A stretch of DNA of 64,000 nucleotides from Deltaproteobacteria bacterium. Its GTDB lineage: Bacteria > Desulfobacterota > Syntrophobacteria > Syntrophobacterales > Syntrophobacteraceae. The first letter of the stretch is position 1. Every line of letters begins with the position of its first letter. Shown here piece after piece: positions 1 to 64,000 of the stretch. The translations under genes were made by a program, and so were the position numbers. The stretch is taken from NCBI GenBank assembly GCA_021813685.1, contig JAKAJS010000115.1, positions 1-64,000 of the forward strand, given 5' to 3'. Below the pieces are notes generated by a model. The model saw nothing but the letters and a program-made list of their open reading frames with translations, was not told the DNA's origin and made no database searches.

Positions 1-428
1 ATCGCTCCTTCCTCGAAGGCCACTTCCAAAGACTTCCAGGGCTTGAACGGACCGTTGTAGATAATTGCGCTGCCCGCCACCCCCAACCGTCTGGCTTTTT
101 GATACTCGAAATCGGAAACCACCTCCGCCAGTTCTCCTTCCTGGTGGAAAATGGAACAGATCGCGTCGAGGTAGTTCGTCTTGTAGGACCAGGAAAACCG
201 GACCCGCGGGAACCGGCTCGCAAATTCCCGGTAAATGCTCCTGTATTTGCCTCGTATCATCCTCTCGCTGAAAACGAAAACCGGGGACCCGTGCTCGGCG
301 ACTATCTCACTAATGGGGACCCCGTCGATGGCGTCCCTGAACCCCATGCCGTAGGAGGCCCCAAACCTGTTCATCCTCCCGGAGAGTTCCTTTTTGACGA
401 CCGGCTTTACGTAAGGCGCTCTGTTCAT
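1..428 (-). CDS. PLP-dependent group IV decarboxylase (diaminopimelate/ornithine decarboxylase-like), N-terminal part, truncated by window edge
   Basis: Not in ORF track because it is open-ended. Reverse strand from ATG at 428 reads MNRAPYVKPVVKKELSGRMNRFGASYGMGFRDAIDGVPISEIVAEHGSPVFVFSERMIRGKYRSIYREFASRFPRVRFSWSYKTNYLDAICSIFHQEGELAEVVSDFEYQKARRLGV..., with the SYKTNY PLP-lysine-type motif and 'GSPVFVF' start of LysA-type barrels; AGGAG RBS just upstream. Confidence 0.8.
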   Translation of the reverse strand, partial: MNRAPYVKPVVKKELSGRMNRFGASYGMGFRDAIDGVPISEIVAEHGSPVFVFSERMIRGKYRSIYREFASRFPRVRFSWSYKTNYLDAICSIFHQEGELAEVVSDFEYQKARRLGVAGSAIIYNGPFKPWKSLEVAFEEGA

Positions 429-445
429 ACGGTCTCCTGTTTTTT

Positions 446-1525
446 CTAGGTACGGCTCATCACGGTTGCTTTTTCGGGCGCGGGTCTGTTTTCCAGCTCC
501 CCATAGCACAACATCTGCTCGAAGTTTTTGATATCCTTGATCATCTCGGCTGTGTAGCGAATCATCATCCTGCCGCTTTGATACTCGGAGTGGTCTTCGT
601 ATTCCATGCCCATGAGATATCTGACCATACGTTCGGGAAGATTGATTCCGGAGGCCGCCGCCATATACACCCATGCCGGGAATCGGGGATTCACCTCGAG
701 CAGGTAAACATCCCGGGTTTTATTCTCGATAAGGATCTCCAATTCGAACCCCCCACTCCAGCACAACCGCTCGACGAAGGTCGCCGCAAGGTCGAGAAGT
801 TTCTGGTTTTTTATGCTGACCGCATTCCAGACCTTGCCGAGCGAGGTCGTCGTCATTTTCTTAATGGCGAAAAGTCCCATGTCCTTGCCTTTTCCGTCAC
901 CGCACCCGACAACGTCGTATTCTTCTCCGGCGATAAACTGCTGCACGATGATGGGGAATCCCCATTTGTTCGCCAGCTTCCAGAAGTGGTCTTCGGCTTC
1001 GGCGGAAGTTGCGGCCTTGAACGCCTCGTAAAAGGGGCCCTTGATCATACAGGGGAATCCGATGCGCTTGAGAGCTGGGTCAAGGTCGGCGTGGCAAAGA
1101 CAGCTTATAAAAAAAGGGGTCCTGTAAAGGATTCTTTCCGCCAGTTCATGAAGCTTTGTCTTGTCTCGGAGTTGAAAGCTCTGACGGTGAGGAATCAGCA
1201 TTTTTATTCCCCAATGAAGAAGCTCCTCCTCCATATCCATGTAGAGAGGCAGTTCTGCGTCCAGGGCGCAGATTATGATGTCGAGGTTTTCTTTGGCGTG
1301 TATGTCGTGAAGTCTTTCCTTGAAACATTTTTCGTCTCCGGACGGGTATGGCATGACATACGCCTTGTCTACCAGATCGTCTATATATATGCCCGGTTCC
1401 ATGGAATCGTAGGCAAGGCCTATAGACCGTACGTCAAGAGAACTTTCTTTCAAGGCTCGTATTATCCCGGTCCCCGGACCCGGATTTTCGGCTGCATTGA
1501 TGCCACTGACGGCTACAGTTAACAT
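446..1525 (-). CDS. ATP-grasp domain protein (carbamoyl-phosphate synthase large subunit-like ligase)
   Basis: 359 aa ORF; ATP-grasp motifs (FPCMIKGPF, IVQQFIAGEEYDVVG, LEVNPRFPAWVYMAAASGINLPE). Confidence 0.85.
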   Translation of the reverse strand: MLTVAVSGINAAENPGPGTGIIRALKESSLDVRSIGLAYDSMEPGIYIDDLVDKAYVMPYPSGDEKCFKERLHDIHAKENLDIIICALDAELPLYMDMEEELLHWGIKMLIPHRQSFQLRDKTKLHELAERILYRTPFFISCLCHADLDPALKRIGFPCMIKGPFYEAFKAATSAEAEDHFWKLANKWGFPIIVQQFIAGEEYDVVGCGDGKGKDMGLFAIKKMTTTSLGKVWNAVSIKNQKLLDLAATFVERLCWSGGFELEILIENKTRDVYLLEVNPRFPAWVYMAAASGINLPERMVRYLMGMEYEDHSEYQSGRMMIRYTAEMIKDIKNFEQMLCYGELENRPAPEKATVMSRT

Positions 1526-1629
1526 GGTGGGGCACCTTCCTTCTTAAGGCTAATCCGACCAGCGAGCGAGAGCGAAGTTCCATATACGAACTGCTCCCGG
1601 CGGACGAGTGATGAGTATTCGGATATATG

Positions 1630-1887
1630 TCACATCAAATAATTGTCCTTGAGACTTCGGCACATATCGATAAGATCTGATTCGAGTTCCTCGCGTGATA
1701 CATCATAGTGTTCAAGGAGGATGTCGATTATTTCCGGATGGGGCTTTTCTTCCTTGAGGGCGTTGATGATCTCAATGCCGACTTCGTTGACGCTGAAAAA
1801 AGAACCATTTACGGGATCGAAAATCATGCCGGCGTCATGGATTTGCAAGGACCTTAATCTTGCCAAATCATACGGTATCTGTCCCAT
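1630..1887 (-). CDS. PqqD-like / RRE-type small protein
   Basis: 85 aa; 'GMIFDPVNGSFFSVNEVGIEIINALKEEKPHPEIIDILLEHYDVSREELESDLIDMCRSLKDN' is typical of PqqD family; AGGAGG RBS upstream. Confidence 0.75.
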   Translation of the reverse strand: MGQIPYDLARLRSLQIHDAGMIFDPVNGSFFSVNEVGIEIINALKEEKPHPEIIDILLEHYDVSREELESDLIDMCRSLKDNYLM

Positions 1888-2681
1888 TTTTTTTTCTTTC
1901 CTCCTGCAATGTCAATTTCCTGATGCACCCGGAGAAAATTGATGCCTGGCAATTATAGCCCAATATATCCAGGTGTGGAGTAAGGTGAGTAAGTTATATA
2001 CATACGAAAATAGCACAAGATAAAAAATATAGTGCCCATGATGATCGGCACAAAGTAGTGGCAATGCAACTGTCTGCCAGATTAATAACGACTTGAACAA
2101 GAGTCAAGACGACATGATAAAAATATACAACCAGCGTGTAACATCAAACGATGTATCGGATATTATTACATTCTAGTGCTGCTTGGTTGATGTTATTCTA
2201 AATATATGACTGTTTAAAATGGCTGGGGAGTTTATGTAGTGCTTAGGTATAGCAAGAATATATATATTAAAATGACATCACAATGATATATGCCAATGCT
2301 ATATTGACATGAGAATCTATAAGCCAATAGGGCAAGATATTCGGACGGACGCCAGGTTCGAACCCTTCCTGCTTTGGTCTCCATCGGCTCATGCCCGAAG
2401 AGGCCTTTTCCACAGACCATTCCCTTGGCAGGGGGGCTTCGGGAAGTCTTCCTTCCGGCAGATTGACTCTATTGACTTGGGGCAAAGAAGAATTAAACGG
2501 TGGGCAGAGCGTTGTGATTTGAGTTCCTTGCCGGTTGAACCATGCAGCGCATCCGGATAGCGGGGGTGCCTGAAAATGGAATTTCCCACGGAAATCAAAG
2601 CAGATCCTGAATCCTTATCGAGAGGGGCCGGGATTTGGTTTCATATTTATTGTCTTTTCAGCCTGGTAAAGGAGGAATCCC

Positions 2682-3596
2682 ATGAGTGAGGGTGCTGCTT
2701 TCTCCGTTGACGCTCTTCTTCCAAAGGACATGGCGATCAGGGCCGAACAGGTCGGAATCGCCAAGGCCGGTCTTGGCAAATACAGGATGTTTGCGCTTGC
2801 GGTGCTTGCCGGCGCCTTCATCGGCCTTGGGGCAAATTATGCAACCACTGTGTGGGCCGGGCTTGCCGGAGGGGGTGTCTCCTACGGCATTCAGAGGCTT
2901 CTGGGCGGGCTGGTCTTCGCCACCGGCCTTATCATGGTGATTGTAGCCGGCTCGGAGCTTTTTACCGGCAACTGTCTCATCCCCATGGCCTGGGCAAACC
3001 GGAAAATCTCCACCAAAGCTTTGCTGCGCAACTGGACAATCGTCTATGCCGGAAATTTCGTCGGTTCGATCGCGACGGCGTATATCGCCTTTTTGGGCGG
3101 TCAGTATAAATTTGGAGGCGGCGCGGTCGGGTTGAGCGCGCTCAGTATCGGGGTGGCCAAAACGAGCCTCGATTTTGTCCCGTGCATCGCCCTGGGGATC
3201 TTTTGCAACGCCCTTGTCTGCATGGCGGTCTGGATGTGCTTTGGCGCCCGCAGTAACACGGACAAGGTCCTGGTGATCGTTCCGCCCATCTCGGCATTCG
3301 TTGCGTGCGGCTTTGAGCACTGTGTCGCAAACATGTATTTCATTCCATCGGCGCTTTTCATCAAGGGGTTCGATCCGGCATTTTTCGCCGCCATGGCCGC
3401 AAAACTCAAAGATAGCGGTCACATGCTTACCTGGGGAAATTTCGTCGTTAAAAATCTCATCCCCTCGACCATTGGAAACATCATCGGCGGCAGTCTCATG
3501 GTCGCCCTGATGTATTGGTTCATCTATCTTCGACCCAGTTGGTCGAACAAGGGCGAATTCGGCGAAACCATCCAGGTCGATCGGCTGACAAAGTAG
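2682..3596 (+). CDS. Formate/nitrite transporter (FNT) family protein
   Basis: 304 aa; multi-TM; motifs GSELFTGNCLIPMAW, GFEHCVANMYFIP, NLIPSTIGNIIGGSLMV typical of FocA/FdhC. Confidence 0.9.
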   Translation: MSEGAAFSVDALLPKDMAIRAEQVGIAKAGLGKYRMFALAVLAGAFIGLGANYATTVWAGLAGGGVSYGIQRLLGGLVFATGLIMVIVAGSELFTGNCLIPMAWANRKISTKALLRNWTIVYAGNFVGSIATAYIAFLGGQYKFGGGAVGLSALSIGVAKTSLDFVPCIALGIFCNALVCMAVWMCFGARSNTDKVLVIVPPISAFVACGFEHCVANMYFIPSALFIKGFDPAFFAAMAAKLKDSGHMLTWGNFVVKNLIPSTIGNIIGGSLMVALMYWFIYLRPSWSNKGEFGETIQVDRLTK

Positions 3597-3654
3597 GCCA
3601 AAAGGTGGTGGGGGAGGCGGGTGGTGTCGGCCTTTCCAGCCGGTGAATCTCCCC

Positions 3655-3674
3655 GGTTACAAATAAGTGTAACC
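3655..3674. repeat. Perfect inverted repeat GGTTACA-AATAAG-TGTAACC upstream of V-type ATPase operon (possible operator)
   Basis: 7-bp perfect arms read directly in the 3597-3842 intergenic region. Confidence 0.6.
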
Positions 3675-3842
3675 TGCATCGCTCACATGATCCCTTCACC
3701 TTTTGGCCTTTCGGTCAGCTGTCGAAGGAGGCCAGAAGAATCGATCCCTTCGATGAGTGGAATGAAACGTGCACATCCTGACAGTGCAGCGAGGGTTGGG
3801 TCTCTTTCGAAGTCCGAGTCGATCCCGGAAGGCGGTGCGGCA

Positions 3843-4151
3843 ATGGATGAGGTCATTACCCGGATCATGGAAATCGAAAACCGGTGCTCAGCCGCTGTCG
3901 AACAGGCGGAGCTCGATTGTGCAAAAAGAATTGAAGAGCACAAACGCTTCCTGGAGGAAAAAAAGCTCCGGGAACATACGCGAATTCTCGCCGCAGAAAA
4001 AACCAGACTGACACAGGCCATTGAGGAAGCAAAAATCCGCACGGAAGCCGCTTCTATCGCTTTTGGCAGAGACAGCGAGCGTCTTTTTCAGGACCCGGCT
4101 CTGCAAGAGAAAATCAAAAGTAAAATCATTTCCATCCTGCTTACGAGCTAG
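3843..4151 (+). CDS. V/A-type ATPase peripheral stalk subunit (G/H-like)
   Basis: Charged coiled-coil ORF starting MDEVITRIMEIENRCSAAVEQAELDCAKRIEEHK...; first gene of V-ATPase operon; ATG at 3843 chosen within longer ORF 3621..4151. Confidence 0.65.
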   Translation: MDEVITRIMEIENRCSAAVEQAELDCAKRIEEHKRFLEEKKLREHTRILAAEKTRLTQAIEEAKIRTEAASIAFGRDSERLFQDPALQEKIKSKIISILLTS

Positions 4152-4157
4152 AAGACC

Positions 4158-5108
4158 ATGCGAAACTATGCCGACCGATGCAACCTCCACGCCCGGATTC
4201 ATGCCCTGAGAGGCCGACTGCTCTCTTTGCGCGACTATGCCTTCCTGGTAAAAGAGCGGGCGCCGGATTTTTCCCATATCTTCGATGCACAGGAACCGAG
4301 CCGGGCCAGGCAGACTCTTTTCAGAGAGCAGATCGCCCCCCTTATCGGGCTCGTCGAAGCCTACGAACGCTATACCCCGCTTTTTCTCGCCTTTCTTCGC
4401 CACTATGAGGCGCAGAACGCGAAAGTGCTTCTCGCGAATGCTTTCGGGAAACAGAGCCTCTCGTGCTGGTATGATATCTCTCCGTTCGCCATCCTGGATG
4501 AGGAATTGCTCCGGAAAAAACTCTCACTGGATGAAGTAAAATCGCTCCTGGCCGGCACGTACCTGGCTCCCGATTTGAAAGATGCCTCAAGCTACCCGCA
4601 AATGGTTCTCCGCGTGGAGATCTCTACAGCCCTGCATCTCTACCGTGCCTCGCTATCGCTTCCCGCACAGGCTCAAAAGGAATTTCAGGACGTGATGCTC
4701 AGGCGAATCGGCCTGCTCGCGCTGATCTGGTCACGACGGCTTCGAAAATACTATCACTGGAGTGATGAAAGGATCCTGCTCTATAGGGAGGACCTGCATG
4801 ATCGGTTCGGGGGGCATGCATGGTCTCGGGTCAGGGAAGAGGAGAGGGCGCTAAACAGCTATCTTGAACGAGTACACAAAAGCCGCGGCACGGAGCCCTC
4901 CCTAGTCGATATCGAGCGCCATCTCGATCGGAAGTATTATGCATGGGTTTCCTCCATGTTCCATAGAGATTTTCACTCGCTATACTGCGTCCTGGCCTAT
5001 CTGTGGCTTGTGTTTTATCAGATCAAAAACCTCTTTTGCATAATCGACGGCAAGCGCTTCAACTTTTCCCCGAATGAGATCCTCAATAGAATTATCTGTG
5101 GAACGTGA
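4158..5108 (+). CDS. V/A-type ATPase subunit C (V0 C/AC39-like)
   Basis: 316 aa; position between G/H and I subunits; 'RIHALRGRLLSLRDYAFL' N-terminus typical of AtpC/NtpC. Confidence 0.7.
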   Translation: MRNYADRCNLHARIHALRGRLLSLRDYAFLVKERAPDFSHIFDAQEPSRARQTLFREQIAPLIGLVEAYERYTPLFLAFLRHYEAQNAKVLLANAFGKQSLSCWYDISPFAILDEELLRKKLSLDEVKSLLAGTYLAPDLKDASSYPQMVLRVEISTALHLYRASLSLPAQAQKEFQDVMLRRIGLLALIWSRRLRKYYHWSDERILLYREDLHDRFGGHAWSRVREEERALNSYLERVHKSRGTEPSLVDIERHLDRKYYAWVSSMFHRDFHSLYCVLAYLWLVFYQIKNLFCIIDGKRFNFSPNEILNRIICGT

Positions 5109-7003
5109 GGGACGGCATGTTTGTAAAATCGGATATCCGGAAGGTAACCATCGCCGTTGAAAAGGATTTGCGCACCGAAGTCTACCTGGCGCTGGGCCGG
5201 GCGGGCATAGTTCATCTCACAGGCCTGGAGGAAAGAAATTCTTCGGCCGACGGTGGCCTTCGCGATGAGGAAGCGCTGACAAAGGAGATCGTGTCCGGCT
5301 CCGAGTATGCTTTAAAGGCTCTGAGTATGGAGCCGGAAGAGGCCGGCGCACCTGCCCGGATCTTTTCTGCACATGCCGACATACAGTTTATCTCTGAGAC
5401 GAAAAAGATCATCGAACGCGTTGTGAGGCTTCGCACAAGGATTCGGGAGGCCTCGGAGGCCGTTGACCGCTGCATCGAATTTGCAAACGCTCTCGGCCAA
5501 ATGGGCATTGATCCTGTTGCGATCGGCAAAGCGAGGCTCGTCAGGACGATTTTTGGAACCGTGGATAGAGTCGAGTGGGATGTCCCTTCTTCCGCACGGT
5601 TTCGGATCACCCGGGTCAACAGGTATGTTTTCGGCATTGCCCTGCCCGCGGACTTGTCCGGGATGCTCCAATTTCTTGAAGGCCATGGGTTCACGGACGA
5701 ATCCGATCATCTCCGTCCGGTACCCCTGGAAAGCCTGAAAAAGCGCTCGAATGACCTGCGGCACCGCAGTGAGGTCCTAACCGGATATCTCGAACGCCTG
5801 AAAGAGGAAAGAGGCCCGGTGCTGCAGCAGCTCTACGGAGCCTACCGGATCCGTGAGGATACGCTCAAAGCCGCTCGGATGTCCCTCCTTTCCACCAACG
5901 CGATATTCATATCGGGGTGGATGGACATACGGGATAAGGAGCGGTTGGCGGGGATTTTACAGGGAATCTGCGGCAAGCGGTTCCTGATTTCCGACCGTAA
6001 GGTTCCCGGTGCTCCCGTTCGCCTGAGGAACATGAGATTATTCAAGCCCTTCGAGCTTCTGGTGAAAACGATGGGCATGCCGTCCAACACCGATATCGAT
6101 CCCACGCCCCTTGCCGCCATCACTTTTGTCCTGATGTTCGGCTTCATGTTCGGCGATCTGGGGCAGGGACTGATTCTCCTGCTGGCCGGCGTGATGCTGA
6201 AAAGTCTTGTGAGAAAAAAGCCGCACGGCGAACTGGGGCAGGCAGGAGGAATCCTGATTGCCTGCGGGGGGGCTGCCGCGGTCTGCGGCCTCCTCTACGG
6301 CAGTGTTTTTTCAAGCGAACACATCGTCCCGGCCCTATGGTTCCACCCCACCGAGCATATAATGCGCCTTTTTTTCGTGACCATCCTGATGGGGGTGGTG
6401 ATCATCATGGCAGGGCTTTGCGCACATATTGTCAACAGTTTCCTCAATGGGGACTGCACGGAAGCCTTCCTTGAAAAGCGGGGGCTCGCCGTACTGGTCC
6501 TCTATGCGGCCATAGTGATTTTCGCCCTGCGGTATCGAGCGGGCGCCCGGCTCCCCACGGCATGGGAAATATCCATTTTTATAGGGCTGCCCCTCGCTCT
6601 TTTTTCCCTGAAGGGCGTGCTTGGTCCGGCGCTTTTCAACAGTCCGAAACCCCACAGCATTTCGGAATATGTCATCGAGACGCTCATGGAGATCATGGAA
6701 ATCGGGCTTGGCTTTTTTGCCAATACGGTTTCCTTCATACGGATCGGGGCCTTCGCGCTCTCCCATGCGGGGTTGAGCATCGTGACATATACCCTCGCAT
6801 CCATGGCCGATCCGGGCATGAAATCCGCCGGCGCCGTTATCATTATTGTCGTCGGAAACATCTTCATCATCGGCTTCGAGAGCCTGATCTGCGGGATTCA
6901 GTCCATGCGGCTCGAGTACTATGAGTTTTTCAGCAAGTTCTTCGAGGGAGAGGGAGTGGTTTTTGCTCCTTTCACTTTACCGGAAAAAGCATCGGAGGCT
7001 TAG
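5105..7003 (+). CDS. V/A-type ATPase subunit I (a-subunit)
   Basis: 632 aa; C-terminal TM domain with 'FGFMFGDLGQGLILLLAG', 'ANTVSFIRIGAFALSHAGLS'. Confidence 0.92.
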   Translation: MRDGMFVKSDIRKVTIAVEKDLRTEVYLALGRAGIVHLTGLEERNSSADGGLRDEEALTKEIVSGSEYALKALSMEPEEAGAPARIFSAHADIQFISETKKIIERVVRLRTRIREASEAVDRCIEFANALGQMGIDPVAIGKARLVRTIFGTVDRVEWDVPSSARFRITRVNRYVFGIALPADLSGMLQFLEGHGFTDESDHLRPVPLESLKKRSNDLRHRSEVLTGYLERLKEERGPVLQQLYGAYRIREDTLKAARMSLLSTNAIFISGWMDIRDKERLAGILQGICGKRFLISDRKVPGAPVRLRNMRLFKPFELLVKTMGMPSNTDIDPTPLAAITFVLMFGFMFGDLGQGLILLLAGVMLKSLVRKKPHGELGQAGGILIACGGAAAVCGLLYGSVFSSEHIVPALWFHPTEHIMRLFFVTILMGVVIIMAGLCAHIVNSFLNGDCTEAFLEKRGLAVLVLYAAIVIFALRYRAGARLPTAWEISIFIGLPLALFSLKGVLGPALFNSPKPHSISEYVIETLMEIMEIGLGFFANTVSFIRIGAFALSHAGLSIVTYTLASMADPGMKSAGAVIIIVVGNIFIIGFESLICGIQSMRLEYYEFFSKFFEGEGVVFAPFTLPEKASEA

Positions 7004-7004
7004 G

Positions 7005-7331
7005 ATGGCACACAGCAGGATGTCGATTTTTTGGGTATTCGCGGTTCCCGTCGTATGCGTTCTTTTTCCGGCCGTGGTGTATGGTGCCGCGGGGGACCAG
7101 GCCAGGGCGCAAGCAGCCTGGATGGGTGTGGCATACATCAGCGCTGCATTGGCCGTGGGGCTCGCTTGTATCGCCAGCGGGTTCGCCGTTGCGCGGATTG
7201 GCTCCGCCGCGATTGGAGCCGTGAGTGAAAAACCCGAACTCATAGGCAGAACCCTGGTGATCATCGGTATGGCTGAAGGAATCGCCATTTACGGCCTGAT
7301 CATCGCAATCATGATACTGAATAAATTGTAA
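7005..7331 (+). CDS. V/A-type ATPase subunit K (c-ring proteolipid)
   Basis: N-terminal hydrophobic segment plus hairpin; 'ARIGSAAIGAVSEKPELIGRTLVIIGMAEGIAIYGLIIAIMIL' with conserved Glu; ATG at 7005. Confidence 0.9.
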   Translation: MAHSRMSIFWVFAVPVVCVLFPAVVYGAAGDQARAQAAWMGVAYISAALAVGLACIASGFAVARIGSAAIGAVSEKPELIGRTLVIIGMAEGIAIYGLIIAIMILNKL

Positions 7332-7332
7332 T

Positions 7333-7638
7333 ATGAAAAAGATTTACAGTATCGGTGACATGCATACGGTAAGCGCTTTTCGCCTCTGCGGGGTCGAAGG
7401 GGTGGTTTGCGATCCGCACGAAGCGCCTGCCAGACTCGAAGAGATCGTCGGGAGAAGGGACGCAGGTATTGTGCTGGTGACCAATGAGCTGGCGGAAAAT
7501 CTCCACGCCCGCATCGCCGAGATAAACCGCACTATGCCCGACTCGGTGGTTGTCGAAATTCCCGGCATTGACGATACGCAGGGGTTCCGCAGATCGGCGC
7601 TCGAGTATATCGCGGAGGCGCTTGGGATCGGGCTGTGA
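7333..7638 (+). CDS. V/A-type ATPase subunit F
   Basis: 101 aa; 'IVLVTNELAENLHARIAEIN...PVVVEIPG'-type NtpG/AtpF sequence. Confidence 0.85.
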   Translation: MKKIYSIGDMHTVSAFRLCGVEGVVCDPHEAPARLEEIVGRRDAGIVLVTNELAENLHARIAEINRTMPDSVVVEIPGIDDTQGFRRSALEYIAEALGIGL

Positions 7639-7656
7639 GCGGCGAGGAGGAGGGAC

Positions 7657-8289
7657 ATGGACGAGACTGCGCTCGAGAGTTCCATCAGAGACCGGGCCGC
7701 ACGATTGATCGCAGCGATCGGGGAAAAGGAGAAAAGCGAACTCCGACTGCTGGAGCAGAACTGTATGGAGGAGATAGAGAGCCTCCGTGAGCAGGTCCGT
7801 GCCGAGGGGGAGGGACGTCTGCGCCAGGAACTCTCCAGAATCGAGAACCGGGCCGTTCTCGAGAGAAGGAAACGCAAGCTTGTGGGCGTGCAGAACTTCA
7901 TCGATCGCATGATGGAGGAAGTCGTCGAAGAGTTGAGGCATGATCCGCAGTACAGGCAATTTCTCCTGGACGCAATAGCCGAGGCCGCAGAACAGATAAA
8001 GGCCGGCTTCGAGGTGCGGCTCAACCCCGGGGACCTCACCTTGGAAGCGGAAATTCGCGCGGCGGTTACAACCGCCGGAAGAAGCCGGGATATAGCCATT
8101 ACGGAGGATGCAACGATACAGTGGGGCGGATGTCTCGTTTTGGACCGGGCGGAAGGCCGCATCTTCAACGGTACGATCGAAAGGATCTATTTCAGAAAAT
8201 CTCTCCTGATCCGCCAGGAAATCATGAAAATCGTGATGGATCATTCCCGAAGTCAAATGAATCCGACATCCCCCACGGCCTGGCCCTAA
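7657..8289 (+). CDS. V/A-type ATPase subunit E
   Basis: 210 aa coiled coil N-term, 'IQWGGCLVLDRAEGRIFNGTIERI' C-term typical of AtpE. Confidence 0.85.
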   Translation: MDETALESSIRDRAARLIAAIGEKEKSELRLLEQNCMEEIESLREQVRAEGEGRLRQELSRIENRAVLERRKRKLVGVQNFIDRMMEEVVEELRHDPQYRQFLLDAIAEAAEQIKAGFEVRLNPGDLTLEAEIRAAVTTAGRSRDIAITEDATIQWGGCLVLDRAEGRIFNGTIERIYFRKSLLIRQEIMKIVMDHSRSQMNPTSPTAWP

Positions 8290-8298
8290 GGAGCGTAC

Positions 8299-10074
8299 GT
8301 GGACGACGACACAGTGAGCGGAAAGGTGATCGCGGTAAATGGACCTGTAGTGAAGGCGACGGGGCTCAGGGGAATTCGCATGTTCCACGTATCGGAAGTC
8401 GGTCCGGACAGGCTGATCGGGGAAGTGATAAGGCTTTCCGGGGACACCACGATCATCCAGGTCTATGAGGACAATACGGGCATGAGGCCGGGCTGCGAGG
8501 TGATTTCTCATTGCCGTCCGCTTTCCGTCCTTCTTGGTCCGGGGCTCATAGCCAACATATATGACGGTATCCAGCGCCCCCTGGTCGGCATCTCCGAGAT
8601 GTGCGGAAGCTATATTCGTCAAGGGCTGAAACTTTCCCCGCTGGATGCGGAGAAAAAATGGGAATTCCAGCCGCTCGTCGACGCCGGCGCCGAAGTCACG
8701 GAAGGAAGCATCCTCGGCGAGATCCGCGAAAGCCCGCTTGTCATGCATCGGGTGCTTCTTCCCCCCGGGATTTCCGGCAGGTTGATCTCTATCGCCGAGG
8801 CCGGGCAATACACGATAGAGGACGAAATTTTTACGGTTGCCACCGTCGAGGGGCTCCAACGGGGAAAGCTCGCGGCCTATTGGCCGGTGCGCAGACCTCG
8901 GCCCGGCAGGGCCAGGAAGAAGCCCCATGTTCCTTTGATCACGGGCCAGAGAATCATCGACACCTTTTTCCCCATCGCCAGGGGCGGAGCGGCTGCGATC
9001 CCGGGAGGATTCGGCACGGGCAAAACCATGACGCAGCATGCGTTGGCAAAGTGGTGCAACGCGGACATCATCGTCTACATCGGTTGCGGGGAACGCGGAA
9101 ACGAAATGACGGATGTCCTGACAGAGTTCCCCAGGCTCATCGACGAAAGACACTCAAGGCCCTTGATCGAGCGTACCGTCATGATCGCAAACACCTCCAA
9201 CATGCCCGTTCCAGCGCGGGAGGTAAGCATCTATACCGGCGTGACGATCGCCGAATACTACCGCGATATGGGCTACTCCGTAGCCGTATTGGCCGATTCG
9301 ACCTCGCGTTGGGCCGAAGCCCTGAGGGAACTCTCCAGCAGACTTGGCGATATGCCGGCCGAGGAAGGATTTCCACCCTACCTCGGGACCCGGCTGGCCG
9401 AATTCTATGAGAGGGCCGGTTTAGTAGAAACCCTTTCGGGCAGGGACGGCGACATCACGATCATCGGGGCGGTATCCCCGCCGGGAGGCGATTTCTCCGA
9501 GCCCGTAACCCAACACACATCGCGGTTTGTGAGATGCTTCTGGGCCCTCGATAAAATTCTCTCCGACGCCAGACACTATCCGTCGATCAGCTGGATCGAC
9601 AGTTATACGGAATACCTCTCAGACATTGAGGGTTGGTGGAAAAATCTCGATGATAACTGGCTCAAGACAAGAAATGAGGTCATGAATATCCTGCTCGAAG
9701 ACCACAGGCTCGAGCAGTTGGTGAAGCTTGTCGGCAGTGACGCCCTGCCTCCCTCCGAGCAGTATACCCTCTTCTGTGCCGAAATGATCAAAAACGGATT
9801 CCTCCAGCAGAACTCCTTCGATCCCGAGGACAAATTCTGCAGTCCGGAAAAGCAACTGAAACTTCTGCACTGCCTGGTGCATCTTTACAAGAAAGGGATG
9901 GAACTGGTGCATGCGGGTCTGAGCGTGAAAGAGATAGCCTCACTCAATGTCGTCTCGGAAATCGTACGGCTAAAATCCGAGATCGCGAACCGGGAAGTCG
10001 AAAAGATCGATGCGTATATCGATCGACTCGAACAAAGACTCGCGGCGCTGAAAACGCCTGCAAAAGGGCCGTAA
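8299..10074 (+). CDS. V/A-type ATPase catalytic subunit A
   Basis: 591 aa; Walker A 'GGFGTGKT', '[15 protein letters not shown]', '[13 protein letters not shown]'; GTG start. Confidence 0.97.
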
Positions 10075-10075
10075 A

Positions 10076-11467
10076 ATGTCTGTAGAGATCGAGTACACGA
10101 ACATTTCGGGAATCTCCGGGCCGCTGCTCTTTGTCGACGGGATCGAGGGGGTGGGGTATGGCGACATCGTGGAGATTCGTGACGCTTCAGACCGGATACG
10201 TACCGGTCAGACCCTGGAGGTCGATGAAAATAGGGCCGTGGTGCAGGTATACGAGGGAACGAGCGGGCTTTCCGTGCACGGAACGCGGGTCACCTTTGTC
10301 GGAGAACCGCTGCAGATTCCCGTGGATCGAGAGATGCTCGGCAGGGTCTTCGATGGCCTGGGAAGGCCCATCGACGGCGCCCCGCAGGTGATTACGGACA
10401 AAATGATGAATGTGAACGGCATGCCGATAAACCCGTGGGCCAGGGAGTATCCAAGAGACTTTATCCAGACCGGAATATCGGCAATTGACGGGATGAATAC
10501 CCTCATCCGTGGGCAGAAGCTCCCGATATTTTCGGGCAGCGGCATGCCGCACAACCGTATCGCCGCCCAGATAGCCAGACAGGCAAAGATCCTGACCGCC
10601 GGGGAAGAGTTCACCGTCATCTTCGCCGCCATGGGGGTGAAATTCGACGTCGCCAGGTTTTTCATCGATTCTTTGGAAGAGTCGGGCGTACTCACACACT
10701 CCGCCCTCTTCCTGAGCCTTGCCGACTCGCCTTCCATCGAACGCCTCGTAACGCCGCGAACCGCGTTGACCCTTGCCGAGTATCTCGCCTTCGAAGAGGG
10801 CATGCACGTTCTCGTGATTCTTACGGATATCACCAATTACTGCGAGGCACTCCGGGAACTCTCCAGCTCGCGGGGCGAGATACCCTCCCGGAAAGGGTAT
10901 CCCGGCTACCTCTATAGCGATCTCGCCTCCGTGTTTGAGCGCGCCGGGCGACTGAAGGGCCGAAAGGGCTCCATTACCCAGATTCCGATACTCACCATGC
11001 CCAGTGATGACATCTCGCACCCCGTGCCGGATCTCACGGGCTATATTACCGAGGGGCAGATCGTTTTGGAGCGGGACCTATTCAACAGGGGCATATACCC
11101 GCCCATTGCGGGCCTGCCCTCGCTATCCCGGCTCATGAAGGACGGGATCGGCGAAGGGAGAACACGCAAAGACCATGCACAGGCTGCCGCTCAGCTTTTC
11201 GCCTCCTACGCGAAAGTAAAGCGCATACGGGAGCTGGCGGCCATCGTCGGAGAAGAGGAACTTTCGGATCTCGATAAAATTTATCTGAAATTCGGGACTG
11301 GGTTCGAGGAAATCTTCCTGAGCCAGGCCTATGAAGAGGATCGTTCGATCGAAGAGACCCTTGACATTGGCTGGCGGGTGCTCTCCATGCTTCCCCCCGA
11401 GGAGCTCTACCGCATCACCAGAGAGGAAATCCAAAGGTATTACATGCCCGAAGCGGAGAAGACCTAA
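10076..11467 (+). CDS. V/A-type ATPase subunit B
   Basis: 463 aa; '[22 protein letters not shown]', '[36 protein letters not shown]'. Confidence 0.97.
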
Positions 11468-12087
11468 TGCCGGGAATAGAGCTGCCTCCCACAAAATCCT
11501 CGCTCAGGAAGCTCAAAAAAGAACTTGCCTTCGCCTATGAAGGCTACGATCTGCTAAGCCAGAAACGAGAGATCCTCGCCATTGAGATCGTCCGGAGAAT
11601 CGACGCAATCAAAAGGCTTGAGGCCGGCTTAGAGGAGGTTCTGCGTCGCCTCTACGGCGCCTACAGGAGCGCGGCCCTCGATATGGGGTCTTCTTCCCTC
11701 ACCCTGCAGAGTTGCGCCGAGCCCAGAGGGTATTTCCTCCATTTTGGATCGATCAAACTCATTGGGCTGAAATTGTTGGACATACACCTCGATCTCAAGG
11801 CCCCCAACGCCTCGCCTGCCCTGCCGGGGACAACCGCCGCATATGATGAGGCAAAAGAGGAGTCACGAAAGGCGCTTCTCGCACTCGCTGAATATGGAGC
11901 GATTATGAAGTCCATCATGATGCTCTCTCAGGAGTTGAAAAAACTGCAGCGGCGGGTGAATGCCCTGGAAAAGATCTTCATTCCGCAGCGCGAGGAGGCG
12001 AAAAAGTACATTGCCGACAGGATCGACGAGGCGGAACGAGAGGATATCTACGTTAGAAAACTTATTCGAGAGCGTTGTTCCTCCTGA
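11467..12087 (+). CDS. V/A-type ATPase subunit D
   Basis: 206 aa; 'LPPTKSSLRKLKKELAFAYEGYDLLSQKREILAIEI', 'QRRVNALEKIFIPQ'. Confidence 0.92.
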   Translation: MPGIELPPTKSSLRKLKKELAFAYEGYDLLSQKREILAIEIVRRIDAIKRLEAGLEEVLRRLYGAYRSAALDMGSSSLTLQSCAEPRGYFLHFGSIKLIGLKLLDIHLDLKAPNASPALPGTTAAYDEAKEESRKALLALAEYGAIMKSIMMLSQELKKLQRRVNALEKIFIPQREEAKKYIADRIDEAEREDIYVRKLIRERCSS

Positions 12088-12106
12088 TCCACGTTCTCAC
12101 TCAAAA

Positions 12107-13123
12107 TCATTGCGCTGCCGGTGTTCGAAAACGCGTTTTGAGACACTCTACGGCCCTGTCGGGATCACTTCCCGCGATGACTGCTGAAATGGAAGAAACC
12201 GCGCAACTGAGGGCGAGTAGGGAAATGCCCCCCTCTCTCAGGGCCGAGGTGAACGCCCGGGCAATTCCGTAGCGGTCGCCAAAATGAGGGCCGTGCACGA
12301 AAATGACCGACACAGGACCGATGTGGCAACAGTCGCTTCGCGACAAATGTTTTTCCAGCATCTGTGATGCCCTGTCCCGCAGCTCTACTCCCAGCGCGAA
12401 TGAAAAATAGATGATTCCTTCCCTGTGAGCAGTAGTGGAAATCAGGAAGGGCAACTTCGAGCGCAGTTCGCCCAGTTCGCACAGAAACGAGCCGAAGCGG
12501 CAAATTTCTTCGACCGGCAGGCAGCTGCTCCATAAGTCCAAGCCCGCTTGCCGCGTAAAACCGTAGGTAGTGATCATCTGCTCGTCGTAGGAGAACCTCA
12601 CGACGCTCAACTGTTGCTCGTCCATTCGACACAGGGCCCGCCATTCACCATAGGAGGTGCATGCAGCAAAGTCGAAGGAAGCAAAAATCCTCTCCATCAG
12701 AGATTGGAAGTCCGAGGCAGAGACAACGATCGTTATGGCCGAGGGCGAACTGGCCAGCCCGTATGGTTTTATGGCTCCCTCGTCCAGAAGGGAGATCACC
12801 GAAGCCGCTATCTCAGGCCTTTGGCCATGCGGAAAAACGGATACCCTGGCAGCGTCGTCTTCTACTTCCGCTTCCCGGCATTTGCCCGAATCGATCGTCC
12901 GGGAGATGTAGCCGGAAAAGCAGGATGCGTTTTTCGCGCTGGCGGCCGTTATCGACTGCCCACATCCATTATCCGCCACATGGGTCAACATGCCCAAATT
13001 GATCCGGCCGGCTGCAAAAGTCGAACAAATAGCGCCCAGCGGATCTCCCCCCATTTGGCAGAACGAATTGAGCCAGGCCCTTTTTTCGATGACCTTGACG
13101 CCTCCAAGCCGGATCCTGGACAT
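12107..13123 (-). CDS. ACT-domain protein, aspartokinase regulatory-domain-like
   Basis: 'AFTSALREGGISLLALSCAVSSISAVIAGSDPDRAVECLKTRF' resembles aspartokinase ACT; start MSRIRLGGVKV chosen so as not to overlap upstream gene. Confidence 0.6.
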   Translation of the reverse strand: MSRIRLGGVKVIEKRAWLNSFCQMGGDPLGAICSTFAAGRINLGMLTHVADNGCGQSITAASAKNASCFSGYISRTIDSGKCREAEVEDDAARVSVFPHGQRPEIAASVISLLDEGAIKPYGLASSPSAITIVVSASDFQSLMERIFASFDFAACTSYGEWRALCRMDEQQLSVVRFSYDEQMITTYGFTRQAGLDLWSSCLPVEEICRFGSFLCELGELRSKLPFLISTTAHREGIIYFSFALGVELRDRASQMLEKHLSRSDCCHIGPVSVIFVHGPHFGDRYGIARAFTSALREGGISLLALSCAVSSISAVIAGSDPDRAVECLKTRFRTPAAQ

Positions 13124-13137
13124 CGCAGCTCTTCCGG

Positions 13138-13515
13138 TCACACCAGACGCTCTATGCTGTTGACAAGGGTCTGCACATCGACCGGCTTGGAGATATAGTC
13201 TTCGGCTTCCGTCATCTTCCCGTCCGCGTGAGAATAAGTTGTGCTGCGCACGGCTTCCCCGACGGCGGTGAGAAGAATTATCGGAATATTTTTGGTCTTC
13301 TCGTTCTTTTTCAGTTCCGAGCAAAGGACATAACCGTTCTTGCGCGGCATCATCACGTCAAGCACGAGCACGTCGGGCTGTCTTTGCCGGATGGACTCCT
13401 CCCCCTCGATGCCGTCGTAGGCCTTCCCGACCTCGTAGCCCTTGCTTTCCAGCATGATGCCGACGGTTTCGACCATGTCCGGGTCATCGTCTACTATCAG
13501 AATGTATTTGCCCAT
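13138..13515 (-). CDS. Single-domain response regulator
   Basis: 'ILIVDDDPDMVETVG...VLVLDVMMPRKNGY...EDYISKPVD' receiver. Confidence 0.93.
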   Translation of the reverse strand: MGKYILIVDDDPDMVETVGIMLESKGYEVGKAYDGIEGEESIRQRQPDVLVLDVMMPRKNGYVLCSELKKNEKTKNIPIILLTAVGEAVRSTTYSHADGKMTEAEDYISKPVDVQTLVNSIERLV

Positions 13516-13518
13516 TTT

Positions 13519-14991
13519 TTACTCCTCCTTCGCAAGAGTCGGCAGGAGCACGCGAAAGGTGCTGCCTGAACCGGGTTCGCTTTCCACTTCCACGGATCCG
13601 CAGTGGGATTCGACGATTCCCTTGACAATGGAAAGGCCCAGCCCACTTCCTCTCACGTGCCTCGTTTTCGGATCCTTTATTCGGTAATGCTTGTCGAAAA
13701 TCTTTGTGATCTCTTCGGGGGCAATACCCACTCCGGCGTCTTTGACACAGACTTCAACGGAACTGCCGCATGGGACCGCCGATACGACAACCTCTCCTCC
13801 GTCGGGGGAATAGTTGATCGCATTGCTCAATAGATTGGAGAACAGCTCCTCCATGCTTCGCGGGTCGGCTTTGACCACGGGAGGCTCCTCCGGAAGCGCC
13901 AGTCGCAGCACGATATTCTGGCTCTCCGCCCGAGGAGTCATGAGCGTCACGAGATGCTCCAGGACTTCGGCCAGATTGACCGGCACACGCTGCAGCAGAA
14001 TGTGACCACTTTCGATTCTGCTCACATCGAGCAAGTCGGCTATGAGGTCGAGTAAACTTCCGATATTGAGTCGAGCGCGCCCCAGCAAAGCTTTTTGTTT
14101 CTCCGTAAGGGCTCCCGCGGCGCCATCGATTACGACCGTCAAAAGCTGCTGGATCGAAGCCAGTGGAGACCTCAGTTCGTGAGACACCAACTGAACGAAG
14201 TTGGATTTCATTTCGTTTAGCTGTCTAAAAGCGGTAACGTCCTGGAAAACGGTAACCGTGCCCAGGACCTCGCCATCGCCGCCCGGGATGGGGGCCGAGA
14301 CGGCGCGCAGGTACTTGGCGCTCCGGCAAAACTCCCGGGAAATTTGGGTGGCCTTCCGGCAGCAGGTGGCCAGGACCGTTCTCAGATCGCTTTCCAGCCC
14401 CTCGTCTACGACGCACCGTTTCAGGGGACAGGGCTCTTCGATAGGCTCACGACATTCGAATAACTCCGCCAGGGCCGGATTGTGCAGCACCACCTCCATG
14501 TCCCGGTTGGTCACAAGGACCCCTTCCGCCATGCAATTGATAATCGTTCTGGTCCGGGTCCTTTCCACCGAAAGATCGTAGAGATTTCTGGCACGGGCTT
14601 CCTGGAGTTCCCGGGCGCGCAGTTCCAGCGCTCGTCTTTCGAGCGCTCTTTTCACCACCACGAGCAGGTGTTCGGCCCGAAACGGTTTGGTCACGAAATC
14701 AAAGGCCCCTTTCTGCATGGCCTCGACGGCGTCCACCACCGTACCGTGTCCTGTAATGATGACAAGGGGCAGATCGGGATGCTCCGCTCGTACCGTCTCC
14801 AACACTTCCAGGGCGCCCATCACCGGCATGACCAGGTCGCACAGAATCAGGTCGGGCGAATGCGCAGAGAGTAACTCGAGCGCCTCCCTGCCGTTTTCAG
14901 CCGTTATCACTTCGTAGCCTTCCGGAGCGAGGAGACGCCGGCAGCCTTCTCGTATCACCCGTTCATCATCGACAACCAAAACGGTCTGCAT
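13519..14991 (-). CDS. Hybrid receiver-PAS-sensor histidine kinase
   Basis: 490 aa; N-terminal receiver, 'LVSHELRSPLAS' H-box, HATPase 'NLLSNAINYSPDGG','GSGLGLSIVKGI'. Confidence 0.92.
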   Translation of the reverse strand: MQTVLVVDDERVIREGCRRLLAPEGYEVITAENGREALELLSAHSPDLILCDLVMPVMGALEVLETVRAEHPDLPLVIITGHGTVVDAVEAMQKGAFDFVTKPFRAEHLLVVVKRALERRALELRARELQEARARNLYDLSVERTRTRTIINCMAEGVLVTNRDMEVVLHNPALAELFECREPIEEPCPLKRCVVDEGLESDLRTVLATCCRKATQISREFCRSAKYLRAVSAPIPGGDGEVLGTVTVFQDVTAFRQLNEMKSNFVQLVSHELRSPLASIQQLLTVVIDGAAGALTEKQKALLGRARLNIGSLLDLIADLLDVSRIESGHILLQRVPVNLAEVLEHLVTLMTPRAESQNIVLRLALPEEPPVVKADPRSMEELFSNLLSNAINYSPDGGEVVVSAVPCGSSVEVCVKDAGVGIAPEEITKIFDKHYRIKDPKTRHVRGSGLGLSIVKGIVESHCGSVEVESEPGSGSTFRVLLPTLAKEE

Positions 14992-15034
14992 GGATTCACC
15001 CCTGTAACCGCCTGCCGGAAACTCCGCCTCCCTT

Positions 15035-16966
15035 TCAGCAGGAAAATTCGATCGTCTTTTCCGGACTCTTTAGCGGCAGCCTCACCGTAAATACGGCTCC
15101 TCCCGAAGGGGAGTTGGCCGCGGAGATGTTTCCGCCGTGCTGCTGAATGATCCCGTAGGCGACCGACAATCCGAGCCCCGTCCCTTCGCCGGGGCCCTTG
15201 GTGGTAAAGAAGGGATCGAACAGTCTGCTCATGATCTCGGGGGCAATCCCCGGGCCTGAATCTGCAAACTCCAGGGTGACCTCCTCGCAGGCCGGGTCGT
15301 AACGGCTGGTGATGGCTATCTTGCCCCTGCCGCCCATCGCCGTTGCGGCGTTGAGGAGAAAATTTATGAAAACCTGCTGCAGCTGCGCGGGATCTCCCGT
15401 CATCACCGGGATATCGCTCTGAAGTTCTTTTACGAATTCAACGTTGTAAAAGAGCGCCTGATGGCGCACCAGTTCTATCGAACGTTCGACAGCGGTGTTT
15501 ATATGGTATTCCTGCCTCCGACCGATCGATTGCCTGCTGAAGTCGAGAAGACGCGCTACGATTTCCTTGCAGCGCATGGTCTGGTCGATTATTTCCTGGA
15601 GGTCCTCGCTCCATTGCCTGTTCCTGCCGGCCAGCTCTTTTAGGAGTATGTCCGCAAAGATAAGGATGCCGGAGAGAGGATTGTTGATTTCATGGGCGAC
15701 GCCTGCCGCGAGCCTTCCGAGCGAGGCTATCTTTTCGGCCTGCAGCAACTGCATGCGAGTCTCTTCCAGCTCCCTGCGCATGCGAAAATGCTCTCTCAGG
15801 TCGGAAAAGGTGCTCACCGTCCCGATCTGCGAGCCGTTCTTCCTGATGGCCGCACAGGTGAAGCTTACCGGGACCTCTTCGCCCTCTTTCGTGATCAGAG
15901 TGAGCGGAGGATAGCCGGGAGTTGCCTGCGGGCCGCGTTCGTCGCCGCGCAGCCGCCGCGCAATTTCCGCTGCGGTTTGAGGGCCGAGTATCCCGGCTAA
16001 AAATCCCGCCTTGCCCGCCACCTCCTCGGCGCCATACCCCAGAATGCGCTGGGCCGAATCATTGTAGAGCAGGATCCTTCCTTCGAGGTCGGCCACGATA
16101 ATGCCGTCCGCAGAGCTTTTGATGATGTTGTTGAGAAAGCTGTTGGCCTTGAGGAGCTCGCGCTCCACCTGAATCCGCTCCGTGAGATCGCTGAAATACA
16201 TGCATGTGATGAGGCCCTTGCCCAGTTTGGCGACGACTATGCAGGTTTCAAAATACCGGTCCTCGAGATTGAATTCTCCGGCCGGCTGGATCGTGCTGCA
16301 GAAGCACATCTCCTGGTAGTGGTCGCGTTCGACCTTCCGGCCCATATCGGAAACGATGTCAAGCAATTGTGGGGGAAGCAGTCCGTGGATCTGCGTCCCG
16401 ACCAGATCGATTCCGGCGCGATTGAGTATTTGGGCCATGCGTGAATTGGCATAAATCACCCGGCTGTTTTCATCGACCATCAGGATCCCCTCCCGGGTAA
16501 CTTCCACGAGCATCCTGATCTTTTGCTCCGCCTCGTAGAGAGGGGTTATGTTCCTCAAGGCCTTGAAGCCGCCGATGACCCTGTTTTCCGAATCCGTAAT
16601 CATGGAGCAGTGCGCGGTCACGGGGATTTCGGTCCCCTCGCGGTCGTGAATCGTATGCCGGAATCCGGCCACGGGAATTCTTTTGTCCATGGCCTGCCGG
16701 AGCAGACACTCCTCGGTATGGCAAAGGGAAGTCCGGAGCACTTCGGCGCAACTCATGCGGTCGACCGCCTCGCTTTTGCCGTAGCCCGTCAGTTGCTCGA
16801 ACTGGTCGTTCATGTAGGTGATGGTGAGAGTTCTATCCACGATGAAAAAGGGCATCGGGAAGTGGTCGATGATGCTGCGGACAAATGCCGGATCGAGCGG
16901 ACTCTCACCTTTTCCGCCCGGAGGAGTGTTTTCTGAATCTACCCTTTGAGCAGGTTTGGAATTCAT
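15035..16966 (-). CDS. Multi-PAS sensor histidine kinase
   Basis: PAS repeats, 'AAGVAHEINNPLSGI', 'GTGLGLSVAYGIIQQHGG'; ATG at 16966 (MNSKPAQ) preferred over track start. Confidence 0.9.
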   Translation of the reverse strand: MNSKPAQRVDSENTPPGGKGESPLDPAFVRSIIDHFPMPFFIVDRTLTITYMNDQFEQLTGYGKSEAVDRMSCAEVLRTSLCHTEECLLRQAMDKRIPVAGFRHTIHDREGTEIPVTAHCSMITDSENRVIGGFKALRNITPLYEAEQKIRMLVEVTREGILMVDENSRVIYANSRMAQILNRAGIDLVGTQIHGLLPPQLLDIVSDMGRKVERDHYQEMCFCSTIQPAGEFNLEDRYFETCIVVAKLGKGLITCMYFSDLTERIQVERELLKANSFLNNIIKSSADGIIVADLEGRILLYNDSAQRILGYGAEEVAGKAGFLAGILGPQTAAEIARRLRGDERGPQATPGYPPLTLITKEGEEVPVSFTCAAIRKNGSQIGTVSTFSDLREHFRMRRELEETRMQLLQAEKIASLGRLAAGVAHEINNPLSGILIFADILLKELAGRNRQWSEDLQEIIDQTMRCKEIVARLLDFSRQSIGRRQEYHINTAVERSIELVRHQALFYNVEFVKELQSDIPVMTGDPAQLQQVFINFLLNAATAMGGRGKIAITSRYDPACEEVTLEFADSGPGIAPEIMSRLFDPFFTTKGPGEGTGLGLSVAYGIIQQHGGNISAANSPSGGAVFTVRLPLKSPEKTIEFSC

Positions 16967-16994
16967 CTTCCCGACTCCCCGGCCACAAGCGTCG

Positions 16995-17408
16995 TCAACC
17001 GTTTTTCTTGAGGTACGTCTTGACCCGGGCAAGAAAGACGGGGGGATCGATCGGTTTTTCCACGTAGTCGCTTACCTGCAGCCGGAGTCCCGTGCCCAGC
17101 TCGTAGCGGCGCCTGCCGGCATCTTCGCGGACCGAAGTCAGGATGATTATGGGAATGTCCCGGTACTTGGCCCACCGTGAATCCTGCAGCTCCTCGCACA
17201 CGGCAAAACCGTCCATCCTGGGCATCATCAGATCGAGGATCATGAGATCGGGGTTTTCGGATCTGAGCTTGGCCAGTCCTTCACGGCCGTCCGTTGCGAT
17301 TGTCACTTCGTATTCCTGCCCCGCGAGCAGCGCGCTCATCGCCGCGAGGACGTCCGGATCGTCATCGACGAGCAAAATTTTCGGTTTGGGCTCCATCCCG
17401 TCTCCCAT
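16995..17408 (-). CDS. Single-domain response regulator
   Basis: 'KILLVDDDPDVLAAMSALL...LMILDLMMPRMDGFAV...DYVEKPID'. Confidence 0.92.
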   Translation of the reverse strand: MGDGMEPKPKILLVDDDPDVLAAMSALLAGQEYEVTIATDGREGLAKLRSENPDLMILDLMMPRMDGFAVCEELQDSRWAKYRDIPIIILTSVREDAGRRRYELGTGLRLQVSDYVEKPIDPPVFLARVKTYLKKNG

Positions 17409-17411
17409 CTG

Positions 17412-18329
17412 TTAGAGCTCGGGCCTTGGCAAAAGACCCGACTGTTCCACGATCATCGGCACTATTTCTTCCCAGCCGACCGCCATAATATGGATTCCAT
17501 GGACCTCGGGGATGTCCATGATCTGCTCGACGATTTCCAGGGCTATCTTCAACCCTTCTTCCTTCACATCGGCGGCCTGCTCCAGCCGGGTGACCATCTC
17601 GTCGGGGACGGCTACCCCGGAGACGTAATCTCTCATGTATCGGGCCATGCCCGCCGACTTTACGGGGATGATTCCCGCCAGCACGTGCACCTGTTCGGAA
17701 AGACCGTACTCTTTTACCGAGTTCATCCACCGCTTGAACTTCGCGACGTCGAACACCGCCTGTGTCTGTATGAAATCGACTCCTGCCCTGACCTTCCTCG
17801 CCAGTCTCATCACGCGGTATTCGAAAGGATCGGCGAACGGGTTTTCGACGGCTCCGATAAAGATGCCCATCTCTCCGCTTATCGCCTCGCCGCACAAAAA
17901 CTTGTGCTCATCGCGCATGGTTTTGAGCGTGTAGATGAGCTGCACCGAATCCAGGTCGTAGACTCCCTTGGCCGTGGGGTGGTTGCCAAAGGACTGGTAG
18001 TCGCCCGACAGGCAGAGAATGTTGCCTATGCCCAGCGCCACTGCTCCGAGGATGTCGCTTTGGAGAGCGATACGGTTGCGGTCGCGCACAACCATCTGCA
18101 GCACGGGGTCTACCCCCACGCGTTTTAACAGGGTGCATCCGGCCAGGCTGCACATCCTGACTATGGCGGTCTGATTGTCGGTGACATTCAGAGCATCGGT
18201 GAAGTCTCGGAGCTTTTCGCCTTTTTTCAGCACGCCGGCGGTTCCGGCTCCCTTGGGAGGCCCCACCTCGGCGGTGACGGCGAACCTGTTAGCTTCCAGC
18301 ACTTTTTCAAGATTCGTTCCTGCCTTCAT
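17412..18329 (-). CDS. metF: Methylenetetrahydrofolate reductase (MetF family)
   Basis: ATG at 18329: MKAGTNLEKVLEANRFAVTAEVGPPKGAG...; 'NVTDNQTAIVRM','LCLSGDYQ','GVDFIQTQAVFDVAKF'. Confidence 0.9.
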   Translation of the reverse strand: MKAGTNLEKVLEANRFAVTAEVGPPKGAGTAGVLKKGEKLRDFTDALNVTDNQTAIVRMCSLAGCTLLKRVGVDPVLQMVVRDRNRIALQSDILGAVALGIGNILCLSGDYQSFGNHPTAKGVYDLDSVQLIYTLKTMRDEHKFLCGEAISGEMGIFIGAVENPFADPFEYRVMRLARKVRAGVDFIQTQAVFDVAKFKRWMNSVKEYGLSEQVHVLAGIIPVKSAGMARYMRDYVSGVAVPDEMVTRLEQAADVKEEGLKIALEIVEQIMDIPEVHGIHIMAVGWEEIVPMIVEQSGLLPRPEL

Positions 18330-19494
18330 GGCCGAGTGTCTCCTCTTTCGCGTCGGTGCAGTCCACTGCGGCAACCCTTGGCAATGTAAAGGTAATCCTG
18401 GCGCCTGTGGGGAATCGCGGGTGGGGGCTGTCGGCCCGGATGCGCCCCCCATGGGCCTCGATGATTCTTTTTGCATTCGAAAGCCCCACGCCCGCCCCCT
18501 CGATCGGAGCATCCACGCCTCGATAGAAATCATCGAAGATCCTGTGAAGCTCCTCGGGGGCGATCCCCGGACCATTGTCCATGACCTCCACGACCAACCC
18601 GCCTCCCTCATCGTCATCCGTAATCCTCAGGATGATCTCGCCGCCCGGCTGGGTGAATTTGACCGCGTTTTCGAGCAGGTTGATCAAAACCTGCCTCAGC
18701 CGGCTTCGCTCTCCGGGGACCGTCGGCAGGTTTTCGCCCCATTCGGCCACAAGCTCGATATTTTTTCCTGCGGCCCGGGATTTCATTTCCTCGAGGGCCT
18801 CCCGGCCTATCTCCGATATGGAGACCGCTTCCCGCGGCACAACCCGGGTTCCGACACCGGTCATGTCCATTATGTCGTCGATCTGGGAGGCCAGCCTTTC
18901 GAGCCTGTCTTCGGCCCTGGTCAGCAACTCTTTTTGCTGCTCGTTTATCGGCCCTGCATACTCTCCCAGAACGACCCGATGGAGACTGCGCACCGCAGCC
19001 ACAGGCGCCTTGAGATCGTGGGAGGCCGTCGAGAGCACGGTTGCCAGAATCTCTGTGACGCAGGAGAGTCTGGCGCGCGCAATATTGAAGAGCTTTCCCA
19101 TGATGTGCAGACCCGCAAGGGGGCTGCGCGTGAACAGTTGGTCGAGCGCTCTTCTATCGACCGCCACCGCAGAGGTTTTTTCCAGGGCATAGGCGGAAGC
19201 GAGGTACCTGTTCGAGCCGAGACCGGCGGACCACCCCGCCGTCTCTCCCCGCCTCACCGCAGCCAAAGAAGCACAACGCCTCCTGCGACGGCCGGGAAGT
19301 CCCAATTCCACAATCAGCGTGCCCTCGAGGACGATGTAGATCGTTTCCGCCGGGTCACCTTCTCCAAACAGGACATCTCCGGTTTCCAGGGCGACTTTGC
19401 GGCTGAACCGGGCAATCCCTTCCCGTTGCTCCTCGGGCAAGTCCCCGAAGAGGCCGGAGTCCCTCAGCGCTTTAGTGATACACTCTGTCTGCAA
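18307..19494 (-). CDS. Sensor histidine kinase with N-terminal cyclic-nucleotide-binding/CRP-like domain
   Basis: 'SGLFGDLPEEQREGIARFSRKVALETGDVLFGEGDPAETIYIVLEGTLIVE' followed by 'STASHDLKAPVAAVRS' and HATPase motifs; overlaps metF start. Confidence 0.88.
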   Translation of the reverse strand: MQTECITKALRDSGLFGDLPEEQREGIARFSRKVALETGDVLFGEGDPAETIYIVLEGTLIVELGLPGRRRRRCASLAAVRRGETAGWSAGLGSNRYLASAYALEKTSAVAVDRRALDQLFTRSPLAGLHIMGKLFNIARARLSCVTEILATVLSTASHDLKAPVAAVRSLHRVVLGEYAGPINEQQKELLTRAEDRLERLASQIDDIMDMTGVGTRVVPREAVSISEIGREALEEMKSRAAGKNIELVAEWGENLPTVPGERSRLRQVLINLLENAVKFTQPGGEIILRITDDDEGGGLVVEVMDNGPGIAPEELHRIFDDFYRGVDAPIEGAGVGLSNAKRIIEAHGGRIRADSPHPRFPTGARITFTLPRVAAVDCTDAKEETLGHEGRNES

Positions 19495-19507
19495 TCCGGC
19501 TCCTCTT

Positions 19508-20176
19508 TTACCGTTTCTTTATCGGCACAGTCGGAGGGCCGCCCGTAAGACTTACTCCCCAGTTTTTGGGCGGCACCACATCGGTTAGAATGTCCAGCCT
19601 GCCGATTCTGGTCAGCCGGTCGAGTATCAGTTGCCAGCCGCAGGGTAAATCGGGGGATACCTCGCACCGCCCCTCCACAGATCCGCCGCAGGGGCCGTGG
19701 AGAATCTGCTTGGCACACCTTGCGATCGGGCAGATGCCGCCGGTATATTCCAACACGCACTGACCGCACTCCTGACAGCGCTCGCCATCGTGCCATTCGC
19801 CATGACGGCCGCCGAGGGAAATCGTGTTGCAGCCGGGGTGCACCATTCTGTCTACTACCGCTGCCGCAGCCTGCACTCCGATGCCGCAGGAAAGCACCAG
19901 CAGGGAATCCGAGTCGACGATACTGCATTCGTAAGGCTGGAGGGTCAGCCGCACGAGCTGCTCATTGCAGGCGAAGTCTATGACGGAGATGCCGGTGACC
20001 GTCTTGCCCGCCTGCTCGAGCTTTTCTTTCATCTCCATCGCCTGCTGCATGCCGCCGCTCCGACATCCCTCGGCGCACCCCCCGCACCCGACGAGGAATA
20101 CCTTTTCTTCACCGTTCAGGTAGGAGAGGATCTCTTCGATGGGTTTCTGTTCGCTTATGAGCATAATCACCCTCAT
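19508..20176 (-). CDS. metV: MetV-like methylenetetrahydrofolate reductase C-terminal domain protein
   Basis: Cys-rich 'VGCGGCAEGCRSGG', 'CQECGQCVLEYTGGICPIARCAKQILHGPCGGS' typical of MetV. Confidence 0.85.
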   Translation of the reverse strand: MRVIMLISEQKPIEEILSYLNGEEKVFLVGCGGCAEGCRSGGMQQAMEMKEKLEQAGKTVTGISVIDFACNEQLVRLTLQPYECSIVDSDSLLVLSCGIGVQAAAAVVDRMVHPGCNTISLGGRHGEWHDGERCQECGQCVLEYTGGICPIARCAKQILHGPCGGSVEGRCEVSPDLPCGWQLILDRLTRIGRLDILTDVVPPKNWGVSLTGGPPTVPIKKR

Positions 20177-20185
20177 TCCACCGGT

Positions 20186-20656
20186 TCATCGGTTTCGGAC
20201 TATCTCGTTTACCACTATGTCCACGACGCGGGGTACGCAGCGCTGCACTTCCTCGGAAAGCTCCATGCCCCAGGACACCTCTTTGGGCTCGACTCCGATG
20301 AGGACGATCGTTTCGGGCCTCTCGCCGGCGATCTCGCCAAGCTTCAGGCTCTCCAGGAAGCTCAGGTGATGCATCGAGGTCGAAAGACACGTCTCCCAAT
20401 CGACCTCTTCGGGCCTGAACCTGTACACGGCTCCGGGTTCACCGCCTCCGAAAACCGCGTCGATCACCACCAGCCTGCCTACCGGCTCGTATGCCTGCCA
20501 ACAGTCGGGGACATTTCCGGCTTCGATGATCTCCACCGGAAAAGGAAACTCCATGCCGGCCATCCTGCGGGCCACATGCACCCCAATCCCCTCATCCCGG
20601 AGCAGTTCGTTTCCGACTCCCAGAATGACCGTTCGTTTGTCCTCTTCCCGGCTCAT
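20186..20656 (-). CDS. Hydrogenase maturation protease (HyaD/HupD family)
   Basis: 'ILGVGNELLRDEGIGVHVARRM', 'VVIDAVFGGGEPGAVYRF', 'SMHHLSFLESL'. Confidence 0.9.
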   Translation of the reverse strand: MSREEDKRTVILGVGNELLRDEGIGVHVARRMAGMEFPFPVEIIEAGNVPDCWQAYEPVGRLVVIDAVFGGGEPGAVYRFRPEEVDWETCLSTSMHHLSFLESLKLGEIAGERPETIVLIGVEPKEVSWGMELSEEVQRCVPRVVDIVVNEIVRNR

Positions 20657-20661
20657 TTCCT

Positions 20662-22221
20662 CTACCCCACGCGAAACTTCGCCAGTGTTCTTCCCCGGGG
20701 CGCCATGACATGAACCGCGCACGCAAGGCAGGGGTCAAACGACCGGACTATGCGGACCAGTTCGAAAGGATTGCCCTCATCTCTCACCTTTGTGCCGATA
20801 AGGGCCTGTTCGAGAGGTCCCGGCTGCCCCAGATCGTCTTTCGGGGACATGTTCCAGGTGCTCGGAACCACGCACTGGTAGCGGCTGATTCGTTTGTTTC
20901 TGATCTCTATCCAATGGCCCAGGGCGCCTCGAGCGCCGTCGACCAGGCCCATCCCTTTCGCCTCTTCCGGGACCTCATACGAGACGCACACCGCTTCTCC
21001 GGGCTTTAGCCCGAGCAGCCAGTCCCCCATCCGATCGGCCAGCACCTTGCTGCAGAGGGCGCGCGCCAGATGTCGTCCCAGTACGGAGAACAGTTCCTTG
21101 AGGCCGATTCCGGCAACCGAAAGAGCCGAATCCACTAGGGTTTTGACCTCGGGCTGTCCGGAAAGATAGCTCGTAAGAAGCCTGGCAAGAGGCCCCACCT
21201 CGTATGGTTCGCCTTCATAGCGCGGCGCTTTTACCCACGAGTAGCCCACGGCCCGATTTTCCGAGATCTCGGTCCTTCCCCGGGAAGGGTGCAGACCGGT
21301 GGTCGAGTCCTCGTACCAGGAATTGGCCACGTACTCGGCGATCTTTCCCGGATCGACCGGCCTCAAGCTCAACTCCGGAGAGACCGTTCCCGGCTTCATC
21401 AGCCGGTTTCTTTCGAGATAGTCGCCGTTGGTTCCCTCGAGGTCGTAGTTGCCGAAGGCGAGCAGCCTGCAGCAGCCGCGCCCCGTTTCGAAGTAGTCGC
21501 CATAGGCTTCGGCAATGGTGAAAACATCCGGAAGGTAGGTGTTGTCGATAAAGTCCCTGATTTCATTTAGCCGCGAAAGAAACGAAACGATCTTATCCGC
21601 CGTGGGCATCTCGGTGACGCCGCCGGGAACTATTGCGGGGTTGTGGGGGGCTTTTCCGGCGAAAATCGCCATCATCTCCTGGGCCTTGCGCCTGATCCTG
21701 AGCGCCTGTACGTAATGGCCGATCAATTCCAGGTCCACTTCGGCCGAAAAACGGTAATCCCCCTCATAGCGCGGAAAAAAGGGGCCGACTTCCCCCCGCG
21801 CGATCAGGCTCTTGAGGGACTTTAAGGTGGCTTCTTCACCATCGTATGCGGACGCCCTGGTGATATCGATAAAGTCCAAAGCCGCGAGATGATAAAAATG
21901 AAGAATATGGTCGGAAAGATGCGCCGCGCCCAGGATCAGGTTGCGAAGGAGTCTGCCGTTTTCCGGGATCTTATCGGCTATGCCGAAAGCGGAGTCGAGG
22001 GTTAGTGTGGCGGCCATGGCATGGCTCGTCGGACATACCCCGCAGATGCGCTGCGTTATATGCTGTGCATCACGGGGATCGCGTCCCTGGAGAATGAGTT
22101 CGATGCCGCGAAAAAGCGTGCCGGTGCTCCTGGCTTCTTTCACCACCCCGTTTTCCAGGCAGGCTTCGAGTTTGAGGTGTCCTTCGATGCGGGTCACGGG
22201 GTCGAATAAAATGCGGCTCAT
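20662..22221 (-). CDS. NiFe hydrogenase large subunit
   Basis: 519 aa; 'QRICGVCPTSHA' and C-terminal 'SFDPCLACAVHVMAPRGRTLAKFRVG' with cleavable tail. Confidence 0.96.
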   Translation of the reverse strand: MSRILFDPVTRIEGHLKLEACLENGVVKEARSTGTLFRGIELILQGRDPRDAQHITQRICGVCPTSHAMAATLTLDSAFGIADKIPENGRLLRNLILGAAHLSDHILHFYHLAALDFIDITRASAYDGEEATLKSLKSLIARGEVGPFFPRYEGDYRFSAEVDLELIGHYVQALRIRRKAQEMMAIFAGKAPHNPAIVPGGVTEMPTADKIVSFLSRLNEIRDFIDNTYLPDVFTIAEAYGDYFETGRGCCRLLAFGNYDLEGTNGDYLERNRLMKPGTVSPELSLRPVDPGKIAEYVANSWYEDSTTGLHPSRGRTEISENRAVGYSWVKAPRYEGEPYEVGPLARLLTSYLSGQPEVKTLVDSALSVAGIGLKELFSVLGRHLARALCSKVLADRMGDWLLGLKPGEAVCVSYEVPEEAKGMGLVDGARGALGHWIEIRNKRISRYQCVVPSTWNMSPKDDLGQPGPLEQALIGTKVRDEGNPFELVRIVRSFDPCLACAVHVMAPRGRTLAKFRVG

Positions 22222-22236
22222 GGGAATACATCTCCT

Positions 22237-23115
22237 CTATCCGGCGGCGCCAATGTTGGGCAAGGTGACATCGGAGGTTTTTTCATACAGGGGGGAGACC
22301 AGGTCGGGAAACCAGGGGCTGGCGCAGCCGATGCACATGGAGCCGCAGCCGGCACACCAGTTGATCCCGCCGTTCCAAAGCCTCACGGGGCAGTCGGCAT
22401 GCGTCACCGGTCCCTTGCATCCCAACTCGTAGAGACAACCCTCCTCACCGGGATTCGCAGCGAATTTTTTCTCGTCGTAGTATGCCCGGCGCTGGCAATT
22501 CTCGTGGACGAGCTTCCCGTAGAACGCTTTGAGGCGTCCAAACTCATCCAGTTCTTCCGGTTTGGGCAGACCGTTTAGTAACAGCCCGGCCAGAGTCCCC
22601 ATGAACCAATCGGGATGCGGAGGACACCCCGGGACGTTGATCAGGGGAGTCTCGATTCCCAGGGACCGAAAAAACCGGCTCGCGCCGACAGCCCGGCAAA
22701 CATCGGGTGCGGCGGCTGCAATGCCCCCGTAAGCGGCACATGTTCCGAGCGCGATCACCGTCCAGGCACTTGCGCCCAGTTCGGCCACTCTGTCGGCTAT
22801 CGGCACCGGAGTGGTTTGCCTCTCGCCGAGACTGCCAAACCTCCCGTTGCCACGAGTGGGTATGGCCCCCTCCAGCACCAGCACGTATCCGCCTCTATGC
22901 TCCCGGCGCGTGGTTTCCAGGGCCGTGAGGGCTTCCTCTCCGCATCCCGCCATTAAGGTGCTATGGAACCGCAGGCTCACGCGTTTTCCGGGAATGAGTT
23001 CCTCGAGCAGCAAATTTTTTATGGTGGGGCCTGCCGCATTGAGAATGGAGATGGAGCAGCCCGTGCAGCCCGCTCCCTGGAGCCAAATGAGGGGATAATC
23101 CAGGATTTTCGCCAT
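22237..23115 (-). CDS. NiFe hydrogenase small subunit, no Tat signal peptide
   Basis: 'MAKILDYPLIWLQGAGCTGCSISILNAAGPTIKNLLLEE', 'NVPGCPPHPDW', 'CPVRLWNGGINWCAGCGSMCIGC'; ATG at 23115. Confidence 0.95.
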   Translation of the reverse strand: MAKILDYPLIWLQGAGCTGCSISILNAAGPTIKNLLLEELIPGKRVSLRFHSTLMAGCGEEALTALETTRREHRGGYVLVLEGAIPTRGNGRFGSLGERQTTPVPIADRVAELGASAWTVIALGTCAAYGGIAAAAPDVCRAVGASRFFRSLGIETPLINVPGCPPHPDWFMGTLAGLLLNGLPKPEELDEFGRLKAFYGKLVHENCQRRAYYDEKKFAANPGEEGCLYELGCKGPVTHADCPVRLWNGGINWCAGCGSMCIGCASPWFPDLVSPLYEKTSDVTLPNIGAAG

Positions 23116-23213
23116 TGCCGTTCTCCTTTTCTGAAGTCCCCTCGAGGACCGAGGGAAAGGGGAACACAGCATCAAGCCATGTGACGTGAAAAAAGAGTCC
23201 TGGGAAGGTTTGG

Positions 23214-23229
23214 AGCAATTAGCATGCCA
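23214..23229 (-). promoter_or_regulatory. Predicted sigma54 (-24/-12) promoter for hydrogenase gene run
   Basis: Minus strand TGGCATGCTAATTGCT matches TGGCAYG-N4-TTGCW exactly; about 100 nt upstream of the small-subunit start. Confidence 0.8.
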
Positions 23230-23438
23230 GCAAATGCACCGCGCTGATGCTATGGAATGTCTGAGATTCCGAACACTTATAGGAACGAGAAGGGGCACCG
23301 CCCCGCCGGGGATGAAACTGGAATATGACAACCTGAAACGATGAGGGGACGATGGACGGGTAAGTCTCGCAGGGAGAACATTTCAGCGGCTCCCCCACCA
23401 TGATTCGCCGTGTCTCTCCTTCCTTTGCGGGAGGAAAT

Positions 23439-23753
23439 TTACCCTGTAAATGCGATGACGATATCTTTTTTCACCGCCATCCCCACTTCAGCCTCCACCG
23501 CTTTCATTATTGCCGTTGGAATTACACAGGCTTGGTGGAGTTTACATTTGGGAACGGACTGAAAGAGATGATTCTGTCCGAAGGCTCCCTGCATGACTTT
23601 CAGGAAATCGACTTCGGTGATTTCTTCGGCCAGTTTGGATATCTGTTTGCACTCACTCTGCAACGAAACCGTCGCCCGGTATTTTTCCGTTCGATTGACT
23701 TCGATCAGGCAGGTAAGGCCACAAGCCCCAGGTTCTACGCGAACTTTTGTCAT
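23439..23753 (-). CDS. Small Cys-containing conserved hypothetical protein
   Basis: 'MTKVRVEPGACGLTCLIEVNRTEKYRATVSLQSECKQISKLAEEITEVDFLKVMQGAFGQNHLFQSVPKCKLHQACVIPTAIMKAVEAEVGMAVKKDIVIAFTG'; looks like a conserved family (possibly DUF6951). Confidence 0.65.
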   Translation of the reverse strand: MTKVRVEPGACGLTCLIEVNRTEKYRATVSLQSECKQISKLAEEITEVDFLKVMQGAFGQNHLFQSVPKCKLHQACVIPTAIMKAVEAEVGMAVKKDIVIAFTG

Positions 23754-24057
23754 GGATCTGCTTCCTGTCAAAAGTCGATTGAAATCTGCTCCACCTGCGT
23801 CCCGAGACGCACGCGGTGAATAAAGAGAAGATAGACGATCTATACATGAATTCATATCCTAAATTGTTTTCGAGAGCAAGATTGAACCGGCTGCGCCCCC
23901 TCACAGGGGTCGTATTCTTCCGTACCCCCGAAAATCTCTTGGCGGGCTCCGCTTTCGCTATTGTCCACCCATTCCAACGGCCAACAAAACCTTGCGCACT
24001 GGTTTGGACCCACTTTGGCCGGTTCAAAGGATTTCACGCGGAGCCGAAACAAACGGT

Positions 24058-25179
24058 TCACCTGTGCTGCAACAGTGCTGTCACTCTCCCGAGCAGGCCT
24101 TGACAATCATAGAGCTCTTGCATTATCCTGCCCTTGTATTCGGCACCTTGACTCGAGACCGGTTTCCCGGCAAACGACATGTCGAAAATAGCCTGCATCG
24201 GGCTTATTTGACGGCATGTCATGAACATTGATTTTCTGGATTCGACGAAATCCTTAAAAGCTCCGGGATTTTCGAACATTGCACCTTTGTTGTAGAGTTC
24301 GAAGTTCCACATGGATGGCTGCACGATAAAGCCGCCGGTTGTTTCGAGCGGAATCCACATAGATGGTGATACCCTGGCCAAAAGCCATGCGTGATTCATT
24401 ACTGACAGGTACTTTCCGATAGTATCGGATTGCGTGATATCGTACTGGACATTTCCAACCATCAGTCTGGACTCTATTCCAGCAGTAGCCAATAAATCCC
24501 ATACATCGATCGCCATATCGACACAAACGAAGAATCCGTTACCGACATATGCATGGCTGCGATGATATGTATATACGATGTACTGGATTTTGGCATACTT
24601 CGGCAGGGACTTTATGCTGTCCCATTGATCTCCATTCGGGTCGTTATGATAGTAGTGCGAGCTGTCCATCGGCTGATCAAATTCTTCCGACAGCCTGTGC
24701 GCTGCAATCGATATGTCCCGTGAACTTTGGGTGGACGGTGGCCGATTTGTGTGGCTCACCTCGGGACTATATGCAGGCTGTCGTTGCCATTGGGCTGTTT
24801 GCCGGTCCTGCAGGACTGGTGGGGGAGCCGTATGAGTCAAAGGAGAGTTATTCGGGGGGGTTGGTTTTTGTTTCTCGTAGACGGCCTGCCTGTTCTGCGG
24901 GGTCGCTTTTGTTCTCGAATCAACTGGATCCGTCTTATGCACGCCTTTTGATGTTGCAATGTAAATGCCTGCAACAAAGAGCAATGCCACTGCGATCCAT
25001 AGATAGGTCCGGTTCGTTCCGGGCTTCTCCACGTATACTACCATTTTGGCGACATTGAGTTCTTCTTGTACTCTTTCATATTTTTCATAAACAATCCCGC
25101 ACTTGGGGCATTCCCGCGCAGAAAAGAAATCGTCATCCTTCGTCTGTCGAGCATACCCACACTTGGGGCAAGTTTGCAT
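24058..25179 (-). CDS. Membrane-anchored zinc-ribbon protein with transglutaminase-like C-terminal domain
   Basis: N-term CPKCGYARQ...ECPKCG zinc ribbon, single TM 'YLWIAVALLFVAGIYIA', then 'FFVCVDMAIDVWDLLATAGIESRLMVG' plus 'MNHAWLLA' resembling transglutaminase Cys/His core. Confidence 0.6.
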   Translation of the reverse strand: MQTCPKCGYARQTKDDDFFSARECPKCGIVYEKYERVQEELNVAKMVVYVEKPGTNRTYLWIAVALLFVAGIYIATSKGVHKTDPVDSRTKATPQNRQAVYEKQKPTPPNNSPLTHTAPPPVLQDRQTAQWQRQPAYSPEVSHTNRPPSTQSSRDISIAAHRLSEEFDQPMDSSHYYHNDPNGDQWDSIKSLPKYAKIQYIVYTYHRSHAYVGNGFFVCVDMAIDVWDLLATAGIESRLMVGNVQYDITQSDTIGKYLSVMNHAWLLARVSPSMWIPLETTGGFIVQPSMWNFELYNKGAMFENPGAFKDFVESRKSMFMTCRQISPMQAIFDMSFAGKPVSSQGAEYKGRIMQELYDCQGLLGRVTALLQHR

Positions 25180-25364
25180 TTCCACCTCCTCAGGGGGGAA
25201 AAACGATTCGCACAGCAAACCTGTCCAGCCGGAGGTTTGGCCTAAGTGCGTTACGCCTTCAAACGGCAGATTGGAAGCTAAACTTGAGTTAAATCAGTCC
25301 GGCGGCTCGATTGGAGAATTCTTGTCGTCCGAGAAGTGCTCTCGATAACTCCCTGGGCAGCATA

Positions 25365-25580
25365 ATCATGCACTGCAAACACATCGCCAACCAGGAAGAG
25401 CATCACCGATTAAGACCCTTCCGCGAGGAATTCGACAAATTCCTGAAAAAGGCGGGGATTAATATTATCAGAGTTATCTTGATTGATGGTTCCGATCTGC
25501 GACCCCTCACGGGGTCGTCTCCTTCTTTTTCGCTCTTTTCCGGGGGTATCGGCCTTGCGGCCTCAACCACCGGCTAATGG
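25365..25580 (+). pseudogene. Degenerate C-terminal remnant of IS200-like / REP-associated tyrosine transposase plus trailing sequence
   Basis: 'HCKHIANQEEHHRLRPFREEFDKFLKKAGI' resembles the C-terminal '...ENQEEHHKxxxFxEEFxxFLKKxGI' of Y1 transposases; no catalytic HUH/Tyr region present. Confidence 0.5.
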
Positions 25581-25852
25581 CTTTGATCCCTCCGGGATCA
25601 AGATCGTCTCTCTAAAAGAGCAGCACCGATGCCAGTTGCGTCGCTTGCCTCAACAACCGTGACTCCGGAGGGAGGGCGGGCTATGGCGCAGCGTTGTCCA
25701 CCAGGAGCTTTCCGGATGGAGACCAGATAGAATTTGATATTCATGCAATTTGCCTATATAAGATGAAAGGTTTGGGGGGCGGCTCTTTCTGTTTCAGGGA
25801 GGCCGGGAAATTCGGCGGTCGTGGTCCGCCAGGGGGGAGCAGGAGTTTGCAA

Positions 25853-26404
25853 GTGGAAGACAAGAGCGAAAAGGTAGATGCCAAAGTGAGGCTCATCACC
25901 TCGACCAAGAAAGGCGACGCCGGGCAAACGCGTCTATTATCGGGGGAAAGGGTCTCGAAGTCGGATCTGCGCATCGAAGCGGGCGGCAATCTCGATGAGT
26001 TCAACGCCGTGTTGGGGCTCGCTCGGTCGATGACGAAAAACGAAAAACTCAGCACCATCATCCTGAATCTTCAAAACGAATTGTTCCTATTGGGAGCCGA
26101 ACTTTCGAGCACCGATCCCGACCGGCTTGCGAGTCGCATCGAACAGGAAAATATTGCAAAACTCGAAAATTGGATCAACGAGTTGCAAGAGGAGGTGCCT
26201 CTTTCGCCCCGCTTTGTCTCACTGGGAGCCAATCCCGTGAGTGCTGCTCTCAATGTCGCGCGCACCGTCCTGCGGCGTACGGAGCGAAGTATGGTGACCA
26301 TGCAGGAAACAGCGCTGCTCGAACGAAGTGAAACGCTGCGATATGTCAACCGGTTGGGAACCCTCATCTACATCATGGCACGCTACGCAGAAAAAGTTGA
26401 ATGA
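25853..26404 (+). CDS. ATP:cob(I)alamin adenosyltransferase (PduO-type)
   Basis: 'RLITSTKKGDAGQTRLLSGERVSKSDLRIEAGGNLDEFNAVLGLAR', 'VLRRTERSMVTM', 'RYVNRLGTLIYIMARYAE'; GTG start with AGGAG RBS. Confidence 0.85.
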   Translation: MEDKSEKVDAKVRLITSTKKGDAGQTRLLSGERVSKSDLRIEAGGNLDEFNAVLGLARSMTKNEKLSTIILNLQNELFLLGAELSSTDPDRLASRIEQENIAKLENWINELQEEVPLSPRFVSLGANPVSAALNVARTVLRRTERSMVTMQETALLERSETLRYVNRLGTLIYIMARYAEKVE

Positions 26405-26708
26405 AGCGACCCTCCTTTGGCTCCGATCTCTTTTAGCCAGTAGAGGGTGCGGCCCGTCCGCAGCCTTGCCGGCTTTGCGCAAGACAACCTCACAATAGTC
26501 TCTTTTCCCGCCGAAAATCCTCCCGCGGACGATGGAAGCACTCTCTATTTTTACGATAGAATGGGTATCGATGGAGGTGTGTCCCTTGCGGCCCAAATCC
26601 GACACGTACGCTCTCTGCAGACGCTGGTCCCTGATCGTCTCTCCAATCGTCTCCGCTGTCGTCGTCCTTTGCTTTGGTGATGATTGAATACTATATGAGT
26701 ATTTTTCT

Positions 26709-28124
26709 ATGGATTATGACTCCAAACACATACTCGTCATAGAAGGCGGCAAATATATCAATCCAGATATCTGGACAGTATTGAAGGAGGAAGGGTATAG
26801 AATAACTGTTATAACTGATACGGCAAAGGCCTTGCTTGCAATCGATTCGCAGGAGTATGACCTGTTGTTTATCAATTGCGAGCTGTCTCTGCTGAGAAAA
26901 GAGGAACTATTACATGCAGCCGGTCGGATCAGGTCCGACATCCCGGTAATAATTGCCTCGGCTAACGGGATGGACTCTTTGATGGAAAAAGCGGAAAGAG
27001 CCCGATCCTTTAACTTTCTCCACGAGGTGATTGGACTTGACTCGGTTCTTGTGGCGATCCATCGGGCCTTGGAGGAGCAAGGGCTTAGACGTGCCGACAC
27101 CTTTTTCCCACAGGGCGCGGCCAATGGCTTCCGGGGAATCATCACAAAAAGCCCCAAGATGCTGCAGATGCTTCAACTGATCGGGCGCTTGTCGGATGTC
27201 GATTCCACCGTTCTCATTACCGGGGAGACGGGAGTAGGCAAAGAACTGGTTGCACGCGCGATCCACTTCACCGGTGCAAGAAAAAACAAGCCGTTTGTCG
27301 CCATCAATTGCGGCGCCCTAACCGAAAGTCTCCTGGAATCAGAGCTTTTCGGCCATGAAAAAGGATCGTTCACAGGCGCTTTCCGATCCAAGCCGGGTAA
27401 ATTCGAATGCGCCCACAAGGGAACCCTGTTTCTGGACGAGATAGGCGAGATTGCTCCCGCCATGCAGGTGAAGCTGCTCCGCGCTCTACAGGAAAAAAGA
27501 GTGGAAAAGGTGGGGGGAACCCACCCCATAGATGTCGATGTCAGGGTTATCTCGGCCACGAACCAGAATATCAAGGAGAAGGTCAACGATCACGATTTTC
27601 GAATAGACCTTTTTTACCGGCTCAATGTGATCCCGATACATGTCCCGCCGCTGCGGGAGAGGCCCGAAGATATCCCCCTTTTGATGAAGCACTTCATCAG
27701 CATGCATAACGAGAACCTGAATCGTAAAATCAGAGAAGTCACCCCGCGCGCTTTAAACCAATTGATGGATTATCATTGGCCGGGAAACGTCCGGGAGTTG
27801 GAAAACATTGTCGAGCGGGCGTTCATTACCTGCGAAAAAGATGTCATTGACCGGTTTCCCATTCCGCAGTCCTCCGAAGACCTTCCACCATCTCCCCCGA
27901 TGGATGCCCGGATGGCTGTCAATGGCGATATCCCTTTCAGCGTTGCCCGGTCGCGGCTGCTCAAAAATTTCGAAAGAGCCTACCTCCAGGAAGCCCTGGG
28001 GCGGTGCGAGGGAAACGTGACCCGAACCGCTCAAAAAACGGGCATCAACCCCAGAACCTTGTGGCGGAAGCTAAAAGAGCATGGTCTCGACCCGATGGGT
28101 TTTAAGGGCGGGAGGCAGAGATGA
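26709..28124 (+). CDS. Sigma54-dependent transcriptional activator with degenerate receiver domain
   Basis: 471 aa; 'GETGVGKELVARAIH', 'FGHEKGSFTGAF', 'GTLFLDEIGEI', Fis-type HTH C-term; receiver lacks canonical phosphoacceptor Asp ('LLFINCELS'). Confidence 0.93.
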   Translation: MDYDSKHILVIEGGKYINPDIWTVLKEEGYRITVITDTAKALLAIDSQEYDLLFINCELSLLRKEELLHAAGRIRSDIPVIIASANGMDSLMEKAERARSFNFLHEVIGLDSVLVAIHRALEEQGLRRADTFFPQGAANGFRGIITKSPKMLQMLQLIGRLSDVDSTVLITGETGVGKELVARAIHFTGARKNKPFVAINCGALTESLLESELFGHEKGSFTGAFRSKPGKFECAHKGTLFLDEIGEIAPAMQVKLLRALQEKRVEKVGGTHPIDVDVRVISATNQNIKEKVNDHDFRIDLFYRLNVIPIHVPPLRERPEDIPLLMKHFISMHNENLNRKIREVTPRALNQLMDYHWPGNVRELENIVERAFITCEKDVIDRFPIPQSSEDLPPSPPMDARMAVNGDIPFSVARSRLLKNFERAYLQEALGRCEGNVTRTAQKTGINPRTLWRKLKEHGLDPMGFKGGRQR

Positions 28125-28128
28125 AATG

Positions 28129-28167
28129 GATGTCACGGTGTGACGCCGGTGTCACAGATTGTAACAA
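28129..28167 (+). promoter_or_regulatory. Upstream activator element, copy 1: GATGTCACGGT...GTGTCAC-AGATT-GTAACAA
   Basis: Same composite element occurs at 33810-33849, both immediately after a sigma54 activator stop codon. Confidence 0.7.
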
Positions 28168-28323
28168 AGCGAAAGAACGACGTTTTTCTGCTGTTTCAGA
28201 AGCAATGGCGGAAAACGATGGCTGGATTTTCGTCCGGCGGTTGCCGGGGGCTCGGTGCGCTGTAGCCGCTTTTGGGTGCCCGGGGTGGTTCTCCGGGGTC
28301 TATTGCATCCCTGTTCGTTTGTC

Positions 28324-28339
28324 TGGCACGGAAAGTGCT
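28324..28339 (+). promoter_or_regulatory. Predicted sigma54 promoter
   Basis: TGGCACGGAAAGTGCT: TGGCACG-N4-[G]TGCT, one mismatch to TGGCACG-N4-TTGCW. Confidence 0.75.
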
Positions 28340-28419
28340 TGGGTATTTCCATAGTTTTCGAACCGTCTGTCGTGCTTGTTTGGAGTAAGAGCGAGGAGTT
28401 GTTCTGAGTTTCTTTTCTC

Positions 28420-28605
28420 TCGGTGAAAGGATCGACCTGAGGTAGAGAGCGACATCGAACAATTCGTTCGTGTAGTAGGGAAGATGGTGCAAGCCCATCG
28501 CTGCCCCGCAACTGTGAGCGGCGATCTTCGTTTCTCCTCTTCCACCTTTCTCTAAAGAGCCTGAGTGAGCGAAGATCACCGACGAGCCAGATACCTACCT
28601 GACCA
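28420..28605 (+). ncRNA. Cobalamin riboswitch
   Basis: GGGAAGATGGTGCAAGCCCATCGCTGCCCCGCAACTGTGAGCGGCGATCTTCG ... CGAAGATCACCGACGAGCCAGATACCTACCT: B12-box (GCCAG), CTGCCCCGCAACTGTGA core, pairing GATCTTCG/CGAAGATC. Confidence 0.93.
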
Positions 28606-28820
28606 GAGTGCTGTATGCTCCGAGGGGAGCGGCACTCCAACCGGTATTCCTTGTGACGTGCCATGCGTTTTGTGACCAGGGCCGCATGCGACAGCCCCTT
28701 GGGGGGGTGGCGCAGTGGCGCCGTAGAGGGCTGGAACCCCGGAGCATTCGGCGCCCGAGGTGGACGGCCGCGCTGTCCTGGCGTTCAGGATGCTCAAAAG
28801 ACAGCATGGGAGGCGTATAG

Positions 28821-29822
28821 ATGAATGCGAAAGAACGGGTGATGTGCGTGCTACAGGGTCAAAAGCCGGATCGAATGCCCTGCTTCGGGGCCAATTCGAC
28901 GGTCACCTACTCCCAGATGGAGAAGGTGAAAGCCTTTTGGCCCCAGGGACACGAAGAGGGCGAGGCGATGGCCAGACAGGCCCTGGCCGCCTATTCGATC
29001 ATGGGCTTCGATGCGGTACGGGTTCCCTTTGACCAGACCTTCGAGGCGCGGGCTCTTGGCTGCAAGATAAAATCCGGGGGAACCGAGGGAATACCGGGAA
29101 TCGAACACCCCCCTCCATACAAGTTGGATGATACGCCCCATTTCCCTTCGGATTTTCTTTCCAGGGGAGTCATTCCGGAGCTTCTCAAGGCGGTGGGGAT
29201 TCTGAAAAAGGAGGTGGGAAACGAGGCGGTCGTGGTGGCCGGGATCATCGGGCCGTTTACAATCGCAGGTTCTCTACTGGACACGGTCCCGCTGCTCAAG
29301 GCTACTTTCAAGGCTCCGGACAAGATCCGGCCGTTTCTGGAAGTAACGACAAAGGCGGCTTCGGCTTTGGGCAGGGCTCTTGTCGAGGCGGGAGCCGACA
29401 TCATCTCCTGCGAAGACATGACGGCCTCTCCGGAACTGATTGCGCCCAAGACCTATCGGGATCTCGAGCTGGAATATCAGACAAGGGTGTTCGAGTCCAT
29501 CTCGGTTCCTTCGATTTTGCACATCTGCGGCAACGTCGATGCCATCGTGGAGTGGATGGGAAAGACCGGGGCAAAGGTCCTGAGCCTCGAGCCCAAGGCC
29601 GATCCGGAGCTCGCACGCCAGAAGTGCGGGCCCGAGATCGTCTTGATGGGAGGAGTGGATACGGCCACCACGCTCTTTATGAAGGATGCCGAGACGGTGA
29701 AGCGGGCGTGTGAGGAGTCGATCGCCAAGGGCATCCAGATCCTTGCGCCCGGGTGCGCGGTGGCACCCGGCACGCCCCCTGAGAACCTTTTGGCGATGGT
29801 GGAGGTGGCAAGCAGACATTAG
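28821..29822 (+). CDS. MtaA/uroporphyrinogen decarboxylase-family methyltransferase
   Basis: 333 aa; 'SILHICGNVDAIVEWMGKTGAKVLSLE' ... 'ILAPGCAVAPGTPPENLLAM' retains HxC-Xn-C zinc site. Confidence 0.88.
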   Translation: MNAKERVMCVLQGQKPDRMPCFGANSTVTYSQMEKVKAFWPQGHEEGEAMARQALAAYSIMGFDAVRVPFDQTFEARALGCKIKSGGTEGIPGIEHPPPYKLDDTPHFPSDFLSRGVIPELLKAVGILKKEVGNEAVVVAGIIGPFTIAGSLLDTVPLLKATFKAPDKIRPFLEVTTKAASALGRALVEAGADIISCEDMTASPELIAPKTYRDLELEYQTRVFESISVPSILHICGNVDAIVEWMGKTGAKVLSLEPKADPELARQKCGPEIVLMGGVDTATTLFMKDAETVKRACEESIAKGIQILAPGCAVAPGTPPENLLAMVEVASRH

Positions 29823-29915
29823 GAAATTCAACCGTGTGCGATCGGCGGGTTTGCCGGAATCGCCTGATGGAAACCCAATGCAACCATTGCAAACAGAAGA
29901 TGAGGAGCGCTGATT

Positions 29916-30662
29916 ATGAAAACGTTGCAAAGCTACGGGAACATCTTCAAACGCTACGATCTGGATACCGAAAAGGCCGGAGTGGCCAGGGACGTATCAA
30001 CGGATGCGGTGTTGCAGGAAATTGCTCGATTCGTTGTAAACGGCGATGACGAGGGGATTTTGCCTGCCGTTCAAAACGCGCTCAAAAGCAAATCGCCCCT
30101 GGAGGTGATAAACGGGGCTCTGATCGCGGGGATGAACGAGGTGAGTCGCCTGTGGGACGAGGGGTCCTACTTTCTGCCCCAGGTAATCCTTTCTTCCGAC
30201 GCGATGAATGTGGGCATTGCCGAGTGTGAAAAGTCGATGGGGAAATCGATGGAAAGAAAGGGCAAGGTGGTCACCCACACCGCCGAGGGAGACATCCACG
30301 ATATCGGCCAGGTGATCGTTAACGCCCTTCTAAACGCCAATGGATTCGAGGTGATAAACCTCGGCGCCGATGTGCCGGTGGACAAGGTCGTTGAGGCGGT
30401 AAAGCAGCACAAGCCGGTGATGGTCACCGGTACGGCTCTCATGACCACCACGATGACCGCCTTTCCCAAGATCGCTCATCAGCTTCAGGCCGCGGGCATT
30501 CAGGTCCCCTTCGTTTGCGGAGGAGGAGCGGTAAGCGAGGAGTACGTGACCAGTTTCGAGCTGGGAATTTGGGGAAAAGAGGCCAGCCAGGCGCCGGGCA
30601 TGGCCGAGGATGCCCTGGCGGGCGAGAAGTGGGCGAGCATGCGCGAGAAATGGAACGGCTAG
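29916..30662 (+). CDS. Corrinoid protein (MtaC-like, B12-binding)
   Basis: 'HTAEGDIHDIGQVIVNALLNANGFEVINLGADVP' DxHxxG motif; 'TGTALMTTTMTA'. Confidence 0.92.
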   Translation: MKTLQSYGNIFKRYDLDTEKAGVARDVSTDAVLQEIARFVVNGDDEGILPAVQNALKSKSPLEVINGALIAGMNEVSRLWDEGSYFLPQVILSSDAMNVGIAECEKSMGKSMERKGKVVTHTAEGDIHDIGQVIVNALLNANGFEVINLGADVPVDKVVEAVKQHKPVMVTGTALMTTTMTAFPKIAHQLQAAGIQVPFVCGGGAVSEEYVTSFELGIWGKEASQAPGMAEDALAGEKWASMREKWNG

Positions 30663-30678
30663 AGGCGGCGGTGTCGGG

Positions 30679-31731
30679 ATGATCGTCGATATTGTTTTCG
30701 GGTTTCTCGGTTCGGGCAAAACCACGTTTATCTCCCGCGTCCTCAGAGAATGGGGCGGTAAGGAAAAGATCGTGGTCCTGGTAAATGAGTTTGGCGAGGT
30801 GGGTATCGATGGCGCTCTTTTGGAACAGCTCGGGGGCGAGGTCGTAGAGATGCCGAGCGGATGCATCTGCTGCACCCTGCAGGCCGATTTCCGATCGCAG
30901 ATGCTCGACATCACGCAGACGATAAACCCCCAGAGAGTGATCATCGAACCCACCGGGGTGGCGACCATCGCGCAGATTCGAAACATCGTCGAAACCCAGC
31001 TCTTCGAGAAGACCATCGAGCGGATCAATTACGTGCTCATCTGTGACGCCACCGGTTTTATGGGCCTCTATAAGGCCAATCCCCGATTCGTTGAATCCCA
31101 GGTGAAAAACGCGCGCGTAGTTCTTGTAAACAAGTGTGACAGGGTGGAGAAGAAAAAGAGTGCGCTTACCCGCAATGCGATCTCGGCGATCAATCCCGAT
31201 GCGACGGTCATCGCCACGGAATTCGGGGCGGTTGACTGGGGCCAGTATCAGCTGGCGCTTTCGGCGGCCCCGGATTCCCGAACCGTCCGGACCGGCCTCG
31301 ACCACCTGCGGGATGCGGGCCCGCAGGATGCCAGACCGGTTCACCTGCACGAGGAGGAAGATGCCCTGGGTTTTGAGTCTTTTGGTCTCCTCTACGGCGA
31401 CCTCACCTTCGATGAGGCGGAGTTGTCCCGTTTTTTCGAACAATTGAGCGGACCGGAGTTGGGCGAGATCGTCAGGGCCAAGGGGCTGTTTCGTACCGAA
31501 AACAGGTCGATGCTCCTGGAGCTGGCCTCGGGGGAATTTTCCTCACAGCCGGTGAGCCCCTGCGGCCAGAGCAGGATTTCGATCATCGGCAGGAATCTGA
31601 ACCGAAAGGAGATCGGGGCCGCCATTGAAAGGTGCCTGGTCGGCGTCCATCCGCAAACCTGCGACGCGCCGGGTGATTCGAACCCAAGTCCCCCTGTGAA
31701 AAAGGGGGATTCAGGGGGAGTTTACCAATAA
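30679..31731 (+). CDS. CobW-like G3E GTPase
   Basis: 'GFLGSGKTTFISRVL', 'VVLVNEFGEVGIDG', 'SGCICCTL', 'NKCDRV'; ATG at 30679. Confidence 0.9.
   Translation: MIVDIVFGFLGSGKTTFISRVLREWGGKEKIVVLVNEFGEVGIDGALLEQLGGEVVEMPSGCICCTLQADFRSQMLDITQTINPQRVIIEPTGVATIAQIRNIVETQLFEKTIERINYVLICDATGFMGLYKANPRFVESQVKNARVVLVNKCDRVEKKKSALTRNAISAINPDATVIATEFGAVDWGQYQLALSAAPDSRTVRTGLDHLRDAGPQDARPVHLHEEEDALGFESFGLLYGDLTFDEAELSRFFEQLSGPELGEIVRAKGLFRTENRSMLLELASGEFSSQPVSPCGQSRISIIGRNLNRKEIGAAIERCLVGVHPQTCDAPGDSNPSPPVKKGDSGGVYQ
31687..31725. repeat. Dispersed-type repeat AAGTCCCCCTGTGAAAAAGGGGGATTCAGGGGGAG
   Basis: CCCCCT-N7-AGGGGG hairpin followed by GATTCAGGGGGA; forms the extreme C-terminus of the CobW ORF (NPSPPVKKGDSGGVYQ). 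Confidence 0.65.
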
Positions 31732-31807
31732 ATCGGATGCAGACTCCTTTGAAAGCCAATGGCGCCTCGATGTGAAGCATGTCCCTTCGGGGAAAGGAGT
31801 TGAGAAA

Positions 31808-32383
31808 ATGGCGGAACAAACCAACCTCAATGAGGCAAAGCAGCCAATAGCCGATCCCTCGACGGTGGGATTGGCCGCGTTTGCCATTGCTCTTTTTACG
31901 CTGAGCTTTCTCAATGCAGGTGTCATCGGGCCAAAGGGAGTGAGCATAATGATCCCGCTCGCCCTGCTTTCCGGCGTCATCCAGATAATCGCGGCCATCT
32001 ACGGTTTCCGGAAAAACGAACTGTTCACCGCGATCGTATTCGGTCTCTACGGAATGTTCTGGATCGTCTATGCTCTTTCGAACCTGGGTGTAGCCCTCAA
32101 ATGGTATGAACTCGACGCGACGGCTCTTCTGCTTTTCATGATTGCCTATGCCATATTCAGCCTCTATGCGTTCGTTGCATCCCTTGCCACCAATGTAGCC
32201 GTAAGCGTCACGGTTTTTTTGCTCTTTGCCGTGTTCGTGCTGGTGTCCATCGGGCTGGCAGGGTTTCCGAGCTTTATCGCAGTGGCGGGCTATGTGGGAA
32301 TTGCCGATGCTCTCATGGCTTTCTATGTCTCGGCGGCGGGTCTGTTGGGCACGCTCTATGGCCGAACCGTCCTGCCGGTGTAG
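31808..32383 (+). CDS. Acetate transporter, GPR1/FUN34/YaaH (SatP) family
   Basis: 'DPSTVGLAAFAIALFTLSFLNAGVI', six hydrophobic segments; ATG at 31808 with GGAAAGGAG RBS. Confidence 0.85.
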   Translation: MAEQTNLNEAKQPIADPSTVGLAAFAIALFTLSFLNAGVIGPKGVSIMIPLALLSGVIQIIAAIYGFRKNELFTAIVFGLYGMFWIVYALSNLGVALKWYELDATALLLFMIAYAIFSLYAFVASLATNVAVSVTVFLLFAVFVLVSIGLAGFPSFIAVAGYVGIADALMAFYVSAAGLLGTLYGRTVLPV

Positions 32384-32402
32384 GCGCAGGAGGTAGTGTC
32401 CA

Positions 32403-33806
32403 TTGAGAAAAGAGGCCCGCGCATCCAAACCCGGGGTGCTGATTGTCGACGATCGCAACCGCACCCTTCACTCTTTGCTGCGCTTCATCTCGCCGGGGGC
32501 CTTCTCGCCCGTGTGGGTCTCCGAGGAAGAGCAGGCGCTCGAGTTGTTGCGAAAAAAGCCCCACAGAGAATGGATTGTCATAATCGATCTCAATTCGTCG
32601 GAAACGGGCGGAGGGGGCTTCTTGCACAAGGCGAGGCGGATCGCCCCCGATGCGGCGATTTTGGTCACCGGCCCCCTGGGCCCCTTTCTGTATAAAGGGG
32701 GCTCGTTTTACGAGTTTTGTGGACCGACGCTAAAAGAGCAGATCGACACGATTCTCTTTGAGATCAGCCATGGTGTGGCGGAAAGGAAAGGGGGGCAAAA
32801 AGACCCTGAGTGCAGGTTTGCACGAAAGGAGCCAAGGGAGCGCTTCGGCGCGATAATCGGTCGAAGCCCGATTCTAAATGGGATCTATGAGCTGATCGAG
32901 AGCATCAAGGGTTCCGGCGCCGCCGTTTTGATCCAGGGCGAAAGCGGTACGGGCAAAGAGCTGGTCGCGAAGACGATTCATGAGACAAGCCTTCGCCGCA
33001 GGGGACCCTTTGTGGCTCTCAACTGCGGCGCCATCCCCGCCGCCTTGATGGAAAGCGAGCTTTTCGGACATGAACGGGGAGCTTTTACGACTGCGCTCTA
33101 CACGAGGAAGGGCAAGTTTGAGATTGCCTGCGGGGGCACTTTGTTTCTCGATGAAATCGGCGCCCTGGACCGGGACCTTCAGGTTTTGCTGCTGCGGGTG
33201 CTCCAGGAAAAGGAGTTCCAGAGGGTGGGCGGAAACTCGACCCACAAAACCGATGTGCGGGTGATCGCTGCGACCAACCAGGACCTGCAGAAAGCCGTGC
33301 AGCTCGATCAGTTCCGCAAGGATCTGTACTATCGCCTCAATGTGGTTCCTATATACCTTCCCCCCTTGCGGGAAAGAAAAGAGGACATCCCTCTGCTCCT
33401 GGAGCATTTCTTTCGAAAAACCGCCGGCGAGCTGCATCGACCCGCCCCCGACGTGTGCGAGGAAGCCCTGGAGGCACTCTTTAACTACGGCTATCCGGGA
33501 AATATCCGGGAGCTGGCCAACATCGTCGAACGGCTCTTCGTCATGTGTCCTCCCGGCCCGGTGAGCCTTGAGGATCTGCCCCCGGAGGTGCGGGAGACGG
33601 CGGGCTTTTCCAATCGGGCCGCAGATCTGTTGAAGGAGCTGCCGGAAGGGGGCATCCCCCTTCAGGTGGTGGAAAAACAGCTGATTCTCAAGACTCTCGA
33701 AAGGACCTCGGGAAACAAGTGCGATGCCGCCAGGATGCTTGGAATCACACGGCGCCTCCTCTACCTGCGCCTTGCTCAATACGGCCTTACCCGGGCGGAT
33801 GTGTAG
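32403..33806 (+). CDS. Sigma54-dependent transcriptional activator (receiver-AAA-HTH) with GAFTTA variant
   Basis: 467 aa; 'GVLIVDDRNR', 'GESGTGKELVAKTIHE', 'FGHERGAFTTALYTRKGKFE', 'GTLFLDEIGALD'; TTG start. Confidence 0.92.
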   Translation: MRKEARASKPGVLIVDDRNRTLHSLLRFISPGAFSPVWVSEEEQALELLRKKPHREWIVIIDLNSSETGGGGFLHKARRIAPDAAILVTGPLGPFLYKGGSFYEFCGPTLKEQIDTILFEISHGVAERKGGQKDPECRFARKEPRERFGAIIGRSPILNGIYELIESIKGSGAAVLIQGESGTGKELVAKTIHETSLRRRGPFVALNCGAIPAALMESELFGHERGAFTTALYTRKGKFEIACGGTLFLDEIGALDRDLQVLLLRVLQEKEFQRVGGNSTHKTDVRVIAATNQDLQKAVQLDQFRKDLYYRLNVVPIYLPPLRERKEDIPLLLEHFFRKTAGELHRPAPDVCEEALEALFNYGYPGNIRELANIVERLFVMCPPGPVSLEDLPPEVRETAGFSNRAADLLKELPEGGIPLQVVEKQLILKTLERTSGNKCDAARMLGITRRLLYLRLAQYGLTRADV

Positions 33807-33809
33807 CCC

Positions 33810-33849
33810 GATGTCACGGTAGAGGCGAGGGTGTCACCGCAGGTTACAC
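33810..33849 (+). promoter_or_regulatory. Upstream activator element, copy 2: GATGTCACGGT...GTGTCAC-CGCAG-GTTACAC
   Basis: Same composite as 28129-28167; 20 vs 21 bp offset between sub-elements. Confidence 0.7.
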
Positions 33850-33929
33850 GGCGGAGGGAAAGGGAAGGGGGCGGGGCCGATAAAGTGTGTAATTGCCACT
33901 GCATACAGAAACGTTTTCGGACGTGGAAG

Positions 33930-33945
33930 TGGCACACGGGTTGCT
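33930..33945 (+). promoter_or_regulatory. Predicted sigma54 promoter of mtaB
   Basis: TGGCACACGGGTTGCT matches TGGCAC(G)-N4-TTGCW with one mismatch at position 7; 45 nt upstream of the mtaB ATG. Confidence 0.85.
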
Positions 33946-33990
33946 CTTCTGGAACTCGAAAGACATCTTAAACCTTATCAGGAGGTCAAC

Positions 33991-35367
33991 ATGGCAAGAC
34001 AACCTGTTACCCAGATGGCGTACAAAAGTGGCGCGGAAATGATGTTCGGGACAGCGAAAAAGCCGGTTACCACCAAGCGGGGCATCGTGATCGGCGGAGG
34101 ATTTGTCCATCCGGAGGTGGTTCCCCATCCGCGGCCGGGAAGCGAGAAGACGATGAAGACGCTTCTGCGCGAATATGAAAGGGCGAACGGGGACGCTCTG
34201 GAAAGAATGGTCATCGTGGGACACCCCACCCTGCAGATCGAAAATGAGCACGTGTTCCAGATGACCCACAATCCGAAGTGGGGCGGAGAGATTGCGGCCC
34301 AGACAGCCAGGCAGATGGACGATTACCTGCAAAAGTACGGGCTGAAGGCCGCCTACCGGTCAACGCCCGCCGACCTGCGAAAACCCGACATGCACCACAT
34401 GCGGGAAAGCGACTACACGCACGAAATCATCGAGTCCTTCAAGGAAGTCTCCAAATATGCAGACATTGTGTCAATAGAGTCCATGGGCGGAAAGGAAATC
34501 TTCGACCACGCCATCATCCGAAACGATATCGCCGGGATACTCTTCGGCATCGGCGTGCTCGGCTCCATCGACATGGAATGGATGTGGAACCAGATCGTCG
34601 CGATCGCTAAGCAGAACAACTGCATTCCGGGCGGCGACACGAACTGCTCCGAGGCCAATACCGCAATGTTTATGGCCGGCGGTTTGATCTCCAAAGACGT
34701 TCCCCACGTGATCGCAGCGCTTTCCCGGGCGATTTCGGCCTCGCGGACCCTGGTTGCCTATGAATGCGGGGCAACGGGGCCCACGAAGGACTGCGCCTAC
34801 GAAGATCCGATCATCAAGGCAATGACGGGCGTTCCCATTTCTTGTGAGGGCAAGGCCAGCGCCTGTGCGCACTCCGACCTTTGCAGCAACCTGATCATGG
34901 CCGTGACCGACCTTTGGAGCAACGAGGCGGTGGAATACCACGATATGTTCGGAGCCACCACGACCTCGGTATTTGCCGAGATCCTGGGCTACGACTGCGC
35001 GATGCTAAACACCGCCATCGAGTTGGGACACCAGGAGGTGCTCAAAGAGGTGCTCGTCAACTCCGATATGTACCGCGACTCTCACAGCCTCATACTGGCT
35101 CCCGACAACGCCTGGGAGATCGGGAACGCGATCGTGCAAAATCGCAGCAAGGGCTTCTATGCAAGTGCCAAGGCCGCGGCGTTGAAAGCCGGCGAGATCA
35201 TTCAGGGAGATTCCAAGATGAAGCTTACCGGAATCGAAAAAACCGCCCTGGACAACGCGATGAACGAATTGCGAAAGCTTCCCGAAAAAGAAGGCGATTT
35301 CATCGATCAGTGCCTGAGCAAGTACAAGAATGTGAAGGGCTTCAATCCGAAATCGTACGGATTGTAG
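33991..35367 (+). CDS. mtaB: Methanol:corrinoid protein methyltransferase MtaB
   Basis: 458 aa; 'GDTNCSEANTAMFMAGG', 'YECGATGPTKDCAYEDPIIKAMTGVPISCEGKASACAHSDLCSNL' typical of MtaB zinc-site region; AGGAGG RBS. Confidence 0.92.
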   Translation: MARQPVTQMAYKSGAEMMFGTAKKPVTTKRGIVIGGGFVHPEVVPHPRPGSEKTMKTLLREYERANGDALERMVIVGHPTLQIENEHVFQMTHNPKWGGEIAAQTARQMDDYLQKYGLKAAYRSTPADLRKPDMHHMRESDYTHEIIESFKEVSKYADIVSIESMGGKEIFDHAIIRNDIAGILFGIGVLGSIDMEWMWNQIVAIAKQNNCIPGGDTNCSEANTAMFMAGGLISKDVPHVIAALSRAISASRTLVAYECGATGPTKDCAYEDPIIKAMTGVPISCEGKASACAHSDLCSNLIMAVTDLWSNEAVEYHDMFGATTTSVFAEILGYDCAMLNTAIELGHQEVLKEVLVNSDMYRDSHSLILAPDNAWEIGNAIVQNRSKGFYASAKAAALKAGEIIQGDSKMKLTGIEKTALDNAMNELRKLPEKEGDFIDQCLSKYKNVKGFNPKSYGL

Positions 35368-35585
35368 TTGGAGTTTGAAACAACTTACGTTATATTGATA
35401 CCTAGGGGGGTAGGGTCGCGGATGGCTTTTCGCTGCCGCCGGTCTTTTACCCCCTTGCTTTTCAGTTTGCCTGCCGCGGATTCTTGCGGCGGGGGAGCTC
35501 TCTCTTTGCATGTCTGGCCCAAGTCGCCGGATCGTTCGCCATCCTCGTGTTTTCCATGCTTTCCGCAGGGCGCTGGAGGAAGGGA

Positions 35586-37274
35586 ATGACGGGATTAGGA
35601 ATTGCTCTGGATCTTGGCACAAGCGGTTTTCGGGGACAGGCGATAGAGCTTGATGCGGAGGGAAAAATCCTCTGCACGGCCGTCACTACCCGTCATCCCT
35701 TCCCCGGGGCCAATGTGATCGACCATCTTCATTTCGCGCTGGAAGTCGGCATCGAGAAGGCCAACCAGGTGATCGTGCACGCGGTCAACAGGGTGCTCGA
35801 CACCCTGCCGGTCGAAAAAGACCGGGTCGTTCGATTGGCCGTATGCGGCAACCCGATTCAGCTGTCGCTTTTTCAAGGGATCGAGATACGGGACCTGGCC
35901 TACGCCGGCAAACGCAAGCTGGAAGCCCTCGGAGTCATCCCCCCGAAAAGAAACGCCAGGATCATAAAGGCGGTGGAAATTCCGGGATTGGCTCTGCCCG
36001 CTCACACCGAGATACTGATCCCTCCCGCGGTTCGCCATGAAATCGGAGCCGATGCCCTGGCAATGATGATCCGTACGAGAATGCTCGAAAAAGACGAGAT
36101 CTCCATCGTAACCGATTACGGCACCAATGCGGAGATGGCCCTCATCGTAGGAGGGGTTGTCTACACGGGATCGACCGCAGCCGGACCCGCCCTGGAGGGC
36201 CAACAGATAGGAGACGGGATTCTGGCCCTTCCCGGTGCGATCTCCGATGTTGTCTTCGAGCCCGACGGGGTTGCCGGCGACGCTGCCAGGGGATGTCTTA
36301 CCGGCGATGACAGACCGCTAAAAGGCAGGCTGAAGACCTTTGTGCTCGACCACGAGATGATGCCTCGCCCGGGGGATACGGTGTACCCCGACTCGGGCCG
36401 GGTAAGCCAGACGGGCCAACTGCGGGCGGTGGGGATCACCGGAACCGGAGTGGTGGCCCTTCTCAGCCAGGGCTTCAAGGCCAGACTCATCCGAATTCCT
36501 CGGATCAATACCCTGGACATGGAGATCCACCTGCCCGACGAGCTCAAGTTCACCGAAAAGGACCTGCTCGAGGCGGGAAAAGCGATCGGCGCCGTTCGGG
36601 CTGGCCACGTGACCCTGTGCAACGAGGCAGGCATCCGGTTGGAGGACATTGAAGTGGCCTACATGTGCGGAGCCTCGGGCACTTATGTCGATGCCCTTAA
36701 GGCGCTGGATGTCGGGATGGTCCCGGCGCGGGTGAAAAAGATCTGCCAGGTGGGAAATACCTCGTTGGCCATGGCGGGAGAGGTGGTAAAAGACGTTGAT
36801 AATCTTTGGAAAATGCAGGATATCGCCGATAATCTGCGCCAGAATCATTGCATGTTCGCAGAATCCAAAGTTTTTGAAAAAGTCTACATCCTGGAACTCT
36901 CCTACTGGACCGAAGGGATGCCCCGGCAGCAGTACCAAAAGTTTCTGACCAAATATGGACTGCCGACGCTGGTCGAACCGGGAGAGGCTCCCGAAGTGAT
37001 AAAAACCGTCGAAAGGGATATCCCCGATTTGGGAGTGATGGGCCTCAAGATCATTCCGGATATCGGGGAGAAAAAAACGATTGCCTTTGAAGGGTGCCTT
37101 GGCGACGCCAAGTGCGTTTTGGAATGTCCGGAGAAGGCTTTGCAGATGAAGCGAAGGGGAGATATTTACGAGATTACCCTCGATATGGCTTTGTGCAACG
37201 GTGTGGCCTGCAGGAGATGCGAAAGAGCCTGCGAGACGAAGGGATTCGATCTCCTTTCCCTTCTCACCTGTTAG
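35586..37274 (+). CDS. RamA-like corrinoid reductive activase (ASKHA domain with C-terminal Fe-S ferredoxin domain)
   Basis: 'GIALDLGTSGFRGQ', 'IVTDYGTNAEMAL', C-terminal 'CLGDAKCVLECPEKAL...CNGVACRRCERACETKG'; ATG at 35586. Confidence 0.85.
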   Translation: MTGLGIALDLGTSGFRGQAIELDAEGKILCTAVTTRHPFPGANVIDHLHFALEVGIEKANQVIVHAVNRVLDTLPVEKDRVVRLAVCGNPIQLSLFQGIEIRDLAYAGKRKLEALGVIPPKRNARIIKAVEIPGLALPAHTEILIPPAVRHEIGADALAMMIRTRMLEKDEISIVTDYGTNAEMALIVGGVVYTGSTAAGPALEGQQIGDGILALPGAISDVVFEPDGVAGDAARGCLTGDDRPLKGRLKTFVLDHEMMPRPGDTVYPDSGRVSQTGQLRAVGITGTGVVALLSQGFKARLIRIPRINTLDMEIHLPDELKFTEKDLLEAGKAIGAVRAGHVTLCNEAGIRLEDIEVAYMCGASGTYVDALKALDVGMVPARVKKICQVGNTSLAMAGEVVKDVDNLWKMQDIADNLRQNHCMFAESKVFEKVYILELSYWTEGMPRQQYQKFLTKYGLPTLVEPGEAPEVIKTVERDIPDLGVMGLKIIPDIGEKKTIAFEGCLGDAKCVLECPEKALQMKRRGDIYEITLDMALCNGVACRRCERACETKGFDLLSLLTC

Positions 37275-37295
37275 TGCTGCCGTGAAAGGGGAAAG

Positions 37296-37889
37296 GTGAT
37301 GCTGGAGAGGCAAAAGATAGATGAATTGATCCTGGAGTCGCTCATGCGTGTCGACGGATTGGTGGAGGCGAAGCCGCTGCGAGATGTGGACCGCGAAAGA
37401 ATCATCGAGCTCGAGCAGGAAGCCGAAGCCAAATCCCTTATGGGACTGGGGAAAGTAATCAATGCCGGAATTTTTCAGGTGCTCGAATGTGACTGGGTCT
37501 ATGTCGCCCTGACGAATATGGATTTTGACTGGAGGGGAGAACCCAACCTGCTTCTGAAAAAAGGAGAGGAAGTAGTGGGCGAGGAGGTCACCGATGAAGA
37601 GGTGATATCCGAGCTTTCAGGCAAAAAGAATGTATGGTTCATGCACAAAAACTTTGTCGTCTATAGAGACAGAATCAGCTTTCCGCGGGATATCATGGAG
37701 AAAATTTGCCATTTTGAAATACCGGGCCATTCCCCGGATTGGTGTGACGCAAACAGGGAAGAGCTCGACTTTGACTGCATCGTGTACGGCTCCCCTTCGG
37801 TCCCCGGCGATATGTTTTTGAAAAATACATACTTTGGTGGAACAGACGATAAAGGATTCGGAACGGTACTGATTGGAGTGAAACTATAG
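37296..37889 (+). CDS. Hypothetical protein
   Basis: 197 aa ORF in operon context between RamA-like and histidine kinase genes; no family recognised. Confidence 0.7.
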   Translation: MMLERQKIDELILESLMRVDGLVEAKPLRDVDRERIIELEQEAEAKSLMGLGKVINAGIFQVLECDWVYVALTNMDFDWRGEPNLLLKKGEEVVGEEVTDEEVISELSGKKNVWFMHKNFVVYRDRISFPRDIMEKICHFEIPGHSPDWCDANREELDFDCIVYGSPSVPGDMFLKNTYFGGTDDKGFGTVLIGVKL

Positions 37890-37896
37890 GATCGAT

Positions 37897-39813
37897 GTGG
37901 AAATGTGGCTGCAGGTTTTCAATCGACTGGACCAGGGTATTCTGATCTCCGATGAGAAGGACTGCGTGCGCTACGCCAACGAAGCCGCGGTGCGGCTTAC
38001 AGGACTGCGCGCCGGTGAGCTTATCGGCAGAACGGTCGGGCACATCCTCGACTGTTCCCGCAGCACAACGAAATCTTTGCGAAAAGAAGGTCCGAACGGC
38101 CAGGGAGAGGAACCACCTTGTATCGAGCACACGGCTTCCCCAATCACGGATGGTAACGGGGAAGTAATTGCAAAGCTGCATCTCCTCGAGGACAGGACAT
38201 TTCAGGTACGCCTGGAAGACAGTCTCAGGCAGATGGAAAATAAATATCGACTTCTCTTTGATGGCTCCAAGGACATGATTTTCACCCATTCGAGAGGAGG
38301 CATATTTAAAGATGTAAACCAGGCCTGTGTCGACACGCTCGGCTATGACAGCAAGGAAGAATTGCTCTCTCTTGCATCTGTGGAGAGAATCTATATCAAC
38401 CCGGTGCATAGAAAGGTGTTTCAGGAACAAATCGATAGCTTCGGGTTTGTCAAAGACTTTGAGATCGGTCTCAAAAAGCGGGACGGCACCTGTCTCTACT
38501 GCCTGGGAAGCGGCCACGCCGTAAGGGATCTCGACGGCAGGATCACCGGCTATGAGGCAATCCTGAAAGATATAACGGCGCGTATGGACGGCGTGCGAAA
38601 TCTGCACCATCAGAATCGGGAATTATCGCTTCTGCACTCCATCGCGATGAAAATGAATGTCACACAGAATCTGGAAGAAATTCTGAAGCTGGCTCTGGAC
38701 AAGGCGCTCGAAGTGCTAAACCTTGGTTCCGGCGCCATATTTTTGATCAACGAAGAAAGGTCCGCTTTTCTCCTCAAAGCGCAGAAGGGATTGTTCCAAG
38801 GTCTTCCGGGAGATCCTGCTCTGAGGCTCTATGACCAGGCACTCATGCAGTCGCTGCTCGAGCGCAACCGCTTCTTGAAGCCCCAGCGGACCTTCCCGCC
38901 CTTCAAGGCGAGCCTGGAGGCCGGCGAGCATGGCGAAAGAATCGAGCTTCTCTGCTTTCTCATCACGGCCAAAGAAACGGCATCGGGTTTCATTGCCTTG
39001 GAGCTTGCCCCCAACCGGCAACTCTCCTACCGTGATTATCAGATGCTCGGGTCTTTGGGAAATTTCCTGGGGAGCGCGATTGACTATGCCTGTTTGAGCC
39101 GAACGGTGAGACAGCATCGAGAGGAGCTGAGAAGGCTCACCGCCCGGTTATTTACTTCTCAGGAAGAAGAGCGAAAAAGGATAGCGCGTGAATTACACGA
39201 CATGACAGGGCAGGCTCTTACGGCTATCAGCTTCGCTCTGGATGCGATTGTGAAGGCCCTCCGCCCTCAGGCGGATCCTGTAGAAGAGCAGCTCCTTGAG
39301 ATCAAAAAGCAGATCAACCACACCTACCAGGAAATACGGCGCATCTCTCACAGACTGCACCCGGCGATATTGAGCGAACTTGGTCTGGAGCCGGCGCTGG
39401 AGTCCTGTTTTGAACGCATTTCCCGGTACAGCCCCTTGGAGATCGACTTCAGGATGGTGGGATTTCAAGAGCGTATGGACCCGCGGATCGAGACCATCCT
39501 GTACCGTATTTCCCAGGAAGCCATAAACAATACCGTAAAGCATTCTCAAGCCAAACATTTCAAACTCTCGATCATCAAAAGCTATCCTAATATCATTTTC
39601 TTGGCCGAAGACGATGGAACAGGTTTTGATCCGGATCAGTTCGAAGGGAGCAGGCAGGCTCTGGGGTTACTGGGCATGCGTGAGCGTGCATCCATGGCGG
39701 GCGGAACCTTTTCGCTTCGCACGGGGAAAGGGAAGGGCACCAGGATCCGCATAGAAATTCCCAACAAGGAGATCCAGGATGAGCATTGCTGCGACAACAA
39801 TTTTGCTGGCTGA
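37897..39813 (+). CDS. PAS sensor histidine kinase, NarX/HisKA_3 type
   Basis: 638 aa; PAS domains, 'EEERKRIARELHDMTGQALTAI', HATPase 'NTVKHSQAKHFKLSI', 'LGLLGMRERASMAGG'. Confidence 0.93.
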   Translation: MEMWLQVFNRLDQGILISDEKDCVRYANEAAVRLTGLRAGELIGRTVGHILDCSRSTTKSLRKEGPNGQGEEPPCIEHTASPITDGNGEVIAKLHLLEDRTFQVRLEDSLRQMENKYRLLFDGSKDMIFTHSRGGIFKDVNQACVDTLGYDSKEELLSLASVERIYINPVHRKVFQEQIDSFGFVKDFEIGLKKRDGTCLYCLGSGHAVRDLDGRITGYEAILKDITARMDGVRNLHHQNRELSLLHSIAMKMNVTQNLEEILKLALDKALEVLNLGSGAIFLINEERSAFLLKAQKGLFQGLPGDPALRLYDQALMQSLLERNRFLKPQRTFPPFKASLEAGEHGERIELLCFLITAKETASGFIALELAPNRQLSYRDYQMLGSLGNFLGSAIDYACLSRTVRQHREELRRLTARLFTSQEEERKRIARELHDMTGQALTAISFALDAIVKALRPQADPVEEQLLEIKKQINHTYQEIRRISHRLHPAILSELGLEPALESCFERISRYSPLEIDFRMVGFQERMDPRIETILYRISQEAINNTVKHSQAKHFKLSIIKSYPNIIFLAEDDGTGFDPDQFEGSRQALGLLGMRERASMAGGTFSLRTGKGKGTRIRIEIPNKEIQDEHCCDNNFAG

Positions 39814-40447
39814 TGACCATACCATAGTGCGCCAGGGACTGGCGAAGGTCCTTGAGGCCGAACCCGGGTTTCAAATCGCCGGAGAAGCAAAAGACGGCCG
39901 GGAGGCGATCGGAATGGTGGAACAAACCAGACCGGACATCGTGATAATGGATATTGCCATGCCTTTATTGAACGGAGTCGAGGCCACGAGGCAAATCAAG
40001 AAGGTGAATCCCGCCACCAAGGTCATCATACTCTCCATGCATTCTCAGAGACGGTTCATCAGCGAACTGTTGAGCCTGGGAGCTTCCGGGTATCTCATAA
40101 AGGACTCGAGCGGAACCGATGTCGTTTTGGCCATAAAGGCCGCTCTCAAAGGAGATACCTACCTCAGCCCCTCCATCTCCCGTCAGGTGATCGAGGACTA
40201 CGTGTCTTTGAAAAGACCCCGGTCGTCGCGCGAGGAACTCTACGGCCAACTGTCCAACCGGGAGCGGGAGGTCTTCCAGATGATCGCAGAGGGCCGTTCG
40301 ACCAGGGAAATCGCCGATGTGCTTTGCATCAGCGCGAGCACCGTCAAGACGCACCGCTCCAACATCATGGAAAAACTGCAAATGGAAAGTGTTTTTCAAT
40401 TGGTTCATTTTGCGTTCGAACTCGGATTGGTGGAAGTTCAATCGTAA
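39779..40447 (+). CDS. NarL/LuxR-type response regulator
   Basis: 222 aa; receiver plus 'LSNREREVFQMIAEGRSTREIADVLCISASTVKTHRSNIMEKL'. Confidence 0.95.
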   Translation: MSIAATTILLADDHTIVRQGLAKVLEAEPGFQIAGEAKDGREAIGMVEQTRPDIVIMDIAMPLLNGVEATRQIKKVNPATKVIILSMHSQRRFISELLSLGASGYLIKDSSGTDVVLAIKAALKGDTYLSPSISRQVIEDYVSLKRPRSSREELYGQLSNREREVFQMIAEGRSTREIADVLCISASTVKTHRSNIMEKLQMESVFQLVHFAFELGLVEVQS

Positions 40448-40778
40448 AGGAGCCACCCGGGCGGTTCGGCGGGCCTCCTGTCCGGATCGTCCAAATTTCA
40501 TCCCTGCGGTCCGGTCAAATAGTCCTCCGGATGATACCATCGCCCCCCGAGGCCTTCTATAATCCAACCTGGTCGGGAAAGGTCGGTTGTCCAAAAGGCG
40601 CTCTCCTGTTTCCACCGCCCCCAAAATCGAGCTGTCATCCAAGATGCGGATGCTCTTTCTCTCCAGCCGACCCTTCCCGCGCTCCAGTACGGTTTTTGCG
40701 CTTTCTTGAACCGGGAGCTGCGGACGCGAACCTTCAAGCGTTCCTTCCGGACATAACCTCAAAGAAGAAAGGGGAGCC

Positions 40779-41657
40779 ATGATCCTCGTCGGCGAAGAGT
40801 TGAACGTCATGTCGAAAAGACTCGCGCAGGCCATCAAGGAGCGCGATCCCGCCCCCATACGCGAATGTGTCTTCGAACAGATGAAAAACAGGATGGATTA
40901 CCTCGATCTCAATGTCGGGCCGGTCAAAAAAGATCCGGTCGGAACAATCGAGTGGCTCATCGAGACGGTGCAGGAAGTGAGCGATCTTCCCCTGTGTCTG
41001 GACACCACCAACACGGAGGCCATGGAGGCCGGCATCAAGCTTTGCAGGAAAAAGCCGGTGCTCAATTCGGCCTCGGGGTCCACGGAGAGCAGGCAAACGA
41101 TGATGCCTCTGGCGGCGAAGTATCCCTGCAGCCTGGTGCTCTCTGTCATAAACGATCAGGGATTGCCTTCCGATGCCGATGCGAGGGCCGCGAGCATCAT
41201 GGATTCGGTAGCCTACGCCAATGAAATCGGCATTGCCAATGAGGATATATGGGTTGACCCGGTCATGATGCCGATTACCGTGGACCAGCGCCAGATCGCG
41301 GCCTACATGGAATTTCTCCAGATGCTGCCCGATATTGCCCCCGGGGTCAAATCGCTCTGCGGCCTTTCCAATTTATCCTTCGGTGTCCCCAAGGAGCTGC
41401 GGGGACTGCTCAACCGGTGCTTTCTCGTCATGCTGGAGCGGCTCGGCCAATATTCGGCCATTGTCAGCGGCTATGACGAGGAGCTGCGCCGGCTCATGGG
41501 GGGGGAGATGCCCGAAATCGTAAGCCTCATTCACAAAACGATGGATGGGGAGGATATCGATGTTTCTTCCCTCTCGGAAAAAGGGCGGCAGTATGTGAAG
41601 ACCGCCGAAGTGCTCATGGGAAGAAGCCTGTTTTCGAGTTCCTGGCTGGAGGTCTGA
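40779..41657 (+). CDS. acsE: Methyltetrahydrofolate:corrinoid methyltransferase (AcsE-like pterin-binding)
   Basis: 'MDYLDLNVGPVKKDPVGTIEWLIETVQEVSDLPLCLDTTNTEAMEAGI', 'LNSASGSTES', 'CGLSNLSFGVPKELRGLLNR'. Confidence 0.9.
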   Translation: MILVGEELNVMSKRLAQAIKERDPAPIRECVFEQMKNRMDYLDLNVGPVKKDPVGTIEWLIETVQEVSDLPLCLDTTNTEAMEAGIKLCRKKPVLNSASGSTESRQTMMPLAAKYPCSLVLSVINDQGLPSDADARAASIMDSVAYANEIGIANEDIWVDPVMMPITVDQRQIAAYMEFLQMLPDIAPGVKSLCGLSNLSFGVPKELRGLLNRCFLVMLERLGQYSAIVSGYDEELRRLMGGEMPEIVSLIHKTMDGEDIDVSSLSEKGRQYVKTAEVLMGRSLFSSSWLEV

Positions 41658-41672
41658 AAGGAGAAGTGCAGC

Positions 41673-42587
41673 ATGAGCTTTGAACCGCCCTTGGAAAAAT
41701 ATTCCGTAAAGATTCGAGAAGTGGTGTGGGGAAGCGGCGAAAAGGCGCTGCGAATCGGGGGGGAGAACACGCTGCCGCTACACCGTTTTGAAGGGGAAAT
41801 TCCCAATCGGCCGGCACTTGCGCTGGAAATCACGGACACTGCCCCCGAAAACTGGCCCGAGGAGCTGGTCGGAAGTTTCCGGGACGTCTTGTCCTCCCCT
41901 GCCGAGTGGGCTGGAAAATGCGCAGGGGAGTACGGCGCAGATGCGGTTTGTCTCAACCTCTTGAGCACCGATCCTCTGGGGGCCGATGCCTCGCCCGCGA
42001 AGGCCGCTGCGACCGCCAGGATGGTGGCCGATTCCATCGATGTTCCTCTGATCGTTTGGGGAACGGGAGATGAGCGAAAGGATGCCGAGGTTTTGACGGA
42101 AGTGGCGCAAAGCTGTTCGGGGAAAAACCTGCTTCTGGGGCCTGTACTGAAGCAAAATTTCGCCGAGATCGCCGGGGCTGCCAAGGAACACGGCCACGGG
42201 ATAGTCGCCCAGGCTTCCATGGACGCCAACCTTACCAAAGAATTGAACATAGCCCTTTGCAAGTTCTTCCCCGCCGACAAGATCGTCATCGATCCGACTT
42301 CGTCGGCTTTGGGGTACGGGCTGGAGTTTACATTCTCCATCATAGAAAGAATCAAGCAATTCGGATTGGCGGATCGGGACAACATGATGCTGATGCCGAT
42401 TCTCGCCGATGTGGGCGCGGAGTGCTGGAGGGCCAAGGAGGCGAAGGCGGACAGGGAGCAGGGGATTTTGTGGGAGGCCGTGACCGGGCTTTCGTTCCTG
42501 CTGGCGGGGGCAAATATCCTCATATTGAGGCACCCGGATTCATTGCGATCGCTAAAGGAGATGATAAATGGCTCTCAAAGGTGCTGA
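41673..42587 (+). CDS. acsD: Corrinoid iron-sulfur protein small subunit / CODH-ACS delta subunit
   Basis: 'EVVWGSGEKALRIGGENTLPLHRFEGEIPNRPALALEI', 'VWGTGDERKDAEVL', 'DPTSSALGYGLEFTFSIIERI'. Confidence 0.93.
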   Translation: MSFEPPLEKYSVKIREVVWGSGEKALRIGGENTLPLHRFEGEIPNRPALALEITDTAPENWPEELVGSFRDVLSSPAEWAGKCAGEYGADAVCLNLLSTDPLGADASPAKAAATARMVADSIDVPLIVWGTGDERKDAEVLTEVAQSCSGKNLLLGPVLKQNFAEIAGAAKEHGHGIVAQASMDANLTKELNIALCKFFPADKIVIDPTSSALGYGLEFTFSIIERIKQFGLADRDNMMLMPILADVGAECWRAKEAKADREQGILWEAVTGLSFLLAGANILILRHPDSLRSLKEMINGSQRC

Positions 42588-43917
42588 TATATTAAAAAAA
42601 CTGCCGAAGACAAACTGCAAGGAGTGTGGCTTCCCCACCTGCTTTGCATTTGCCATGAAGATCGCAACCGGCGGCGCCAAGCCCCAGGATTGTCCTCACA
42701 TGTCCGCCCAAAGCAGGGCGGAACTGGAGGCCGAACTCTCGCCCCCCATAAAGCTGGTGACCGTAGGGAGCGGGGCGAACGCGCTGGTGATCGGTGAAGA
42801 GGAGGTGATGTTCCGGCATGAAAAGACCTTCTTTCACGAACCGGGCATTGCGATTCTCTTATCCGACAGGGAAGCGGAAGGCGAGATAGATCAAAAACTG
42901 AAAAAAATCGTCGGATTTGACTTCGAACGGATCGGTGTGAAGCTCAAGGTGAATCTCCTGGCCCTCTCCCATGACTCGGATGAGGGGGGCAGGTACCTGG
43001 CTCTGGTCCGAAAGGTCCTGGAAACCACCGACATGGCCCTTGTATTGATCTGCCGCGATACGGAGCTTTTGTTTTCGGCAGCCGCCCTGTGTGCGGGCAG
43101 AAAGCCGCTTGTCTATCCGATAAGCGGGCAGAACCTGGAGGCGGCCGTTCCCCGGCTGAAGGAACTCGATGTTGTGGCGGGTGTTTGCGGCAAGGGGCTG
43201 GACGAGGTGGCGAACACGGCTTCTGCTCTAAGAGAGGCGGGAATCGAAGAGATGGTTCTCGATTCGTCTCCCGGGAACATGGAGGAGGCGGTAAGGGACA
43301 ATACGCTGATCAGAAGATCGGCCCTCAAGAAAGGCTTCCGGCCTCTGGGATACCCGACGATAGCCTTTCCATGCTTTCTCTACAAAGACAGGTTGCAGGA
43401 GGTCCTTGCCGCCGCGGCCTGTATCACCAAGTACGCCGGCATAGTGGTGCTCTCCGAGCCTGACGAGCATCTGCTGCTGCCGCTTCTCGTCTACAGGTTC
43501 AACATCTACAGCGATCCGCGCCGTCCGATGACCGTCGAGGAAAAGATCTACGAGATCGGCGGCCCCGGCGAAGATGCCCCTCTTCTTATCACGACCAACT
43601 ATGCCCTCGACTTTTTCATCGTTTCCGGCGCCATCGAAGAGGCGGGGCTTCCGGCCTACCTGTGCATAAAGAACACGGAAGGGCTGGGGGTTCTGGCTTC
43701 CTGGACATCGGGAAAATTCAACGGGGAAGCCATCGCCGAATTTTTCGGCAAATACGGTGTGGAGAAGACGGTCAAACACCGCAAGCTGATCATTCCGGGG
43801 GCGGCGAGGAAGCTGAAGGAAGAACTGGAGGAGGATCTCCCGGGCTGGCAGATAATCTTGGGACCCCATGAGGCAAGCGATATTCCCAAATTTCTGGCAG
43901 AGGAGTGGAAGCAGTGA
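42568..43917 (+). CDS. acsC: Corrinoid iron-sulfur protein large subunit / CODH-ACS gamma subunit
   Basis: N-term 4Fe-4S motif 'LPKTNCKECGFPTCFAFAMKIATGGAKPQDCPHMS'. Confidence 0.93.
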   Translation: MALKGADILKKLPKTNCKECGFPTCFAFAMKIATGGAKPQDCPHMSAQSRAELEAELSPPIKLVTVGSGANALVIGEEEVMFRHEKTFFHEPGIAILLSDREAEGEIDQKLKKIVGFDFERIGVKLKVNLLALSHDSDEGGRYLALVRKVLETTDMALVLICRDTELLFSAAALCAGRKPLVYPISGQNLEAAVPRLKELDVVAGVCGKGLDEVANTASALREAGIEEMVLDSSPGNMEEAVRDNTLIRRSALKKGFRPLGYPTIAFPCFLYKDRLQEVLAAAACITKYAGIVVLSEPDEHLLLPLLVYRFNIYSDPRRPMTVEEKIYEIGGPGEDAPLLITTNYALDFFIVSGAIEEAGLPAYLCIKNTEGLGVLASWTSGKFNGEAIAEFFGKYGVEKTVKHRKLIIPGAARKLKEELEEDLPGWQIILGPHEASDIPKFLAEEWKQ

Positions 43918-44471
43918 TGGAAGGGTGCGGAAAGTGTGACAGCGGGCAAATAGAGGAAAAACTGGCCGAAGTCCTGGGGCAGTGGGAGCAGGATCGAAGT
44001 CGGTTGATCCCCATTCTCCAGCAGACGCAGGAAACCTTCGGCTATCTTCCGGCCGAGGCGATCGGCTCCATAGCCTCCCACCTGGGCATGACGGATGTAC
44101 AGGTCTACGGGGTGGCATCCTTCTACAACCATTTTCGCTTCATCCCTCTTGGCAAAAAACCCATCCAGATGTGCATGGGAACGGCATGCCACATGGTGGG
44201 TGGGCCTTTGGTCCTGGAGGCCCTGGAACGAGCGTTGGGGATCAAGGTGGGGGGAATCACCGAGGACGGAGAGTTCAGCCTCGACAGGGTTGCCTGCGTG
44301 GGGTGCTGCGGACTGGCTCCGGTCATGGTCATCTCCGACAAGATCTTCCCCCGATGCACCTCCACCAAGGTGGACGAGATCCTGGTGAATTTGAAGATGG
44401 AAGAGGGGGCGGATGTGAGTGCGGCCGGACAAGGGGATTCATCGCAAGATGAAAGTGAGAGGTCGGGATGA
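43914..44471 (+). CDS. NuoE-like (24 kDa) [2Fe-2S] subunit
   Basis: 'QMCMGTACHMVGGPLVLEALERALGI...VACVGCCGLAPVMVI' Cx4C/Cx3C ferredoxin. Confidence 0.9.
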   Translation: MMEGCGKCDSGQIEEKLAEVLGQWEQDRSRLIPILQQTQETFGYLPAEAIGSIASHLGMTDVQVYGVASFYNHFRFIPLGKKPIQMCMGTACHMVGGPLVLEALERALGIKVGGITEDGEFSLDRVACVGCCGLAPVMVISDKIFPRCTSTKVDEILVNLKMEEGADVSAAGQGDSSQDESERSG

Positions 44472-46372
44472 ACTTCGAAGATATTCGCGCGCAGGCTCTT
44501 ACGGAATGGGAGGCCCTGGAGCAGGGCGGGATACCCGTTATCCGCATCGGTGCTGCGACCAGCGACAGGGCTACCGGGGCAATGGAAGTCATTGCCGCCT
44601 TTGAAAAGGAACTGGCGAGAGTGAGCGTCGAAGCCAGAATCGTCACGACGGGATCTGTCGGCTATTCCAACTACGAACCCCTGGTGATCGTCAGTAAACC
44701 CGATTTTCCGAGGATCTGCTACGGCAAAGTGACGCCGGATGCGGTAACACGCATCGTGGAAGGCTATCTGGTGGAAGACGATCCATGCATGGAGCTGGCC
44801 CTTGGGACCCTTGAAGGAGACGGGGGCGAGGGGGAAGCTCCCCACATTCCCGAACTGGAGCGCTCGGAGCACGAAAATCGCCTGCTCCTCAGGCACTGTG
44901 GGTTCATCGACCCGGAAAACATCAACCACTATATCGCGCTCGGAGGCTATAGCGCTCTTGCCGGGGCGCTCGCCATGGCGCCCGAACAGATCATCGAAGA
45001 AATCAAGCGGTCCGGGCTAAGAGGCCGGGGCGGGGCGGGCTTCCCCACGGGGAAAAAGCTCGAGTCCTGTTTCAAGGCTGCCGGGACCCCCAAGTATGTG
45101 ATCTGCAATGCCGATGAGGGAGACCCGGGGGCCTTCATGGACCGGGTCGTGCTGGAAAGCGACCCGCATGCGGTGCTGGAGGGCATGGCGATTCTGGCTC
45201 GCACGCTCAACGCCTCTCAGGGCTATATCTACACGCGTATGGAGTATCCCCTGGCGGTCAAGCGGCTGAAAACAGCCATCGAGCAGGCGCGAGAGATGGG
45301 CGTTCTGGGGGAAAACATCCTGGAGAGCGGGTTCAGTTTCGATATCGAGGTGTTCCAGGGGGCCGGGGCCTTTATCTGCGGGGAGTCGAGCGCTCTTATG
45401 TATTCGCTGGAAGGCAAGAGGGGATTTCCCCGGGTGAGGCCTCCCCAGTCCATAGAGTCCGGGTTTCTCCAGAAACCTACCCAGCTGAACAATGTCAAAA
45501 CGTACGCCTATATTCCCATCATTCTCAACCGCGGGGGCGACTTCTTTGCAGGTATCGGGAGCGAACGCAGCAAGGGAACCGCAGTGTTTGCTCTTGCCGG
45601 CAAGGTGGAAAACGTAGGGCTTGTGGAAGTGCCTATGGGCGCCAGTCTACGGGAGGTCATCTTCGATATCGGCGGGGGGGTAAAAGCCGGGAGACCCTTT
45701 AAGGCGGTGCAAATCGGAGGCCCTTCAGGCGGGTGTCTCCCCGAATCCTTCCTCGATACGTCCATTGACTTCGATTCCCTGGCGCAAGCCGGGGCGATAA
45801 TGGGTTCGGGCGGCATGATCGTCATGGACCATGACAACTGCATGGTGGATACGGCTCGATTCTTTCTGGAATTTACGCAGCAGGAGTCCTGCGGCAAATG
45901 TGTTCCATGCCGGCTGGGAACCAGGCAGATGCTGAGCATCCTGGAAGACATCGTAGCCGGGCAGGGAAAACCCGAAGACATCGATCTTCTAGCCGATCTT
46001 TCGGAGGATATCCTCAAGGGGTCGCTTTGCGGGCTTGGAAAATCTGCGCCCAATCCGGTGCTGACCACCATCCGCTATTTTCGGGACGAGTACGAGGCGC
46101 ATATCCTGGAGAAGCGTTGTCCGGCGCTGCAGTGCCGCGCCCTGATCGCCTACTACATCATTCCCGAAAAATGTGCCCGGGGCTGCGAGCATTGCGTTGT
46201 GGTGTGTCCTTCGGAGGCAATCACCGAACATCCCAGGCGATACAAGGTCGTAAACGACGAAAAGTGCGTCAAGTGTGGAAACTGTCTGGAGGTTTGCCCG
46301 TCCGAATATAGCGCCGTGGTGAAAGTTTCGCCGGTTCCCGCAGTGTTGGACCAGGCGGTTTCCAATCCGTAA
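44468..46372 (+). CDS. NuoF-like NADH-binding subunit with C-terminal 2[4Fe-4S] domain
   Basis: 634 aa; 'SGLRGRGGAGFPTGKKLE', 'CNADEGDPGAFMDR', 'ESCGKCVPCRLGTRQM', C-terminal Cys clusters. Confidence 0.93.
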   Translation: MNFEDIRAQALTEWEALEQGGIPVIRIGAATSDRATGAMEVIAAFEKELARVSVEARIVTTGSVGYSNYEPLVIVSKPDFPRICYGKVTPDAVTRIVEGYLVEDDPCMELALGTLEGDGGEGEAPHIPELERSEHENRLLLRHCGFIDPENINHYIALGGYSALAGALAMAPEQIIEEIKRSGLRGRGGAGFPTGKKLESCFKAAGTPKYVICNADEGDPGAFMDRVVLESDPHAVLEGMAILARTLNASQGYIYTRMEYPLAVKRLKTAIEQAREMGVLGENILESGFSFDIEVFQGAGAFICGESSALMYSLEGKRGFPRVRPPQSIESGFLQKPTQLNNVKTYAYIPIILNRGGDFFAGIGSERSKGTAVFALAGKVENVGLVEVPMGASLREVIFDIGGGVKAGRPFKAVQIGGPSGGCLPESFLDTSIDFDSLAQAGAIMGSGGMIVMDHDNCMVDTARFFLEFTQQESCGKCVPCRLGTRQMLSILEDIVAGQGKPEDIDLLADLSEDILKGSLCGLGKSAPNPVLTTIRYFRDEYEAHILEKRCPALQCRALIAYYIIPEKCARGCEHCVVVCPSEAITEHPRRYKVVNDEKCVKCGNCLEVCPSEYSAVVKVSPVPAVLDQAVSNP

Positions 46373-46391
46373 GCGCTGAAGAGAGGAAGCG

Positions 46392-47045
46392 ATGGAGTTC
46401 ATTGAATGTACAATCGACGGGACAGCGGTCCGGGCAGAGCCGGGGACGAAGGTCCTCAAGGCCGCAATGGACGCGGGGATCTACATTCCCAACTTGTGCT
46501 ACATCCCGGAGGCCGAGTTGCCGTTCGGAGGATGTCGACTCTGCTACGTGGAAGTCGAAGGCCGGGGGCTCGTGACTGCCTGCACCCAGGAGGTCCGGGC
46601 GGGACTTGTGATCCATTCGGAGACGCCGCAGGTGGCAAGAGTGCGTCAGACCGCATTCAGGTTGCTCCTCGCCTATCATCACCTGGATTGTCGTACCTGC
46701 TGGAAGAACAAAAATTGTGAGCTGCAAAAGATAGCAGGAAAGGTCAAGGTGAAGCTCAAAAGGCCTTCCGAGTTCAGGGCGCTTCCCACCGAGTGGGAAC
46801 CATTGGATACGACAAACCCCTTTGTCACCTATGACCCCGGCCGATGCATCCTTTGCGGAAAGTGTGTCTGGATGTGTGGCGAGAAAAACGGGGAATCGCT
46901 CCTCGATTTCGCTTTTCGCGGTTTTAGAACCAGGATCAGGATGTCTGCCGCCACATCGATTTCCGGCGGCGATACGTGTGCATCGTGCGGCCAATGCATG
47001 GAGATCTGCCCGACGGGCGCCCTGCAGCCGCCCTCGCAGCGATAG
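46392..47045 (+). CDS. NuoG N-terminal-like ferredoxin protein ([2Fe-2S] plus [4Fe-4S])
   Basis: 217 aa; 'CYIPEAELPFGGCRLCYVEVEG', 'HHLDCRTCWKNKNCELQ', 'CILCGKCVWMCGE', 'CASCGQCMEICPTGAL'; no molybdopterin domain. Confidence 0.9.
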   Translation: MEFIECTIDGTAVRAEPGTKVLKAAMDAGIYIPNLCYIPEAELPFGGCRLCYVEVEGRGLVTACTQEVRAGLVIHSETPQVARVRQTAFRLLLAYHHLDCRTCWKNKNCELQKIAGKVKVKLKRPSEFRALPTEWEPLDTTNPFVTYDPGRCILCGKCVWMCGEKNGESLLDFAFRGFRTRIRMSAATSISGGDTCASCGQCMEICPTGALQPPSQR

Positions 47046-47131
47046 TACATAACCCGCCCGCCCGCGCAGCAGGCGGGCAACTCCGCAGCGGCGCTAGCCG
47101 CCGGCGCCGGCCGCCGGAAAGGATCGGACAC

Positions 47132-48169
47132 ATGACACCTAAAGAGAGAATAGAGAAAATTTTCAGGAAGGAAGCAATCGATACCATGCCTGTTTTCAGC
47201 GGTCAGGGAATGGTGACGATCCAGGCGATCAGGAAAATGGGCATCCGTTTTCCCCAGGTGCATACCTCCGCCCGGTATCTGGCCGAGTCGGCGCGGACTT
47301 CCGCCGAAATGTTCGGTTTTGAATCCGTGATCATTCCCTACGACATGTGCACGGTGCCCGAGGCGCTGGGGCGGGGAGTGAGCCTCTATGACCAATCCGA
47401 AGACATCCTGTATCCCACTGTGCCCAATAAGTGGGAAAAGCTCGAAGATGTGGTGATCCCCGAGGATTTCCTCAAAAGGGGGCGCATGCCTGTCGTGGAC
47501 GACGCCTTTCGGATGTTGAAGTCGCAGCAGGACGGCAAATACGCCATCGGCGCATGGGTTCTGGGCCCCTTCACCATGGCGGGACAGGTGATCGAACTCG
47601 ATCTTCTGCTTAAGGGCGTAAAGAAAGACAAGGCAAGGGTTGTCGAGTTTCTCGACAGGATGACCGAGGTGGTCATAAAGACCGCGCAGCACTACCAGGA
47701 GCTTGGCGCCGACTATATTACCATCCGGGACATGGGAACCGGTACCGATTTGCTCTCGCCGCGCATGTGGAAGGATCTCATTCAACCCAATCTGGTGAAG
47801 ATATTTGCCGCCCTCAAACCCCCTCGTGTCAACCACATTTGCGGAGCCACCAACCTCATCATCGAGATGATGGCCGAATGCGGCGTGGAGGCGGTGAGCG
47901 TGGATCACAAAAACGACATGGCCGAATCGCGCAGGAAACTGGGCGACGATGTGCTGATCTTTGGCGATTTCAATGCCTATGACACCTTGTGTCAAATGGA
48001 GGCGTCCAAGGTGGAGGATGTGATCAAAAGATGCATAGACAAGGGGGCCGATGCCGTGTGGCCGGGATGCGATCTTTGGCCCGACACCAGGCAGGAAAAT
48101 GTGGAAGCCTACGTGGCTGCCGTCCATAAATACGGCAAACAGGCTTCCCCTGCGGTGGGAAGGATTTGA
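47132..48169 (+). CDS. MtaA/uroporphyrinogen decarboxylase-family methyltransferase (second copy)
   Basis: 'RVNHICGATNLIIEMMAE' ... 'AVWPGCDLWPDTRQENVEAYV' retains HxC-Xn-C. Confidence 0.88.
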   Translation: MTPKERIEKIFRKEAIDTMPVFSGQGMVTIQAIRKMGIRFPQVHTSARYLAESARTSAEMFGFESVIIPYDMCTVPEALGRGVSLYDQSEDILYPTVPNKWEKLEDVVIPEDFLKRGRMPVVDDAFRMLKSQQDGKYAIGAWVLGPFTMAGQVIELDLLLKGVKKDKARVVEFLDRMTEVVIKTAQHYQELGADYITIRDMGTGTDLLSPRMWKDLIQPNLVKIFAALKPPRVNHICGATNLIIEMMAECGVEAVSVDHKNDMAESRRKLGDDVLIFGDFNAYDTLCQMEASKVEDVIKRCIDKGADAVWPGCDLWPDTRQENVEAYVAAVHKYGKQASPAVGRI

Positions 48170-48218
48170 GAGGCAGGTTTTAGTCGCTGGTTGCTGGTTG
48201 CTATGGGAAGGAGAAAAA

Positions 48219-48881
48219 ATGGAAAGCGCGCGAAGAGAGGAAATCCTTAAAAAACTCAGTGATGCCGTGGTGGAATACGATGAGGACATGGCGAAGCAAT
48301 GGGCGCAGACGGCCCTGGATGAAGGGGTCGATGCCTTTGACGCCATCATGAACGGCCTGGCTGCAGGGATGGAGATCGTAGGGGATCTCTACGACAAGCA
48401 GGAATATTTCGTCCCGGAACTGCTCATGTGCGCCGATGCGCTCTATGTGGGCATGAATATTTTGCGTCCTCACATGAGGAAGGATACGCAGAAGAAGGGA
48501 CAGGTGGTCATCGGGACCGTCCAGGGGGATGTCCACGACATCGGGAAAAACATCATCAAGCTGATGTTCGATGTGGGCGGCTTTACGGTCCACGATCTGG
48601 GGCGCGACGTTCCTCTGGAGAATTTCGTGCAGGAGCAGTTGCGCACCGACTCCGAAATTGTAGCAATGTCGGCCATGATGACCACAACCATGATGGGTAT
48701 GAAAAAAGTGATCGAGTTGATCAAGGCCAAAAACCCCAATGTGGCCATTATGCTCGGGGGCGCACCGGTTACCAAGGATGTCGCGGACCTTTTCGGCGCC
48801 GACGGGTACGCCGAGTCTGCGGGAAATGCCGTCCAGGAGGCAATCAAGATGATCAGCCGCCTGCGTGAAATGCACAGGTAA
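48219..48881 (+). CDS. Corrinoid protein (MtaC-like, second copy)
   Basis: 'GTVQGDVHDIGKNIIKLMFDVGGFTVHDLGRDVP'; ATG at 48219 with GGAAGGAG RBS. Confidence 0.93.
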   Translation: MESARREEILKKLSDAVVEYDEDMAKQWAQTALDEGVDAFDAIMNGLAAGMEIVGDLYDKQEYFVPELLMCADALYVGMNILRPHMRKDTQKKGQVVIGTVQGDVHDIGKNIIKLMFDVGGFTVHDLGRDVPLENFVQEQLRTDSEIVAMSAMMTTTMMGMKKVIELIKAKNPNVAIMLGGAPVTKDVADLFGADGYAESAGNAVQEAIKMISRLREMHR

Positions 48882-48947
48882 CCCCGAGATGCGGCCGGAA
48901 GCGGCATTCTTCGCGCTTCGGTTTTCGGCAGGGAAGGAGTGGGCTCA

Positions 48948-51065
48948 ATGGAGCATGACAACAAGGTGAAGATCATTTTTCAGCCCTCGGGAAGAAGAGG
49001 CGAGGTGGACAGGGGGATAACCCTCATCGAGGCTTCCCGCCAACTGGGAGTGGATATCGAAGCCCTGTGCGGTGAAAAAAAGGTCTGCGGCAAATGCAAG
49101 GTGCGTATCGAAGAGGGGTTTTTTGAAAAATTTGGAGTTCACTCCAGCAGGGCCAATGCAAGCGAATGGCAGGAAGAAGAGGAAAAATTCATAACCGGAA
49201 CGCAGCGGGAAGAGGGGTACCGACTGGGCTGTTGCGCAAAGGCCCTGGGGGACATGCTGATCTTCGTTCCGGAGGAATCCCGGGCCGGCAAGCAGGTGGT
49301 GAGCAAGGCGGCCCGTGACATCCATATCGACTGGAACCCTGCGGTAAAGCACTACTACGTGGAGGTGGCGGAGCCTACTTTCGAAGAGCCAACGGCCGAT
49401 TTGGAGAGGGTCATGCAGGAACTCGAGCTCCGGTATGGATTAAAGGAGCTGAACGTCGATTATCTTGCCTTGAAGACGCTTCCTGTGCGGCTGAGAGATA
49501 AGGCAAGCCCCTGGAAAATCACCGTGTCGGTGTGGATGGACAAGGAAATCATACGGTTTCTGCCCGGGAACAGGGAGGATTATTATGGAATAGCGATCGA
49601 TATCGGCACCACGACCGTTGCCGCCTATTTTTGCAATCTGCGCACCATGGAGGTGGTGGAAACGGTTTCCATGATGAATCCTCAGTGCAAGTACGGCGAA
49701 GATGTGATGAGCCGCATCACCTACCACATGATGAATCCCGGCGGCCTGGAAAAGATGAGCGAGGACATCATCGAGGGGCTTAACTCTCTGGTGACAAGGG
49801 CCTGTGAAGCCACGCATCCTCCCAAGAAAAAGAAGAAAGGAAATGGAGAAGCGGAAGAAATGACCGCTCCCGTCGAAGAAGGGGCGGAAACTGCCCAAAT
49901 GGTGGAAGACGACGAGATGCTGATCTTTAAGGCCGCGGAGGGAAAGCATTATCTATGCCTCAACCCCGAGGATGTGATCGACATGACGATTGTGGGCAAT
50001 ACCGCCATGCACCATATTTTCCTCAAGCTCGATCCGCAATTCGTAGGGCTTGCGCCTTTCCCGCCGGTGATTCACAAAGGCTTGGACATCAAGGCGAGAG
50101 ATCTTGGCCTCAAGGTCTGCGATTCGGCGTATGTGCATGTTTTGCCCATCGAGGCGGGATTTGTGGGGGCCGATAACGTCGGGGTGCTCATCGCCGAAGA
50201 ACCTTACAAGAAAGGGGAAGTGCAGCTCCTCATCGATATCGGCACAAACGGCGAACTGGTGCTGGGGAACAGGGAAAAACTCATCTCTTCCTCGTGTGCA
50301 ACCGGACCCGCTCTGGAAGGGGCGCAGATCACCTTTGGCATGCGTGCTGCGCCGGGCGCCATCGAAAGGATCAAGATCGATCCCGAGACCCATGAGGTCG
50401 ACTACAAGGTGATCGGCCGTGATGCCTGGAAGAGCTTTTCGAAACCCGAAGAGATGAAGACAAAAGGGATTTGCGGCTCCGGAATCCTGGACCTTCTGGC
50501 CGAACTCTATGCTTCCGGGGTCGTCGTCAAGAGCGGCAGGTTCAATAAGGTGCAAAAATCGAATCGCTACCGGATCAATCCCGACAGCGGGCAGCCGGAG
50601 TTCGTCATCGCCTGGAAAGAGGAGTCGTCCATAGGAAAAGACATTGTCATTGCGCAAAAGGATGTTCGCCAGATTCAGCTGGCCAAAGGAGCGCTCTACT
50701 GTGGATGCAAGCTCATGATGCGGCGCATGGGCATAAAGAGTGTGGACAAGGTGAAAATTGCGGGCGCCTTTGGAACGCATGTGGACAGGCAGAAAGCCCT
50801 GGTCATGGGACTTTTTCCCGATTGTTCCCTGGACATGATCGAATCGGTGGGCAACGCCGCCGGAGACGGGGCACGGGCCGCCCTGCTCAACAGAGAAAAG
50901 CGAAATGAGGCAAACTGGGTGTCGCGCAACGTCGAATATATCGAACTCACTGTGGAACAGGACTTCCAGACCCATTTCATGGAAGCGATGCAAATTCCGC
51001 ACATGAAGGATAAATTTCCGCACCTGGAGGGGATCGTTCCGCCCGCGGTGCTTGACCAGAGATGA
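48948..51065 (+). CDS. RACo-like corrinoid activation protein (N-terminal [2Fe-2S], ASKHA/DUF4445)
   Basis: 'ALCGEKKVCGKCKVRIEEG...LGCCAKALGDMLIFVPEESR', 'YGIAIDIGTTTVAAYFCNL', 'LIDIGTNGELVLGN'. Confidence 0.9.
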   Translation: MEHDNKVKIIFQPSGRRGEVDRGITLIEASRQLGVDIEALCGEKKVCGKCKVRIEEGFFEKFGVHSSRANASEWQEEEEKFITGTQREEGYRLGCCAKALGDMLIFVPEESRAGKQVVSKAARDIHIDWNPAVKHYYVEVAEPTFEEPTADLERVMQELELRYGLKELNVDYLALKTLPVRLRDKASPWKITVSVWMDKEIIRFLPGNREDYYGIAIDIGTTTVAAYFCNLRTMEVVETVSMMNPQCKYGEDVMSRITYHMMNPGGLEKMSEDIIEGLNSLVTRACEATHPPKKKKKGNGEAEEMTAPVEEGAETAQMVEDDEMLIFKAAEGKHYLCLNPEDVIDMTIVGNTAMHHIFLKLDPQFVGLAPFPPVIHKGLDIKARDLGLKVCDSAYVHVLPIEAGFVGADNVGVLIAEEPYKKGEVQLLIDIGTNGELVLGNREKLISSSCATGPALEGAQITFGMRAAPGAIERIKIDPETHEVDYKVIGRDAWKSFSKPEEMKTKGICGSGILDLLAELYASGVVVKSGRFNKVQKSNRYRINPDSGQPEFVIAWKEESSIGKDIVIAQKDVRQIQLAKGALYCGCKLMMRRMGIKSVDKVKIAGAFGTHVDRQKALVMGLFPDCSLDMIESVGNAAGDGARAALLNREKRNEANWVSRNVEYIELTVEQDFQTHFMEAMQIPHMKDKFPHLEGIVPPAVLDQR

Positions 51066-51085
51066 CACGCGACCTAAATTGTGAA

Positions 51086-51111
51086 GGGCAATCGAATTTC
51101 TTCGGTTGCCC
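51086..51111. terminator. Hairpin between convergent genes (possible bidirectional terminator)
   Basis: GGGCAAtCGAAtttcTTCGgTTGCCC, 6+4 bp stem; T-tract weak. Confidence 0.45.
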
Positions 51112-51124
51112 GACACACATTCTC

Positions 51125-51328
51125 TCAATGCTTTTCGTATGCCACAAGCCTTACGCAGAGTTTTTTCTCCAGGGACTCGATTTCCCCCCTGGCCTCTACG
51201 CTCAGGCTGGCGGGTTCGGGAGGCTCAGGATAAGCCAGTATCCATTTGCCGATCTTATTTTCCAATTGCTCTATTTCCTTGACGGCCTTTTCGTCTACAT
51301 AGTTTGCAAAATCGTTATTCCAGTTCAT
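51125..51328 (-). CDS. Small hypothetical protein
   Basis: 67 aa MNWNNDFANYVDEKAVKEIEQLENKIGKWILAYPEPPEPASLSVEARGEIESLEKKLCVRLVAYEKH with AAGGAGA RBS on minus strand. Confidence 0.6.
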   Translation of the reverse strand: MNWNNDFANYVDEKAVKEIEQLENKIGKWILAYPEPPEPASLSVEARGEIESLEKKLCVRLVAYEKH

Positions 51329-51401
51329 TGCAATTCTCCTTATAATCCAAACATAATTCGAACTGTGAGGGGTTCAACGGGGAAAGGATCGGAAGATCAC
51401 G

Positions 51402-52154
51402 ATGAAACTCGCACATCGCTTCACAGCAATAGTATTTGTCACGTTTGCCGCGTTTTTCCTGTCGGCTGACCTTCCGGCATTTGCCATGCACATCTCCGAG
51501 GGGATCCTGCCGCCCTGGTGGTGCCTGCTGTGGTTTGCGGTTTGCACTCCCTTTCTTCTCCTGGGTTTGCGCGAGATGGGCAGGCGCGAGCAGCGAAGCC
51601 CGTATCTCAAACCCATGGTCGGACTCGTGGGAGCGGCCGTTTTCATCATATCGTGCATGCCCATTCCGGTCCCCACGGCGGGCAGTTGTTCGCATCCCGT
51701 CGGCACGGGCATGGCTGCCATCTTTATCGGTCCGTTGTTGACGGTTGTGGTGAGCAGCGCAGCGCTGCTGCTCCAGGCTCTTTTTCTTGCGCACGGGGGG
51801 CTCACCACCCTTGGCGCAAATCTAACGTCCATGGGGGTGGCGGGAGCTTTTGTCGGATATGGCGCATTCATTCTGGTCAGGCGGATTTCCGGCAGATGGT
51901 GGGCAGCCTGTTTCCTCTGTGGCCTCCTTTCGGATTGGGCTACCTATACGGTCACTTCCTTCGAACTTGCCACGGCTCTGCACGGGAGCGCTCCTCTCGG
52001 TAAATATTTCCTGACGGTGCTTCTGGCCTTCGTACCCACCCAGGTACCTCTGGGGATAATCGAAGGAATCTTGTGCGTGGGGGCCTATAAATTCATTCTG
52101 ACTCGCAGACCCGAGTTGCTGAAAACGTTTGCAGTCCAGGAGGAGTCTCTATGA
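51402..52154 (+). CDS. cbiM: Cobalt transport protein CbiM
   Basis: 'MHISEGILPPWWCLLWFAV', 'PVPTAGSCSHPVGTGMAAIFIGP'. Confidence 0.92.
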   Translation: MKLAHRFTAIVFVTFAAFFLSADLPAFAMHISEGILPPWWCLLWFAVCTPFLLLGLREMGRREQRSPYLKPMVGLVGAAVFIISCMPIPVPTAGSCSHPVGTGMAAIFIGPLLTVVVSSAALLLQALFLAHGGLTTLGANLTSMGVAGAFVGYGAFILVRRISGRWWAACFLCGLLSDWATYTVTSFELATALHGSAPLGKYFLTVLLAFVPTQVPLGIIEGILCVGAYKFILTRRPELLKTFAVQEESL

Positions 52155-52420
52155 AACCGGCCATTGCAGGCTGTTTGATCTTTTTACTGGCTTTGGGCAT
52201 GTATGTCGGCCTGCGTTCTTCCCACTCCAGTTGGAGCGGAGTGGATGATTCCGTGGTCGAAAAGCTTGCCGTGGCGGCAAATCATCCTCCGACGAAATCT
52301 CTTATCGATATCGAACACGGAGATCTGCCCCTTTTGATGTTTTTGCTCGCCGGAGTGGCGGGCGGTTTCGTTGCCGGCTACCAGTTTCGGGGGTTATTTC
52401 CTCCAAAGGACCGGGGGTAG
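52151..52420 (+). CDS. CbiN-like / PDGLE-type small subunit
   Basis: 89 aa with two TM segments; 'VDDSVVEKLAVAANHPP' and 'GDLPLLMFLLAGVAGGFVAGYQFRGLF'. Confidence 0.75.
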   Translation: MKPAIAGCLIFLLALGMYVGLRSSHSSWSGVDDSVVEKLAVAANHPPTKSLIDIEHGDLPLLMFLLAGVAGGFVAGYQFRGLFPPKDRG

Positions 52421-52424
52421 GCTT

Positions 52425-53210
52425 TTGCAGCCTGTTTTCGAGCTTTTCTCCGATATATTCGCCTACCGGGATAATGCGCTAACCCGGATAGACACGCGCG
52501 TAAAGCTACTGCTTGCGGTGGTTGCGATCATCGAGGTATTGCTTTCGGGGGGCTTTGCGTTTCCACTTTCGATTTTCGCAGCAACCATGGCGGCAATGCT
52601 GGCGATACGGATGCCTGTCCGGGTGATCGCCGCAAGATTCATGGCCCCTTTGGGAATAGCTCTCGTTTTGCTTGTGCTCCAGTCGCTTCTTGTCGGTTCC
52701 ACCGAGCTTTTCACCGTCTCCGGATTCGGCTGGAAACTGAGCGTGATGCGCGAAGGTTTCCTCGAAGGGGCGTTGCTCGGTGCAAGGGTCCTCGGAGCGC
52801 TTGGCATGCTTTTGCTTTTGAGTTCCACCACCAAGGCCCACAATATCTTTCAGGCGCTGAGCTGGTTTGGTGTTCCCAAAGGCTGGATAGAGGTGAGTAT
52901 GCTCATGTACCGCTATATCTTTCTGCTTCTCGACCAGGCCGGAGACATCATGGACGCACAGCGGGTGCGCCTGGGGTATGCCCGCCCCGGCCATTCCCTC
53001 TCCTCAGCGGGAGTTCTCGCCGGAACGGTTATCACCAACGCAATCGACCAGGGAGTTCGCACCTGTGAGGCCATGGAGGTAAGGGGGTACAAGGGCTTTA
53101 TGCCTTTCGGCGCTCTGCCGCGCATTCCCGCAAGGGATCTTTGGGGCCTGGGTCTGGTTTCGGGGGCCATGACGCTGGCATTCATCTGCCTGAAATGGGG
53201 TGCTCTATGA
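52425..53210 (+). CDS. cbiQ: Energy-coupling factor transporter transmembrane protein CbiQ
   Basis: 'DIFAYRDNALTRIDTRVKLLLAV', 'AMEVRGYKGF'; TTG start proposed. Confidence 0.88.
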   Translation: MQPVFELFSDIFAYRDNALTRIDTRVKLLLAVVAIIEVLLSGGFAFPLSIFAATMAAMLAIRMPVRVIAARFMAPLGIALVLLVLQSLLVGSTELFTVSGFGWKLSVMREGFLEGALLGARVLGALGMLLLLSSTTKAHNIFQALSWFGVPKGWIEVSMLMYRYIFLLLDQAGDIMDAQRVRLGYARPGHSLSSAGVLAGTVITNAIDQGVRTCEAMEVRGYKGFMPFGALPRIPARDLWGLGLVSGAMTLAFICLKWGAL

Positions 53211-54103
53211 CAGAAGCTCCCCTGGCAATCGAGGCTTCAGGAGTATGTTTTACCTACCAGGAAGGAACTCAGGCGTTAACGGACGTGGACTTTCGGGTAA
53301 AAGCGGGCGAATTTGTCGCCATGCTCGCATCCAACGGCTCGGGAAAGACTACTCTTATCAGGGTGCTCATCGGCCTTCTCAAGCCGCAAAAAGGAGTGGT
53401 ATCCATAGCCGGCCGCGACATCCGCCGCATCCCGCCCAGGGAACTCTATCAGCGTGTCGGCCTGGTTTTTCAGAATCCGAACGACCAGTTGTTTGCGGCG
53501 ACAGTAGAAGAAGACGTGGCCTTCGGGCCAAGAAATCTGGACTTGCCGGAAGAGGAGGTGCAGCGGCGGGTCTCGCTTGCGCTTACTTCGGTAGCGGCCG
53601 CCGATTTACGGCACCGGGCCATCCATCATCTGAGTTTCGGGGAACAGAAGCGTGTGGCCATGGCGGGTGTGCTTGCCATGAGCCCTTCGATTCTGATCCT
53701 TGACGAACCCACCTCAGGGCTGGATCCCGCCGGAGAAGAGAAGATGATGCGGCTGCTAAACCGGTTGAATCGGGAGCAGGGAATTACGGTAATACTGGCC
53801 ACCCATCTTGTTGATATGCTGCCTCTTTTCGCAGACAGGATCTATGTGCTGAACCGGGGACGGGTCTTGAGCCATGGATGCGCCGAAGAGGTATTTGGCG
53901 ATTATGATATGTTGCATAAAGCCGGCCTGCGTTTGCCCTACATATCGACGCTGCTGAGCGAGATGAAACGCTATGACGGAGTGCCGATAAACGGTCTGCC
54001 TCTTACCGTTGGCGAGGCACGCAAGCGCCTGATGGAGCTGATTCCCGAAGATCTCATCAAGCGCATGGAAACTGATTTGGGAGTTACCGGGCGAAATCCG
54101 TGA
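53207..54103 (+). CDS. cbiO: Energy-coupling factor ABC ATPase CbiO
   Basis: Walker A 'ASNGSGKTTLIRVLIGLLKP', 'LSFGEQKRVAMAGVLAMSPSILILDEPTSGLDP'. Confidence 0.95.
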   Translation: MTEAPLAIEASGVCFTYQEGTQALTDVDFRVKAGEFVAMLASNGSGKTTLIRVLIGLLKPQKGVVSIAGRDIRRIPPRELYQRVGLVFQNPNDQLFAATVEEDVAFGPRNLDLPEEEVQRRVSLALTSVAAADLRHRAIHHLSFGEQKRVAMAGVLAMSPSILILDEPTSGLDPAGEEKMMRLLNRLNREQGITVILATHLVDMLPLFADRIYVLNRGRVLSHGCAEEVFGDYDMLHKAGLRLPYISTLLSEMKRYDGVPINGLPLTVGEARKRLMELIPEDLIKRMETDLGVTGRNP

Positions 54104-54467
54104 GTGCCGCGGCGAGCTTCGACGGGTCCTGTACACTCACCATGAGTTGTCGAATTCGGACGGGAAAACCCATGACATATCCGCGCTGAACCGGCTCCAG
54201 GTCGATTGTGAGAATTCCCCGCCCCGATCCGTTTACCAGCCATCGACCTGCGAATCCGTGCACGCCCCGGCTGAGCGGGCGCTTCTCCATTTCTGCTGCC
54301 CCCTTGACGAATGCTTTTGGAAAACGGGCTCGAAACGCCCAGCCCATTTGCACACGAACCTGAAGGGTGTCGACTTCCACATAGGAACTTGAAGGGGGCA
54401 GAAACAGAGCGCTCGATAGGGAGGCGTACCAGGTGTCGAACAAGATGGGAAATCGCTGTGGTTTCAT
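54084..54467 (-). CDS. Hypothetical protein
   Basis: Start MKPQRFPILFDTWYASLSSALFLPPSSS; no family recognised. Confidence 0.55.
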   Translation of the reverse strand: MKPQRFPILFDTWYASLSSALFLPPSSSYVEVDTLQVRVQMGWAFRARFPKAFVKGAAEMEKRPLSRGVHGFAGRWLVNGSGRGILTIDLEPVQRGYVMGFPVRIRQLMVSVQDPSKLAAALTDFAR

Positions 54468-54501
54468 GTATGTCCCTTCGTTGCTTGCTGTTGGCGCCCG
54501 A

Positions 54502-55710
54502 TTAGCCGAGCTTTCTTCCCGCCATGGTCGCGATATGACGTGCAATGGCCAGGGAGGAAGTAGCCGCAGGGGAGGGGGCGTTTAGAACATGGATCGCGTT
54601 TTCTGTTTCCCGAAGAAGGAAATCGTCGATGAGTTTTCCGTCACTTCCCAACGCCTGCGCGCGCACTCCTGCTCCTCCGGTTTCCAGGCAATTCCGGGTA
54701 ATGGCCGGTATCAGGTCCTGCAGAGAGCGGGTAAAGAGGCTTTTGGAAAACGACCTCGCCATCTCCTCGACGCCGGTTCGCCAATACTTCGAGACAAGAC
54801 GGTGAAAACCGGCGTAGGCGAGCGTTTCGAAGGTATCTTCAAACGAAATGCGTCTTCGGGTATATCCCTCGCGGGCAAAAGCCAAAACGGCGTTTGGTCC
54901 GGCCTCAATTTCCCCGCCGATCCTGCGCGTAAAATGAACACCCAGGAAAGGAAGCCGCGGATCCGGGACCGGATAAATGAGATTTCTGACCAGATGAGCG
55001 GATTCCTGTCTTAATCGGTAGTATTCGCCGCGAAAGGGAACAATCATGCAATGAGGCTCTGCACCGGACAGTCGTGCGAGTCGATCCGAATAGAGCCCTG
55101 CGCAGTTGAGAAAAAGCCGGCTTTCGAACTTCCCGTTGTTTGTTTCAAACCGGAGCATTTTGGAGCCGGGCCTCTCAATTTTTTTGACCTCCGTTTTGAC
55201 GAAGAGCTTTCCCCCGCTTTTACAAAAGATCTGAGAATAGATCCGGGCAACTTCCCGGAAGTCGACGATGCCCGTAGAAGGTACGTGGATTGCCCCAATG
55301 CACTGGACATGCGGCTCAAAATCCCGCACCTCCGCAGAAGAGAGCATTCTCAAGCCGGAAAGGCCGTTTGCACTCCCGCGCGTAAAGAGTTCTGCAAGCG
55401 CAGGCAGTTGCTCGTCGCGTGTCGCGATGACCACTTTCCCGCATATCTCGTGTCTGATGTCGTGTGTCTGGCAGAACCGGATCAGTTCTTCACGGCCTGC
55501 TTTGCACAGGCGAGCTTTGGCCGAACCGGGCCGGTAGTAGAGCCCTGAATGAATGACGCCGCTGTTGTGGCCGGTCTGGTGAGCCGCAATCGTGTCTTCT
55601 TTCTCCAGGAGCGCTACCCGCAGGTCAGAAAACTCCCGGGCGAGAGTCATCCCGACCCCCAGACCGGTTATTCCGGCGCCGGCAATAAGAACGTCGAACG
55701 AAGCTGTCAA
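54502..55710 (-). CDS. lhgO: L-2-hydroxyglutarate oxidase-like FAD-dependent oxidoreductase
   Basis: 402 aa; 'DVLIAGAGITGLGVGMTLARE', 'HNSGVIHSGLYYRPGSAKARLC', 'FLGVHFTRRIGGEIEAGPNAVLAFAREGY'. Confidence 0.9.
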   Translation of the reverse strand: MTASFDVLIAGAGITGLGVGMTLAREFSDLRVALLEKEDTIAAHQTGHNSGVIHSGLYYRPGSAKARLCKAGREELIRFCQTHDIRHEICGKVVIATRDEQLPALAELFTRGSANGLSGLRMLSSAEVRDFEPHVQCIGAIHVPSTGIVDFREVARIYSQIFCKSGGKLFVKTEVKKIERPGSKMLRFETNNGKFESRLFLNCAGLYSDRLARLSGAEPHCMIVPFRGEYYRLRQESAHLVRNLIYPVPDPRLPFLGVHFTRRIGGEIEAGPNAVLAFAREGYTRRRISFEDTFETLAYAGFHRLVSKYWRTGVEEMARSFSKSLFTRSLQDLIPAITRNCLETGGAGVRAQALGSDGKLIDDFLLRETENAIHVLNAPSPAATSSLAIARHIATMAGRKLG

Positions 55711-55839
55711 TCTACGATCCCTGAAGAAAAAAACACCGCATTCTTGAATGAAAGGTTGGCGGCGCGCGGGCTTCTTTCTGCTTCCCGCTCCCTGCCGGAA
55801 CAGAATACCCCGGTTTCGACGAGAAAAACAGTCTTTCTT

Positions 55840-56529
55840 CTATTCTTCCACTCTGGGGAGCTTCGGGTTCCTGGAGAGATGAATGACTGCTTGTGTTCCA
55901 GCCTGGCCAACGACGCGGGTTGGGAAAGAAGCCTCAAACCCCGTCTCTGCCGATTCGGTTTGTTGCGGCAGGGGGGAAGTGCGGCGATAGGCTTGGCCTG
56001 GAGAGAAGGTAATCGTTATACGTCTATTGGCTTTCCTGCCCACCCGGGTAGCGTTGGAAGCTACCGGTCTGGATTCTCCCCAGCCCCGGGCTCTGATTTT
56101 GCGGGACACTACACCTTTTTCGACCAGGGCTTTCTTGATCATCCAGGCCTGCCGTTCCGATAAGGCAAGGTTTTGTTCCTCCGAATGGGTACAGTCCGTG
56201 TAGGCCGAGACGGTCACCTTTGCTCGGGGGTATTTTGCACAAATGGCTGCCACCGTATTGATCGGGGCTGTCCATTTGGCCGCTTTCACCTCGCACGAAT
56301 GAGGCTCGAAAAGGGAGTCGGAGGGTATGGATATGGAGGCGCAGTCTTTTCTTGTAGCGAGCATTTTCCCGAACAGGCGGGAGAGGTACACCTGAAGAGG
56401 TACTTTTTTGACGTGCGCGGGGGTCGCCTTGGCGACAAGTTCGACGTGTTTCGATACGGGCGCCTGTTGAGGGTTTGCGCACGAAGCAAGGAAGTACAGA
56501 AGCGTCAAATAAGACCATTTGTGTCTCAT
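55840..56529 (-). CDS. OmpA-family lipoprotein-like protein
   Basis: Lipobox-like 'LYFLASCANP', OmpA motif 'VTVSAYTDCTHSEEQNLALSERQAWMIKKALVEKGV...RARGWGESRPVASN...NRRITITF'. Confidence 0.85.
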   Translation of the reverse strand: MRHKWSYLTLLYFLASCANPQQAPVSKHVELVAKATPAHVKKVPLQVYLSRLFGKMLATRKDCASISIPSDSLFEPHSCEVKAAKWTAPINTVAAICAKYPRAKVTVSAYTDCTHSEEQNLALSERQAWMIKKALVEKGVVSRKIRARGWGESRPVASNATRVGRKANRRITITFSPGQAYRRTSPLPQQTESAETGFEASFPTRVVGQAGTQAVIHLSRNPKLPRVEE

Positions 56530-56819
56530 GACTCACTTCCTTTCAGGGCAGGCGATGCGGATAAACCCATTGTGGGCCGCCGGGGAGGCGACCGGAGGGC
56601 TCTTTCGTGCAACGAAAGCAGGCGTTACGGGTCTGGTTGCAAAGTGTGAAACAGCGTCTCAGGCCCGATAAAACGCTTCAGGCAAGAGCAGGGTAATCGG
56701 CAAAAACATCTTAAAGCTCGATAACCACTGATCCGGCGTTTGTCAATGGAGCAAGCCCGGAGATGAACTTTGGCGGCTGCTTCCCGGCTCAAAAAATCGC
56801 CGGAACGGGGAAAAAAAGG

Positions 56820-56848
56820 TTGTCATATCCGGCCTGATGGCTTATTAA
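56820..56848 (+). promoter_or_regulatory. Candidate sigma70 promoter for nuo operon (TTGTCA-17-TATTAA)
   Basis: Spacing 17; in an intergenic region about 235 nt upstream of nuoA start. Confidence 0.4.
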
Positions 56849-57083
56849 TTCGGCTGCTTTTGGTGATTGATTTGTCCTCTCCTTCGGATAAAAGAACGTG
56901 AGGTTGCCTATCCAACCGGGTCCGGCAGCAAACGAAGTCCGGCGCGCCCGCCCGATGTGGAGTTTTGCGAGATTTCCCTGGTGGAATCGACCCTCCCCGC
57001 GTTCGGGGGCCGGTATTCCGGCCCGAAATTTGCGGTAACGGGCGCGGCCGGCATCAACAGTGGATCACTTTGGAGGCCCCTCT

Positions 57084-57440
57084 ATGCTGGCTGAGTATTT
57101 GCCCATTCTCTACATGATCATCCTGGCCCTGCTTTTTGGCGCGGGCACCGTTTTCCTTTCGCACATCCTGGGACCTTCCCGGCCGTTTAAGGTCAAATCC
57201 GAATCCTACGAGTGCGGTCTGCCCAGCGAGGGCGCTCAGTATATACAGACGCCTGTCAAATTTTACGTCATTGCCCTTCTTTTTCTCGTCTTCGACCTCG
57301 AAGCCGTATTTCTGTATCCGTGGGCGGTCTACTATCACAGGCTGGGTGCCTTTGGGCTTATCGAAATGCTGATTTTTCTGCTGATCCTATTGGTCAGCTA
57401 CGTGTATGTCTGGAAGAAGGGAGCTTTGGAATGGGATTAG
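57084..57440 (+). CDS. nuoA: NADH-quinone oxidoreductase subunit A
   Basis: '[20 protein letters not shown]', '[11 protein letters not shown]', '[23 protein letters not shown]'. Confidence 0.95.
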
Positions 57441-57952
57441 AAAATCAACTCGTTGGCGACAATGTGCTGGTTACCAGCCTGACCAAGCTGGTCAACTGGG
57501 GCAGGAGTAATTCCGTATGGCCTTGTACCTTCGGTCTTGCCTGCTGTGCCCTGGAGATGATCGCCAGCACGCTGGCCGATTTCGATATCTCCCGTTTCGG
57601 TTCCGAGGTTTTTCGCCCCTCTCCGCGACAATCCGACCTGATCATCATCGCCGGGACTCTTACCAAGAAGATGTCGGTGATGGTAAAGCGCATCTATGAT
57701 CAGATGGCGGACCCCAAATGGGTTATCGCCATGGGGGCGTGCGCCTCGTGCGGTGGTGTGTTCCAGAGCTATTCGGTGGTGCAGGGTGTGGACCAGATTA
57801 TCCCGGTCGATGTCTACATTCCCGGATGTCCGCCCCGTCCGGAAGCGGTTCTCGCAGGCTTGATGAAGATCCAGGAAAAGATCAGGACCGAGAAATTGGA
57901 TCAGCGCCGCGATTTCAAACCCGGCATTCTGGAGCCGGGGACAGGAAAATAA
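57431..57952 (+). CDS. nuoB: NADH-quinone oxidoreductase subunit B
   Basis: '[12 protein letters not shown]', '[14 protein letters not shown]', '[14 protein letters not shown]'. Confidence 0.96.
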
Positions 57953-57955
57953 GAG

Positions 57956-58447
57956 ATGGAAATTGAAAAAGCACTGAACGCGCTTTCAAAAAAATGCCCT
58001 GACTCTATCCTCGGGCGGGCCGACCGTCACGGGACAGCCGAAATAACCGTTTCCGGGAAGTCGTTTCAGGAAGTGATGGAAACGCTGCGGGAGCTTGGTT
58101 TCGACATGCTGACCGATGTCGTGGGGATCGACCGCATGCCCAGGATGCCCCGCTTCGACGTGGTGTACCTGCTGATGGCCATGGAGGATTTCTCGCGCCT
58201 GGCGGTCAAATTACAAACCGCCGAAGGCGAGGAGGTCCCCAGTGTCAGTGCTATCTGGCATTCGGCCAATTGGGGGGAAAGGGAAGTATTCGATCTTTTG
58301 GGGATAAGCTTTTCCGGCCATCCCGATCTGCGGCGGATTCTCATGTGGGAAGGCTTTGAGGGACATCCCCTGCGAAAGGATTTCCCGCTCGAAGGGAAGG
58401 ACTTCGATACGCCTTTCGATCCGGAAACGGTGAAGGATTACTGCTAA
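57956..58447 (+). CDS. nuoC: NADH-quinone oxidoreductase subunit C
   Basis: 'SAIWHSANWGEREVFDLLGISFSGHPDLRRILMWEGFEGHPLRKDFPLEG'. Confidence 0.95.
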   Translation: MEIEKALNALSKKCPDSILGRADRHGTAEITVSGKSFQEVMETLRELGFDMLTDVVGIDRMPRMPRFDVVYLLMAMEDFSRLAVKLQTAEGEEVPSVSAIWHSANWGEREVFDLLGISFSGHPDLRRILMWEGFEGHPLRKDFPLEGKDFDTPFDPETVKDYC

Positions 58448-58486
58448 ACCTGTGACCACGCAGCCAAATAGTCAGGCATAGAAAAC

Positions 58487-59659
58487 ATGAACGAGAGTAA
58501 AACCATAACCCTGAATATGGGGCCCCATCATCCGGCCACTCACGGCGTTTTGCGGGTAATGCTGGAACTCGAAGGGGAAACGATCGTAAATGCCACCCCC
58601 GTTATCGGGTATCTGCACCGGGGGATCGAGAAAATCGCTGAGAACAGAAGCTACCAGCAGGTACTCCCGCTTACCGACAGGCTCGACTACTCGGCCGCAT
58701 CGGCGAACAATATCGGGTACTGTCTTGCGGTGGAGAAACTGATGGGCATCGAGGTGCCCAAACGTGCGCAGTATTTGCGGGTGATCATGGCCGAGCTTGC
58801 GCGGATCATGGGGCATCACCTCTGGCTGGGCACGCACGCGCTCGATATCGGCGCCATGACGGTCATCTTCTACGCCTTTCGGGACAGGGAAATGATCATG
58901 GCCATGAACGAGGAGATCTCCGGATACCGGCTGACCCCCTCCTTCATCCGCATCGGGGGAGTGGCCATGGATGCCACGGACGACTTCATCGAAAAGGTGA
59001 GAAAGTTCGTTGCGTGGTTTCCCAAGGCGCTCGAAGGCTACCATAAACTTTTGACCGAAAATAAGATCTGGACCACGCGGACCATGAATATCGGGGTCAT
59101 TTCGGCCGAAGAGGCGATAAATCATGGCCTGACCGGACCCAGCCTCAGAGGCTCGGGCGTTGCCTACGATGTGCGCAAGGCGGCTCCCTATTCCAGTTAT
59201 AATGATTTCGATTTCCAGATCCCGATCGGGGAAAACGGCGATATATACGACCGCTACCTCGTGCGCATGGAAGAGTTCAAGCAGTCGATCAACATTATCG
59301 GCCAGGCAATAGAGAATCTTCCTTCCGGCCCGGTCTTTACCGATAATCCCTGGCTTGCCAATCCCAGCCTCACCGAGGTGCAAAATGACCTGAGTGCGCT
59401 CATTCGCAGGTTCATGATCAATTCGAGAGGTACCCCGGTCCCGGGCGGAGAGCTCTATTCGGCCGTGGAAGGGGCAAAGGGGGAATTGGGGTTCTACCTG
59501 GTGGGCGATGGAAGCGAGCATCCCTACCGGTTGAAAATTCGCTCCTCCTGTTTCTATCTTGCCAGCGCGCTGCCCCGCCTGCTGATCGGCCATATGGTCG
59601 CCGATGCCATAGCGATAATCGGGAGCCTCGATGTCGTACTGGGCGAAATAGACCGATGA
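58487..59659 (+). CDS. nuoD: NADH-quinone oxidoreductase subunit D
   Basis: 'LNMGPHHPATHGVLRVMLELEGE', 'GYLHRGIEKI', 'DVVLGEIDR'. Confidence 0.97.
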   Translation: MNESKTITLNMGPHHPATHGVLRVMLELEGETIVNATPVIGYLHRGIEKIAENRSYQQVLPLTDRLDYSAASANNIGYCLAVEKLMGIEVPKRAQYLRVIMAELARIMGHHLWLGTHALDIGAMTVIFYAFRDREMIMAMNEEISGYRLTPSFIRIGGVAMDATDDFIEKVRKFVAWFPKALEGYHKLLTENKIWTTRTMNIGVISAEEAINHGLTGPSLRGSGVAYDVRKAAPYSSYNDFDFQIPIGENGDIYDRYLVRMEEFKQSINIIGQAIENLPSGPVFTDNPWLANPSLTEVQNDLSALIRRFMINSRGTPVPGGELYSAVEGAKGELGFYLVGDGSEHPYRLKIRSSCFYLASALPRLLIGHMVADAIAIIGSLDVVLGEIDR

Positions 59660-59726
59660 GAAAAGCTCCCGTTACCCGGGGGAAGCGCTGTAAGAATCGA
59701 GAAAGCTGCCTAACGGAGTGCAACTG

Positions 59727-60710
59727 ATGAATGATCTGGTCGTCATTCCCATTATCAAACTGCTCGTAATCTTTGGTGTAGTCATGTTTTTCGTCACCTA
59801 CACCACCTGGCTGGAAAGAAAGGCCCTGGGGCATTTCCAGTTGCGATACGGACCCATGCGGGTAGGGTGGCACGGGCTGCTTCAACCGATTGCCGACGGG
59901 GTAAAGAATTTTTTCAAAGAGGAAGTGGTCCCGGAAAACGCCGATAAACCGGTCTTTCTGCTCGCACCCGTGATAAGCATCTCGGTGGCGGTCATGCTTC
60001 TCGCCGTCATTCCTTTCGGAAACCCGATCACGATATTCGGCAAAAGGATCGACCTGTGGCTGGCCAACCCTTCGATCGGGATTCTCTTCATTCTGGGGTT
60101 TGCGACGATCGGTTCCTACGGGACGATTCTGGGCGGGTGGTCGTCGGGAAACAAGTACGGCTACATGGGTGGTCTCAGAGCCTCGGCGATGATCATCAGC
60201 TATGAGCTTTCGATGGCCTTTGCGGTTCTCAGCATTATCATGGTGACAGGGTCTTTCAGCCTGGTGGATATGGTCGCCGCCCAGAATCACGTGTGGAACA
60301 TCGTGCGGGAGCCTGTCGCATTTCTCGTCTTCTTCATCAGTGGAATCGCCGAACTCAACCGCATTCCCTTCGATATGCCCGAGGCCGAATCCGAGCTTTG
60401 CTGCGGTTACAACATCGAGTACAGCAGCATGAAGTTCTCGCTCTTCTTTCTGGCCGAATATACGCACATGTTCGTCTTCGCCTCGCTCGTCACCACGCTT
60501 TTCCTGGGCGGGTGGCACGGACCGATTCTGCCCGGGGTCTTGTGGTTCTTTATCAAAACATTCATCATCATTTTTCTGTGTATCTGGATCAGGGCGACTA
60601 TCCCCCGCCTGCGCTACGACAAGGTGATGAAGCTGGAGTGGAAATTCCTGCTTCCCGTGGCTCTGGCAAATCTTGTCGCAACCGGTGTGGTGATCGCCCT
60701 GCTGGGTTGA
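59727..60710 (+). CDS. nuoH: NADH-quinone oxidoreductase subunit H
   Basis: 'TTWLERKALGHFQLRYGPMRVGWHGLLQPIADGVK', 'RIPFDMPEAESELCCGYNIEYSSMKF'. Confidence 0.97.
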   Translation: MNDLVVIPIIKLLVIFGVVMFFVTYTTWLERKALGHFQLRYGPMRVGWHGLLQPIADGVKNFFKEEVVPENADKPVFLLAPVISISVAVMLLAVIPFGNPITIFGKRIDLWLANPSIGILFILGFATIGSYGTILGGWSSGNKYGYMGGLRASAMIISYELSMAFAVLSIIMVTGSFSLVDMVAAQNHVWNIVREPVAFLVFFISGIAELNRIPFDMPEAESELCCGYNIEYSSMKFSLFFLAEYTHMFVFASLVTTLFLGGWHGPILPGVLWFFIKTFIIIFLCIWIRATIPRLRYDKVMKLEWKFLLPVALANLVATGVVIALLG

Positions 60711-60726
60711 TATGTCAGGAGCAGCA

Positions 60727-61197
60727 ATGGAAAAGTCTGAAATTATCGTTGTAAGCAAGAACAGGGGCGAGAAGGGCAACTACGTAAAGCCCTTCCTGAA
60801 AGGCCTGGGATTTACGCTGGGGAATTTTTTCACCAAGCCGATCACAGTTCAGTACCCTGAGGAAGAAACCAAAAGAAGCGCTCGGTGGCGCGGTCTTCAT
60901 AAGCTCAACGTGGATGAAAAGGGCGAGCTCAAATGCGTCGCGTGCGGCCTTTGCGCTGCCGTTTGCCCCTCACAGGCGATCACCGTCGTCGCCTGCGAAG
61001 AGGAAGGCGACCACCGGCGTCCGGAACAATTCGTCCTAAACGAGCTTCGATGCGTGTTCTGCGGGTTCTGTCAGGAAGCCTGTCCGAAGGGGGCCATCAG
61101 CCTCACCCGGGCATACGACTATGTCGATTACAGTCGTGAGGACTTTCTGTTCGATATCTCGAGATTGAAGGCGATGGGAGAGAAATGGGACTGTTAG
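60727..61197 (+). CDS. nuoI: NADH-quinone oxidoreductase subunit I
   Basis: Two 4Fe-4S motifs 'CVACGLCAAVCPSQAI' and 'CVFCGFCQEACPKGAI'. Confidence 0.95.
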   Translation: MEKSEIIVVSKNRGEKGNYVKPFLKGLGFTLGNFFTKPITVQYPEEETKRSARWRGLHKLNVDEKGELKCVACGLCAAVCPSQAITVVACEEEGDHRRPEQFVLNELRCVFCGFCQEACPKGAISLTRAYDYVDYSREDFLFDISRLKAMGEKWDC

Positions 61198-61688
61198 CGA
61201 TCATCATCTGCGGCGGCGCGGCGATGGCGTGCGCGCTCCTTGTGATTCTTTCGAAAAACACCGTGCACAGCGCTCTGTGGATGGTCGGCAACTGCCTTGC
61301 CCTGGCGGTTTTATTTCTGTTGCTGCACAGCCAGTTCATTGCCATTCTTCAGGTGATGGTCTACGCCGGCGCCATCATGATGTTCATTATCTACGCCATC
61401 ATGATGCTGAACCTCAGGGCATCGGGGGAGGAGGATTTCCGGAAGATTTTGCCTACCGGCCGCTTCGCCCTGTTTTTCCTCCTTATGCTCGGTCTTCTGG
61501 CCCTTGGCGCGGGGCTTAGTCCCATGGCCCTCAAGGGAGAGATGGGGCCCCACGCCGTGGCTCAGTTCGGTGAAGTAAACCTGATTGCCAACTACATCTT
61601 CACCCAGGGCATCGTCGCCTTTGAACTGGTGAGCGTCCTGCTTACCGCAGCCGTGGTCGGGGCGGTCTATTTGGCGAGAAGAAACTGA
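61185..61688 (+). CDS. nuoJ: NADH-quinone oxidoreductase subunit J
   Basis: 'QFIAILQVMVYAGAIMMFIIYAIMML'. Confidence 0.95.
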   Translation: MGLLAIIICGGAAMACALLVILSKNTVHSALWMVGNCLALAVLFLLLHSQFIAILQVMVYAGAIMMFIIYAIMMLNLRASGEEDFRKILPTGRFALFFLLMLGLLALGAGLSPMALKGEMGPHAVAQFGEVNLIANYIFTQGIVAFELVSVLLTAAVVGAVYLARRN

Positions 61689-61725
61689 TTCGAATATAAA
61701 ACCGAGTCTATAAGGGATTGGTTCA

Positions 61726-62031
61726 ATGAACGATTATCAAAGCGTCTATCTTGCCCTGTCCGCGATTCTTTTCGCCATCGGCGCGCTCGGAGTGATCTGC
61801 CGCAAGGACGCCATCGTAGTCTTTCTGAGCATCGAGATCATGCTTGGCGCCGTAAATCTTGCCTTCGTCGCCTTTTCGCGCGCCAATCAATCTGCGGAAG
61901 GACTGTTCATGGTCATGTGCGTGATGGCTGTTGCGGGCGCCGAGGCTGCAATCGGGCTTGCCATTTTCGTCCTTTTGTACCGGAAGACGGGCACAATCAA
62001 CATTGACAAATTCAACCTGTTGAAATGGTAG
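61726..62031 (+). CDS. nuoK: NADH-quinone oxidoreductase subunit K
   Basis: 'FLSIEIMLGAVNLAFVAFSR', 'VAGAEAAIGLAIFVLLYR'. Confidence 0.95.
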   Translation: MNDYQSVYLALSAILFAIGALGVICRKDAIVVFLSIEIMLGAVNLAFVAFSRANQSAEGLFMVMCVMAVAGAEAAIGLAIFVLLYRKTGTINIDKFNLLKW

Positions 62032-62044
62032 ATCGAGGCTTGCG

Positions 62045-64000
62045 ATGAATTTTGATCTGGTTTGGCTTATCCCGATTTTTCCCCTCGCCGGCGTTTTGAT
62101 TAACGGCCTTTTGGGCCCGAAGATGCAGAAAAATAACAAAAGCCTCGTGCACTGGATCGCCTGCGGCGCCGTGGGGCTCTCCTTTCTGGTGACACTGTCC
62201 TTGTTTGTAAAGCTGCTGGGGCTTCCTGCGGATAAGCGATTGTACGATTTTACGTGGTTTTCCTGGATTTCTTCCGGAGTTTTCCACATCAACATAGGCT
62301 ACCAGATCGATCCTTTATCCATGTTCATGTGCATGTTCGTAACAGGCGTCGGGTTTCTGATCCACGTCTATTCGATAGGGTACATGGGACACGACGAAAG
62401 CTATTCGCGCTTTTTCACCTATCTCAACCTGTTCATGTTTTCCATGATCACCCTGGTGTTGGCCGATAATTTCCTGCTCATGTTTCTGGGCTGGGAAGGT
62501 GTGGGGCTTTGTTCCTACCTGCTGATTGCCTTCTGGTTTACGGATATCGCCAATGCAGTGGCCGGAAAGAAGGCGTTTGTCACAAACAGGGTGGGAGATT
62601 TCTTCTTTGCCGTCGGCATGCTGCTGCTTCTGACAAGACTGGGTGCGCACGGGGTATGGTCGCTTAAATTTTCGGACGTATTTGCAAACGCCCATCTTCT
62701 CTCCCCGCACCTCGTTACCCTCATCTGCCTGTTGTTCTTTCTCGGGTGCACCGCCAAATCGGCCCAGATACCCCTCTATATCTGGCTTCCCGATGCAATG
62801 GCCGGTCCTACCCCGGTCAGCGCTCTCATCCATGCCGCCACCATGGTTACGGCCGGCGTCTATTTCGTGGCGCGCTGCAACGTTCTTTACTCGATGTCTC
62901 CTTACGCCATGCAGGTGGTGGCAATCGTTGGCGCTCTTACCGCATTGCTTGCGGCCACAATCGCTCTTACCCAGAACGACATCAAGAAGGTGCTCGCCTA
63001 CTCGACGGTCAGTCAGCTTGGCTACATGTTCCTGGGGCTTGGCGTAGGCGCCTTTGCGGCCGGTCTTTTCCACGTGCTGACCCACTCCTTTTTCAAGGCC
63101 CTTCTCTTCTTGTGCTCCGGTTGCGTGATCCATGCGATGGGCGGCGAGCAGGACATGAGGAATATGGGTGGGCTGCGCAAAAAAATGCCCATCACTTTCT
63201 CCACCATGCTTATAGCAACCCTTGCCATCATTGGCTTCCCCGGGTTTTCGGGATTTTTCAGCAAGGACGAAATACTGTGGAAGACTTATAGCAGTCCGCA
63301 GGGTAGTTACATCCTCTGGCTTATCGGCGTTCTTGCCGCGGCCATGACCGCCTTCTACATGTTCCGCCTGATCTTCATGACCTTCTTCAACGAATGCAGG
63401 GCCTCCGAGGAGGTGCAGCATCATATTCACGAAGCACCCAAGTCGATGACCGTTCCGCTCATGGTCCTGGCAGTGCTGTCGATGTTCGGAGGGCTTCTCG
63501 GCGTGCCTGCCTCGCTTGGGGGAAGCAACATTGTCGAACGTTTCCTCGAACCCGTGATAGGGCTGGGGAAAGACAAGCTCCTGCAGGCAACCGGGGGACC
63601 GTCACTGATTCACCGGGTATCGGAAACCGTACCCGCTGCGGCGCATCATTCGTATTCGATCGAATATCAGCTCATGCTTGCGACGACACTCATCGTTTTC
63701 TGCAGTATCCTGGCTGCCTACATGTTGTATATGAAGAAGAGGTCTATCCCCGAGTCCCTGGCCGAAAAGAACCCTTCTTTCTATCAATTGCTTCTCAACA
63801 AGTGGTACGTGGATGAACTCTATGAGAAGGTGTTCATCAACCCGCTGCGTTCTTTCAGCTTTTTCCTGTGGAGAGGAATCGACGTGGTGGTGATTGACGG
63901 AATGGTCAATTCGACCGCCTCGTTTTTTCTGAAGACCGGAACGGCGTGGAAATCCACTCAGAGCGGTTACGTGCAACGCTACGCGGTGTCTTTCCTAGTC
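62045..64000 (+). CDS. nuoL: NADH-quinone oxidoreductase subunit L, truncated by window edge
   Basis: Absent from ORF track (open-ended). From ATG 62045 reads MNFDLVWLIPIFPLAGVLINGLLGPK..., 'LFLGWEGVGLCSYLLIAFW', 'PLYIWLPDAMAGPTPVSALIHAATMVTAGVY'. Confidence 0.96.
   Translation, partial: MNFDLVWLIPIFPLAGVLINGLLGPKMQKNNKSLVHWIACGAVGLSFLVTLSLFVKLLGLPADKRLYDFTWFSWISSGVFHINIGYQIDPLSMFMCMFVTGVGFLIHVYSIGYMGHDESYSRFFTYLNLFMFSMITLVLADNFLLMFLGWEGVGLCSYLLIAFWFTDIANAVAGKKAFVTNRVGDFFFAVGMLLLLTRLGAHGVWSLKFSDVFANAHLLSPHLVTLICLLFFLGCTAKSAQIPLYIWLPDAMAGPTPVSALIHAATMVTAGVYFVARCNVLYSMSPYAMQVVAIVGALTALLAATIALTQNDIKKVLAYSTVSQLGYMFLGLGVGAFAAGLFHVLTHSFFKALLFLCSGCVIHAMGGEQDMRNMGGLRKKMPITFSTMLIATLAIIGFPGFSGFFSKDEILWKTYSSPQGSYILWLIGVLAAAMTAFYMFRLIFMTFFNECRASEEVQHHIHEAPKSMTVPLMVLAVLSMFGGLLGVPASLGGSNIVERFLEPVIGLGKDKLLQATGGPSLIHRVSETVPAAAHHSYSIEYQLMLATTLIVFCSILAAYMLYMKKRSIPESLAEKNPSFYQLLLNKWYVDELYEKVFINPLRSFSFFLWRGIDVVVIDGMVNSTASFFLKTGTAWKSTQSGYVQRYAVSFLV

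Follow-up and report, generated by a model that had tools for sequence, protein, structure and literature searches.

How is methanol use controlled in this bacterium, and do the two activator genes that stand among its methanol genes form one switch present twice or two different switches? The window analyzed here, 64,000 nucleotides of contig JAKAJS010000115.1, places the methanol-use genes behind two different dedicated activators in a relay-like order, with a B12-sensing RNA in the first messenger. Judged from the DNA, the region is probably a dedicated two-tier control of methanol use through a corrinoid methyltransferase. Its regulatory parts are well known, their wiring appears to be new, and the arrangement is present in related bacteria as well.

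All features described below lie on the plus strand. The gene for the first activator (EBP1; 26709..28124) is followed by TGTCAC elements, a near-consensus −24/−12 promoter (P1) and mtaA; the gene for the second activator (EBP2; 32403..33806) is followed by the same order of elements and then by mtaB. The mtaA-like gene (28821..29822) encodes a methyltransferase of the MtaA/CmuA subfamily (PF01208; TIGR01463 above cutoff). It is followed by genes for an mtaC-like corrinoid protein (29916..30662; PF02310 and PF02607; matching MtaC families below the equivalog cutoff), a CobW-type GTPase (30679..31731; PF02492), a YaaH-type small-solute permease (31772..32383; PF01184) and EBP2. From mtaA through EBP2 the genes keep one strand with small gaps, no terminator-like site was found in the intergenic gaps of this operon, and no sigma70-like promoter was seen in 28100-34000. 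The product of 33991..35367 belongs to the MtaB family of methanol:corrinoid methyltransferases (PF12176, 680 bits against a cutoff of 25), with an NCBIfam MtaB_Meth score of 661, somewhat below the 720 equivalog cutoff; a RamA-like corrinoid activase follows (35484..37274; TIGR04270, 743 bits against a cutoff of 500). Eleven related loci, among them that of Desulfospira joergensenii (L015), keep the layout completely or partly. The carriers are, besides the window, L006/L014, L007, L011, L021, L045 and L015, together with the partial contigs L010, L012, L013, L016 and L039. Because of this conservation, it is very unlikely that the two units of activator, upstream site (UAS), sigma54 promoter and mta gene, which a sequence-only reading had already recognized, arose by chance.

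The same reading had placed −24/−12 sites at 28324-28339 and 33930-33945, and we recover both, each as the top-scoring sigma54 match between its neighboring genes: P1 (CTGGCACGGAAAGTGCT, 28323..28339) and P2 (GTGGCACACGGGTTGCT, 33929..33945). Both predicted promoters carry GG at −24 and GC at −12 with 10 bp between them, and their sigma54 scores were reached by 1 of 300 shuffles for P1 and by none of 300 for P2. For each mtaA and mtaB tested, at least 97% of shuffles score lower than the best sigma54 match in the upstream region.

EBP1 and EBP2 both combine the AAA+ sigma54 interaction domain (PF00158) with a Fis-type helix-turn-helix (PF02954), and both fall below the cutoff for all listed NCBIfam activator families, so that neither is assigned to a named subfamily (NtrC, NifA or other). 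Their receiver domains are degenerate (EBP1) or atypical (EBP2). At 41% identity, the two proteins are no closer to each other than to many of the genome's 57 matches, and they fall into separate clades in the tree. The recognition helix is conserved inside each clade and differs between clades (RTLWRK in EBP1, GITRRLLYLRL in EBP2).

Each activator gene is followed by a site of its own. Behind EBP1 lies UAS1, whose core TGTCACGGTGTGACGCCGGTGTC (28131..28153) has the form TGTC-N7-GACR-N4-TGTC and is conserved after EBP1 in relatives. With the window left out of training, the UAS1 matrix gives 18.3 at 28131, a score matched once in 5 Mb of random sequence. UAS1 accompanies EBP1 even in loci where mta lacks a neighboring EBP2 gene (L017, L018, L043 and L055), and its half-site tracks the EBP1 helix: TGTCAC or TGTCA occurs with RTLWRK (most loci), and TGTC[CT]G with RTVLRK. 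The site is unrecognizable in L015, L023 and L045. Behind EBP2, relatives carry UAS2 as paired 17-bp dyads of the form TGTNACC-N3-GGTNACA, 31-32 bp apart in nine loci; for L015, the second dyad was recovered with a matrix whose training set did not contain it. In the window, UAS2 consists of one dyad (TGTCACCGCAGGTTACA, 33832..33848), scoring 24.1 with a matrix trained without the window (0 random matches in 3 Mb), and one upstream half site matched by sequence (TGTCACGGT, 33812..33820), where the matrix score of −2.5 indicates that a second full dyad is missing. Across about 0.9 Mb of loci, UAS2 matrix matches of at least 16 are confined to the stretch between EBP2 and mtaB (two of them overlap the end of EBP2). 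A wider regulon was sought by genome-wide pattern searches: the only exact occurrence of TGTNACCNNNGGTNACA is the UAS2 dyad at 33832, and UAS1 has two exact matches, the second on contig C138.

The sequence-only reading saw in these two places duplicated modules, paralogous or cross-regulating, that share one composite element, and the resemblance on which it drew is real. The 11-mer GATGTCACGGT follows both activator genes, at 28129-28139 and 33810-33820, and occurs nowhere else in the window, although its distance from the stop codon is 4 nt for EBP1 and 3 nt for EBP2 rather than the proposed 4-5 bp. Counted from the start of that element, the dyad GTGTCAC-N5-GTNACA lies 20 bp on at 28149-28166 and 21 bp on at 33831-33848, and these are its only two exact matches in the 5.06-Mb genome (reversed-pattern control, 0); relaxed to two mismatches, it is no commoner than the reversed control. 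That both units arrange activator, site, promoter and mta gene alike also speaks for duplication. Nevertheless, the matrices separate the two sites: the UAS2 matrix scores 24.1 at 33832 versus 13.5 at 28150, and the UAS1 matrix 18.3 at 28131 versus background (−0.2) across the UAS2 region. What UAS1 and UAS2 have in common is the TGTCAC half-site, and in Desulfovibrio vulgaris TGT/ACA half sites are common to unrelated activators (PMC4641369). In the sequences of relatives that were inspected, the 11-mer found at both places did not appear. Tree and helices tell against a single duplicated module, since the activators are not sister proteins, and the matrices trained without the window against one element serving both promoters, which leaves an overlap at 28150 specific to the window. 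We therefore consider duplicated modules with one common element very unlikely.

That overlap, a UAS2-like dyad inside UAS1 (TGTCACAGATTGTAACA, 28150..28166; UAS2 matrix 12.7-13.5), was the first dyad of the sequence-only reading. It lends some weight to cross-regulation in the window, its score being reached by 1 of 400 shuffles, while most relatives have no match there and score at background; about 10 such sites are expected per genome at 13.5. In the window's lineage, EBP2 might thus be the main regulator of both promoters, acting from 33832 on mtaB and from 28150 on mtaA in a positive feedback loop, with EBP1 decaying. The second-best UAS2 matrix score of the 64-kb window falls exactly in UAS1, and EBP1 seems to have lost its usual input. 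In most relatives EBP1 looks, from its sequence and neighborhood, like a response regulator paired with a histidine kinase encoded beside it: the kinase adjoins EBP1 in 10 relatives, the receiver residues are intact in 10 orthologs (and partly lost in L014), and precisely the loci with a degenerate receiver have no kinase. EBP1 has lost phosphorylation residues in the window and in its nearest relative, and the locus has no histidine kinase there; in the window the acidic pair, phospho-Asp, Thr/Ser and Lys are replaced (EGG, N). Because both kinase and residues are gone, EBP1 should act without phosphotransfer in this lineage. However, EBP1 remains a full-length open frame with an intact helix that is conserved in orthologs, the window retains a conserved UAS1 core, and the score at 28150 lies about 10 bits under that of the mtaB site. 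An EBP2 feedback loop that has displaced EBP1 is thus unlikely.

Between P1 and mtaA, in the P1 leader, lies a cobalamin riboswitch aptamer (28423..28616; RF00174, 54 bits against a gathering threshold of 31.5). The sequence-only reading had not listed it. RF00174 matches stand at the same place in seven relatives (48-73 bits), and the riboswitch is conserved with an intact core in eight two-activator loci of several lineages; none was found in Desulfospira or in other mta loci. In a search for the expression platform, the leader proved to align poorly except in the aptamer core and in one conserved hairpin, which has a CGAGGG loop, and the fold is unremarkable (z −1.55). Cobalamin riboswitches usually accompany corrinoid synthesis or uptake genes, and one of the usual repressing kind would work against a corrinoid-using operon. 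It is possible, rather than probable, that this riboswitch instead serves as a corrinoid checkpoint for a catabolic operon that consumes corrinoid and ends in a sigma54 activator, so that corrinoid status would be relayed transcriptionally from the first to the second mta operon, and that an ancestral two-component input has, in the window's lineage, partly given way to this checkpoint. Alternatively, the riboswitch could be of the usual type that represses at plentiful corrinoid, as cobalamin riboswitches do for corrinoid genes in Dehalobacter (PMC4285132), or a functionless relic, with the activators alone controlling the methanol genes and EBP2 transcribed from a promoter of its own. Neither an intrinsic terminator nor a terminator-like site was found after the aptamer, which also scores lowest of the five in the genome. 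A relic would not be so conserved, however, and no separate promoter was seen before EBP2; this combination appears doubtful to us.

From these parts and their conservation, all read directly from the DNA, we infer a cascade, including which protein acts at which site, the co-transcription of EBP2 and the nature of the inducing signals. EBP1 would bind UAS1, directly downstream of its own gene, and drive P1. The P1 transcript would carry the riboswitch in its leader and then encode MtaA, MtaC, the CobW-type GTPase, the permease and, last, EBP2, so that EBP1 and the corrinoid riboswitch would control these genes together. EBP2 would in turn bind UAS2, again directly downstream of its own gene, and drive P2 for mtaB and ramA. 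The methanol-specific enzyme would then be made only once the first operon is expressed and, if the sign of the riboswitch permits, only when the corrinoid state is right. The position of EBP2 at the end of the operon behind P1 favors a cascade over two parallel switches, although EBP2 could have its own, unseen promoter.

NtrC-type enhancers consist of 6-N5-6 dyads in tandem copies about three helical turns apart. UAS2 resembles them in dyad geometry and tandem spacing; the half-site differs, UAS1 has another geometry, and EBP1 and EBP2 are below the NtrC family cutoff. The mta loci of acetogens and of Desulfotomaculum/Desulfofundulus kuznetsovii contain mtaA, mtaB and mtaC, as does the window, and are induced by methanol, with MtaR proposed as the mta regulator in Sporomusa (PMC12456013, PMC5770442); among sulfate reducers mtaB is patchy (PMC7808614). 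The sections of the D. vulgaris sigma54 study consulted (PMC4641369) describe activator genes beside sigma54 target operons, proposed cascades and palindromic TGT/ACA sites, one group with the 11-bp spacing of UAS2; unlike the window, those sections include no riboswitch after a sigma54 promoter and no second activator ending the first target operon, and a text search of the paper for “methyltransferase” gave no match. In ethanolamine use, EutX/Rli55 similarly gates corrinoid-dependent catabolism through corrinoid state and a response regulator, but there the riboswitch lies in a small RNA that sequesters EutV, whereas the window's lies in the leader of a catabolic mRNA (PMC5821096). In the literature searched we found nothing matching sigma54 with mta or a riboswitch with mta, no two-tier sigma54-plus-riboswitch layout for mta loci, and no account of the control of the methanol methyltransferase system in Gram-negative bacteria of the sulfate-reducer type. 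The data supply two binding motifs that can be tested, two promoters, an order of regulation and, before corrinoid-using enzymes, a conserved RNA that senses corrinoid. Desulfospira joergensenii DSM 10085 is a cultured carrier of the two-activator layout that appears to be without the riboswitch, and it is therefore a natural comparison for the riboswitch carriers.

The mta locus of the window opens with EBP1 (26709-28124), the first of two sigma54 activator genes, followed by mtaA-like (from 28821) and mtaC-like (from 29916) genes, a CobW-type GTPase (from 30679), a YaaH-type permease (31772-32383) and the second activator, EBP2 (32403-33806), and continues with MtaB (from 33991) and a RamA-like activase (from 35484). 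The sequence-only reading had seen here two duplicated modules, each with an activator, a downstream site, a sigma54 promoter and a methyltransferase gene. Its sequence strings were all found where it placed them, although the first elements of its two sites (28129 and 33810), said to follow the stop codons by 4-5 bp, start 4 and 3 nt past them. Both of its -24/-12 sites, P1 before mtaA (28324-28339) and P2 before mtaB (33930-33945), are the top sigma54 match of their own region, a score reached by 1/300 and 0/300 shuffles. A search of the whole 5.06-Mb genome returned two exact matches to its dyad GTGTCAC-N5-GTNACA, both at this locus. A relaxed dyad is frequent genome-wide, yet not above the reversed control, so that it is the exact form of the match, together with its conservation, that carries the significance.

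What that layout lacked is a cobalamin riboswitch (28423-28616, 54 bits) between P1 and mtaA. Taken about 12 nt past the -12 GC, transcription is predicted to start near 28350 and 33956, and the former start would place the riboswitch inside the P1 transcript. From mtaA to EBP2 all genes lie on the same strand in every two-activator locus where this is visible, with small gaps or one small gene before EBP2; in the window, a search of 28100-34000 turned up no sigma70-like promoter, and the gaps between the genes of this operon hold no terminator-like site. The simplest reading thus makes EBP2 the final gene transcribed from P1, and mtaB would be its target. Under that reading, duplicated modules give way to a cascade in two tiers, with a leader that would sense corrinoid. 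As read from sequence, the regulation is real, conserved and functional-looking, and is built from known parts; no such arrangement was found in the literature searched.

The relationship of the two activators also argues against duplication. EBP1 and EBP2 are 41% identical, a value that many pairs drawn from the genome's 57 matches also show. Each falls in a clade of its own with good support, and other activators of this genome lie between the two clades. Recognition helices are kept within the clades and differ between them: the EBP1 type of the window has RTLWRK, most of the one-activator type has RTV.RK, and EBP2 has GITRR(L/R)LYLRL.

Nor are the sites 3' of the two genes the same composite element, as had been proposed. 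UAS1, downstream of EBP1, is TGTC-N7-GACR-N4-TGTC and is conserved in the window, L006/L014 (two copies of one locus), L007, L011, L018, L021, L039, L043/L008 and L055; L017 has a version shorter by one base. In the loci examined, the strict pattern (GACA form) matches only downstream of EBP1; reverse-strand matches in L018 and L055 are of the near-palindromic kind and have coordinates on the same sites. One of its two exact matches in the window's genome is at this locus. UAS2, downstream of EBP2, consists of two copies of a 17-bp dyad, TGTNACC-N3-GGTNACA, spaced by 31 bp in seven loci and 32 bp in two, the first beginning at the fourth base past the EBP2 stop in six loci; the window retains a single dyad, at 33832, along with a half site at 33812. 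Matrices trained without the window separate the two: that for UAS2 scores 24.1 at 33832 versus 13.5 at 28150, and that for UAS1 reaches 18.3 at 28131 and stays at background over UAS2. Under the UAS2 model the UAS1 region is at background in most relatives, the exceptions being the window (12.7; 1/400 shuffles) and L021 (10.0; 0/400), so that a degree of cross-binding may occur. Changes in the UAS1 half-site go along with the EBP1 helix type, which points to EBP1 as the protein that reads it. In Desulfovibrio vulgaris, several activators have TGT/ACA half sites in common, and motif likeness does not always parallel protein likeness (PMC4641369); a common TGTCAC therefore says little on shared control.

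Signature motifs place a histidine kinase directly 5' of EBP1 in L007, L011, L015, L017, L018, L021, L023, L043, L045 and L055; kinase domains were confirmed for five of those loci and for L011, and one subgroup has GAF and PAS sensor domains. EBP1 receivers are canonical in all ten. The window and L014, which have no histidine kinase at the EBP1-adjacent position, are the two loci whose receivers have lost key residues, consistent with loss of kinase input at the locus.

RF00174 occurs at the same place in the window, L006, L007, L010, L011, L021, L039 and L045 (48-73 bits); none was found in L015 (Desulfospira joergensenii), nor in the one-activator and other loci examined. The B12 box (window ~28588-28602) lacks one G in the window and L006, CAGATACC and CAGACACC versus CAGGATACC in relatives; it is also in these two loci that EBP1 has lost residues of its receiver. 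Four further cobalamin riboswitches in the genome all score higher, and three adjoin putative corrinoid or cobalt uptake or synthesis genes (ORFs read by eye). At L081, on contig C81 of this genome, a strong cobalamin riboswitch is followed by an ORF that resembles, on reading, a ThiC/BzaF-type protein and has CbiX-like and CobI-like ORFs as neighbours; the role may be lower-ligand synthesis. The cobalamin riboswitches known from Dehalobacter repress corrinoid genes (PMC4285132). For ethanolamine utilization, a pathway that depends on B12, gating by an AdoCbl riboswitch works via a small RNA (PMC5821096).

MtaB was matched in 5 of 395 genomes of the phylum, the window's included, and in none of 10 other genomes of its genus. 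MtaB shares 87% identity with that of a different genus in the family and 83% with that of a different family (L002, L003), which, set against its absence from those 10 genomes, suggests horizontal spread. Scanning named genomes yielded 48 loci. Of these and the window, the layout with two activators is seen in the window, L006/L014, L007, L011, L015, L021 and L045, and in the fragments L010, L012, L013, L016 and L039; a layout with EBP1 alone, followed by mtaA-mtaC-mtaB, is found in L017, L018, L023, L043/L008 and L055. More distant loci have mtaC-mtaB-ramA with neither activator gene alongside.

In place of the YaaH-type gene before EBP2, L011 has an AmiS/UreI-like gene (7637-8164; 24.8 bits, just below cutoff), and sequences like it fill this slot in L007, L010, L014, L039 and L045; the slot is empty of genes in L015, L016 and L021. 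Possibly a channel for a small solute (methanol?) has been replaced by an unrelated family. A small protein of ~70 residues (MIACTRCGRWHSDAE...) with no Pfam family lies between mtaB and ramA in L011 (11806-12009), with similar ones in L007, L010, L013, L014 and L021; the 116-bp gap in the window is too small for it. Following the activase, a conserved 197-residue protein (window 37296-37889), without a Pfam or NCBIfam family, recurs in the majority of the one- and two-activator mta loci on contigs long enough to include this position.
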